Assembly: GCA_000697355.1 (NCBI GenBank)
Contig: JNEN01000902.1
Coordinates: forward strand, 62,001-126,000
DNA: 64,000 bases
From: Syncephalastrum monosporum B8922
Lineage: Eukaryota > Mucoromycota > Mucoromycetes > Mucorales > Syncephalastraceae
Direction: 5' to 3'
This document shows positions 1-64,000 of the stretch, in pieces. The notes beneath the pieces were generated by a model. That model ran no database searches. It worked only from the letters and a program-made list of their open reading frames with translations, and was not told the origin of the DNA. Both the position numbers and the translations under genes were made by a program. The stretch's first letter is position 1. The number at the start of each line of letters is the position of its first letter.

Positions 1-48
1 TGTAGACAAGGGAGCTTAAAAAGAGATGATTTACCACCGTGCATTTAG

Positions 49-192
49 ATCTTGCGAGCCAAACAGACCGACCAGCGGCGTCAGGCCCTCGATCGCTCGC
101 TTGCCACCGGTGCCGAATTTGAAACGTCTACTAAGGCACTAATGCTACGATACCAAATTCTCAAGAGCCGCATTGCTTTGAACGATAAATAA
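49..192 (+). CDS. C-terminal exon of an unidentified gene (5' part outside window)
   Basis: An open segment of 47 codons ends in TAA at 190-192 and begins directly after a splice-acceptor-like catttag ending at 48. The residues are rich in Lys, Arg, Gln, Leu and Ala and look helical, possibly coiled coil. An AATAAA overlaps the stop at 188-193 and could serve for polyadenylation. The family is not recognised. The phase-0 junction is assumed because the frame stays open only that way back to the acceptor. It could be a chance open segment. Confidence 0.4.
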   Translation: MLRAKQTDQRRQALDRSLATGAEFETSTKALMLRYQILKSRIALNDK

Positions 193-801
193 ACATGTGT
201 GTAGCCAAAGTAGTGGATTCAGAACAAAGGTGTCTTTGATGGGTATGTGTGTGTGTGTGTATAGATCAAAGCCTAGTCTTGTTTATCTTCTGATGTGGCA
301 AAAGTTACTCTTTGCCACCGCCTTGAATGCATGATGGCCCACCCTCCGTTCCCTTCCACTTTGATAGATAGGATCTGTATCACTGTGGCACTTCACTATG
401 TCAACGCTGGTAAGCGAAATATGTCAATGTCGAAGTACCATCCCTCCTTACGTGCCTTCCTAGAACAAGCTCGACAGAGAGAGATCGCTGACTCAGGTTA
501 GCGTAGACTTATAATTCTTTCTGATCCATCATATCCCATTTGCGACAACTTTGTGAAGTGCATCCATGGATGACCCTATTGCCTCGGCAACCATAAATGT
601 TACTTTGACTTGTAAGCTGGTGGTTATTTTTTTTTTCTTTTCGCGTCAAAATGGTCTACAGTAGTACTGTACATGTGCTAGCTTATGCCAGAATGACAAT
701 GCATGAAATGCGGCAGCGCCGAAAAGAAGCTCGTGTCACGCTAGGATAAGATCAAGCGCTAACCATTAGGGAAAAAATCCTTTTCCCTTCTAGCATTCTG
801 C
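193..801. other. Intergenic region upstream of COP1
   Basis: Holds a short (TG)n run near 246-260 and a T-tract near 626-637. A 68-codon open frame at 295-501 has no recognisable features. No gene is supported. Confidence 0.5.
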
Positions 802-1269
802 ATGTCACAGAACGATTCAGTTCCCAGTGAAGAAGAAGACCCACTCGACCCCTTTCTCTGCTCGTCCTCGACTACAAGTGACACCGCACCGATCGTTTCC
901 ACTTCGAATGAGGGGAAAGAGGCGCAACCGATGGCGGACCCGCTCGAATGGCTGCTGAGACAAGAGGAGCAGCCCTTTCAACGTAATGGCGATAGACTGC
1001 TTGTTCCATTCCCCTTGTTTTAATGAGATCCCAGTGACTAGACCAGGGGCCGGCGAGCCACAACAGCGCGAGACCAGCCATACAAAAGGTGAAGCGTCAT
1101 CGGCAGAGTCGAGTCGAGCCAAACCGAGCAACTCCAGCACGCGGCACCGTCCAAAATGGCTCCGCTTATCCTCGCTCCTGCGCGCCTTGAAAGGGACACC
1201 CACGCCTCGGTTACAAGACTCGGAAGAACATACCCAACAGCCATCATCATCATCATTATCATCATCACC

Positions 1270-1341
<72 letters not shown>

Positions 1342-3655
1342 AAATGATCACGAAGAGGACCCAGAAGGCTTACTATGGTAAGCACGGGCTGCATTGTATA
1401 TGTCTATGGCTGACAGTAAACCTGGGTCTTTGTTGTGCCTTGTAGTCCGATATGCCATGAGATATTCGAAGACGCCATTATCACCTCGTGCGGACATTCG
1501 TTCTGGTAAGATAAAGGTACTCACCCACTCACTCGATCTGTGGAGCTCATAGAAAGTCATACAGCCAACAATGCATCCACCTCACCCTGAAACGGACGCG
1601 GGACTGCCCCATTTGCAGGAAACCGCTATCCCAAGATGGCGCTTTTCCTGTTTTTCTTCCCAACTTCCAGCGTAAGCCACTCTTGACAACACTACAAACT
1701 CTTTGACCATACTCACACGTCCTTGCCCATCACAGTCAAAGAGACGACAGAGTGGTACAAACGGACGAAACAGCAACAGACACTTGTCAAAGCCAGAGTC
1801 AACCACAACATGAACGTCCACGACTTGGCTTCCTTCTTCTACAACCATCTGCGTAACCTACCCGCTGACAACGTTGAGCAAGGCCTACTGACCGCACTAG
1901 ACAAGATGGTCCATGAGGAAAAGTCGCAGGCGCTTTCCAAAAACCTGTTGTATGATGCATTCTTGCAAAAACTCAAACAGAACCAACAGGAGGTGATCCT
2001 TATCAAGAGCTACTGCTCATTTCGATGCTCACACGCTTTTTTTCATTTGAATAGAAAATCGAGAGACTCAAACAAGAGGCCAAGTTGATTGATGCAGAAA
2101 TAGCGAATACGCAGTCCCAACGACGCAGCATGTGCCAGGATAACGAAGACGCACTCTCGCACGTTATGCGCAGATCGATTCTCGGTAACGATCCCACGGC
2201 TACTCCCTCGACTTCCAAAGGTGTCAAGCGATCGCTCGATGGAGTACGTTCCTCGACCTGGATGACATTTTGCGTTCAACTGACAAATTTTCTCCTAATA
2301 TGTAGAACTACGTCAATGAGAGCAAACGACGACGTATCCTCAACCGTTTTGAGTATCTGCAGGACCAGTACTCGAAACAGATACAACGAGGTACATTGAG
2401 GATGACCAACGGTGTACATCTGGAACTCATGGTTGCATACATTAGGCATTGACTCTGCGTACACCGACCGTTTCACCTCAATGCTCTATCAAACCACACG
2501 ATTCGATACCTTTCGCGAGCTCGATACCATCTATTATACTGACATAAGCGAGGACATGGCCATTGTGTCCACCATGGACTTTGATCGAGACAGCGAGTAC
2601 TTTGCTCTCGGTGGTGTCACCAATGTAGTCAAGATATACGACTATTCACTGGTCGCCAATTCGGAGAATCCGGTCAATATTGTCCACTGTCCTGTCAAAC
2701 GTTTCCAGGTGGGGGCAAAAATAAGGTAAAAAAAAAAAAAGGCAGAGAAAAATGGGCTTATGCGGGTGCATGCGAATTTCTTCAAAACCTTCTTTTATTC
2801 TTGCTTAGCTGCCTCAACTTCAATTCGTATTTCAAAGCGCAGCTGATCACCTCGGACTATCATGGAGATATCAAACTATGGGATGTCGCAGCCGAACGTC
2901 CCGTACGACTCTATGACGAGCATCGCGAGCGGGCCTGGACAGTCGACTTTAGTACCGTCAATCCTGTTCGATTTGCATCCGGAGGTGATGATAAGATGGT
3001 CAGGGTATGGGATGCCAACGAGCGTTATTCCACGATCAATATTGCCCAGGATAGCAGCGTCTGCAGCGTTAAATTCTCGCCTGACTCCGAGTTTCACCTG
3101 GCCGTGGGTGGGGCGGGTAAGGTTCAGGACTGGAAGAAAAATCGCATGAAGTCTGCTCACTTTTCTTTCTTTGTCGCAATTTTTAGACCACAAGGTGTTA
3201 TGCTATGATATAAGAAAAGCATCCAAGCCGATCCTCACCTTTACTCAACACCGCAAATCCGTGTCCTATGTCAAATGGCTAAACTCCGACGAAATCATCT
3301 CAGCGTACGTCTATCCCCTTTCGCTGAAGGTTTTCGTATCACATATTGGTTGACACTATCTAATTTTCTTTCTCCTGTAGATCTACGGATAGCACCCTCA
3401 AACGATGGAGTATTCGAGATCAATCGATAAAAATGACATACAAGGGCCATACCAATGCAACCCACTTTGTGGGGCTCTCGGTGAATCAAGGAGACTGGAT
3501 CGCTATTGGCAGCGAGGATAACCAAGTCTATTCATACCACAAGGAGAGTGAGATACCTGTCGCCTCTTATGCATTCCCAAAGATGCGCATGGTAAGTACA
3601 CATAGCGTCATGGGGAAGATCACGAACTTGCAGACTGATTTTGCATGATTGTTCA

Positions 3656-3693
<38 letters not shown>

Positions 3694-3911
3694 CTGTGAC
3701 CCAGGACACTCAGGACGCACGCCATGACGAAGGATCACCTCAAGAACAGCAGCCGCAGACACAGATGCAGCAACAGCAGCAGGGACTTGCAACACGGGGC
3801 ATACGCAATACAGACCAGTTTGTATGCTCGACGTGTTGGAAAAAGGATTCAACGACATTGCTCGCGGCTAACAGCCGTGGAATGATCAAAGTGCTCAAGC
3901 TGGACGTGTAG
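802..3911 (+). CDS. COP1: COP1-type RING/coiled-coil/WD40 E3 ubiquitin ligase
   Basis: Predicted substrate-recognising E3 ubiquitin ligase. Twelve exons join in phase to 777 aa: 802-982, 1047-1377, 1446-1505, 1565-1671, 1736-1992, 2055-2243, 2306-2390, 2446-2725, 2809-3116, 3187-3304, 3381-3591, 3705-3911. Order: acidic and Ser-rich N-terminus, 23-Gln tract, C3HC4 RING from about residue 171 (CPICHEIF, CGHSFCQQC, CPICRK; the ring is formed only after splicing exons 2-4), a charged helical region with basic KRRR, then a seven-bladed WD40 domain. COP1 hallmarks are KISCLNF followed by SDYHGDIKLWD, DEHRERAWTVDFS, and the terminal CWKKDSTTLLAANSRG. Plants and vertebrates use COP1 to ubiquitinate transcription factors, often with DET1-DDB1-CUL4. 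The last acceptor is uncertain (3692, 3704 or 3713, all in frame). The start at 802 is the first ATG of the open frame. Confidence 0.93.
1271..1339 (+). repeat. CAA/CAG trinucleotide repeat encoding poly-Gln in COP1
   Basis: Thirteen CAA codons followed by ten CAG codons encode 23 glutamines between the Ser-rich N-terminus and the RING finger. It lies inside exon 2 and keeps frame. Length polymorphism between strains is likely. Confidence 0.95.
3657..3691 (+). repeat. A35 homopolymer in the last COP1 intron
   Basis: Thirty-five consecutive adenines sit just upstream of the acceptor candidates of intron 3592-3704, where a pyrimidine tract would normally lie. The frame after it also stays open, so a readthrough form would carry a poly-Lys insertion. 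Homopolymer length is vulnerable to assembly error. Confidence 0.9.
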
Positions 3912-4216
3912 CGATTCGGGCTGGCTAGCGGCAGCTCGCGCGGGCCAGGTGGTCCCTGCCTCTGATTGCATTTTACAAAGCCAACACGTATAGGATCATT
4001 ACCCACCCCACACATACAACCCACACAGAGATACCGATACAGGATGAACACCAAAAAAGGAAACATTGAAATTTCAACGAGGTTGTTATGCTCGGTTGAT
4101 GACTGATCTGCAGCGCATATTGCATATTCCACTCTCAACCAGGTGTATGTAACGGATCGAAATATATAGTAAATGTACAACAAGATGGAAGAAGAAAAAA
4201 GGAGGTGGGTGATGGA

Positions 4217-5095
4217 TTACCAGCCGCGGAAGGGCTCAAACCATGAAATAACAGTAGCGCTCGGCTTACGTTGATGGGAATGAGGGTGGTGTGAGGTGGA
4301 AGGGCGATGGGCATGCTGGTGGTGGTGTGGTCGGCGGCGGTGCATAACAGCCGGTGAAGTGTTTTGCCGGCGCTCCCAAGCAACATAGTATTTCAAACTC
4401 TCGGAGAGATCGGATGGTGCTCGGCGAGAGGGTATGCGTGGATGAATCTGGCGTTCAACTCTGAGAGGAGCTGATGAATATGTAGAGGAGGATGTAGGTT
4501 GTGGAGACGGAGGTTCCTGGTGTTGCTGCTGCTGCTGCTCCTGCTGCTGTAAAAGTGATGACAAAAGCGAGGGCCGCCGCAGCTGAGGTTTGGACGGCGG
4601 CATTTGTTTCCGAAACTCTTCTTCGGGTTCATCCGGTTCAAATGGCTGCTGGGCGTGCGCAATCGCATCTTCGTCCGCGAGAACTGTTTCGTCGTCATCG
4701 TCATCATAGTCATTTTCGTCCGGCGTCTTTGTTAAGAGCGTATCCGAGGAAAGAATGCTGTCGAACGAAGAAGGTGGTGAAGGCTCCTGCCGCCGCTGCT
4801 GTAGGTGCTGCTCCTGCTGAGCCTTTACTGGCTGCTGGGGGTACACCTGGCATGGGCCGTCTTCTTTTACGTTCTCTGACCACACGTGCCAGTCCATGGC
4901 CCCGCGCTCATTCTTTTTGCACAAATCCATTGCGACTGTGGGTGGGGGTGTGTTCGGACAGACCTGCCGCCGCGCCCATGTGTTGTGCGTGTCATACGCG
5001 GCTGTGAAACAGGTGTCGCAGCAGACATTTTCTGTGGTAAGGACGGTCGTGGTAGTAGAATGATGACGGGTCAGCGAAAGGGTCGGATGGTTCAT
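4217..5095 (-). CDS. Hypothetical protein, N-terminal Cys cluster, Gln/Ser/His-rich
   Basis: A single open exon of 292 codons, convergent with COP1. The N-terminal 85 residues carry six Cys (25, 26, 29, 46, 59, 82) and the string DWHVWSENV, suggesting a small metal-binding or disulfide fold. I could not assign it to a known zinc-finger family. The rest is low complexity: Gln runs encoded by CTG-rich minus-strand repeats, acidic runs (YDDDDDE), Ser/Pro stretches, and a His-rich C-terminus ending in WFEPFRGW. A short conserved-looking block (SDLSESLKYYVAWERRQ) precedes the His-rich tail. No introns are needed. Function unknown. Length, bounded low-complexity composition and the Cys block favour a real gene over chance. 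Confidence 0.65.
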   Translation of the reverse strand: MNHPTLSLTRHHSTTTTVLTTENVCCDTCFTAAYDTHNTWARRQVCPNTPPPTVAMDLCKKNERGAMDWHVWSENVKEDGPCQVYPQQPVKAQQEQHLQQRRQEPSPPSSFDSILSSDTLLTKTPDENDYDDDDDETVLADEDAIAHAQQPFEPDEPEEEFRKQMPPSKPQLRRPSLLSSLLQQQEQQQQQHQEPPSPQPTSSSTYSSAPLRVERQIHPRIPSRRAPSDLSESLKYYVAWERRQNTSPAVMHRRRPHHHQHAHRPSTSHHPHSHQRKPSATVISWFEPFRGW

Positions 5096-11086
<5,991 letters not shown>

Positions 11087-11122
11087 ACTCTCCTTACTAT
11101 GCGCGCGCACTTTTTTCGAGGG

Positions 11123-11154
11123 TATGATCCATTTTTTTGCGATCATATCAGGTA
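11123..11154 (+). promoter_or_regulatory. Hairpin and 5' splice donor upstream of the TPP aptamer
   Basis: TATGATC (11123-11129) is perfectly complementary to GATCATA (11141-11147), enclosing a T-rich loop. A consensus donor CAG|GTACGT follows at 11149-11157. CAGGTA (11149-11154) is the exact reverse complement of TACCTG in the P5 3' strand of the aptamer (11271-11276). The element lies in the presumed THI4 3' UTR and could be masked or exposed by ligand binding. That function is inference from the plant THIC and Neurospora NMT1 mechanisms. Confidence 0.6.
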
Positions 11155-11198
11155 CGTGTTGATTGCTATCGCTTGCTGAACGTTTGCAAGATGCAGTC

Positions 11199-11290
11199 GG
11201 CACTAGGGGTGCTTGGTTGACTTTGTGTCGCCAGGCTGAGATTGTACCCTCAACTACTTGATCAGGATAATACCTGCGAAAGGAAGTGCC
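11199..11290 (+). ncRNA. TPP riboswitch aptamer (THI element) in the THI4 3' region
   Basis: All core TPP-aptamer parts are present in order. P1: GGCACT (11199-11204) with AGTGCC (11285-11290). P2: GGGT (11207-11210) with ACCC (11246-11249). P3: GCTTGG (11211-11216) with CCAGGC (11231-11236). The conserved CTGAGA is at 11236-11241. P4/P5 carries TGATCAGGATAATACCTGCG, with P5 CAGG (11263-11266) pairing CCTG (11273-11276), followed by GAAAGGAAG. It is on the same strand as THI4, 113 bp after its stop and 345 bp before IST3. IST3 is a splicing factor with no thiamine link, so control of THI4 from the 3' UTR is the simplest reading. Confidence 0.93.
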
Positions 11291-11634
11291 ATTGTATTTT
11301 TCTCTAAATAACAGATTCTTTTTTTCTGCGCGTCTCTAAACATAACACACGGAGGTTTCTGGGGCAGGAGAGTAGTGGTGATTGGGGGACTGGGATACTG
11401 GGATGGTATGGGCTTCAGAAGAAGGGGCCGTGAACCGAAGAAGATCTTGTAAAATAAACTTGAAACTTTTGACACATTTTCATTGTTATATATTGTGATG
11501 CTATCTTACGTTTAAGCATCTGGGAGCATTACAGCTGTCATGGCCTAATTTCCACAGCGTCAAAATTAGCGGGTCGCCACAGCAAAATTCCCCATTCATT
11601 TTCTTAACCGCATACCCAGTACACACGGAGCAAA

Positions 11635-12456
11635 ATGAAGTAAGGTCTTCCCAGGTAATTCAAATGAAACGAGTTCGTAACCATCGATCGCAGCCGTGTC
11701 CGAGAAGTCCAACGAATAAATGAGCGCGAACTGTCAGCAGGAGGCGAATACTCGGACACAGCATCCTGGCATTACCAGTACCGAGATACTTCGTGGATCT
11801 ACGTTGGCAACATGCCTTTCAATCTGACAGAAGGCGACATTATCTGCATCTTCTCACAGCAAGTATCGATATGGAATCCATGCAACGCTCTGCTCACTGC
11901 AGCTGTCATGTAGATACGGCGAGATCTTCAACATTGAACTGATCCGCGACAAGTACGACGGCAAATCAAAAGGCTTTGCATTCTTACAGTACGAAGATCA
12001 GCGCAGTGCAGTCCTGGCTGTCGACAACTTGAACGGAAGCGATGTAAATGTGACTTATTACTGCGTAGACAAACCGGTTGACGCGTCATATTTTAGATTT
12101 TGGGCCGAACGATACGTGTGGATCATTCATATGGACCCAAACCACAGCGAAAAAAGGTCGGTGATGAATGGATCGAGGAGCCCTATATCCCAAAGAACAA
12201 TTGCGCACCACCCACAATCCAACAAGGTAGTGCCATCCGTGCAAAAGCATTTTGGAAGAGTAACTCACACCTGTCAACAGACGTGCCCGAGGAAACATCA
12301 GAACCAGAAGACAGCCTGCCGCCCGACTTTGACCCCGAAGACCCTATGGCAGCCTACTTTGCCAGCAAGGCCAAGGACCGGAAACGAAAGAAGGAAAAGA
12401 AGGATAAAAAGGAAAAGAAACACAAGAAGCACAAGTCTGATAAACGATCTCCATGA
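11635..12456 (+). CDS. IST3: IST3/RBMX2-type RNA-binding splicing factor
   Basis: Homologue of yeast Ist3/Snu17 and human RBMX2, a subunit of the RES complex of the activated spliceosome. Five exons (11635-11639, 11694-11858, 11914-12043, 12097-12226, 12281-12456) give 201 aa. The first exon contributes only five bases. The N-terminus matches the family pattern (NRVREVQRINERE). One RRM spans about residues 33-112, with RNP2 IYVGNM, RNP1 KGFAFLQY, and family blocks FNLTEGDIICIFSQYGEI and GRTIRVDHSYGPKP. The C-terminus is Lys-rich. Intron 11859-11913 begins with GC (CA|GCAAGT); only this junction restores the Q-Y-G-E-I frame. Intron 12227-12280 is 54 nt, open and in frame, so retention would add 18 residues. 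Confidence 0.93.
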
Positions 12457-12745
12457 TGAGAACACCTCCATTTGTACGTGTTGGATTGACAGGAGAGCCG
12501 TGAAAAGTGATGGTGGGGACGGTGGTAGGGAAGACGACATGATTTCATATATCTGACATGAATGTCAAGTCAGGAGCGCGCTGGATTGGCGCCTTGGCGA
12601 CACAAAAAGAATCATTCATGCGTCATGGCCTCGAAATGTCGGGGGTCTCGCTCAATGCAATATGGCAGACTTTCCCCCTGCCCTACCTAGACTTCTTTGT
12701 TTATTTTATTCGTTTCCTCATTCTCCACTGAACTACCCAACTACT

Positions 12746-14316
12746 ATGGCTGCTGCAGACCAGAAAGAGCTCCAAGACGCCGTCCATCAGCAGATGAAAG
12801 GCGCCGTCACCGTCATAGGTAAAGACCACTTGAGAATGGCACGGCATGAAATTGAGGTTTTTCCATATTACTAGTGTTTGGTGCATCTGGCGACCTGGCA
12901 GGCAAAAAGACGTATCCTGCCTTATATAACCTCTATAGAACCGGATTCATGCCCAAAGATACGCACATTATCGGCTATGCGCGCTCACACCTCGACCACG
13001 ACGAGTACATCCGTCGCATCACGGCACACATCAAGAACAAAGATAAACAAGACGAATTCATCCAAATGACGGATTATGTGTCGGGCAAATACGACGAAGA
13101 TGAATCCTTCCAGAAACTCAACAAGCACATTGAAGAGCTTGAGGAGAAGCGCGGCCTCAAACCCGGTCAAAAGAACCGTATCTTTTATATGGCCTTGCCG
13201 CCCTCCGTGTTTGAGCCCGTCGCCGAAGGGCTGCGCAAGTTTGTCTATGGCCGCAAAGAAGATGGCCACTCGCGGATCGTGATCGAAAAGCCTTTTGGCA
13301 AGGATTCAGAGAGCTGCACTGAGTTGCTCAGCAACATCAAGAAACTGTTTGCCGAGGACGAGGTGTACCGCATTGACCATTACCTCGGCAAGGAAATGGT
13401 CAAGAACATCATGACCTTACGGTTTGCCAACATGTTCTTGAAGCCCATGTGGTGCTCTGAAAGCATCGATAATGTTCAGATCACGCTCAAGGAACCGTTC
13501 GGTACAGAAGGCCGCGGTGGTTACTTTGATGAATACAACATTATCCGCGACGTGATGCAGAACCATTTGCTGCAGGTCCTGTCGCTGATTGCGATGGAGA
13601 AGCCCAAGGGCAGCGACCCCGAGTCAATCCGTGATGCAAAGGTCGAGCTTCTTCGATGCGTGCAGCCCATCAAACTCCATGATACGCTGCTGGGTCAGTA
13701 TGTGGCTGCCAACGGCAAACCCGGATATAAGGACGACGACACGGTGCCAAAGGACAGTATCTGCCCGACGTTCGCGGCTATGGTGCTCTTTATCAACAAC
13801 AAGCGATGGAAGGACGTGCCGTTCATAATGAAGGCCGGCAAGGCGCTCGATAATTCCAAGGTCGAGGTGCGCATCCAGTTCAAGGATATGCCATCGGGTC
13901 TCTACGAGGAAGCGGTGCGCAACGAGCTCGTCATCCGCATCCAGCCTGACGAGGCCATGTACTTCAAATTCAACTCCAAGAACCCCGGTCTCTCCAAGCG
14001 GGTCATCACAACCGACCTGGACTTGACGTACAAGGACCGCTACAAAGACATGCGCATCCCAGACGCGTATGAGACCCTCATCCTCGACGTGCTCCGGAGC
14101 GACCACGCCAACTTTGTCCGTGACGACGAGTTGGATGCAGCATGGAAGATATTCACGCCGTTGCTGCATCAGATTGACCGTGATCACATTCGGCCGCACG
14201 CGTACCCGTATGGCTCGCGTGGTCCCGAGGATCTGGATTCGTTTTGTAAGCGATACGGTGTCCAGCGTAAAGGAGATGTACCGTATGAGTGGCCTGTGCA
14301 GAGTCTCGCGAAATAA
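12746..14316 (+). CDS. ZWF1: Glucose-6-phosphate 1-dehydrogenase
   Basis: First enzyme of the oxidative pentose phosphate pathway, making NADPH and 6-phosphogluconolactone in the cytosol. Two exons (12746-12818 and 12875-14316) give 504 aa, the normal eukaryotic length. The intron splits the nucleotide-binding motif: VFGASGDLAGKKTYPAL starts at residue 25. Other hallmarks are IEKPFGKD, the substrate-binding and catalytic RIDHYLGKEMV, FANMFLKPMW, FGTEGRGGYFDEYNIIRD, and KAGKALD. The C-terminus ends in EWPVQSLAK. The start ATG follows a pyrimidine-rich leader. Downstream on the same strand, only 157 bp away, begins the PIP-box protein gene. Assignment is secure. Confidence 0.97.
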
Positions 14317-14426
14317 ATTGAGTGCGCGTTCGAAAGTCCGCGCGTCTGTCGCGTAAAAAAAAAAAATGGGAAAAAAAATAAGACAGAGAACGGTTAAATT
14401 AGGGATCTTTTGCCCTTTGGCTGCCG

Positions 14427-14430
<4 letters not shown>

Positions 14431-14465
<35 letters not shown>
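14431..14465 (+). repeat. (AC)17 microsatellite
   Basis: Seventeen AC units immediately upstream of the ATG at 14474, in the short space between ZWF1 and the next gene. It lies in the presumed promoter or 5' UTR of the PIP-box gene. Confidence 0.95.
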
Positions 14466-14469
<4 letters not shown>

Positions 14470-14473
14470 CGGG

Positions 14474-15277
14474 ATGGCGAGCCTCAAAGCATTTGGTTTC
14501 AAGACACAAGCCAAACGCTTTGTCGAGGACAAGGGCAAGGACGATCTCAAGAAACAAGCCACGCCTGTGCCTGTCTCTGTGTCTGTGTCTGTGCCTCCCT
14601 CTCCCTCTTCCATACCATCCCACATTAACGATACCACCCCATCCCCCACGCAATCTCCCTCCCTCCATTCACCCTCGCCCGCATCACCCTCTCGTCCTCC
14701 GTCCCACCAAAGCAAGGCCAAAGCACACAAGAAACAACGCCAGGGCCCACTCGACGGCTACTTTAACAAATGTGGTCAACGACGGAAAGCGGAAGAGGCC
14801 ATCGAGGCGTCCGATACCAAAAAGTCACGGCCAACCTACGACTTGGCAGAAGCCTTTCAAAAGTCCCTGACGGTGCGCACCACTACCATAAACTATCCAG
14901 TGCCTCAAACTAACTCTACTCCTCCTCTTCCTCTTCCTTTTCTGTTTCCTACCACTACCACTACAACTACGACTACTATCACAACTACTACTACTGCTGC
15001 TACTACTGCTACTACTACACCTACTTCTGCTTTTTGTCCTGCTATCACTCCTGCCTTGTTCATCACAAAGGAATCCGCACCCCCTGTCCATAGCCCACAA
15101 CAACAAGAAGACACCTTGCAAGCCGACCATGATAAAGATGAAGAACAAGAACAAGAAGAGGGAGATCTGGCGCGTGAGACGCGTAATGTCAAGTCCTTGG
15201 CGGAATCCATGGCATGGTACGATACCATCATGCAGGAGTTCGCGCCTTTATCATCACCACCGACTGCCTGTACCTAA
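14474..15277 (+). CDS. Unknown protein with a consensus PCNA-interacting (PIP) box
   Basis: A single exon of 267 codons. I chose the ATG at 14474, after the (AC)n tract, because the in-frame upstream ATG at 14366 would put the dinucleotide repeat into the protein as a Thr-His run. The N-terminal MASLKAFGFKTQAKRF is followed by a Pro/Ser-rich segment. Around residues 85-95 a basic stretch (KAKAHKKQRQ) runs into QGPLDGYF, which fits the PIP-box consensus Q-x-x-h-x-x-aromatic-aromatic exactly. A second half has a poly-Thr tract (ACT/ACA repeats near 14950-15020) and an acidic C-terminus with SLAESMAWYDTIMQEFAPL. No enzymatic domain is recognised. Replication or repair linkage through PCNA is an inference from the short motif. 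Confidence 0.7.
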   Translation: MASLKAFGFKTQAKRFVEDKGKDDLKKQATPVPVSVSVSVPPSPSSIPSHINDTTPSPTQSPSLHSPSPASPSRPPSHQSKAKAHKKQRQGPLDGYFNKCGQRRKAEEAIEASDTKKSRPTYDLAEAFQKSLTVRTTTINYPVPQTNSTPPLPLPFLFPTTTTTTTTTITTTTTAATTATTTPTSAFCPAITPALFITKESAPPVHSPQQQEDTLQADHDKDEEQEQEEGDLARETRNVKSLAESMAWYDTIMQEFAPLSSPPTACT

Positions 15278-15770
15278 TCAAAGAATCCTCTCGCATGGTT
15301 TCCAATAAAGAGATCTCGCTTTATATATACAGTATATATGGGTATGTATACTCACATCTCTTCGTCGCAGCACAAGTGATGTGCTTGATGCGCATAGTTG
15401 CTATCCATCTCACTGAGCCCTTTGTCGATCTCTCTTTGTCACCCACCGATGTGTCACTGGATGACGGGGGGCTCTTCAGCTGCCGATGCATGGCAATTGT
15501 TTCTGTAAAATGGATTACCCTCCAACCGAATGAGCTTGGATAGCCAAGCGATCCCATATCAAAATAAAAAGATGACGATTCACTACCCCTTTCTCTCTTT
15601 GTGTCTTTCATGTTTTATATATGGGCCCTCATGAGCCGCAAACAAGCGTGAGCTAGACCCAGAAGTACACATACAGGATATACACGTGACACAGACCATG
15701 CAGACAAGGTCAATGAGTCGTGAAATGCCAAAGAAAAATTTTTAGTGTAATTTTTTTTCCCGCTTCTTGC
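15278..15770. other. Short convergent intergenic region
   Basis: Separates two tail-to-tail genes. Contains only AT-rich stretches (TATATATAC near 15321-15335) that may act in polyadenylation. No gene seen. Confidence 0.5.
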
Positions 15771-16947
15771 TCAAAAGTCGAAGCCCCAGACTTCGAGAGC
15801 AAGGCAATCAAAATTACTGTCATGTTCTGTCAGAGGTGCATTGTTAAACGTGACACAGCTCTCCGTGTGGCCATGGATCAGGTCCTTGTGCAGCCAAAGG
15901 CCAGCTCGTCCATCTCTACAAAAGCAGCATAGGTGGGAAAAGAGAGAGAGAGAGAGAGAAAACGAGATAAGAAAGGTGGCATTGGACCCCAAGAACAATA
16001 GCGCGCATTCTTATCAGTCAAGACTTACCCTCCTCCGAAAGCGAGAAAGTCCCGATCAGTGTAGACAACGTAGTCATTGATGCCTGTGCATGGGTAGTGC
16101 TCGATGATCCCCTTCGCCCTGTCTCGTCGCCATAGAAAGCTGTATCAATTTTATGCATATGGAATGATAGAACAAAAGAAGTTTGGTGTGAGTGATGGTT
16201 ACGGTCACACAAGGCCCGAGAGAGCGTCCATACCATTCACCCGAGCCGTAATACCGTGGCTGGCATTGGAGTGTTTCTGAAACGTAGGCGCCAAACTAAT
16301 TGGGTGAATACGTGTGTGTGTGTGAGTAAGCCTCGGGTGGGAAAAAGAAAAATAACAGAGAGAGAAAAAGAAAGGGAGAACTGCCCAACTTCTTTTTCCT
16401 TGGGGGATCTTCTAGACTCGCACTTGCCTGTTCGCCTTCGGCTGTGACAATGACGAGTAAACACGGACCTTTATGCGCCTCTACCCGATGATGAAGTGTG
16501 CTCGCGCTCGTGCCATGCTGGTCCGTGCTGTAAAGAAGACGCCACCGTGGGGCGATCGCTATCCGCGGCGGAAGAAAGGACTGCAGCTAAAATTGCATTA
16601 AAAAAGCAAGACAGAAGAAAAAGAAACGTTTTGTCAAATCAAGACAACAAAGATGCAAACAAAGTACTTACTTGATTTGCTGTCGTCTCGTCTAGACAAG
16701 GCAGTGTATTGTGTGGGTCTCGTCCAACGAGTTTGGGTAGAGGAGGCCGGTTTTTCTTTTTGGCAGGCGACATGACGGGTGAAGTCGGCGAACTTGTTGA
16801 AGATGATGAGGTGGAGACCGTGATGGAGTGGAGCGTATCGGCTGAGCTCATGCGCCGTTTATGCGTACGGTAGAATTGTGTACATTGCACCTGGCACAAG
16901 TCCAGCGAGGAGGAGGAAGCGGTACGCGTAGGAAGGACGATCGGCAT
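15771..16947 (-). CDS. OXR1: TLDc-domain protein, OXR1 family (oxidation resistance)
   Basis: OXR1-family proteins protect against oxidative stress; TLDc proteins also bind and regulate the V-ATPase. Five exons on the minus strand (16947-16672, 16586-16428, 16295-16234, 16139-16029, 15915-15771) give 250 aa, close to yeast Oxr1 length. After a Ser/Thr-rich N-terminus of about 90 residues, the whole remainder is TLDc: LPPRIAIAPRWRLLYSTDQHG, GPCLLVIVTAEGEQFGAYVSE, YYGSGECFLW, DYVVYTDRDFLAFGGG, GLWLHKDLIHGHTESC, and the diagnostic ending LALEVWGF. Intron 16427-16296 starts with GC (CAG|GCAAGT), the only donor that keeps frame. An upstream in-frame ATG at 17043 would add 32 residues; I prefer 16947. 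Confidence 0.92.
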
Positions 16948-19759
16948 AAAGTTTTGGAAGAAGGGAGTGATGAGAAATGAAGAATAAAAAGGAAAAAAGG
17001 ATTCTTTTATGGGCAAAATGAGGTCGTCTGTTATTGCTGCCATGCTGTCAGGTCGCGTGGGAACACACGCACTTTTATTCTCTCTTTTTTACAAGCACGG
17101 ACCCTCTTTCACCTTCATGCTCAAAAGACAGAGATACACTAACTTTTGTTTGTCATACAAACAATGAAAAAAGAGAGAGCCCAACTCTCTTTCTGCTCCT
17201 CTCCCCGTGTATAAATATTTATTGGTGTGATTGAACCACCAATGAACGACAGAAAATACAGCAGCGTTTATCATACGCAAACACATTTATGGAGTTATAG
17301 CTTCCCAGGCAATCAAGACCAAATTACTATTTCTCAATGCATCTGATTACAAAACATTGGCGTTTCGAATGAAAAACTGGTCTGCGCATGCCGACTACCT
17401 ACTGGCTATACTAGGCATAGTACAAAGCAGAAGCATGGTCGGGGTGGGGAGGGGGCGGCAGGGATCACAAACCATCTAGATAGAATTATGTTCGCCTAGA
17501 ACAAGGATGTACTTTCGTCAGCACTTCCATACATGAACTGTACCCACATGCAGCAACCGCACCGCTGTTGGCTGGTAACAAAGTTCGAGTGCAAAAATAA
17601 AGCGAACCATCGGTCTAGCCTTGGTAAGTTTCTGAAGAGAAATCAGCCGAGCACACATAATTTGGTGACCGACTGTACGTTTTTACACTTTTTGTTCGCT
17701 AAGCGCACAAACCCGTACACGCACGAGCAGCGCTGTCCAGTTATGTATACCTGATCGCCGGATAGACTTGTATCATGGACGGCCGGCGATACGTATTGCC
17801 TTCATCCACATGGTACATCAGCTCAGCGTGTGCGCGTGACACTCTGAGAAAACGTGCCGTTGACATGGACTGCGCGCGTATTAATCCTTTTCCGCCGCCC
17901 AAATCGTTATTCCTGGATAGGCAGAGGTACCTCAAATAACTGGATAACATAAGCTTCTGTCGTCCTCCCTCTGCCTTACCTGAGACATTGACATACACCA
18001 TGCTGCTTACACGCTGGCTTATTATCATCCTCGGACGATGGATTCCTCTTTACTTTTGGGGTCTACTGCGTCAATTCCATGCAAGGGGGTGTTAAAGTTC
18101 TTCACACTGGAGATTGTGGCAAGTCACTTCTGAAAATTGGCGCAAACAATGGCCGATAAGGCTAGAGCACATCCAGAGCTGAGGTATTCCCTGCAAGTTT
18201 CAGCTCCTGTTGTTTGGCCACCCCTTTCTCCACTTGCATTTGCTATTGACAGCAAAGGTCCTTTCTGACTGGTTCTTTTCCATCGTCTGGGCTTAAATCG
18301 TATAGGTCACCGTCGTTCATTATGAAATGGAAGGAGCGCCACAGCATTGAGCTCTGCTTGCATGTACGGATAGGTCGCTCATCCGGACCTACGTATATAG
18401 AAGGTATAGCCCGGGGGCCTACGTACTGTAAAAATAGACGGAAATAGGCATATACAAATAGTCCCAGCAGCGGATACCAATTTTCCGTCGCCTTCCAGAC
18501 CGCATTCGATGAAAAGAAGACCACAGCGCTAGCTCAACAAGTTCAAGTCGAGCTGAAGCCCATGTAAACAAACACTGAGGATGTTCGTAGATATGAGCCT
18601 ATTTTGGAGACGTTGTCTCACTTGGTTGGCTGCAAACGGACATTTATGCCGTACATCCGGGCATTGCGCACACTCAGATTCATACAGACATACAGATAAA
18701 CAGAAAAGTCATCCTAAACGGTGCTATTGCGCCATAGGCTGTAGGTCAATGAAACATGATATGTGACCAAGCATAGGAGACAGACGATAGTAACTACTTC
18801 AGGGAACATGCATTGAGGATCGAGTTTATTTTTGTCATTTTATGTAGACCATATAACTGACGGAACCTCCCACCTTGTCTCAGCAAACCATTATCAGACT
18901 ATCATACTTCTTGCATCTCTGATGTAGTAGGGTTCCGCTTAAACAGAAAGCGGTGGAACACGCTGCACAAAATGCGGCGGCGTCAGAGAATCTCATGTTA
19001 CGGCCAGATGAGGAAGACCAAACGTGGAGATACACTCACACAGACTTTCTACTTCTTTATTCATTACTCTGGTGGTTATATCTGCTCAGCGTTCAAAGTA
19101 CTGAGGCTTTTGCTGGTGGAACCGTGACGCTTTGCAGACTTTTAGTTTCGGCTCCAGATGTCTGGGGACAGCCGACGGGCTGATGCTGCTGGCAAGTATC
19201 CTTGGCTTGCAAACCACTGAGAAGAAATGGTCATAAAAAAAAAAGAGGTTTAGCGTCAACATTGTGTTATGTAAGTATCCTTTGTCCGGAAGTTCTGACC
19301 GGGACAACCACAGGCAAACACGGAGGTATAAAATAGCTCTTGACCGTGCCTGCCTAACCTATTCGCCTTGGACCTAACACATATCTGAGAGAACTTTTTA
19401 AGGTTGAAACATAACTTCTAAAGTATTGCTGCTTCTGATTCATTTGTGCACAACACTTGTAACATCTCACTACAGATGAAGTATATTACACTTGTTATTC
19501 GTGTGTCTCTTTCTTTTTCCTTCCCAACGTCGGCATCATGCCTCTAATACATACCTATGTTTCTGTTGCTATTTTGGACTACTTAACCAGAAAAAACCTT
19601 TTTTATCTCGTGCGTAATTGATGTGAAGTACGCAGAAGCGAATGACAGCTCATTATTAAGCGCTTCGAAATCCCGAAAGCGTCCCTGTATTTCAAAAGCG
19701 CTGTGAAACGAGTGGCTGATTTTTTTGTATTCGCAGAGAGTTTCCTGCAAGAAATAGCC
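16948..19759. other. Intergenic region between divergent OXR1 and WDR89
   Basis: About 2.8 kb, AT-leaning, containing the two divergent promoters. Small open frames on both strands (the longest about 95 codons at 17741-18028 minus) show no domain or intron pattern. No gene is supported. Confidence 0.5.
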
Positions 19760-20916
19760 ATGGTCGAAATCACGATCGATCACACGCTGCTGCCGTCCTT
19801 TCAGCCTATAAAAGCGATTGATCTCCAGTACGGTGAGAATTATGTCCTGGACGTCGCAGCCAACAGCCAGTATGCCGTGGCCTCTGCATCGGATTCTCTG
19901 ATACGTCTGTACGATCTCGGCTCTTTGGAACTTGCCCATACGCTTCGACTCCAAAAGGGCAGCATCTCGAAAATTAAGCTCTACAACGATCAGTATCTCT
20001 TCTCTTCATCTGCGGATGGGTCTCTCTGTCGGTGGGACCTGCGCATGTGCGCGCCTGCACAGGTGTTTAAATGTATTTATCTACGGCAGCGTGGACTGAG
20101 CAAGTGTAATAACGCATCATCTATGTCCAGATTCTCGAGAGCTGTCTACGTTCGATATCAATTGCAATGATACCATGGCTGTGCTGGGCACAAACTGTGA
20201 TATGGCTTCGCAAGAGCTGCCTGAGCTTGCCTTTTTTGACACCAGACAGACTTCGCCCATCGCCGTCTTTAACGAGTCCCACAACGACGATGTCACAGAC
20301 GTAAGCTATATACATTAGCCAGCAGCGAAGGAGGATACTGATGGCTTGTATAGATCCACTGCCATCCGACAGAACCCATGTCGATGCTGTCCTGCTCCAC
20401 CGACGGTATCGTAAACAACTACAACCTGGAAGATTTCGATGAAATGGAAGCCTTGGTGTCAGTCGTTAATGCCGGATCCGCCGTCCAGAAAGCAAGCTAC
20501 TTTGGTCCTGACTGTAGCTACGTGTATGCCCTCACTTATACCGAAACCTTTGGTCTCTACACCCTCGAAGGCGATCCCCTGTGTGATTACGGCGATGTGC
20601 GAGATATCGATGGCGTCGATTATGCGATTGATTGCAGCTACAACCCGAACGAGCACCGTCTCTATCTTTTGACGGGCAACAACGAGTAAGCTTTACATCC
20701 AAGAACAGAGAGACTTGTTTATAAACACTTTTTATTAGGGGCGCTATCCAAATCTTCCATGTCAATATCGGCGCCTTGCAACACTGTCAGACGCTTCAGG
20801 CTCCTGGCGGTCACAATGATACCATCCGGTCCTTGTACTGGAACCACCAGACCCAAAGCATTCTTACAGGTGGCGAAGACGGTCGCATGTGTGCTTGGCA
20901 AGGTGTTTCCTCCTAG
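19760..20916 (+). CDS. WDR89: WD repeat protein, WDR89 family
   Basis: A small WD40 propeller protein of the WDR89 family; its molecular role is poorly known. Four exons (19760-20072, 20131-20300, 20354-20685, 20739-20916) give 330 aa. Visible blades include ASASDSLIRLYDLGSLE, FSSSADGSLCRWDLR, a FDTRQTSPIAVFNESHNDDVTD segment spanning an intron, HCHPTEPMSMLSCSTDGIV, and the last blade SILTGGEDGRMCAWQG. The block IHCHPTEP followed by STDGIVNNYNL is the WDR89-like part. The start at 19760 has a strong context (GCCATGG). An in-frame ATG at 19703 exists, but the intervening residues look like leader. Donor 20073 is chosen over CAG|GTG at 20063 because only it keeps phase. Confidence 0.85.
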
Positions 20917-21929
20917 TTTTCCTTATCTCTTCAATCGCCTGAAGTAAACCCTTTCGTTTTGTACATACTGTAACTTCTATTCTAAACACAATATATTACA
21001 ACTTAGACATTCTAGAGGACGATTGATATGATGCAGGATACTACATCCATCAATGTACTGTCAAACATGGTGTAAATTCGCCATTATGTAGAGAACCATT
21101 TTGATGCGTCGATTCACGATAGGCTAACGTTTGGTTGACTCGATTACTTTTTTACGTCTTCAAAAGTCGGAGAGGGACACTGTAGAACGTACTGTTTAAT
21201 TTTGTTTTTCCTCGGGACACACATTCCGTACTCAGGGGGTGGATTTACTGCGTGAAGCCGAAGCTGACTCGAATATTTTGATTTTATCGGTTCCATCTGT
21301 CAATAAGGTAGGCCTGAATTATTGTAAAAATAATGAAAGCGTATACGTTATCTTCGGCGATAAGTAAAACTACGCCCGAGTGGATAAGAAGGACCCATCA
21401 ATCGGGAAATTATTTGGGCTGGGTTACAGAAAAAACGTCGTGTATCGCGAACAGACATTTTTTTTTTTTCTGTTCCTGTTGTATTATCCGAACAGCAATG
21501 TAAAAGTGGCGTTGTACTGACCTTACATTTTGACTCCGCCATCGATGCGACACAAAGCAAACCACGCATGGACTACACATGCAGCTTTTGACAGGGTTGC
21601 AGCAGTTTCTTTATCAAAAAGTGGTCCGACCGCGCACGCATTCCATTCCGCAAATTCCCGTCGGGAAATATGGCAAAACTCTCAAGCGTGCGGGAGATCG
21701 ACAACGATCTAAAAAAATTTAACATTCAGGAAATTTGTTTCTGGCTTTTTGATAGGCATAGATAATAGTATATATTTAGAATTATAAGGAGATAATGCTG
21801 ATACAACGATAATGCAGAAAATGAACGGATGAGTGAGTGAGGGGTGGTATGTACAAATGCAAGGTTGACAAATAGAAATAAAGTAAAATGTAAGTATGAA
21901 AATGAAAGATATAAGGGGGAGCAAGCCAA
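20917..21929. other. Convergent intergenic region
   Basis: About 1 kb between two tail-to-tail genes. AT-rich, with AATAAA-like sequences and a T-run near 21461. No gene seen. Confidence 0.5.
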
Positions 21930-23395
21930 TTAGTGCTGTTCAATTGGGTAGGCAGGAACGGCAGGAAGCTGCTCGAGGGATGAAAAGTAGCTAGGCGGGA
22001 CTTCGTTCGAGTTGTAAGCAGGAGGGCTCGGCATGGCGCCATCCCAGATCTGCTCGCGCGACGTGACCACGACAGGAATTTCAATCGAGCACATGACAAG
22101 GCTCTTTTGCGTCTGCTGCTTGGGCATCGCCATCGTCATGGCCGGTGCGCTGCCGCTGCAGCCGCTGCTCACCGAGGAGCGGCGCGACGATGGGGGCGTA
22201 GTGGCGTGGCGGCGAATCGAAAAGATGGACGAGATGGAGGACGAAGATGACGAGCGGCTCAGGGGCGGAGGGCTGCTCGGCCGCGAGCTAGGCGGGCTGG
22301 GCATGTGTTCGAGTTGTTGAACGGAAGGCTTATCGTCGTCGCCGTTGATGCTGGCATCATCCGACTCATCGTCGCTCGCGTGAGGTGTCTCAGTAGGAGT
22401 GCCAATCGGCTTGTTGGTGTCAACCATGATGTTGACAACAACAGCATGTGTGACTTGAAGCAGGCGGGTTTGGGTATCACCGTGCACGCGGGGGCACAAT
22501 CGGAAAATAGCATTGTAGTCGTGCTGCGCCGCTGGATCGTAATCGGGGGATCGCGACGGATAAAACGTGCTCCAACCCAGCGGGAACAGTTCCTCGGATT
22601 TACTATAACCAGAATTTAGGTAAGCAATCCAAAGCTTATAGAAAAAATTTTTTCTTCGATCAAAAAAATTTAAAGTGACACTTACGCAGCAGATTGACAG
22701 GTCATGGATCGTTCGCCGGTCGTGCGGTATTTGACGACCTCGCGCAGCGCACAGGTGACTGAGCGCACCGACTGATATTCAGGGTGCTCGAGGTTGATGT
22801 TGAGATTGAGCCGCACAAGTCCGCCTTCGCGATAGGCAATCGCAGGAGCCGAGGCGGTGAAATGGACGTCTTGGTTGGACCCGGTCCGCACCTCTTCGTT
22901 GTCCATGTGCATGAGCGGGAGGGAGCGTCGTAGGACAATGTCGGTCGAGGTGTGGATATCTGAGCTGAACATCTGAGGGCGATGGAACGTAGCCTGTAGG
23001 CGATATCGGATGCGACCGTATTTGCCACGGAAGCTGGCGGGCAATGTAGCGGGCAACTCAAAGGAGAACGGATACACGTACGTGCCAGGCTCAAGCACCT
23101 TGACCTGACCGTCGTCGCCAATGAAATGCTTATCTTTAAAGATAAGTGATCTCGACTCGACCGTTTCAGAGGACGCTACACCTAGCGCACCTTGGAGATT
23201 CACTTTACTGCGGCCCTCGAACCATACGACGATACGACGAGCCTTGACAGGTCGGTGATGCACTTGGACGATGCACTCGCCGTTGAGCTCGCAACCCTCG
23301 GCCTCATCGTTGGCCAGGCCACGCATGATGCCCGTAAAGTAAGGGTCGACTTTGAGTTGGACGGTGACGTCGTCTTTGTGGTGAAGAGATGGCAT
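21930..23395 (-). CDS. Alpha-arrestin (ART-like) with two PY motifs
   Basis: Adaptor that recruits a Nedd4/Rsp5-type ubiquitin ligase to plasma-membrane cargo. Two exons (23395-22686 and 22602-21930) give 460 aa. The N-terminal arrestin fold includes VKARRIVVWFEGRSKVN, GTYVYPFSFELPATLPASF and GRIRYRLQATFHRP. The arrestin-C part contains REGGLVRLNLNINLEHPEY and a stretch crossing the intron into SEELFPLGWSTFYPSRS. The tail is Ser-rich and ends with two PPxY motifs, PPAY and PPSY, the ligands of Rsp5 WW domains. The intron (84 nt) is phase 2. The ATG at 23393-23395 starts MPSLHHKDDVTVQL; upstream in-frame codons look like 5' UTR. Confidence 0.9.
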
Positions 23396-25054
23396 ATACA
23401 GAGGTGTATACGATGGTAATAAGCTAGGAGTAAGGAAAAAGGAAAAAGGCAAGTGTGGACCCTGAATGCGCAATGAACTGCTTTTATTTATATCAGAAAC
23501 TTTTTTTTTTGGCGTCGGACGTTTCGGATCTGCACGGCAGGCTGCCCGATATGAATTTGGGTCAGAGCCACACAACTGCGGGCTTTCGTTTGGTTTGGTA
23601 ATCACACTGATCTTGAAAATACGCAAGTTCAGGGTTGCGCCTCTTCAATCTATGTCTTGCTGCGGGCCAATAGTCTCTCGGGATAAGGCCCATCATTTAC
23701 GCCTTGATACTCGTAATCACTTGGGTACCTAAAAGTAGCACACCACCTTTGACACCTTATCAAAGGCATACCCATACCGTTACTGAGTTTTCGGATTCCC
23801 TTTTATGTTGCTCTAAAAAACAGACAATAAAAATTACTATTTTAAAAGAATGACTGACTGACGAGTCGGAAGATAAGCAGCCCGTGTCGACGAGACACGC
23901 GATCGGTACACATGGCGTGCTTATCAACGCATGTACTTTATCGATAACTCGTTATAATAAACATTTGTGCTCGGTGTTTGTTTTTTCGCATTTCAAGTGT
24001 TACCAGAAATGCGATCGGCAAGCATCGTGTAGCCTACCACCGAAAAGCATGCGCCTGTAATATCAACATCCAGGTCACCGTGTCCCGATAGGCGAAACAT
24101 ATGCATCGTATGTTCAAATCCTCGCCACCGGGAACTCGCACCCCCCCAACCCCCAATTTAAAATTTTATGAGTCACTATACAGTACATGTACAGTACTGG
24201 ATAACCATGCTAATAGGACCGACAGGTTGCCCAAAAAATAAAGCGCTATTTCGTACATTCAGCTTTCATATATTTCTACGACTTCTTAAACAATGATTGC
24301 GTATTGTGAAGAAGCGGTGAAGGAGGCATGAACAGTGCGCTGACTAATGGTATGGTATGCTGATCTGGCGGCTGTCCATCGCCTAATCAAAAAACTAAAG
24401 CTTCTTATTGGACATATCAAGAATATCTCCGTCCGCCAAGGCAGACAGCAAGAAACTGAAATGCAAAAAAACAATATTCTTTGTTGTATACGTGTGTGAC
24501 CTACTGATGAGTGATCCACTAATGAGCGGTGAAGCCTATCAGGAGAGAATCTAGAACCCAGTTTCTACATGGGCAAAAGAAGATATTTATGGAAACGAAC
24601 CTTTTTTTGGCTTTCACTATTATTTGACATAATGAAGCATGTACACCAAGGATGATGATGGAATACTCGCAGACCTGCTATACGATACCAGCCAGAGACA
24701 ACCATGCCATGGCAAGTGAAGTTTTCGGCTTCTATGTAGTCACATATATATCAAACCCAAAAATATCACTCTATTCTACATAGATGTATCGCGCAGTTTT
24801 CAAAATTGATCTATGACCTTTTGAACCACTGTTGCGTCAAGCAGGGAAACTGATAAACCCCAGCTGGTTTATCTACTGATTTATAATAAAAATGAAAGAA
24901 GCGGCCTGATCGTCTATCATGCTTTATCTCAGTACATATCTTGTCTGTTTCTGGAGCTCTGTGCGTAAACCTACCCACATTCAATACCTCATTGAACGCT
25001 TCATAGATAAACTGATCATTTTATTATAAAGCAAGCTACATAACAGATGACACG
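23396..25054. other. Intergenic region
   Basis: Contains the promoter of the arrestin gene at its left end, a C-run near 24141-24152 and AT-rich sequence. No open frame with recognisable content. Confidence 0.5.
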
Positions 25055-26396
25055 ATGTCTCTGCTCCCCGATAATATCATGACTCTTGTTTTTGACAATG
25101 TGCCCATTGTTGATCGCGTAAAATGGACTGGCGTCTGCAGACGATGGCGCCACTTCTTACTGGTGGACTGGAAGGGTTAGGGAGGAGCCTGATGTTCGAA
25201 AACAGTATATCCGAGGGAAGTTGTTGTGGAGACGTGACGCGGTTATATTTGGCCTGATGGGGCCGTATCATGGATGGAGAGGCCGTATGCCACTTTACAG
25301 CTCTCATGGGTAGCCTACTCTCATGGAAGCAGGCCATACGTCTCTTGCATACAAAGTATTGCCCGCATATGGAAACACTGTGTGTGGAGATCACAAGAGC
25401 ATTCGGTAGGCAAGTTAAAGAAGATAATGAAAGAGAGGAAGGGATTGAGGTATTGCAATGATATACTCCCCTCCTGTTCGCAGCTGCAGTGTCTCCATGT
25501 GGATACATCCAGTTCAATACGAGCAGACATTAGGTAATTGGTTTCTATCCGTATGGCAAAGTCCCACCCGCGACTGCATATTTTCGTCTTTGGCTGTTTC
25601 TCTTCTGACGCTATACATCGGTGCTTCAAGGGTGACGCGGATGACCCAGCTATAGCAACGCGACATAGGAGCCGCTCGGGTCTGCAACACTTGAAACTCG
25701 ATACCGGGTATACCTACGTCAACGATGGACAAGACTTAGCGTCTCCACCGACTCATGGCGGATTTTGATTGGTCCTACTGCTCGACGCTCGTCTCTTTGA
25801 CCACGTATACAGACCGTTTTCAATGCAATGCTCTAAGAGCTCCTCTCGCAGTACTCGTCTCACGACTGGCCCTCATAACACTCACCATCAATCTTTATGT
25901 TTGTCCGCCGGCGGTGGCGCTCAAGGATCACCTCGGCGCCTTTCTATGTGGATGCCCGAGTTTCCAGTCACTCACAGTCAGCCACTATCCTAGGTCGAAA
26001 GCCGAGCTGCTAAACGCATCATGAGCTTGTGTCCGCGTCTGACCCATTTTTCTCCTTACGGCTGGCCATCCTCAGATGCAAATGACCCGGCGGACTCCTC
26101 CTCCTCCTCCTCCTCATGGTCAGACGATGTGTCACTCCGCCACCTAAAACGACGCGAGTTGCGCCGCGCGTACCTCAGTAAGGCTTTCTTCAACCATCTT
26201 CCTGTTTTCTCGCTCGGAGATTGACATGAAAGGCTGCGCAGGCAATGCTACTGCCCTGCGCCGTTTCTTGGTCAACAAGACACCGCACCTCAGTCGGGCG
26301 ACCTTTTGGGCCCTCAGTGCCATTCAAATCGCATATCGTGGATGAACTCGGAACCTGTCTTTGCTTCGTTACGTCCAATTGACTAAACCTCGAGGG
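25055..26396 (+). pseudogene. Decayed F-box / LRR-like gene
   Basis: An ATG at 25055 opens a 41-codon frame that is a good F-box: LLPDNIMTLVFDNVP then DRVKWTGVCRRWRHFL, ending in TAG at 25178-25180. Later segments in other frames look like the leucine-rich body of the same kind of protein: KYCPHMETLCVEITRAFG, CSQLQCLHVD, LQHLKLDTGYTYVNDG, CPSFQSLTVSHY, LCPRLTHFSPYGW, and LRRFLVNKTPHLSRATF near 26250. They lie in at least three frames, separated by stops, and I found no set of introns that joins them. Frameshift decay is the simplest reading, but an incorrectly parsed intron-rich gene is possible. F-box/LRR proteins confer substrate choice on SCF ubiquitin ligases. Confidence 0.5.
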
Positions 26397-27486
26397 TATG
26401 TGACTAAATATATATATATGTGAAATTGGGGAGCAGTGATCGGAATGTGAATCGAACAGTATGTATATCACGCTGTGATAGCTGTGAATGTAGCGAGAGC
26501 CCGTGGATGAGGACGATGATGGCGCTATACATGTAATTATATCAGTCGAGCTGCAAAGCATCACAGAAAAACAAGTGTCTTGGCAGAATGTAACCTCCAC
26601 TTGCCACACAGATACGTGCAGCTGTTTTCGGTATGCACGCGCAATCTTACTAATTCACTTTTTCTCTTTTTCCAACTAACGTTGTATGCATTCCATCTCT
26701 TTTATGTAGGCTTCTGTCATGCGTTTCCCCAAAAAAGAGAAGAGGGAGGACGGCCCATGATGGTCCCAACTTTTTTTTTTCGATGGGGTAGACTTCCAAA
26801 CGCCTTTTGTCGAAAGCGGTCTAGGGATCGCCAAGGGACTGACCAAAAACAAAGAAAGAGCACCTGGCATGGATGGGACAGAAATTGAATACAAGTGCAA
26901 TTTCAAGGGTCGTAATTGCGTAGGGTTGCACACTTGTGAAAGAATAAGAATAAGGGAAAAAAGCACGGCCGGTGGGATGCTGTCATCCATGATTGAGTTT
27001 CTGTTTCTGCATGGTGATTGCTGCGATTTCAGGGACGTCGGACATTTTTTTTATATCTCCACCCCACTCGTAAGCGATTGGCTTCACGTGAAAAGGGTTC
27101 GACCATATGAATATGTTTTGACTCTGTGTGTTTGTCTGTCTGTGTATATGTATATGTATATGTATTTTATATGCGAATGAAGAAAAAGTATACCAAAGAG
27201 AAAAGAAAGAAAAAATAAAGACGGGGAGGAGAGAAGAGGGAAAACCAGGAATGCGACCCGCGCAAGCGCGTCTCAGCATATGTGTAGAAGAAAGAGAAGA
27301 ATATGTTCATGTTCATGTGTATGTGTATATATGTGAGTGTGTGTGCGAAAAACGTCTGAAAGAACTTGTTTTGCCAAGAGAGAAGGGGGGGGGGAGGGAT
27401 GTCATGAGAAGAAGAAAAGAAGGGGTATTAAGCAAAGTGTTTGGCGAGCGGCAAACGAGGTTTCTCCCTCTTGTCTTTCTTTTCTC
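26397..27486. other. Intergenic region
   Basis: Contains (TA)n near 26408-26418, GT-rich runs near 27124-27165 and 27308-27350, and a G-run near 27385. Probably 3' flank of OPI1. No gene seen. Confidence 0.5.
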
Positions 27487-28431
27487 TTAATGATCGACAT
27501 CCATGTTCTGAGGGGGTGGCGGAGGATTAGGGTGATGCTGCGGCGGTGGCAGGTTTCGAATGGGTGGCAGCTCGACACGCTCGTTTTCTTCTTTGGGGAC
27601 GCCACGCATACTCCGGAAACGATCGATCCAGAGCTCGGCGCGCTCGACGGTGTCGCCAAAGACAGACGACACCGATTGAAGCATATCGACCGATTCTTGG
27701 CCAAAGGTCAGCAGACGGATGGCCTTGTCTTCCTGGCCGCCACCGGTGCCGCTTGTGGGGGTTGGGGTCGACGGGTTTGCAGGCTTGAGCATCGGGGACG
27801 TGGCAGGTGAGGTTGTAGTGGATCGGATATCATTGACAGTAGCCTATTGGGAAGTGATTAATAAAGGAATGAGGTATTGGAACACGACCTGGTACAACAG
27901 GAGAGAGAGCATGATACGTACCCATCGTCCGGGAAGATTCAAGATAAAGCCACGGACGGCCACGCGTGCGTTTTGCGGCAAGGAGTTGCCGGCATAGCGG
28001 CTAATGACATCCACAACCTTGCGCAGGGTATCGACAATGTCCTTTTTGATGGCGGAGAGGACGGAGGTGTTGGAGGAAGGGGTGGTCAGTGAATTGCTGT
28101 GTGTGGATGACGATGACTGGGAGGTGGCGAGCGAGACGAGGAAGTTGCGCAGTAAGGTCATTTGCTGTTCAATGTGCTGGATGGCATACTGCAGCCATGA
28201 CAGGCAGTATTTCAGGCACTTCATCGATTCTTCGCTGACGACGGCCGCGGTCGTGCCTGCAGCCGAACTGGCATGGACGACGAGCTGTTGCCAGGTGCTG
28301 CTGTTGGTCGAAGTCGGAAGTGGGGCGTTCGGGGGCGGGTGCGACAGTTTGGAGTACGGCGCACTGCGCTGCGACGCGTGGTGATGGCGCAGCCGAGGCT
28401 GTGTCTGACCTGCGGGTGAATCGCTCAGCAT
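27487..28431 (-). CDS. OPI1: Opi1-family transcriptional regulator
   Basis: Opi1-type proteins repress phospholipid (inositol-choline) biosynthesis genes and sense phosphatidic acid in yeast; the Neurospora relative CCG-8 is a clock-controlled regulator. Two exons (28431-27922 and 27843-27487) give 288 aa. The conserved core includes SIKCLKY-like MKCLKYCLSWLQYAIQHIE, LRKVVDVISRYAGNSLP, ARVAVRGFILNLPGRW (split from the next exon by a phase-0 intron), and AIRLLTFGQESVDMLQSVS then FGDTVERAELWIDRFR. The N-terminus is Ser/Pro-rich and the C-terminus Pro-rich. The ATG at 28431 is preferred over 28503, whose extra residues are hydrophobic leader-like. It lacks the long leucine-zipper and Gln regions of yeast Opi1. 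Confidence 0.88.
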
Positions 28432-29442
28432 GACAAGTAGGAATGAAGGAGGAAAGGAGAAAGAGAAGAAACGTAGAGGACACAGGCCGATCGAAATAGC
28501 CACCAGTAGACTAGGCCATTATCACATGTCAGCGGAGTTCTCAAAATCTACAAAAAAAGCATGACAGCCCAGCCAAAAAAAAAAAAAAAAAAAAGAGGTA
28601 TGCCCAAACGCTGTTGATTATGTTATGTGCAATTCTTTTGTCTGTCAAATCACATGTTACAGAACGTGCGGACCTTCTTCTCTCTTTTATTCCCTTCTTT
28701 ATGCATGCTCAGCAGAGATTGAATTGATGGGAAGTGGTAAAAGAGAGAGAGAGAGAGAGAGAGAAAAGGAAGGGTTGAATTTGTATATGATTTTATTATA
28801 GGCATAGTACTAAATAAATATGATAATAATAATAGCGAGAAAGAAGGAATGGATGGACGACGTTACACCTTCGAGGGGTTCTCCCACAATGAATTTGCTT
28901 TGGAAACGAAACAAATGATTTTCGCATGGAAAACATACTTACTTTCCATACCCATATCATGTGGTTACTTTAAACATAAACATACCATTTCTTCTTACCC
29001 CATATTGATGGCATGCCCCATCTCTCATTCTACAACACATGCGCTTTTCTTGTTCCTGATGGGTTGACCTTTTATTTTTTTTTTTTTTGGAGTAAGTGTG
29101 CTCAACTGTGAAAGTGGCGGTCACAGTTCGGGGAGGATCCCTTCACGTGGTGAGTCAGTCAGCAGACTCGCCTATTTTTTTTTTTTTTTCATATTCTTGT
29201 CTACTACACTTGCTGCCTTTTTTTTTATTTGCCCGACACAACCCACCACCAGAAGCAACAAGAGCAGGAGCAGGAGCAGCAGGCGAATAGAAAAAAAAGA
29301 GTCAACACTCCGACCTGCCTTCTTTATACGATTACTATTACATACCGGCCGACGACTCTATTCTACTCTACCCTACTCCACTGCACGATACTACTGTATA
29401 CTACACTCTACATTAGAAAAGCAAGAAGCGTACTCCACTGTG
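28432..29442. other. Divergent promoter region with simple repeats
   Basis: Between OPI1 (minus) and the C1/dysferlin gene (plus). Holds an A-run near 28577-28594, (GA)n near 28743-28763, several T-runs (29070-29086, 29174-29190) and CTACT-type repeats near 29370-29415 in the presumed 5' UTR. No gene seen. Confidence 0.5.
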
Positions 29443-31415
29443 ATGCCTGCAGCCAAGTTCCATCGCTTCAAACGAAAAAACTTCCAGGGTTTAATCTATT
29501 GCGACTATTGCGAAAAGCTGCTATGGGGCCTGGCCAGACAGGGCGTGCAATGCACTGGTCAGTTTCTAAGCATCGTCTCTTCGCGCATTCGCATTCATAT
29601 TCACCACCCTGTTTACTATGTGTATAAAAGAATGCGGGTATAATTGCCACGAGCAGTGCTCTAAAATGGTAGTGCAATGCCGACCACCGCGACGCGTGAG
29701 CCCGGATGCGCTGTCAGTGACGGATTCCGAAGCCGAGTCGGTGTCCAAGTACACGTCGCCTCGGTCGTCGTTCGATACGCGGCACCTGCCTCTGACGGCG
29801 GACGAACACGCGAAGCAGACAAGCTTAGAAGACAAAGGGCTGCGGAGTCCTACGGTCAAGGCGTACCGCAAGTCGCTCAAACACCACGTACAAAACACGA
29901 TTGTCGCTGCTGGTCAGCAGCCGCTCAACCTCAAAACACAGGACACGCTCGCCAGCCCACTGAGTCCACACACCACCGCCAAGGCCTTCACCCGCGTCGT
30001 TGCCCGCTCCCGCTTCTTCTTCAACCTGAGCCAGCGCATCTACGACGTCTACTCCTGGCAATACCCTCCCGTCTCGGCTGCCTGGGTCATCCTCTGGGTC
30101 CTCAGCTGTAAGCAGGAGCTGACTCCCACTCCACGCATTGCATGCGTCCGTGTCTCTCATCCTCTCCCTTTTTTTTTGTATATAATCGTTGGGCACTAGG
30201 TATATACCCTGCTTTATTTCTGCTGACCCCCTTTGCCTTGGTGCTCTGGCTCTTTGTGCGCGCCGGCGTGCGCCCGCTTTCGATGGCCCAGGTCCTGATG
30301 CCGCGCTTCGACGAGTCGTCGCCCGAATACTTCACCAACCTCGAGCGCGCGCAGCAGTGCATGCTCTTCATGATCCGCATCTACGACAACCTCGCCTACC
30401 ACGCCCAGCACGTCTGGCTCACGCCCGCCGCCTACCGCCTCATGCTCGCCCTCGCCGCGCTGGCCTCGCTCGTGCTCTATTGCGCCGGCAAATGGATCAT
30501 CATGGCCATTGGCCTGGTCGTCCTGCTCAACAAGACCCGGCTGGGCGCGGTCGCCGAAACCGTCGTGCAATCCGTCCTCGACACCGCTCAGACCCTGCTC
30601 GAGCTGCTGCACCGCCCGCCCAAGGCATACAAACCCGAGATCGTCGAGGTTTCGCTCTATGAAAACCAGCGGTGGTGGGCGGGCAGTGGCTACACCGCCC
30701 AGGTACGCATAAAATGCACACCCGGGGTTTTTTTTTTTTTGCCTCGTTTGGCTGGATTTTTGGCTTGACTCATCGTTTTTTATAATAGTTGCTTCGTTCC
30801 GAGCGGGGCCCGTGGTCCAACCTGACAGGCTCGGAGCCATTGCCGAGCAAGAGCGATATCCCGGCACCGGATGAATACGAATGGCTCGATGGAGATGAAT
30901 GGCACCTCGATACAACTGGTCCCTGGACCGACGAACAACTTGATATAGGTAAAGGGGGGCAACAAACACAAGGAAAAAAGAAGGATGCATTGGCATTGAC
31001 ATAGCGCCTGTACGCATGATAACACGTTGACTTACTCGCTGGTTGTCTTTTTTTTTTATTTCTCTCTCTCTCTCTCTCTCTTTTCCTTTCTGTGTGTCTA
31101 CAGTGGTAAGTACATTATGCAGTTTCACATCACGAGAGAGGACGAGGACGAGGTCGAAAGGTATCTTTAGAAAGACGCTAACGCAAAATGAATTGTACTG
31201 TATTGTAGAGTGTTGTCGAGTGCGACCCTGAGGGCTGGGTGTACACTGACCACCGGTGGGCCAACCCACGCGCGACCCCCGAGCAGCGTGTCGTCAATGG
31301 CACCAAAGACACTCCTCCTGGAGGCGATCATGCCACGCGTGCACTGACCCGGAGGCGACGCTGGTTCCGCCAAGCCTGTCTAACAACACAAAGCAGTAAA
31401 AAAAAGAAACAATGA
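29443..31415 (+). CDS. C1-domain + peroxin/dysferlin-domain membrane protein (PEX30/PEX23-like)
   Basis: Combines a diacylglycerol-type C1 zinc finger with a reticulon-like membrane part and DysF motifs found in Pex23/Pex30-family ER-peroxisome proteins. Exons 29443-29557, 29631-30107, 30200-30702, 30789-30948, 31103-31104, 31209-31415 give 487 aa. The C1 finger (about residues 6-53) fits H-x12-C-x2-C-x13-C-x2-C-x4-H-x2-C-x6-C and is split by the first intron. Hydrophobic segments follow (WVILWVLSC IYPALFLLTPFALVLWLF and a second around LALAALASLVLY). DysFN: ENQRWWAGSGYTAQ then RSERGPWSNLTG and DEYEWLDGDEWHLD. DysFC: PEGWVYTDHRW and RRRRWFRQA. The phase between 30948 and 31209 needs an extra short exon; a 2-nt TG exon between ctacag and gtaagtac fits best. 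Confidence 0.85.
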
Positions 31416-31487
31416 ATCTTTCTTGGTGTTGTACAAAAAGAAGAGTACACAAAAAAAATTTCGTTTTTTTCTTTTTTATTTCCTCGT

Positions 31488-32384
31488 TCAAAAATCCTCG
31501 TCGGCCTCGTACAAGTCGTTGTAGAGGGTCATGACGAGCTCGCCCGTCCTTGACTCGAGCTCGGCGCCGAGGTCAGCGCGCATGTTGTCGAGGTGGGCTT
31601 GTAAGAAGCCTTGATGGTCGCAAGGCGCAAGGAGATTGGAAAAGGCGGAGCGGAGTGCGTCGATCCATGACCGAGCAGTAGCGGAAGCAGAGGAGGGAAG
31701 AGGTGTGGTGTTGATTTCGGTGATAGCGGCGTCACACGATTGCAGATCGTACGCCACGCGCCCGACCAAGCCGTAGTCGTCCAGCGCCGCCGCGAGGCGG
31801 TGCCAGACCGCCTGGTTGAGCGAGTACACGATCGTCGCCAATTCGTGCTGAGCGGGCACATTGTCTTGTTTGGGCCACAAAGCAGGCAGCGCTTCTCCGA
31901 CGGCGGGCTGAATTGCGCCGTATACCCGTGCGTTCAATTGGTGGACGTGGTTGCCGATATAGCCAGGCATCTTGGTCACGCAGGTGTCTAGAATAAGAAA
32001 GAACAATGATAATGTGTGTCTGTCAGTTTGCATGTTTTTCCTTGGCAGCACATGCCATTCTTTCTTTCTTTCTTTCTCACCTTGGAAAGGGGTTTGGCTC
32101 ATTTCGCTTGCTTGGGTGCGCAGCATCTGGACCTTTTTGCTGCGAGGCGAATGGAGAAGCATGACGAGCAGCTCTTCGGTGTGGGCGCTCATGACATCAT
32201 CCACAACTGTCTCGTAAAAGCCTTCAATAGTGTCGCGCATCAGGGCCATATCGGTCACAGTCCAGCTGCTGACGTCGTCGGCCTTGAGAGAGGGTTGCTT
32301 TTGTTGTTGTCGCTGAGGTGCAGGTGCGCCCGAAACAAGGCATGCTACGCATACAAGACAAAGAAAATACAGGGCAGAAAGCAT
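31488..32384 (-). CDS. Secreted hypothetical protein with signal peptide
   Basis: Two exons (32384-32081 and 31987-31488) give 267 aa. The N-terminus is a classical signal peptide: MLSALYFLCLVCVACLVSGA followed by a PAPQ cleavage context. The mature part is mainly helical with three or four Cys (CVTKMPGY, LQSCDAAI, LAPCDHQGF), so one or two disulfides are possible. Blocks such as TDMALMRDTIEGFYETVVDDVMSAHTEEL (split here for reading) and LNQAVWHRLAAALDDYGL look structured. No catalytic motif or transmembrane helix beyond the signal. The intron (93 nt) contains a CTTT-type repeat near its donor. It ends 73 bp from the convergent C1/dysferlin gene. Function unknown; an extracellular or cell-wall role is inference. 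Confidence 0.75.
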   Translation of the reverse strand: MLSALYFLCLVCVACLVSGAPAPQRQQQKQPSLKADDVSSWTVTDMALMRDTIEGFYETVVDDVMSAHTEELLVMLLHSPRSKKVQMLRTQASEMSQTPFQGEKERKKEWHVLPRKNMQTDRHTLSLFFLILDTCVTKMPGYIGNHVHQLNARVYGAIQPAVGEALPALWPKQDNVPAQHELATIVYSLNQAVWHRLAAALDDYGLVGRVAYDLQSCDAAITEINTTPLPSSASATARSWIDALRSAFSNLLAPCDHQGFLQAHLDNMRADLGAELESRTGELVMTLYNDLYEADEDF

Positions 32385-32852
32385 CTTGCGTGTGTGTGTG
32401 TGTGTTGTTGTATGTATAAAAGTGTGAAACAAAAATGACTGTACAAGGGACCGATTGAACCAGCAATGGAAGTGAAAAGGAATTGGGAAAGTGGTCTTTT
32501 GAAGAGAAAGAGGTGTGAAGAAAAAAGGTGGGAAGGCGATCCTCGAGCTTTTATATATATATCGGGGATACACTGGCGCACACACATGCACAACAATACA
32601 CACTCACGCCCATACAAAAAGGTTCGCATGATGAGGTGGTACAAATTGCCAGGAATTGCCATACTCGGATAAGCGGACGCCCCTCAACAGCGGTTTCGTT
32701 CGGATCCCCAATCCCATTAAGGTGCAGACCAATGAGGAAATGATACCAATTCGCTTCTCGCTTTCTCTTTTTTTTGTTATGTTTTCAAAGAAGTCTAAAT
32801 GTTGGATGATAAACGGGGATACATGAAAAAGAAAAAAAGAAAAAAGAGATAA
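32385..32852. other. Promoter of the secreted protein and 3' flank of LSC2
   Basis: Contains a (CA)n-type run just upstream of the ATG (32390-32410), TATATATATATC near 32551-32562 about 170 bp upstream of the start, and T/A runs. No gene seen. Confidence 0.5.
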
Positions 32853-34971
<2,119 letters not shown>

Positions 34972-36033
34972 GGTGTCTTTTGGAGAAGGGTGAATTAAAG
35001 AAGAGAACAAAGAGGGAGACGAAAAAAAAGAAGTGTCAGGTGTAGGATTTCCCGCGTCGTGACACTCGGCTGTGAATAGGTTTTTACCTTTATGTAATAG
35101 AAGTGAGTAAAGAGTTTTCATCCAAACGCCCAATGAACGTCGGAGCGGGATAACGTGGGAAGCCCAGTCCGCCCTTTCCGTACTTCGGCGAGCCCCGCTC
35201 TTTTGGAGCTGCACACTTTTTCTGTTGCCCTTCTTGCTTCGCCTTCGCATCGTAGCGTATCTTCATCCCTTTCGAACCAACATGCAGTCCATGCGCGCTT
35301 CTTGGGCCGATGTAGATTGTGGGACACCCTTTCCGTGTGTGAAATGAACCCGACCTATGGCTTATTTTCATTTTCTGTGCTCGGTCTACGTGTCGGATCG
35401 TTCCTCCTTTTGGGTGCCCTGTTTTGGCAGGCCGCCCGCGGACGCTTTCGCTGCACGCAATCAAAAGTAGTGCGTATCGATACTTGATCGTCGTCTTTTC
35501 ACTTTGCTTCAAGATGTCCCTTCACATATCATAGTGAAAATACAAAAAAAAAAAGTGAACGGGAGGGGACCCATCGATAGACGAAAGGACAAAGTTGGCA
35601 GGATAACTCTGAAAATGCATTGGGTTTCTTTCATCGAGCTGTTTATTTTTGCATATGATAGACAAAAGCCAAGGTGATGTCGGTCCTTGTTTTTTTTTTT
35701 TTTTTTTTTGCTTTGACTTTCATTCAAAACGTCACCCTTCCACAAGCGCCCGACGTGTCAGTATCTACAGAGAGATATACACGTGGCATACATTGTGTCA
35801 AGATCCAGAGTGTCTGTAGTGGAGACAGTGTGCTCGTCTTTTTCATTTTATATCTTTTATACTCTGTTTGGCAAAAGACAAGATAACACGGGAATAGGTT
35901 GGATAGACTGGAATAAGCGTGATAATGAAAGTAAGCGGGTGAATTCAACGCCCTCTTTTCAAATTTTCACGCGCGCCAGTCCTTGCTTTTCTCCGCTGCC
36001 CGTGTCATCCGCCCCCCACCCATTTATTTTTTC
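34972..36033. other. Divergent promoter region
   Basis: Between LSC2 (minus) and LAMTOR5 (plus). Contains a T-run near 35690-35709 and A-run near 35543-35554. The open frames here lack recognisable content. Confidence 0.5.
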
Positions 36034-36491
36034 ATGGACGAACGTCTCACTGCCACACTCGATTCAATGTAATCGACTCACTCTGACTCCCTATCGTCTC
36101 GTGACTTCTTACACACATACACCCTTTCATAGCGCTAATACGGAGGGCGTCAAGGGAGTCCTGCTCGCCGATGCCAACGGTCTCTGCTTAGGCTGTAAGG
36201 ACCGCAAGTCGCCATCCCCAGTCTCATTCATTCTCAAATAATAGCCCGCGGTATGGCCAAGGCCGAAGGCGCTGCTTATATATCCTCGATCGTGCAACAC
36301 GCGCGCGCACTGGCCCCCGCAGACATCCAGGAACGATCCCAATACCCGACCGTCCAGCTCGACTATGAAAATACGTACGTCATGCAAGGATGGATCACCT
36401 TTCCTTTTTATCTCACCTGCATATTCATGACAACAATAGCAAGGTCATTCTCCGGAACGAAGGTTCCTTCACCCTCGCCATCTTCAAGTAA
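36034..36491 (+). CDS. LAMTOR5: LAMTOR5 (HBXIP)-like Ragulator subunit
   Basis: Roadblock-fold subunit of the Ragulator complex that anchors Rag GTPases and TORC1 at the lysosome/vacuole. Four short exons (36034-36068, 36133-36194, 36245-36374, 36440-36491) give 92 aa, matching the about 91-aa animal protein. Pattern: MDERLTATLDSI, then GVKGVLLADANGLCLGSRG (compare the family GVLxTDxxGLxLGCRG), AAYISSIVQHARALAP, and the last strands VILRNEGSFTLAIFK. No exon alone is long enough to be noticed; the assignment rests on the spliced product. It ends 30 bp from the stop of the convergent HMCES gene. Confidence 0.85.
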
Positions 36492-36521
36492 AGGCACTGT
36501 GCATCCGCCTTCTTCTTTTTT

Positions 36522-37589
36522 TTATGTATCCTTTGTCTTTTGCTTTTTCGCATCTGCGTCTACGTCTTTGTTGTCTGCTTTTTCCTCTTCGCGTGGCCGC
36601 TTTTCGACCTTTTTGAAGAAATTCGAGATGGACCCTTTCAGCTTGTCCACAGGAACGATGAAGTCGGGCGAATTCGTTCCTGTTGGCCCGACCTTGTCTG
36701 TCACTTGATAGCTTGTTTTTTTTCTTTCAATGAGAGGAAAAAAAAGTGCCAAGAAGCCATGGCCTCAGGAAACTTACCACTCCAGTTTGCCTTCGTATGG
36801 TTTGAGGAGCGACGCGTGTTTCTTCATGTCCCACCTGCCCTCAGACAACCATGCTGTGACCTCGTCCGATCCGTTCTCGAGAAGAACAGGCATGCGGTCG
36901 TGCAAAAACGAAAAGAAAGCAGAAGCAGACGTGGTGACGATGGTGCATGTGTAGAGCGTCGTGTCTATGGATATGGATGTCAGTCAGTGGCCCATGCACA
37001 TCGCTTTTTCATTCAGACAACCTTTCTCCAGGTGGGATGTGTCATAAAGGCCGGCAAAGAGCATGAGTTTGCCATCCTTTCGCTTGGTATAGTACGGGAT
37101 CTTTTTGCCGTTCGAGAGCTTCTTCCATTCATAAAACCCATCCGCCACCACGATACAACGACCTTTGTTTTTCGCGCGTTCAAACATGGAAGTACCCGTG
37201 ATAAGCGTGTCGTCGCGGGCATTAATAGGCTAGATTAGGCGAATGAATATCGATCCACTGGGGGGACGTGACACGATCGGTGGACTGACCTGGTTATCAG
37301 GCAATGATTTTGCATAGGCTGGGATTAAGCCCCACTTCTACGGAGCACACATGTGGGTTATAGAGGAGAGCATCGAGTGCGCATACATGCGTTTATTCTG
37401 TACCATGGTTTGTAGCACATATTCCCCGTCCATTTGACGCACGACCGGAATCCATCGGCGAGGTGCGACATTGTAGACGGGCTGATACCGGTCTTGGTCG
37501 ATCCATTCGTCAGTCGTCGAGAGATTGCTCTCTTCAAGGATAGGTCGTAAATCAGACGCGCAATGGTAACATGCAAATCGTCCACACAT
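36522..37589 (-). CDS. HMCES: HMCES/YedK-type SRAP abasic-site shield protein
   Basis: SRAP proteins crosslink to abasic sites in single-stranded DNA and protect replication forks. Five exons (37589-37404, 37337-37290, 37229-37022, 36964-36778, 36711-36522) give 272 aa. The N-terminus is MCGRFA; Cys2 is the crosslinking residue after Met removal. Other hallmarks: YNVAPRRWIPVV, WGLIPAYAK, QPINARDDT (conserved Asn), VVADGFYEWKK (catalytic Glu), YTCTIVTTSA, HDRMPVLL (catalytic His), and LECYQVTDKVG. After the domain comes KGSISNFF, a near-consensus PIP box (Lys at the Gln position), then a Lys/Asp-rich tail. Upstream in-frame codons before 37589 are untranslated because Cys2 must follow the initiator. 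Confidence 0.95.
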
Positions 37590-38875
37590 GAGAAAATGAA
37601 TAGGTGGAACAAAGGAATGTCCCGTGATCCTCTCCAAATTTAATTACGGGGAATCAAGCATGAATTCCGTCTGGTGCTGTTGCTCGGTTTTGGGCGCAGC
37701 AGCTGCGTGTCTGGTTTACGAAGGTCGAAGACGAGGCATCCATCCCGCCACTGGTGTCCGGGTGATACCTCTAGTATTCATTATCTAACGCTGTATGGAA
37801 TATCTGTTATCACACTCGGTCATCAATATCGTCGTACACGTATATTTTGATGACCACTGTGGGCCCCGCTTCATCACAATGTGCCGGCATCTTCTGCGTA
37901 TTAGTCATTCGGCCAATTTTCTCTTTTCCCTAATAATGTCCTAGCAGATCATGCCACCAAGAGCTGTGATAAATATTGAATGTATGGAAGTTTCTGTTCT
38001 TCGCATTTTTTAGTGTATATCTCTTTTCAGGCGCACATATGTGATATTTGAAGAGAGAATGCTCGCTATGCCGATGCAAGTTGTATAACGCGTGTAATAA
38101 CTTCTGTCTTTATATACTTCCCGTTACAAGATACGAGCGTTTGAAGCAGGTAAGAAGTGATACATAAGCAAACAACTATAGATCGTACTGCCAACGAGAT
38201 ATATGGCGCCTCTATCCATGCTCGACGCTCCATCTAGCTCCATTCTCCTTTCTTCTGTCATTTGCGACATCGAAACTTTACGGTCCGGGAGACAGGGTCA
38301 CAAAAATATCTTAACGGATGCGTGGTTGAGCGGAAAAATTACGAAAAAGTTGAAGTGGGTGGGTTACAGCTATGATAATTGGATAGACATGGGCCGCACA
38401 TTCTTTCTACTCCAGGCCTGCCTGTCACTGTCAGATTTGCCGTCGCATGCATAATTGACGTGATTGCGCCATGAAATGACTGGACACAAGGCAAATTTCT
38501 CAAAACAATGCTTATTTCCTAAATTGTCGGTCATGTTTCTGGCCATCCTGGCTATTTGTAAGCAATGCTTTTCAGCCTGTTACCCTTTACCTTTAATACA
38601 AGCGAGCGATGGACTCAAGGACATACCTGCCAGAATGATGGAATCGGAGGAAGGGTCTGATATTTAAACGACAAGCGGGGCTTGACAGAATAACAGACTA
38701 GTCTTTCACGCCCTTAGCATTCTGTGCGACAGGATTGACTCGAACCCACCGATTTGTCATGGACAGGGCTCAGCCACCCAAAAGCCGTGGAAATCCATGA
38801 CGTTTTTAAATCGCCAGGGCGGGGATTGTGTGCTTGCTCTTTCTTCTCCTTAATTTTTCCTTCCTCATATCCACC
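37590..38875. other. Divergent promoter region of HMCES and CYS3
   Basis: About 1.3 kb. The distal part is AT-rich without gene content. Near 38757-38802 lies an imperfect palindrome with 8-bp outer arms (GTCATGGA / TCCATGAC) and inner CCAC/GTGG elements, 74 bp before the CYS3 ATG. A tRNA-like fragment on the minus strand near 38728-38762 does not fold as a cloverleaf. Confidence 0.5.
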
Positions 38876-40189
38876 ATGCAACCTCAAGCAGCTGGCTTTG
38901 GCACCAACGCGATCCACGCAGGCACGGAGGCCGATACCGTCACCGGCGCCGTCATCCCTCCCATCTCGCTGTCGACGACCTTCAAGCAGAGTGCTGCGGG
39001 TGAGCACAAGGTAAATCAGATTTTCAGATCCAATTTTCCCACGCTGACTTATGCAAAAACATAATGGAACAGGGTTATGACTATTCGCGTTCAGGCAACC
39101 CCACCCGCGATGCCTTCGAGAAGGCTGTCGCAGCCCTGGAAGGTGCCCAGCATGGTGTCGCCTTTGCGTCCGGCTCGTCTGTGACCGCCTCTATCCTCTC
39201 CACCCTCAGCACCGGCTCCCACATCATCTCGGTCAATGATGTGTACGGTGGTACCTACCGCTACTTCACCAAGGTCGCCATCCACCACGGTGTCGAGGCT
39301 ACTTTTGTCAACCTCCATGATGCTTCCAAGATCAAGGAGGAGTTCAAGGAAAACACAAAGGTAAGTAGAGAGAGAGAGAGCGCGAGAGCGAGAAGGAGGG
39401 TGAATTTTTTGTTTTTCTATAACTGACAAAACAAAAAATTTGTTTTAGCTTGTCTGGGTCGAGACCCCCACGAACCCTACCCTTCGCCTCGTCGATATTG
39501 CCGCTGTGGCCGAGTACGCACACGCGCACGGCGCGCTCCTTGTCGTGGACAACACCTTCATGAGCCCGTACTTCCAGAACCCCCTCAGCCTCGGTGCGGA
39601 CGTTGTCGTGCACTCGGTGACCAAGTATATCAACGGTCACTCCGATGTTGTCATGGGCGTGGCTGTCACCAACAGTGACGCCATCCACGATAAGCTCTCC
39701 TTCATGCAAAACTCGCTTGGTGCTGTTCCTTCCGCTTTCGACTGCTACCTCGCCCGTCGTGGTTTGATGACCCTCGAGGTGCGCATGCAGCGCCACGAGC
39801 AGAACGCGCTCCAGGTCGCCGAGTTCCTTGAGTCCCACGCCAAGGTGGATGAAGTGATCTACCCCGGTCTGCCTTCCCACCCCCAGCACGACCTGGCCCG
39901 TCGCCAGCAAAAGGGCTTCGGTGGTATGCTCTCCTTCCGCATGCAGGGCACCCTTGAGAACGTCAACAAGATGCTCGGCAAGCTCGAGGTCATCACCCTC
40001 GCTGAGTCCCTTGGTGGCGTTGAGTCCCTCATTGAGGTGCCTGCTGTCATGACCCACGGCTCTGTCAGTGCCGAGGACCGTGCCACGCTGGGCATCACCG
40101 ACACCCTCGTCCGTGTCTCTGTCGGTATCGAGACTGCTCAGGATATCATCAACGACCTAGACCAGGCCCTGAAGCACGCTTACCTTTAA
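38876..40189 (+). CDS. CYS3: Cystathionine gamma-lyase
   Basis: PLP enzyme of the transsulfuration pathway, cleaving cystathionine to cysteine, 2-oxobutyrate and ammonia. Three exons (38876-39010, 39073-39360, 39449-40189) give 387 aa, the usual length. Hallmarks: GFGTNAIHAG, PPISLSTTFKQ, YDYSRSGNPTRDAFEKAVA, GVAFASGSSV, VNDVYGGTYRYF, ETPTNPTLRLVDI, VVDNTFMSPYFQNPL, the PLP lysine in HSVTKYINGHSDVVMG, SLGGVESLIEVPAVMTH, and RVSVGIETAQDIINDL. The gamma-lyase call rather than gamma-synthase or beta-lyase rests on overall resemblance to yeast Cys3 (ESLIEVPAVMTHGSV). The start context is CCACCATGC. Codon use is strongly biased to C-ending codons, as in highly expressed genes here. Confidence 0.93.
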
Positions 40190-40344
40190 ACTAATCATTT
40201 ATCTTTTATTCATACTGCAACTTCACTATCACTACCTCCCCGTTTTCTCATCCCTTCACAGTTTTGCATTGGCACCAAAGACCAATTTGGCATCTACATA
40301 AAATATGTCTTGTTGAGTACTATTACCCCCAATAAACTCACATC

Positions 40345-42507
40345 CTATATATATATATGCACACTACCTTCAGTCAACACAGCCGGGTCAAATGCCTCCA
40401 GAGGGCGCGTGAATTCGGGCAAGTTGCACCAGCGGGACGCCGTCGCCAGGTCTTGCTCGGCCTCGGCCTCCTTGTTCTGGAGGGCCCATTCGGCGTGCTC
40501 TACCAGCAGGACACCGGCCAGGACACGGCCCATGGCAAAGGTCAAATCGCGTGCGCTGGCCTCGAGCGCGGTGCGGTCATTCGTTGTTGACAAAAAGACA
40601 CGAAGGTTGACGAGTGCCTGGCGGATGCGCGTGACGGCGAACTTGAGCTTGTCATTTGAGACATTGGCCACCTTGGCCAAGAGCGTCTATGCCGATGTAT
40701 CCACTTGAATATACACTCACTGGACATGGAGCTTATGTTCGTTACCTTCTCAAAGACATCGAATGCCTTGTTCTTGGTCTGTTTAAAGACACGCAGGACG
40801 TCCATCGCCAGTACATTCGTCGTGCCTTCCCATATCGTGTTGACAAGTGAGTCACGGAGATGTCGGCCCAAGCCTATTTCTTCCATGTATCCCTAGATGC
40901 ATAATTAGGTTAGATATGATGAAAAACATAGCGCGGAAGTCGTCCTGTACCTGACCGCCCAAGGCCTCCATGGCCTCACTGATGGTGCTAACACCCGTCT
41001 TGCACACGTACGCCTTGGCTATCGGAGTCAAGAGACGGAGCATAGCGATATCAGCCGTCTTCTCGGGACCGTCGGGCAAGCACTCCGTGCGGCCCAGCAG
41101 CTGGGCAGCATAGAACGCGATTTGGGAGTTCGCGCGGAACATGAGCTCCAGTTGTGCCAAGGTCTTGACATGCAGCGGCAATTTGTCGAGACGCTGGCCG
41201 AACGCATCACGCTTGACGGCAAAATCCTTGGCAACGGCGAGCGCACGTCGCTGAGCGCTGACGACACCCATGGCGGCGTACACGCGCGTGATATTCAGGA
41301 TCGCGGCAATGGTAGGCACACCGCGACCGAGCTTGCCCACGAGCTGGGCCTTCATGCCCGTCAGTTCAAGCTCGGCAGTAGGCAAGCCCTTGGTACCAAA
41401 CTTATTCTTTAGGCGGTGCACGCGAACGCCATTCAGGTTACCGTCGGGTTGGTGCATCTCCGCAATGAAGAGCGACAGGCCTTTGCTGCCCTCGGTCACA
41501 GAGTTGGACTTGGGGTCGACCGCACGGGCGAGAAGCATGGTCATGTTGGCTGTCGTGGCAGAAGAGAACCACTTGAAACCGTGGATGGACCACGAGCCGT
41601 CGGCTTCGGGGTAGGCCAGCGTCTCGGATCGACCGACGTCACTGCCACCGGGGCGCTCGGTCATCCACTGACCACTGGTCCAGAACTTGCTTGGGTCGCG
41701 GCTCAGCAGGTGAGGCAGGTACTTCTCTCTCATGGCATCCGTGCCAGACACTTCCAGAGCGCGGGCTGCGCCATCTATACTCGAGCTATTAATAAATAAC
41801 GTGCGGGAGAGAGACAGCCCAGCGGGTTAAGTACCTGTCATGGAGATGGGGCAGGAATGGACGGCAGTGGACGGGCTATACAAGTACTGCTTGGCAAACT
41901 GATAGATACGCGAGTGTTCCTGGATCGGGCGCTCGTAGGCAATAGCAACTAGACTGTTCAGAAGGTTAAATATTTTGACGGCGCGTGTCAGTGATTTGCC
42001 GAGGGTTTACCCTTCTTCCGCTGCAACGTCGTTAAGCTGTTCCCAGCCTTGTGCGACCGTGATCTCGTCCACACGTCTATACCCAGAACTTATGAGCGAG
42101 TTGTCCTATTCTAATTGCGCGTCTTCGTGTTCTCACCGGCACCAAGCATCGTATTGTCGCAGGCGAGGATAGTGGTTGGGGTCCTCGACATTGTCGCCCA
42201 TGACTTGAATGTCTGTCATGGAGAAGATGAGTTGGCTTTCTACAATTAAAGAAAAATAGTCGCAATCGTACCACCGACAACTCGATCGCCAAACCGCACG
42301 AGATCAGGCTCAATCTTTTGGTGAACCTCCGCGGGCAAGAGGCGTTTCAAAATGCTGCGAAAGACGACGTCGTTCGTGTATTGGTTACCCAATTCAGGTG
42401 GGGCCTACCATTCGAGTAAGAAAAGGGTTGTTGTTCGCGTCTAGAGTAATACGCTTTACTTGGCGAAATCCAGTGTCAGAAGAGGCTTTGGGAGGTACAG
42501 GAGCCAT
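40345..42507 (-). CDS. AidB-like acyl-CoA dehydrogenase
   Basis: FAD-dependent acyl-CoA dehydrogenase of the AidB-like branch; the substrate is not known. A multi-exon minus-strand gene with first exon 42507-42460 and second from 42404. Visible blocks: APPELGNQYTNDVVFRSIL, IQVMGDNVEDPNHYPR, AVHSCPISMTDGAARAL, GQWMTERPGGSDVGRSET (typical of AidB/ACAD), WSIHGFKWFSSATTANM, FGTKGLPTAELEL, ARALAVAKDFAVKRDAFGQ-like QRRALAVAKDFAVKR, MEALGGQGYMEEIGLGRHLRD, and NTIWEGTTNVLAMDVLRV. A C-terminal helical extension ends in VHIYI with TAG at 40345-40347. No peroxisomal PTS1 at the C-terminus and no clear mitochondrial presequence. Intron count is at least five; some internal junctions were not fully checked. 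Confidence 0.9.
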
Positions 42508-43873
42508 GAGTGTATGAAGAAGTGCTTAAAGTGAGAAGGGAAAAGCAAGAGCTGAGAAGAGGGTATACATGCATTTATACTGTCATATGAAATGAGCGTG
42601 GTAAATGATTGACTCAGCTGTTGATTTTGCATCACCTTCCCCTTCGGTGGAGCGTTTCCCCACATTTTCGCCCCCACATGCCAAGTCCACTTCCGAAAAA
42701 TTAACCAGTTGTCAAAAAGTGGAATAGGCATCTCGGCAAACACAAGTCAAGTTTTTGTACCCTAGCTCAACTTTACGTGATATTTTTTTCTCAGGTTATG
42801 TCTTGTTTTGCGAGTGGAGAAATTGAGATAATCTACTCAGAACGGCGTAGAAAAGCATTCTCGTTCATACATGAAGCCAGTTCTACCTAAATATCAATTT
42901 TTTCTTCATTCAAACAAACATTGTCTGCTTGTTTTATATATCACATTGCCTAGGGATTAATGTAGTATCATCATGGTTGGACCCATAACATATATGGCCG
43001 CTTCATGAAAAAAGTAGAGAGTCGTAGACGTTTCGGGAACTTTGCCCTATTTCTCATGATGCTATAACCAGAAATTTAAGGAGGTTGGCTTCGCCTCGGC
43101 TCACAAGACAGAAGTGAAGACCCGCAAATGAGCGGTAAGGCATAACACACTCGCTGGTGGAATAGACGCCCTTCAGTCTTGAGCCTGAAACACATTGAAG
43201 ATGACTTTACACTGAATGAAGGATTTTCCAGAGTTTTGCTCAAGCTCACCACGTTTTGGTCTTACTACCATGGCTGTGCTGCAGACTTGCTTGTGCCAGC
43301 TATTATCGTTCACAGCTCCTGAAACACGTGACCAGTCTTTATGGGCAGGAGCTGTTCCATACACGGCTTACTGCTACATCACCTTTTACAACAAGTGCGT
43401 CCTTCTAGACTATATTAACTTCCTTGGTTTATGCTTTGGTGCTTTTCGATTATTCGCGCTTTCTAGCTCTCTTGCAATGATAACCCAGGTTTTGCCGCAA
43501 ATTGTGTGAGTAACATCACGACAACAGCTTCACAAATATCTTTTACTTTGGCAGACGAATTACTCTGAAATGAATTTAATTTATATACGCCATCATCATC
43601 ATCTGCATCCTAGCTGCGAGCCCTACTCACTCAAAGTTTCTACTTCTTCATGTACACGCTCTGTGCGTAGGTACATACGCACGCTCACACTGCCCAATGG
43701 GGCATAGTAAACTGACTTATATTGTTGTATCGTATCATTTGGGCTTAAACATGACACGCCCATGGCAGCATCAGTGTTTATTGTTAAAAGTATATAACCG
43801 CATTACACGTGGGATAGGAAAAATCCAAAGCTCGTAAGCAGCTGTTCAGAGGAGGAGCTATTCCTTGGAGAGT
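42508..43873. other. Intergenic region
   Basis: AT-rich; contains the acyl-CoA dehydrogenase promoter. An open frame of 97 codons at 43216-43509 (plus) has hydrophobic stretches but no recognisable family and no supporting context. Confidence 0.45.
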
Positions 43874-44012
43874 TTACTTGCGGCCGCAGGAGCAGGAGGA
43901 GCAAGAGGAGCAGGAGCAGGAGGAACCACAGTTACTACGTAGCGTCAGTACATATTCTCTCAGATGGTCATATATATGCTTACCCGCAGCATTGACCGTT
44001 GCCTTGTTGCAT
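43874..44012 (-). CDS. Metallothionein, 29 residues, with an intron
   Basis: Two exons (44012-43984, 29 nt; 43934-43874, 61 nt) encode 29 residues. Eight are Cys, at 8, 9, 12, 16, 18, 21, 24 and 26, spaced CC-x2-C-x3-C-x-C-x2-C-x2-C-x-C, with Ser and Gly between and a basic GRK end. This is the architecture of small fungal copper metallothioneins such as the 26-residue Neurospora protein with seven Cys. The 49-nt intron has donor GTAAGC, branch-point-like CTGAC and acceptor ACGTAG, and the codon spanning it becomes Gly. The second exon is easily mistaken for a GGAGCA repeat on the plus strand. A TATA box lies 72 bp upstream. Likely roles are copper or zinc storage and metal-induced expression; no specific metal element was identified. 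Confidence 0.82.
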
Positions 44013-46120
44013 ATTTGATTAGATTTGATACAAGAGAGAGAAGAAAGTTGTAATGAGCCAGAAGAACGCGTATGAAAGTGTTTCTTTTATAGCAGAGCGG
44101 ACATACAGGAACAAGCGACCCAGACCAGGGCATATGACTCATTGGGAAAGCACCTGATCATTTAGATGGTTTATGCGATTTATTTTAGATCTAATTCGTT
44201 GTATATTTTCGCGTTTACTACTGCACCGACCTTGCAGAGATGATGTTCTTAATGGATATTGTTTTCGCTTCTTCAACATACTTTTATGCGTTGTTCCTGG
44301 CTGACCCTGGATGTATTTTGCAGTATGGCAGCAGTATTACTTAGTGTCTGTTATAAGGATGCGAGCAGAAGTACAATAAGTACCCGCATTAGTTTTCAAA
44401 TAAAGCAGTATAAAAAAGTATTTATTCTAAAAGTCGTCATGTGAGGTGATTTTGCAGGGTGGGACGCGCCTACCGTAGATCCGTGCACCGAGCATCTCAG
44501 ATGATCCCAATATTACAATGTAAAGTGTAATCCTCGTCACTTCCTTCTTCTGAGTCATCCTCTTTTCTGCTCTTTGAGATAATGTGAATCCTATCGGCAG
44601 TTCCGGAGACTTAATCTCCTTATAACCGCTGGAGTCGAACACGTTAGAATTAAAACCTTTTTCTTACACGCATGACTACATACAGCAAATGTACACCAGG
44701 TGCACCATGTGGTACACAATGCGTTATACAACAGCTTCCTATCTCGGCATTATCGTGGCACAAACTTTGTTATCTAGCTCCCGTAAGTCTCTCTACGTGT
44801 CGCTTCAGTTCGATATATGCATACTAGGGACAGAGACGATATTCCTTCCATATTTGAGTCTATCCTGGTGCACCGCGCAAAGCACGCGAGATTGGAGTCG
44901 AAAAAGAGTGCTTAGAGAGTAGCTCATGACATGCTCATTAGAATGATTGCTCCCGTACTTGCTGCAGAATAAAGAGTAACACAGTATATATACATATCCC
45001 ATAATCTAACAACCTGTATGGCTATACTTGGTAGTATTGCGATGAAGACAGTGGCTCAGCCGACAAAGAACCTAGATAACTTCCTAACGCTACACATTCA
45101 TATGAATGATCATCAGCTATACCTGCTCTTTATTCTCTTGTCTTTTTTTTTTTTAGATTACACTGCACATACACAGCATACATGAATGCAGTAGCTCCCT
45201 TTTAAATTCCCTTGCTCATGCCGACCCTCTAATGGATATTTGAATAGCACTATTATAAGTTTGAGAGACGTCGCTTACGTTTAGAACCTCAAAAAATGTC
45301 TTCGGCTGCTCCTTCTAGATGTCCATTTATGCTGCGATGAGAAATCACAGGATGTTGTATTACGTATTCAACGTAGGATGCTTCAGCTGATAGACTATTA
45401 GATTGCTCTGAAGTAATGTAAACGAATGCTCATATGTACATTTCTTTCATATTCTAAGATCTAGTTAATACGTAGGTGAGCATTTTCCTTTTTGTATCTC
45501 ACAACATTTGTGCTACCCATTATACCGTAGCTTTTCTTTACATCGGACTAAGATGGTGGACCGCTGAGTCCTGAGGAGAAGGATGATTATATTCTTTACC
45601 CAAGATATACATGGAAACATGCTAAAAAGATAACAAAAATGCCGTAAGACCGCGTACAATAAGCTCTTGTCAGACTCTTCTTTTTCTTCCTGTGAATAAC
45701 GCGGCTCGTGATTTGGCCAAGCTATTGCCTCGGTCGTCATTGAAAATCAGCCCTAGTTCCTATTTTTTCGTCTTTCGTATATAAAATTATTAGCCTGTTC
45801 ACTTCTGCGAAAGGACCATCATACACATGCGCTGGTCACGTTGAGTTGCAGAGGTAATGGCCAAAACCGTATCGACGCAACCAAATCAATCTTTTTATCA
45901 AAATCGAGCGGTGTCGCATAACAAGACAGTACTGCATGTCCCTGTGTAGGACCACCCCAGGAGTCAAAATACTCAAAGCCATAAAAATACTTTGGACAAA
46001 ATATTTTTTATGGAGCATGAAACATAGTTAAAATTATACAAACCCGCAGAAGCGGGCTTTTTGGGGAGGGCATAAGAGGAAGAGGACGAAAGGAGCGGAA
46101 GGGGAAAAAGGAGTGGAATG
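44013..46120. other. AT-rich intergenic region
   Basis: About 2.1 kb without recognisable coding content; a T-run at 45144-45154. Small open frames of 60-80 codons are not convincing. Near 46043-46056 a hairpin CCCGC-AGAA-GCGGG is followed by CTTTTT, just before the GC-rich repeat begins. Confidence 0.5.
44084..44092 (-). promoter_or_regulatory. TATA box of the metallothionein gene
   Basis: CTATAAAAG on the minus strand, 72 bp upstream of the ATG at 44012, fits a regulated RNA polymerase II promoter. Confidence 0.6.
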
Positions 46121-46489
46121 GGGTTGGAGGAAGAGCCCCCACCAGCCCGCCGCGGCGGCTTCTGGTGGCCGCGTCGACTTAGCCGCGCCGATGCCCTTTG
46201 CCCTGCCGCCATGATCGTCCGTGGCTGGGGGAGAGCTCGCCAAGTCGCTCATGGAACCGCCGCCCCGCCATCTTGAAACGGGAGCCGCGCCTCAGCAGCT
46301 GCCCGCAGAAATCGCCACAGCCGCCCAGCACGCGCCGCCATCCTCATGGACAGGACAGGGTCACACCTGTGTGTGTGTGTTTGTGCTGTGCTGTTCTATC
46401 CTTGAATGATTCCGAACGCCAGGAAGGTCGATCTGAGCCCTCTCGGTATCTCCGGAACTGTACCACTATCCCTCAACAGAGGGCGTGAC
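46121..46489 (+). repeat. Left arm of a long inverted repeat
   Basis: GC-rich segment matching the reverse complement of 47551-47950. The best-conserved part, 46261-46489, shares blocks such as CGGGAGCCGCGCCT, CCGCAGAAATCGCCACAGCC, GACAGGACAGGGTCACACC, a (GT)n run, TTGAATGATTCCGAACGCC and AACTGTACCA. Differences are mainly C/T and G/A transitions. The outer part (46121-46260) is recognisable but more diverged. It could be the terminal inverted repeat of a mobile element, or two copies of a dispersed repeat in opposite orientation. Confidence 0.75.
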
Positions 46490-47550
46490 AAATCAATCGT
46501 TCCCGTCTCTTGATCCCGCCTCGCATACAACCCGATCTTGATGAAACTTGCACCAGTCGATATCAAGCATCGCGGTCTGAAGAGCCGCCCTGGCTGCCTG
46601 TGGATGATGACAGTTAGTAGGACTACTATGTACGAGATTGGGAGTGTGTGTCGGTCTGCAGATATGGCCCTCGACAAGATGCTCCGTCCCGAGAATAGAA
46701 GAACGATGGAAGGGGCCATACGGGTGTTAAGTAATGAGTTAGCATTCCGTCTTCATCATGATGTATACACGAATATGTACTTGCCTTCATAGAGGTATAC
46801 AATGGCCATCAGTCATGCTCGGTAAAAAGTAGAGTAAATAATCGGAATGGCGAGCTCCAGGGTAGGCATCTGCAGTCGTCAAACGGTTCGTCACGGAATA
46901 GATTGCATAACGAACACTTGACGCTTGACTCTTGAGACTGTATTCGTGACACCAAGATGACCGTCAACAGAGCGCCCGTGTACAGCAAAGCCATACCCGT
47001 CGAACGGCGTGTCGCGTCTGACGACCCTGGGCAGGTTGCACGAGGAACGCTCAACTCTGACGTCCTCATGGCTAAAGATGCAGTGCAATGTATAATTAAT
47101 AACTAGAAGGAGATCTGTATATAATTTCACTTACTCGTTACCCGAGCTGCAAGCCACTCAAGGATCAAGTAAAGTAAATATGCCTAAAAATAAACGGACG
47201 CTGGTAGTATCTGCCATGGAAGCACCTTATCAATTCTTTTGGACTTGCCTTTGTGCCGGTGGACATCTTGACCCGGCCGAATCATTGTCAAAGAGCCATA
47301 AATGCAGCACACTCCCATTTCTTGTACCTTGAATTCCTACCAAAGGCACCACAACCACAAACTGGACATAAAGTTTACCTTCGAGCCAGAGCGTCCATCC
47401 ATAGGCTCCACCGTCAACCGAACAGAACAAGAACACCCGTCCCAGGCAGATTTCTAAGCGATACGATAAAGCAACGATCAGCATCATCAATAAGAACAAA
47501 GAGGTATATGTACTTACGATTAAGAATCGCAATCGGAGACCGACCGAACT
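46490..47550. other. Interior between the inverted repeats; possible decayed genes
   Basis: About 1.06 kb. On the minus strand short open blocks with plausible splice sites can be strung together (a block around 47510-47240 with LWLEGKLYVQFVVVVPLVG, one around 47190-47140 with YLLYLILEWLAARV, and one below 47090 with DTPFDGYGFAVHGRSVDG). I cannot fix the start, frames or family. No transposase signature was recognised. It may be cargo or a degenerated gene. Confidence 0.35.
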
Positions 47551-47950
47551 GTCACTCCCGCTGTTGAGGGATAATGGTACAGTTCTGGAGATACCGAGAA
47601 GCCCGAATCGACGTTCCGGCGTTCGGAATCATTCAAGGATAGAACAGCAGAGCACACACACACACACACAGGTGTGACCCTGTCCTGTCTATGAGAATAG
47701 CGGCGCGTGCTGGACGGCTGTGGCGATTTCTGCGGGCGGTTGCTAAGGCGCGGCTCCCGCTTCAAGACGGCGGGGCGAATCCCTGGGCATGGTCACCCAG
47801 GGACATAACGGCTCCAGAGCGACAAGACAAGCTCAAACCCCGGGACACCACGAACGACCACGGCAGACAAGGCAGCAGGCACCAGCACGACTAAGCAAAC
47901 GCGACCACCATCCACCACCGTGGCAGGCCGGCAGGGGCGCCTCCCCAAAC
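47551..47950 (-). repeat. Right arm of the long inverted repeat
   Basis: Reverse-complement match to 46121-46489, best between 47551 and 47777. Carries a (CA)n run near 47652-47671, the counterpart of the (GT)n run of the left arm. Beyond 47777 the match continues with many CpG-to-TpG/CpA-type differences. A purine-rich GAC/GAG tract at 47970-48040 lies outside. Confidence 0.75.
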
Positions 47951-48676
47951 AGGCATAAGGGCGGAAAGAAGACGAGGAGGAGGACGAAGAAGACGAGGAG
48001 ACGAGGAGACGAGGAGGACGAGGAGGAGAAGAAGAAGCATAGGCATAGGGCGGAGTCGAGTGGTAGATGGGAAAGGGAGCGGATAGAATGGTGAAGTGGC
48101 CCGGCGGAATTTTTGACAAACGGCATTAGCCGTTTCGAGGAGAGGGGAGGGGCACGAACTAGAGAAAGAAAAACAATAAGCCATCGATGAAGTATACGAG
48201 TTTACAAAAAGTCACTTACGGCAACAAAAAAAAAAAAGAAATGATTGTAAAGGGGCCGGGCCACAACAGCAAGCAGAAAAGGGAACGGAAGGAATGGAAG
48301 GCGGGGTGCCCATCGCCGACCCGTGCCGGCATACAGCACCTGGTATTCCCACAGCGTCCAGTAGACGCACGAGCGCCGAATGATGGGCTCGTCTCTTTCT
48401 TCTCTGTCCCGACTAGGTCGGGGAGGGGCGCACATTTGCGTGCAGACTGGATGTTGCTCGCCAGAGAGTGGGGTGGCTGATCTGGTTTGCTTCGAGCTCT
48501 AGACAAGAATGTGAGAAGTCAGTTTCGCAAGATAAAAGACACTCTTATACATACCTATGGTCTCTTCATAACGGTATTGGGCACAGAGACGCCTGTGTTC
48601 GATAGCACATCTCAGGTGTCTTGCTTGATGTCATGCTTCAATGCGGTGCAATGTCTCCAGCAGTGTCCTCCTTGAT
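47951..48676. other. Repeat-flanking region
   Basis: Holds a purine-rich GAG/GAC simple repeat (47970-48040), a perfect hairpin AAACGGC-ATTA-GCCGTTT (48118-48135), an A-run near 48226-48237, and no recognisable gene. Confidence 0.45.
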
Positions 48677-49136
48677 CATGGTATTACTCCAATGTGTTGC
48701 GCATATGCAGCTTGCGCGTCTGTGCAGTGATCACGGCAGTGTCTTCCTTAATGCCCTGGCTGTAGCTCCCTCGAATTGGCGGTAGTGTCGTCATGGTATT
48801 ACTCCAATGCCTTGCGCATATGTAGCTTGCGCGTCTGTGCCGTGAGTACGACAGTGTCTTCCTTGGTGCCTCGGCTATAGCTCCGTCGAATGGACCGCGG
48901 TATCGTCATGGTAATGCTCCAAAGCCTTGCGCATATGTAGATTGCGGCTCTGTGCCGTGAATCCAGCAGTGGCCTCCTCAGTGCCGTGGTTGTAGCTCCT
49001 AGGCCCGATGAAAGAATCGCCTTGGCTTTGCTCCATGCCTTGCGCGCACATAGCTTGTGTCTCTGTGCTTTCTGATATGCCGTTGCCATGCAGTTTGGCT
49101 TCGCGCCTTCCTTAATGTCGCGCGCTCTTGAGTATG
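48677..49136. repeat. About four degenerate 115-bp tandem repeats
   Basis: Units start at 48677, 48792, 48907 and about 49022, a constant 115-bp period. Shared words include ATGGTATTACTCC, TTGCGCATATG, GCGTCTGTGC and CAGTGTCTTCCTT. The first three units are close; the last is diverged. The array overlaps the 3' end of the minus-strand gene 48799-49614. Because 115 is not a multiple of three, successive copies are read in different frames. Confidence 0.85.
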
Positions 49137-49614
49137 CTCCAATGACTGCGATCGATACCTCGTCGAAAAGACGGATGTTGCTTGTCCCGTGCATGGTGCC
49201 TATGTATGGCTGACCCTCACGCTCATACAGTAGGAGAAATCCAGTGCTTGTGTACACCTGTCTATATATTGAAATTGCGTTAGTAATAAAGTAATCAATA
49301 TCTTAACGAGATACTTGCCTATGCAGTTCGCAAAATGTTTGCTTGCATGTTGGCAGCAGTAACAAAGGCGACCGCTGCTTGAGAACATTTATGGCCATGC
49401 ACCGATAAGAGTGAATTGGTGCCAGTACTGCGTTGCGCGCAGAGCTAATTCGCCAAACGTGCGGTGTTGCAGAGATTTTTCTTGAGACTGAACTGAGAGT
49501 GCCTTGCGTATAGAACTTTGGGCGTACCATATATGAGTATGCAATATAGAGCCATTAACTGTTTCCTTACCTGCTGCTATCGTGAGGCTTTCTTTTCTGC
49601 ATCAAGTCGGCAAA
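48799..49614 (-). CDS. Unrecognised gene running into a tandem repeat
   Basis: At least three exons join in phase: MFADLMQKRKPHDSS (from 49614), then a block starting SSVSRKISATPHVW, then QVYTSTGFLLLYEREGQPY down to the stop at 48799. Junction donors and acceptors are good (CAG|GTAAGG with CTCTCAG; the second junction can be read as GC-AG or GT-AG with the same product). A conserved-looking core contains GTMHGTSNIRLFDEVSIAV and IGAYSRARDIKEG. The last 90 or so residues come from the 115-bp tandem repeats and may be a secondary extension. A further upstream exon with a Lys-rich segment (49740-49840) is possible. No known family recognised; could be lineage-specific or mobile-element-derived. 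Confidence 0.45.
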
Positions 49615-51500
49615 CATGAAGAGACAAAGCCATGCAGTTCCCCAGGACGCTACATAGATAAGATGAAATGAGTACTCAGCGTATACAATAGGGGCTGCAA
49701 TGCTTACCAGAGAGTTCATGTATGTCTTTTTCTTCTTCGGTCCTTTCTTCTTCTTCTTTCTTTTTTTTTTTTCTTCTTCTTTTTCCTTCTTCTTTTCTCC
49801 TCTTTTTTTGGGACTGTAGCTTGATTGTGGGAAAGTAGATCAAATCCCATTGGGTAGGCGTTTAAACAGTATGGTCATAGGGTTGTGGCGTGCGTCATGT
49901 GGCGTGCTCTGTCATGGCATTGTGGTTGTCGTTTCGTCGTGTTACACGATGGTCTGGATCCCAGAATGAGCGGTTCGATCGAGTTCCAACTTGTGTCAAG
50001 GTTACTTACTGTTTCTTTTTGTTTGCAGAAGTACTGCAGAGACCAGAACATAGGTGTCGCGTTTTAGTATGGCCGCAGGTGAGGTAGTGCGTTGTGTATC
50101 GTTGTGTATCAGTAGCAGCCGTGGAATTGATCCTGGAGATGAGATCGATGTCAATAACACGTATGTGTCGAGCATATCATGCCATGCATGCAGGAGAACA
50201 ATGAAAAATTTACATGTTGAATGAAGAGTGTGTACTCTTTCTTGAGAGGCCTCAGACCATGATGGTCACCTTGAGTCCAGGTCGCCTTATTCGCCTCGTG
50301 TCTGCTGCTTGATGTATTTTGTTCTTGGTCTGTGCGATAAGGGTGCAATGACTTGCGTGTTGTTTGTGTCTTGACAGCCGTCAGAGATCGACAATAGACT
50401 TGTGCGACGTGTCCTTGGGACGTGCGCAAGGACGAGATCGAGGCCATGGCGTAGTCTGGTTGCAAAAGAATGAGATTCATGACCTGAGATTCGTCATTCA
50501 AGACACTTACTTTTGTGAAAAGGCTTTGAGAAGAGAGAGGTGTTGGATGGCAACTTTTTGCTGCGGTTTATATGTCGTTGCCAGTACACTGGCTTTCATG
50601 CGTTGTGTCTGGTGATCAGGTGCTGGCCTTTTCAGCTGGCGACAAAACGTCGTTTTTCCATCCAGTATATGCTTATGCTATACGTAGAGTATGATACGTG
50701 TGTTTTATACAGATAAAGTTATGCTTTTGATTAAGGATGTCTTCGGCGTTATCTTTTCTTTTTCTTCTTCGTGCATGGCAGGCGAGATCAAGGCTTCCGG
50801 TCCTTCTGCCAAACCAGGTACAATCCAAAAAAGGCAACTTTATGCTCGTGTCTGGAGCCTTGGAATTTACTGCTTTTGATCCAAAGGACCAATGATCTAC
50901 ATACAGCTTCTCTCAGGTTTCTGTACAAATTTCAAGCAACTCTCTACGGCGTCATTATCGCGTTTTCATTTGTTCGTAAATCATACAGACGGGGAAGAAG
51001 TTCCTTCCCAGCTGAGTAAAGATTGACCACACAAATTTCATAACATAAAAATCTCAGCTCACTGAACACAAGAGCAGGATGACTCGGCAGCTGTTGTACT
51101 TTTGCGATGTGCTCCTGAAGGACAAACGTTCTTATCGTCCAAACTTCCATCCCTCGCATTTATGTCCGCCAAAAGGCCTTATTTCCGTATCCCCGGCCGT
51201 CTACGCCGTAACGAGGGAAGATCCCTTAGCAGCGCAACAAGCTTCCCGTCTTCTTGCCACGGATCAGCGTTGCCGACCGAGTTGCCGTCCTAACCGACAC
51301 TACTTCTCCTCGCGGTGGAGATCCTTACAATACCGTGCCCTTTGAGACTACCAAAGGGTATGAGTTAGGGAAGCTAAAACGAAAGGGCGCGTTTCAAGGG
51401 CCTGTTACTGCAATATCCCCCATCGGCCATTCAAAATATCGTCTTGGCCTGAAACACATAGACTCGCTTCCTCTGACTTTTTTGGTTCGCGTCCTTTACC
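49615..51500. other. Gene-poor accessory region upstream of AP-3 mu
   Basis: Contains a TTC/CTT-rich tract (49730-49805), a doubled GTGTATCGTT near 50085-50110, and scattered exon-like pieces (an ATG at 50069 followed by 31 open codons and a GTATGT donor) that I could not assemble. The last 100 bp are presumably the AP-3 mu promoter and leader. Confidence 0.45.
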
Positions 51501-53398
51501 ATGATCAACTCACTCTTTGTAATCAACGCACAAGGGTAAAAAAACGCAGTAGGACTTTGTATGAACGTGAACCTCATGCCTGCTTCATGAAACAAAAAAA
51601 ATAACAGGAAAATTATCGTCGAGAAACATTGGCGCGGAATCATCTCGAGACAAATTGTGGACGTGTTCAATGACGAGAGCGCCAAGTTTATCAATGCGCC
51701 GCCGCCCAACATGGAAGAGAAGGGTCGTTGGAAGGAGCCCTTCTTTACTCGAGACGATGTGCCGCCTATCCTCGAAACACCCAAATACTGGCTCCTCAAC
51801 GTCCTGCGCAACGACCTCACTTGGCTGTGTCCCGTCGATCGTGAAGGTAGAACCAATGAGACTGGGTAGACAGCGAAAGACTTTCAAAGACTCACTCCAC
51901 TGCAGTCAACCCGATGCTGGTATTCGAGTTCATCCACCGCATCATCGACATCTTGACCGATTATCTTGGCGAAGTGTCTGAGCTCTCGATCCGCGAAAAC
52001 TTCGTCACCGTCTATCAGGTACACGAATCGACTCAGACAAAAAGATCCAACTTTTGGCTTACACTACACTGCGGATAGCTTCTCGAGGAAATGATGGATT
52101 ATGGCTACCCATTGACGACCGAACCCAACACGCTCAAGGATATCATCATGCCACCCACCATGATGAACAAAGTCATGACCACCGTCGGTGCGGCAGCAGG
52201 GTAATGAAGAAAAGGGAATGGGACACATGGGGACACGGTCACTTACCATCCTTGTGCTCCACTCCAGTGTTGCACCCAAGCTGCCTCAAAATTTGTCGAG
52301 TATACCCTGGCGCAAGGCCGGCGTCAAATATACACAAAACGAAATCTACTTCGACATTGTCGAGGAGATTGATGCTACCATTGCACAGTAAGTGTCCCGG
52401 CACAGGTTGACGAAAGCCCGCTTACGGTCAGTAGAAACGGTAATGTGGTATCGTGTGAAGCCCATGGCAACGTGGTGGCCAACTGCCGCTTGTCGGGTAT
52501 GCCCGACCTGACCTTGAGCTTTATCAACCCACGCGTCATCGACGATGTCAGCTTCCATCCTTGCGTCAGGTAAGCTCGCAGGTGGGCAACAGGAACATAC
52601 TAATCTCAGCTCAGGTATCGCAAGTGGGAGAGCGAAAAAGTCCTATCCTTTGTGCCTCCGGATGGTCATTTCAAGCTCATGTCCTATCGGTATGTATCTC
52701 TACTTGGATATTGAGGGAGGGGAGAAGGAGCGTCAGCGAGATTAATGTCTTCTATTAGCGTGGCGCTTTCTCAATACCAAGCTATGCCTCTGCAAGTAAG
52801 ACCTCAGATCCTGATCACCAAGAACGGAGGCAAGTTTGATATCTCGGTCATGCCACGGTCTACCGACGGTAAGCCCATCGAGCGGGTTACGCTCACATTG
52901 CCCATGCCCAAGTCTACCACGGGCGTCAATGCGACGTGCAATTCGGGTCAATATATGTATGACCCTGTCAGCAAAGTAAGTCTGAAGGAAAACAGGGTGA
53001 TCGAATTCCACTGACTCTGTCTGCTGGTTAGTCTATCAAATGGGACATTGGCAAGATCCAGCAGCGAGATCGAGCACCGATGCTTTCGGGCACATTCAGA
53101 ACAAGGTAAGTAAAAGGGTATGGGTGTGGTAAATGAGCCGGTCACTCATAATCATTCTTTGCATCAGCGAGGAGCAACCTGAAGGGGGTATGACACTGAG
53201 TGTCGATTTCCAGATCAGCATGTATGCTGTGTCGGGTCTGAAGGTGGACAGTCTGCGTCTTTTCCATGAAGGCTACAAACCATACAAGGTAAAATGCTAC
53301 CAAGAGGGTCGTCGTTGAGTTTACTCATAGATCTCTGTTTTCTACATCAGGGCGTGCGAAGCTTGACCAAGGCAGGCAGGTTCAACATCCGAACCTAG
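51501..53398 (+). CDS. APM3: AP-3 complex subunit mu
   Basis: Medium subunit of the AP-3 adaptor that sorts cargo from Golgi/endosome to the vacuole. Exon 1 (51501-51535) codes only for MINSLFVINAQG; exon 2 begins at 51608, 3 at 51906, 4 at 52079, 5 at 52268, with further short exons to the TAG at 53396-53398. Hallmarks: KIIVEKHWRG, PMLVFEFIHRIIDILTDYLG, ENFVTVYQLLEEMMDYGYPL, NTLKDIIMPPTMM, PWRKAGVKYTQNEIYFDIVEE, GMPDLTLSFINPRVIDDVSF, HPCVRYRKWESEKVLSFVPPD and a C-terminal mu-homology domain ending with FHEGYKPYKGVRSLTKAG. The mu-type cargo-binding domain is complete. Nine or so introns are short (50-75 nt). The stop is 119 bp from the convergent BUB1 stop. Confidence 0.95.
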
Positions 53399-53517
53399 TG
53401 TCTCTCTTTAATTCACTTCGTTTACTATTCTGTACATTGTATTTCTCGTTCACCTCCTCGAAAATCATGTCTTTCTATATACCTCGCAATGCAATCTATC
53501 TACATCCGTTCTTCCTT

Positions 53518-55537
53518 TTATAAACCCGACAGCGCCTCTTTGAGTTGTAGCAGAGCCGAGCGTTCTCTGTATTCCTGCCGGACTGGGCAATCTCGAAAAG
53601 CGCAAGCGAGCGCTTCAAGCTGATCTGTGAGGGCCTGACCTTCGCGGCCAACATGGGCGGGGTTCAGAAGCAGATCAAATAAGGGTGCCCATAGATCCTT
53701 TTGCCAGTAGCGCCGCAGCGGCTGCTGTAATACGATCCTTTTATTGCGTGTTCTGATCTGCAACGCCTTGCCGAAAAGGATCCAGTGAGCCATGTCCGCG
53801 AGGCCCCAGTAGTCCACCCACCACGGTGGAAAGCTCGCGTGGTTCTGGACAGGAGGCATATCCGTTTTCTGGGGCGACCAGGCCGCCTGGAGCCGGATCG
53901 GGCTTGGCAAGAGTGAGAGATCGACGGATCGGCCGAAATCCACGAGCGTCAGCCAGCGCTGGCCAACATCGAGGTCGTTCAGGGACAGGACGACGTTGTC
54001 GAGCTTGAGGTCGCCGTGAATGATCTGCGCGCGATGCAGCGTCACGACAGCCTGCACAAGTCGCTCCACCAGAGCGAGCGCGAGCGGCTCGGGCATGGCC
54101 AAGCTGACCAGGGTCGGCATGCGCCGATTGAGCTGACGCTGCGCGTTCAGCGCGTCCAGGAGTGTGCCATGGCGGGCGTAGCCCACGAGGAGAAACCCCG
54201 TGTCTTGGAAGAGATGCAGGCCTAGCGCGGGCTGGATCGCCTCGGCAGCGCCACGGCGCGCGGCCTGCACCATGATGTAAAACTCCCAGCTCACGGCCTG
54301 CGTGCTCTGCACCACCTTGCACGCCATGTCACCCTCCACCAGGTACACCTTTCCCATGGCCCCTTGACCCAGCTTGCGCACTGGAGTGGCGCCGAAAGAG
54401 AGCCGCGCCTTGCGCTCGAGTCGCAGCCGATCGGTCAGGCCAGAGCGCGGACGGTGGTCGATGCAGGCTGGATCGTCCTCGATGTGCGTCAGCGCGTCGC
54501 GGATGATGCATGTCTCGAGTGGTATCAAATGGTGTGATCGGCTGAGGTGTGTGCTGCTTCTTTTTGTGTTTTGAGTTGGGTCAGGGGGCGCAGGTGTACC
54601 GTCGGACAAGAAGGCGACCAGGTGAGCGTTGGTCGCCTGACTTGCTCCTGCTGGCGAAGAGTGGCCTGTGCGTTGTTTTTCCTTGTGGGCGCGTGTAACG
54701 TCCAGCGACCAAATACGGCGTTTTTGATAAGAAGCGGCGGCGCCTGGTTTTTTCTTCAGGATGCACCGGTGCTGCCACTGGTATCGCACTTCCTCGATCG
54801 ACATTTCCTGGCCCGACTCACGGTAGCATTCGCGAAGCACCGCCGCGCTACAGGCACGTCGCAGGCTTGCTTCCGTCCAGTCAAAGAGGACAAAGAGAGC
54901 TCGCCACTGGGCTTGGCCTACGGAAACGTGTCTGGCAGGGGTGGCGGCGACGAATATACGAGCAGCGGCTGGACCACTGCCGTCTGTGCGTCATCAACGC
55001 TCGTCATGGTTCCCGTGGACATGTAGCGGTGGTGGTGGTTCTGCTGATGTGGCAAATGATGGTGATCACTGACGTTTATCTGAGTATCAACTGATTGGAT
55101 CAAACTTTCGAGCCTTGCCAGCGGCTGGGCGTTGCGGTCGATTCCCCGACGCAGCAAGCGCTTGGCGTCCGACCACCTAGATAACGACATAATAAAAGAA
55201 AGATAAGGCAATGAGCAATTCTTGGAGTATCTGTCGACCTGTGTGCTTCCATGAGGTACTCGGCATAGTATTCGTAAAAGGCAGCAACATACACACCGAT
55301 CGCCAAGTCCTCCATCCTTTGATATATCGCCTCAGGTTCCCTGATAAATGAAGCATATGCGAGGCAACAGCGCACGAAACGCAGGTCATTCTGATAACGC
55401 TTGTCATGCTCGAATCGGGTCATCACCGCCTGGAGTGATTCGAGAAGGTGATAGTTGTCCTCCTCTTTCTTCAGTTGACGAATGTGCTGCTCGATATCCT
55501 GCAGAGGATCCTCGACTACTTCATCAAGCCACGACAT
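53518..55537 (-). CDS. BUB1: BUB1 spindle-checkpoint kinase
   Basis: Mitotic checkpoint kinase at kinetochores. Three exons (55537-55239, 55176-54922, 54847-53518) give 627 aa, short for BUB1 (yeast is about 1000). N-terminal Mad3/BUB1 TPR region (residues about 1-125): DPLQDIEQHIRQLKK, HDKRYQNDLRFVRCCLAY, AAFYEYYAEYLMEAHRW, KRLLRRGIDRNAQPLARL. A GLEBS-like Bub3-binding motif follows at about 199-207 (MSIEEVRYQ). The kinase domain starts near 344: loop LGQGAMGKVYLV, Lys about 362 in ACKVV, HGDLKLDN at 463, DFG at 488. All core catalytic residues are present, so it should be active. I see no KEN box in the N-terminus, which argues for BUB1 rather than a MAD3/BUBR1 function. Confidence 0.92.
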
Positions 55538-55840
55538 GCGAGTGGGACAATGTAACAGCGCGTCTCTTTTTGCGATTTGGACTGACAGGAAACTTTTGGG
55601 AGAGCAAAGACATCAAAATAATTTTAAGGTGTGAGAAAAAAATATGCAAATCAATATTTCCGGTTTTCGTTTTATGCAAATCAATTATGAGATAAAAAAA
55701 AGGAGATAGCGGTGATCAAGAGGAGAGAGAAGACAGAGAGGTAGAAAGAGAGGAAGTATGCAAGAGTGTGAAAGATTGTGAGTGTGTTATGATGCTAGTG
55801 TGTGCTTGTGGGGGGGGGGATATCATTCTTGGCTGTGAAT
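55538..55840. other. Short intergenic region
   Basis: Contains the BUB1 promoter, an A-run near 55693-55702, GA-rich sequence and a G-run near 55811-55819. No gene seen. Confidence 0.5.
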
Positions 55841-56125
55841 TCAGTGTTCGCGCGAGTGGATGGCGTCCTGGAAGCCAGTCATTCCATCCCAGTTGCAGGT
55901 CTCTTCAGAAGAGGAAGCACTTGATGCGGAGTCCAGCGAAGTGGCCGAGGAGCGGCGGGTCATCTTCGCCTTTTGCTGGTTCTCTTGGTTGGCCAACAGT
56001 TTGGAGAACTCGCCCCACGGCAGGTCCATGAAGCTCGTGTTCTTGGGTGTCACGATGCTTGGGTCCTCATTGATCAGGTTGGGGACAGTCTTGATGTGCT
56101 GGAGGAGCTTGTATCCGGGATCCAT
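55841..56125 (-). CDS. Small hypothetical protein (94 aa)
   Basis: One exon starting MDPGYKLLQHIKTVPNL. Blocks KNTSFMDLPWGEFSKLLANQ and RRSSATSLDSASSASSSEE suggest a short folded or binding segment followed by a Ser-rich, possibly phosphorylated tail; NWDGMTGFQDAIHSREH closes the protein. The ATG at 56125 is preferred over an in-frame ATG at 56185 because the region between reads like leader. No family recognised. An 80-bp T/A-poor leader and a possible TATTTATA about 80 bp upstream support transcription. Confidence 0.55.
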   Translation of the reverse strand: MDPGYKLLQHIKTVPNLINEDPSIVTPKNTSFMDLPWGEFSKLLANQENQQKAKMTRRSSATSLDSASSASSSEETCNWDGMTGFQDAIHSREH

Positions 56126-58713
56126 TTTTTGTGAAGATAAGGTAGAGGAGTTTTTGGTGTGTAAAGAGTTGTTATGTACAAACAAAATGCAGGATGAAAG
56201 GTTGGGTATTTATAGGGTTTGGAAATGAGCCGATTTGGTTCGCTGAGAGCGTGAGACACTTGGGGCCCGCTCGATTTGGTAAGGCTCGCTTGAGGTGATG
56301 CAATCGGTTTCAGTCCTTTGCACACTTGGCTCTCAGGTACCTTTTCAAATTGCCCGCGGGCGGTTTTTTCTTTTTCCCCACGCTTACCCCCAAAAGCAAT
56401 CTCATTCGCCATGTCTATTTGCCGAAACCCAGTATATGCTGTGTACAGGCGTGTAAAAATAGGAGGCTGACTTGTCACCTCACCTCCGCCTCCCCCAACT
56501 TGGCTAATGTTGCCTAAAAAAGAGACTGACTTGACTGTGGACTCATGGAAGGGCTAAAATGAAAAAATTTAAAGCAAGTGGCAACAAACAGGGAGTAAAC
56601 GAAAAGGACCCCTTCGTCTCGACCGCATCTGTATACTGCTTCTCGAATTTTGATAGTGAATGTTTTGTTGACTACAAATAAAAACACTGTGTACCCGTCA
56701 ACAGAACTTTTTTATTTCTCATGCAGAAACGTCTACAAACTCTTAAAAGATGCTTCTTTACTCTTCCAGGTCATCGGAGAACCGACTACGTCAAGTTAGT
56801 AACTTCTGTGTATGTGCGCGTGCGTGTGCGAGGGGAGTCATTAAGGAAAAAATTTTTACAGTACTTTTATGCAATACATGCGTTGTATCGCAGGCAAAAA
56901 ACAAGAGAAACAAAGGTGAAAGGAGATAAGAAGAAGGAAGAGGGAGTTGAGTTGTTTCGATATATCTCCCTACAGACATGAACTGCGAACCTCTCTTTTT
57001 GTATACATAGATAAGATAATGCCATGTTTTTGTTTCATGCTCTGTGCGCCGCCCACCTGAGGCGTTTCATTCAAGAATGTATTGAGGTCGGTCGGCGTCC
57101 GCGGACCGCGGAAAGCTCATTCCATGGGAGAGAGAGAGGGGGGTCATGCACTTCATACTCAAGCATAGCACACACACACACACACGCACACACACGCACA
57201 CACACGCACACACACGATCCCAAAGAGGAGTTGCGTGTTTATTATTAGGCGTTCACGGCACAAACAGCGCACGCACTGGATTTCGAGGTGTGCTGTAACA
57301 CGCTTTGCTGTTTGGAGGAAATGTCCAGGCCACGATCGAATGAGTCACCCTCGGGCTCCGCTCAACTCCACTTTCTCATTGGGATGCCGCCTCGATTGGC
57401 CTTGCCGCACTGGGTAAATCCATGACTCAGTAGTTGGCGGTCCGCGTTCAGTTTCACATACACACACTATGCCTCTTGCTGCTAATAGATTGTTAAAAAA
57501 ATGGAAACAGCGGATAAAGGTTAGACACTACAACTCGGGTGCTTGCCGCTTGAGGATGGCCAAGATCGCTGGGTCATCTTCGGTTCATCTGCCATCTATA
57601 ATTGATGCGTTCCAGAACGACCGCGATCGTCTTATTTTAATTTATTTTTTTTCTGTGCTTCTTTCTGAAATCTGCCAAGAAGGTCTTTGTGTTGAGATAT
57701 TACTGTATTAGTGTCATGTGTATCCCATGCAGGATATCTGTCTGTCTAAGCAAAGCATAATGATATACACCTTCGGCATAAGGTTTTGTCAAATATTTCA
57801 ACGGCGTTATATTTTTCCCATCCTATACTCATTTACAAAGCCTCTCTGGTGAGGGCTCCCTTGCGCGCGCAAGAGGCAATCGATGACGTTTGGGAGACAA
57901 CTGAGTGATGGATATGGATGAATAGAGCCGAGACGATTATCGAAAAAAGAGATGATCTCGGTGACTTTGAAGTCTATTATTCATGATCACAAAAACCATG
58001 TCTTTTTTGCGTAATTCATCGCGTAAATAGTCCAACAAAATGCGTCAGGCTGTCGGTCAGCACACATGTTTTAGCGCACAGTGATACGGTACGAAAGAGA
58101 GGAACACATATGCATCCATATTTTCTCATGGACGCAAGGCCAAGACGACCTGGGCCACTCCATGTCCCTTTTCCAGCATCAATGGTAGCACCTCACTTTT
58201 TTCATAAGAACAACTTGGGCCATTGCTAAGGAACTGCCAGGAAACGGGCATGCTTGGTGTCACCTACCCACACATTTACACACATAAGAAATTTTTTTTT
58301 TTTTTCGGTTTGCCTGGATGGGGGACACACGACATCCTGTGGGAACTCGCAGAATGCAGCGGGCCCAACACGCGCTCGGATCACACGCGTCATGTGGTCT
58401 ATTACCCCACACCAACATGCAAGATGATGCTGGAACGCGTCATGTTCCCTCCCTCTCGATCGATTTCTCCATCATTTTGCATAGAAAGGCAGTTGGTTCA
58501 AGGCGGACAAGAGAGCTTCCAATGTGTTTCGGTTTTTCTTTTAGGTATGCAAAAGAGGCAGAAAATAAGTCTTCAGGTTTAAAAAGGGGGAAGGAAGAAG
58601 AAAAATAGAAACGATGGATGCGATTAAAGCAAAGGTACGAATTATGCTACAAGAGAATAGAAAGGGAGATGCAGTTTGGGTTGAAAGGGAAATGTGATTG
58701 GGGGTGTTCTTTT
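56126..58713. other. Gene-poor intergenic region with a CA-rich microsatellite
   Basis: About 2.6 kb. An interrupted (CA)n/(CACACG)n microsatellite occupies about 57168-57215. A T-run lies near 58290-58302. Open frames (up to about 119 codons) show no recognisable domain. No gene is supported. Confidence 0.5.
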
Positions 58714-60127
58714 TTACCAGGACAACCACGTCTTGAAATATTCACAGTTGAATGGGTTGACTGGACCGTTTTCATGACAAAAGCTGAAGACCTAATAAAA
58801 AAAAAGGAACCTTAAGTTTACCCAATAGATCAAACTCTCATCTTCACTTACTGGACACTTGCCGCAGGGCACTTCAGTAAAGGCAGACGTCTGTACGCGG
58901 CCAGAGCTCTTGCGCACTGCCTTGTAGCCCCACTGCAGCGCCGCGTCATCGTCGCCTACACCAGCACCGTCTTCGTCGTCGCTGAAGTCTTCGTCAAAGC
59001 CAGACACATAGGGTAGCTTCTTCTCGACCGCGCCGTCGTAGACGAGGATATCGAGAAGACTGGTAATATCTTTGACGCTCAGCTCGACAGACGAGATACG
59101 GGATTCGGTGATGAAACGACGAATCTCTTTGGCGGTCGGGTAGTGTTCGTGCTCGGCGCTAAACACAGCATCGCGCACATCCTCGTTTCTTGGGAAACTC
59201 TGCATGGAAGTTTGATGTTTGAGTGCCCGAGCTCTCCCCTGTTCTTTTCTGATACTTACTCTGGCGGATATGTATTTTAGACAGGCCGTCTTGAGACTGT
59301 CGATAAACTCAGTGTCCAGTTCCTGATCGGTATACCACGCGCCACCGGTCACTTCGCTGGACGGTTGGAGGTTGAAAAGCATGTAGATTTTGCGCGTCGG
59401 ATACTAGACGAAAGAAGGCATGAATGAGATGAAACAATCGAATACACACACACACACAAAAAAAAAAAGATTCATTACCTTGACGTGCTTGACGGCCTTG
59501 ATCTCCTGGCGTTGCTCGAGGAGCTTAATGGTACGTTGGAGGACAATGGCATGGAGGTTGGTCTTCTTTTTGAGGTCCTTGGACCAGATACCCTCGTTGC
59601 CAGCCGCACGGATCGTGTTGTATACCAAGCGCCCTTCTTCGTTCAGCTTGCTCGCCCTATCGTCATGGTGTGCATCAGATAATGAACTCTCATGGGCGTC
59701 TCGAAGCTTGGCTTACTTTTCAGCCTCCTTCAAATCAACCGCGCGCAGCAGATTCTCTCCGTTCTGCTGCATCATTTCCAATGCATTCTATTTCGGCGTA
59801 GATACTTGTGTAAGAGGTTCTCTGTTTTTTTTTTTCTTCCTAGCGTATTCCTCTTTTACCTTCTTCAAAAGCGAGTTCATGGCCATGTACGCATTTTCAA
59901 TGGACATGTTGGGCGGACGATCCGTTAATTTCACGCCCTAAACATTGGTGAGAAAAAGGCACCTCTTGTTAGATTCCTCGATCGCGTTTATTTCGAAAGG
60001 TGGTCCTTACTTTGCCACTGGTCTGAACGAACTGGTAGAACGTCCACTCGTCAGGCTGCAGACCATAAGGAGTCGTGCCTGCCTGGCCTTGCTCTGTCTT
60101 GACGGGTGTCTCACTGTCGACGTCCAT
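58714..60127 (-). CDS. RPC34: RNA polymerase III subunit RPC6 (RPC34/RPC39)
   Basis: Winged-helix subunit of Pol III needed for initiation and contact with TFIIIB. Multi-exon minus-strand gene starting at 60127 (MDVDSETPVK) and ending with exon 58791-58714. Visible: GLQPDEWTFYQFVQTSGKG, ENAYMAMNSLLKKNALEM, RLVYNTIRAAGNEGIWSKDL, LHAIVLQRTIKLLEQRQEIK, YPTRKIYMLFNLQPSSEVTG, GAWYTDQELDTEFIDSL, SVKDITSLLDILVYDG. The C-terminus binds a 4Fe-4S cluster: CGKCP joined over the last intron to VFSFCHENGPVNPFNCEY, supplying four Cys. If that intron (58851-58792) were missed, a false ending would be read and two Cys lost. An acidic FSDDEDG segment lies before the last domain. Confidence 0.93.
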
Positions 60128-60289
60128 GGCTGAATTCTGGGCAAGTCCAAGAAAAAGGCAGGAGAGAGAGAGATTTCCCAAGTGAAAGGGCTCGACAAGC
60201 CACGACCACAGACTCATTTGCCGTGCCTGATTGGCTGCTGTACTAAAAAGACAGTGGAACAATTTTATGCATTGTCGCCATTGCTATGA

Positions 60290-62365
<2,076 letters not shown>

Positions 62366-62571
62366 GCAAAAATGTGGGATGATAACAAACGTAAAAGGAT
62401 GAAAATGAAAGGCGGAAAAAGACGCAGGGATTAGAAGAGGAAGAGAGCGCTTGAAAGTCAGCTCAGCTCATCATTTCTTTTTTATAGTTTTCTTTTGGGT
62501 TACTTTGCACAACTGATGTTTCTACTATGTTAAAGACGGGGGAAAGAAATGAAGGTGTCGAAATATGTTTT

Positions 62572-63921
62572 TTACAGGAACGACTTGACGTGGTTATCAC
62601 AGACCTCACGGAGCTTGGTCTCGAGCTCCTTGGAGAGGACACCCTTGGAGCGGATCTCCTCGAGAAGGGGCTGCTGCTGGGTCTGGAGGTGACCGATGAA
62701 GTCCTTCTCCCAGTCGACGACCTTGTTGACGGGGAGCTTGTCAAGGAAACCGTTGACACCAGCAAACATGATGGGGACCTGAACGGGGATGGACAGGGGC
62801 GAGTACTGGGGCTGCTTGAGGAGCTCAGTCAGACGGGCACCACGGTTGAGCAAGAACTGGGTCGAGGCATCCAGGTCGGAACCGAACTGGGCGAAGGCGG
62901 CAACCTCACGGTACTGGGCCAAGAAGAGCTTGAGCGAACCGGCGACCTGCTTCATGGCCTTGGTCTGGGCGGCGGAACCGACACGCGAGACGGAGAGACC
63001 GACGTTAATAGCGGGACGGACACCCTTGAAGAACAGCTCAGCTTCCAAGAAGATCTGACCGTCAGTGATGGAAATGACGTTGGTGGGAATGTAAGCGGAC
63101 ACATCACCACCCTGGGTCTCAATGATGGGCAGGGCGGTCATCGAACCGTAGCCAAAGTCCTTGTTCATCTTGGCGGCACGCTCGAGAAGACGCGAGTGAA
63201 GGTAGAAGACATCACCGGGGTAGGCCTCACGACCGGGGGGACGACGCAGCAAAAGCGACATCTGACGGTAGGCGACGGCCTGCTTGGACAGATCGTCGTA
63301 GATGATCAGGGAGTGGCGGCCGTTGTCACGGAACCACTCACCAAAGGCAGCACCGGAGAAGGGAGCGAGGTACTGGAGGGGAGCGGCCTCGGAGGCGGTG
63401 GCGGCGACGACGGTGGTGTACTTCATGGCGTCGTTCTCCTCGAGGGTGCCGACGAGCTGGGCAACGGTGGAGCGCTTCTGACCGACGGCGACGTAGATAC
63501 AGTAGAGCTTCTTGGACTCGTCGGAGCCGTTGTTCCAGTTCTTCTGGTTGAGGATGGTGTCGAGAGCGACGGCGGTCTTACCGGTCTGACGATCACCAAT
63601 GATCAACTCACGCTGACCACGGCCGATGGGGACCATGGAGTCGACGGACTTGATACCAGTCTGCATGGGCTCGTTGACGGAGTGACGGGGCAAGATACCG
63701 GGGGCCTTGACCTGGACACGCGAGCGGCCGACGGTCTCGAGGGGACCTTTGCCGTCGATGGGGTTACCCAGGGCATCGACCACACGGCCGAGGATGCCAG
63801 GGCCGACGGGCACGTCGACAATGGCACCGGTACGCTTGACGGTGTCGCCTTCCTTGATCAGACGATCGTTACCGAAAACGACAATACCGACGTTGTCGGC
63901 TTCCAAGTTGAGGGCCATACC
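62572..63921 (-). CDS. ATP1: ATP synthase subunit alpha, mitochondrial (partial, 5' end outside window)
   Basis: Non-catalytic alpha subunit of F1. One long exon from an acceptor at 63923-63922 to TAA at 62572, about 450 codons; the N-terminal presequence and first exons lie beyond 64000. Hallmarks: [39 protein letters not shown], the P-loop [100 protein letters not shown] (in parts), [18 protein letters not shown]. Codon choice is extremely biased to C- and G-ending codons, which produces a long meaningless open frame on the opposite strand. Confidence 0.97.
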
Positions 63922-64000
63922 CTGTCAAACAACGTGACATATTAATATGGCTGTGGATATACAAAAAGACTGCCGCGACAACACACGTGTGTAGAGGTGT
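63922..64000 (-). other. 3' part of an ATP1 intron
   Basis: The sequence upstream of the exon ends in TTTGACAG at the acceptor, with an in-frame exon following. The donor lies outside the window. Confidence 0.8.

Follow-up and report, generated by a model that had tools for sequence, protein, structure and literature searches.

Can a fungal thiamine gene be controlled by a TPP riboswitch that lies behind its coding sequence? The question is raised by the THI4 gene of the analysed window (the whole 64-kb stretch of DNA, to which positions refer unless another locus is named), where the first-pass annotation had noticed a TPP aptamer 113 bp past the stop codon, on the same strand, and had proposed thiamine control of THI4 by 3'-end processing. 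In eukaryotes, convincing demonstrations of riboswitches are confined to the TPP class, according to a passage of PMC12335538, and control by a TPP riboswitch from the 3' UTR is known experimentally from plants, as stated in part of PMC10226581.

The THI4 aptamer and its sister elements

In an Rfam scan of the window, RF00059 (TPP) was the sole family at gathering score; the match spans the complete model (model positions 1-105) at 64.7 bits against a cut-off of 54.3 (E = 2e-10), and the RF00059 check that the first-pass annotation had named in advance thus returned a match above the gathering cut-off. Rechecking of the letters placed CTGAGA at 11236-11241 and TGATCAGGATAATACCTGCG at 11259-11278, with the GCG at 11276-11278, and P1 is formed by 11200-11204 paired with 11285-11289 (Table 1). 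Coordinates, strand and motifs had been read correctly, and the distance of 113 nt from the THI4 stop codon (TAA, 11084-11086) is right for the first P1 pair of the model, the match itself starting after 108 nt.

Table 1. Features of the THI4 locus, in window coordinates, and the two further aptamer loci of the genome. A slash in a sequence marks the splice junction.
Feature	Position	Strand	Details
THI4 (thiamine thiazole synthase)	9962-11086	+	four exons, 317 aa; PF01946 361.8 bits, E 1.6e-108
THI4 coding exons	9962-10231, 10291-10768, 10825-10909, 10966-11086	+	gene model
Candidate anti-aptamer element, complement of P5/P4 3' strand 11266-11286	11110-11130	+	17 bp, -16.8 kcal/mol
Weak donor AGG/GTATGA under the candidate anti-aptamer element	GT at 11122, +36	+	donor score 5.5
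Candidate 3'-UTR donor CAG/GTACGT	11149-11157, GT at 11152	+	66 nt past THI4 stop; score 6.5
TPP aptamer RF00059, P1-P5	11195-11301	+	64.7 bits
AG in P2 (CTAG/GGG)	11205-11206	+	acceptor score 2.8; 55-nt intron with donor at 11152
AATAAA, first canonical poly(A) signal past THI4 stop (+367)	11453-11458	+	between aptamer and next gene
IST3-like RRM gene, next on same strand	11635-12456	+	PF00076 71.1 bits on joined exons; model partly by eye
NMT1/THI5 locus	L002/L004	- (L004)	342 aa, PF09084 234 bits; aptamer 61.9 bits, 171 nt past stop
Sugar-type MFS transporter locus	L003/L005	-	494 aa, PF00083 350.8 bits; aptamer 55.9 bits, 41 nt past stop

A PF01946 search of the genome found one THI4 locus (three exon matches) together with three weak partial matches elsewhere (23.7-27.9 bits). 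In the protein search, the top score went to one crustacean-labelled entry at 65% identity, and the next six matches (79-83% identity) come from Apophysomyces, Radiomyces, Rhizomucor, Halteromyces, Gongronella and Cunninghamella, which we take to be genera of the Mucorales; on this basis the genome is regarded as Mucorales-like. The next gene had been called the splicing factor IST3, a name with which its RRM match is in keeping; the gene is in frame given a GC-AG intron (donor GCAAGT) inside the RRM, at 11859-11913, and joining the exons by eye across this intron yields a full RRM_1 match.

The genome (27.5 Mb, 198 contigs) was searched by scoring RF00059 on 49 of 879 first-look candidates, a procedure that unusual aptamers, for example those with a very long P3, may escape. 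Three matches exceed the cut-off: THI4 (64.7 bits), NMT1/THI5 (61.9) and a sugar-type transporter (55.9). All three lie past a stop codon on the coding strand, at 108, 171 and 41 nt, respectively, and this genomic placement is directly observed. A fourth match (25.1 bits, E 0.116), the only extra one up to E 10, lies antisense within a 960-aa open frame and was put down to chance.

The genome family search found one NMT1 locus (two exon matches). Beyond the NMT1 aptamer, the next identifiable gene is the convergent RPL30 (PF01248), whose end is 527 nt away, and beyond the transporter aptamer it is a bHLH gene (PF00010), likewise convergent, with its end at 1086 nt. Same-strand ATG frames in these gaps reach at most 47 aa (NMT1) and 80 aa (transporter), so that neither gap gives any sign of a downstream same-strand gene able to own the aptamer, a very short one being possible; a substantial tandem neighbour is found at the THI4 locus alone. 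By parsimony, each of the three aptamers would be part of the 3' UTR of the gene preceding it, and at THI4 this is most simply assumed because an AATAAA lies between the aptamer and the IST3-like gene.

With regard to known classes, all three elements lie past the stop and hence outside the fungal type I arrangement, in which the aptamer sits in a 5'-UTR intron; THI4 and NMT1 also fall outside type III, which is defined by an intron inside the coding sequence, and the transporter donor, situated at the stop codon, could open such an intron. By genome position alone, all three resemble the plant THIC type in that a thiamine gene carries the aptamer in its 3' UTR. The pattern TGATCAGGATAATACCTGCG occurs in 45 stretches of genome contigs, all bacteria by title, which makes the string not specific to fungi, and these loci were set aside; viral contigs yielded no P4/P5-pattern match and no THI4 relative.

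Across the alignment of the three aptamers, CTGAGAT, GATCAGGATAAT and CCTGCG are identical in all sequences, as are the CUGAGA pyrimidine pocket and the GCG pyrophosphate pocket. Among the 23 model pairs, standard pairing is seen in all three sequences at 16, in two at 5 and in one at 2, and changes on both sides affect three P1, one P3 and three P4 pairs. Selection on a functional TPP fold would predict such both-sided stem changes alongside invariant ligand motifs, three sequences being few for this purpose. The THI4 3'-UTR element is thus regarded as a genuine riboswitch aptamer, which by analogy with plant and fungal precedents would bind TPP.

Splice-site candidates and poly(A) signals

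Between the stop codon and the aptamer, each of the three loci carries a GTANGT: CAG/GTACGT at +66 in THI4, AAG/GTATGT at +17 in NMT1 and AAA/GTAAGT at -3 in the transporter. The pattern, which was picked after looking, recurs in 4.2% (THI4), 7.8% (NMT1) and 4.9% (transporter) of dinucleotide shuffles. Donors were scored with a matrix built from 11 coding introns of the same genome, read from gene models and themselves scoring 6.5-10.3; these introns were used instead of those from an automatic coding-intron search of the own-genome loci, which proved too strict (3 clusters). The NMT1 donor scores 11.3, with equally good sites occurring at 0.03 per kb and strand; the transporter donor scores 10.3 (0.11 per kb and strand) and is identical in sequence to the donor of one of this gene's coding introns, which is itself in the matrix. 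Both THI4 donors are ordinary, at 6.5 (1.59 per kb and strand) and 5.5 (2.68 per kb). As judged by these scores, the putative 3'-UTR donors appear strong in NMT1 and the transporter and ordinary in THI4.

In the transporter, the stop codon (AAG TAA GT; L005 4326-4328, minus strand, which equals L003 1658-1660, minus strand) doubles as the strong donor. This stop is probably the native end of the protein because 16 of the 43 best protein matches, one of which is the transporter itself, share its C-terminal GAK/GAR. The ending common to these relatives may in turn partly reflect the donor. A separate observation concerns NMT1 (minus strand of L004): two predicted structures of its 3' UTR both contain a local hairpin, ACAAAAGG...CCUUUUGU, with the donor at the edge of the loop, and this hairpin could modulate the donor without TPP.

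On the acceptor side, the AG in P2 reads CTAG/GGG in THI4 and NMT1 and CAAG/GGG in the transporter. According to a passage of PMC9544697, TPP switches of plants and green algae have their alternative acceptor at this spot; aGGGG is also part of the RF00059 consensus. The P2 sites score 2.8 (THI4), 2.9 (NMT1) and 0.9 (transporter), all 11 coding acceptors being higher (3.7-7.9), and introns ending there would measure 55, 167 and 57 nt, respectively, the coding introns being 53-71 nt long in ten cases and 138 nt in one. Under a scoring confined to the site itself, with branch points and pyrimidine tracts outside it, no acceptor upstream of P1 (GATGCAG, TTGAACAG, ATCAAAAG), in P2 or downstream rose over background. 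A long T-rich tract precedes the NMT1 site TTGAACAG.

Poly(A) signals are arranged differently at the three loci. The AATAAA follows the aptamer in THI4, by 152 nt, and in NMT1 (+284), where it starts 13 nt past the last base of the model match; in the transporter it precedes the aptamer, lying 24 nt past the stop, with the aptamer spanning +42 to +157. The regulated intron would contain the poly(A) signal in the transporter, and in THI4 and NMT1 only with a distant acceptor.

Anti-aptamer pairing and predicted folds

Upstream of the THI4 aptamer, the 17-bp complement to the P5/P4 strand is equalled by 17 of 1116 equally long segments of the own genome (1.5%) and, with a 16-nt target strand, by 2.0% of 300 shuffles. 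A P4/P5 complement is absent in NMT1 (58% of segments as good) and in the transporter (70%), and among 18 strand tests two fell at or below 3%, namely THI4 P5/P4 and NMT1 P1. The THI4 pairing has an average probability of 0.41-0.42 across five folding contexts; in folds that include 60 nt of coding sequence, the minimum-energy structure has part of 11110-11130 paired to the coding region.

With a forced aptamer fold as the stand-in for TPP, the unpaired probability of the THI4 donor at +36 goes from 0.20-0.21 to 0.12-0.19. The donor at +66 goes from 0.20-0.21 to 0.18-0.52 across the five contexts, rising in four of them, and drops on forcing in two further contexts (0.36 to 0.18 and 0.21 to 0.14). 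In NMT1 the donor is unpaired at 0.51-0.54 and unchanged by forcing, and in the transporter it is accessible in both states (0.67-0.89 free, 0.57-0.86 forced). The gap in ensemble free energy to the forced aptamer amounts, depending on context, to 4.0-10.7 kcal/mol for THI4, 6.3-7.8 kcal/mol for NMT1 and 1.4-3.2 kcal/mol for the transporter. The P2 AG becomes more paired when the aptamer is forced, largely by construction, and this is hence no evidence. Comparison of free and forced folds across the three loci thus revealed no common switch and no consistent release of the donor, and these predictions do not favour a simple release-of-donor model.

Proposed control, rival readings and known systems

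The reading that we prefer, with a probability of roughly 0.55, is that THI4 carries a genuine 3'-UTR TPP aptamer, one of three located past a stop codon, and that TPP-dependent splicing or other processing of the 3' UTR destabilises the message. With little TPP, the 3'-UTR donor would be hidden or unused, and a stable message would end at the normal poly(A) site; with abundant TPP, the aptamer would fold, splicing or processing of the 3' UTR would change, and the message would be destabilised. Splicing from the transporter donor would cost the message its stop codon and, given any acceptor past +29, its AATAAA too; this would follow the plant logic of removing a nearby poly(A) site with a stop-codon twist added. 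Transcription of gene and aptamer as a single mRNA, binding of TPP, the splicing itself and this direction of control are presumed from the examples of plant THIC and fungal NMT1; likewise, that high TPP would lower expression is extrapolated from plant THIC (PMC10226581) and fungal precedents (PMC5882874).

Of the two parts of the original proposal, the THI4 3'-UTR aptamer has held up, given the RF00059 match, the AATAAA ahead of the next gene and the equivalent placement at NMT1 and the transporter. Thiamine control of THI4 through 3'-end processing has fared less well, in view of ordinary donors, acceptors at background and a forced aptamer without clear donor release. The location of all detected switches behind genes nevertheless suggests thiamine control of message-end processing. 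It is conceivable, if doubtful, that Mucorales run their whole TPP regulon from 3' UTRs, in convergence with plants, and that at the transporter the ligand sets the stop codon, the poly(A) signal and the fate of the message together.

The main rival, which we regard as rather unlikely, dispenses with splicing: the aptamers would act directly on cleavage and polyadenylation, the TPP fold hiding or exposing the cleavage region and the read-through product being unstable. This explanation fits the transporter best, where the signal at +24 would lead one to expect cleavage inside the aptamer, and it gains from the nearness of the NMT1 AATAAA to the model match and from acceptors that are unconvincing at all three loci. 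However, the first AATAAA of THI4 is far from the aptamer, the strong donors of NMT1 and the transporter are left unexplained, and alternative polyadenylation, the first hypothesis for the diatom THIC aptamer, was not borne out according to a passage of PMC9544697.

Less probable still is that the aptamers are retained but inactive, or are TPP-binding RNAs that affect mRNA stability or antisense pairing with the convergent gene, in either case exerting no control over the processing of their own genes. A precedent is offered by the diatom THIC 3'-UTR aptamers, described in part of PMC9544697 as well conserved and unresponsive to thiamine, and an expression platform common to the three loci was not found. 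Against this, P1 and P4 show both-sided changes alongside ligand-contacting motifs that do not vary, and the fungal TPP switches reported so far have these same target classes, namely THI4, NMT1 and a transporter. Finally, it is highly improbable that the window aptamer is the leader of IST3, whose ATG (11635) lies on the same strand 333 nt past the end of the model match, because the NMT1 and transporter aptamers sit behind their genes facing convergent neighbours with only short same-strand frames between, and because an AATAAA intervenes at 11453 and we know of no thiamine link for IST3.

TPP-dependent processing of the 3' UTR has its counterpart in plant THIC, whose 3'-UTR riboswitch was reportedly described by Wachter and by Bocobza in 2007. 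In the partial accounts of the plant system drawn on here, the likenesses are an aptamer past the stop of a thiamine biosynthesis gene, a donor-like site upstream and an AG in P2, to which the transporter adds an AATAAA beside the donor-like site. In contrast to the plant case, the present host is a fungus, the aptamers accompany THI4, NMT1 and a sugar-type transporter instead of THIC, splicing is putative, complementarity of the donor to P4/P5 is confined to THI4, and the transporter donor overlaps the stop codon.

Among fungi, TPP switches are classed as 5'-UTR and internal-intron types in the consulted parts of PMC5882874. The type I switches described there, such as that of N. crassa NMT1, share the aptamer family and the targets THI4 and NMT1, but reside in 5'-UTR introns and act through uORFs, whereas all three present elements lie behind the coding sequence (PMC5882874). 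The same source lists a TPP element of Mucor NMT1, mentions 3'-UTR locations in general in its conclusions and reports 3'-UTR TPP elements beside eIF5B copies in Postia placenta; the latter are likewise fungal 3'-UTR elements, although they accompany two duplicated copies of a gene without known thiamine function (PMC5882874). For the Mucoromycota, TPPsw-THI4, -NMT1 and -SUGAR have been reported, which match the present elements in fungal group and in all three target classes (PMC11683625). Passages of that survey (PMC11683625) give type I as the predominant mode overall and place the SUGAR elements in the 5' UTR, consistently in one section and mostly in another, as mainly type I and some type III; in contrast, the elements of the transporter and of the two biosynthetic genes are all located past the stop here. 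A passage of the Lichtheimia genome paper attributes a TPP riboswitch to all basal fungi, with no placement given in that passage (PMC4133162). Diatom and prasinophyte TPP elements are likewise found in 3' UTRs of thiamine-related genes, according to parts of PMC9544697 and PMC4260697, but they are algal, and those of diatoms have no AG in P2. Among the titles and abstracts of the best literature matches, no report of 3'-UTR TPP switches on fungal thiamine genes was found, a weak negative given that the spelling "3 UTR" probably missed the prime sign, and priority is uncertain.

If all the TPP switches detected in a fungus lie behind their genes, the 3'-UTR architecture would be no plant peculiarity, and an expression platform would be able to move across a gene with the aptamer and its targets unchanged. 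Furthermore, the 5'-UTR assignment given to Mucoromycota sugar transporters in the 2024 survey would be called into question, at least for the present genome, and three native loci in one organism would provide a test bed for ligand control of 3'-end processing.

Elsewhere in the window, an ATP synthase alpha/beta-family gene (PF00006) occupies 62572-63924 on the minus strand, opposite a 485-aa stop-free frame (62488-63945, plus strand) that is probably a codon-usage artefact. A Cys/Met PLP-enzyme gene (39449-40189, plus strand) stands tail to tail with an acyl-CoA dehydrogenase-like gene (40852-41826, minus strand), and a 490-aa frame at 53518-54990 (minus strand) has a moderate protein-kinase domain match (PF00069, 41.1 bits).
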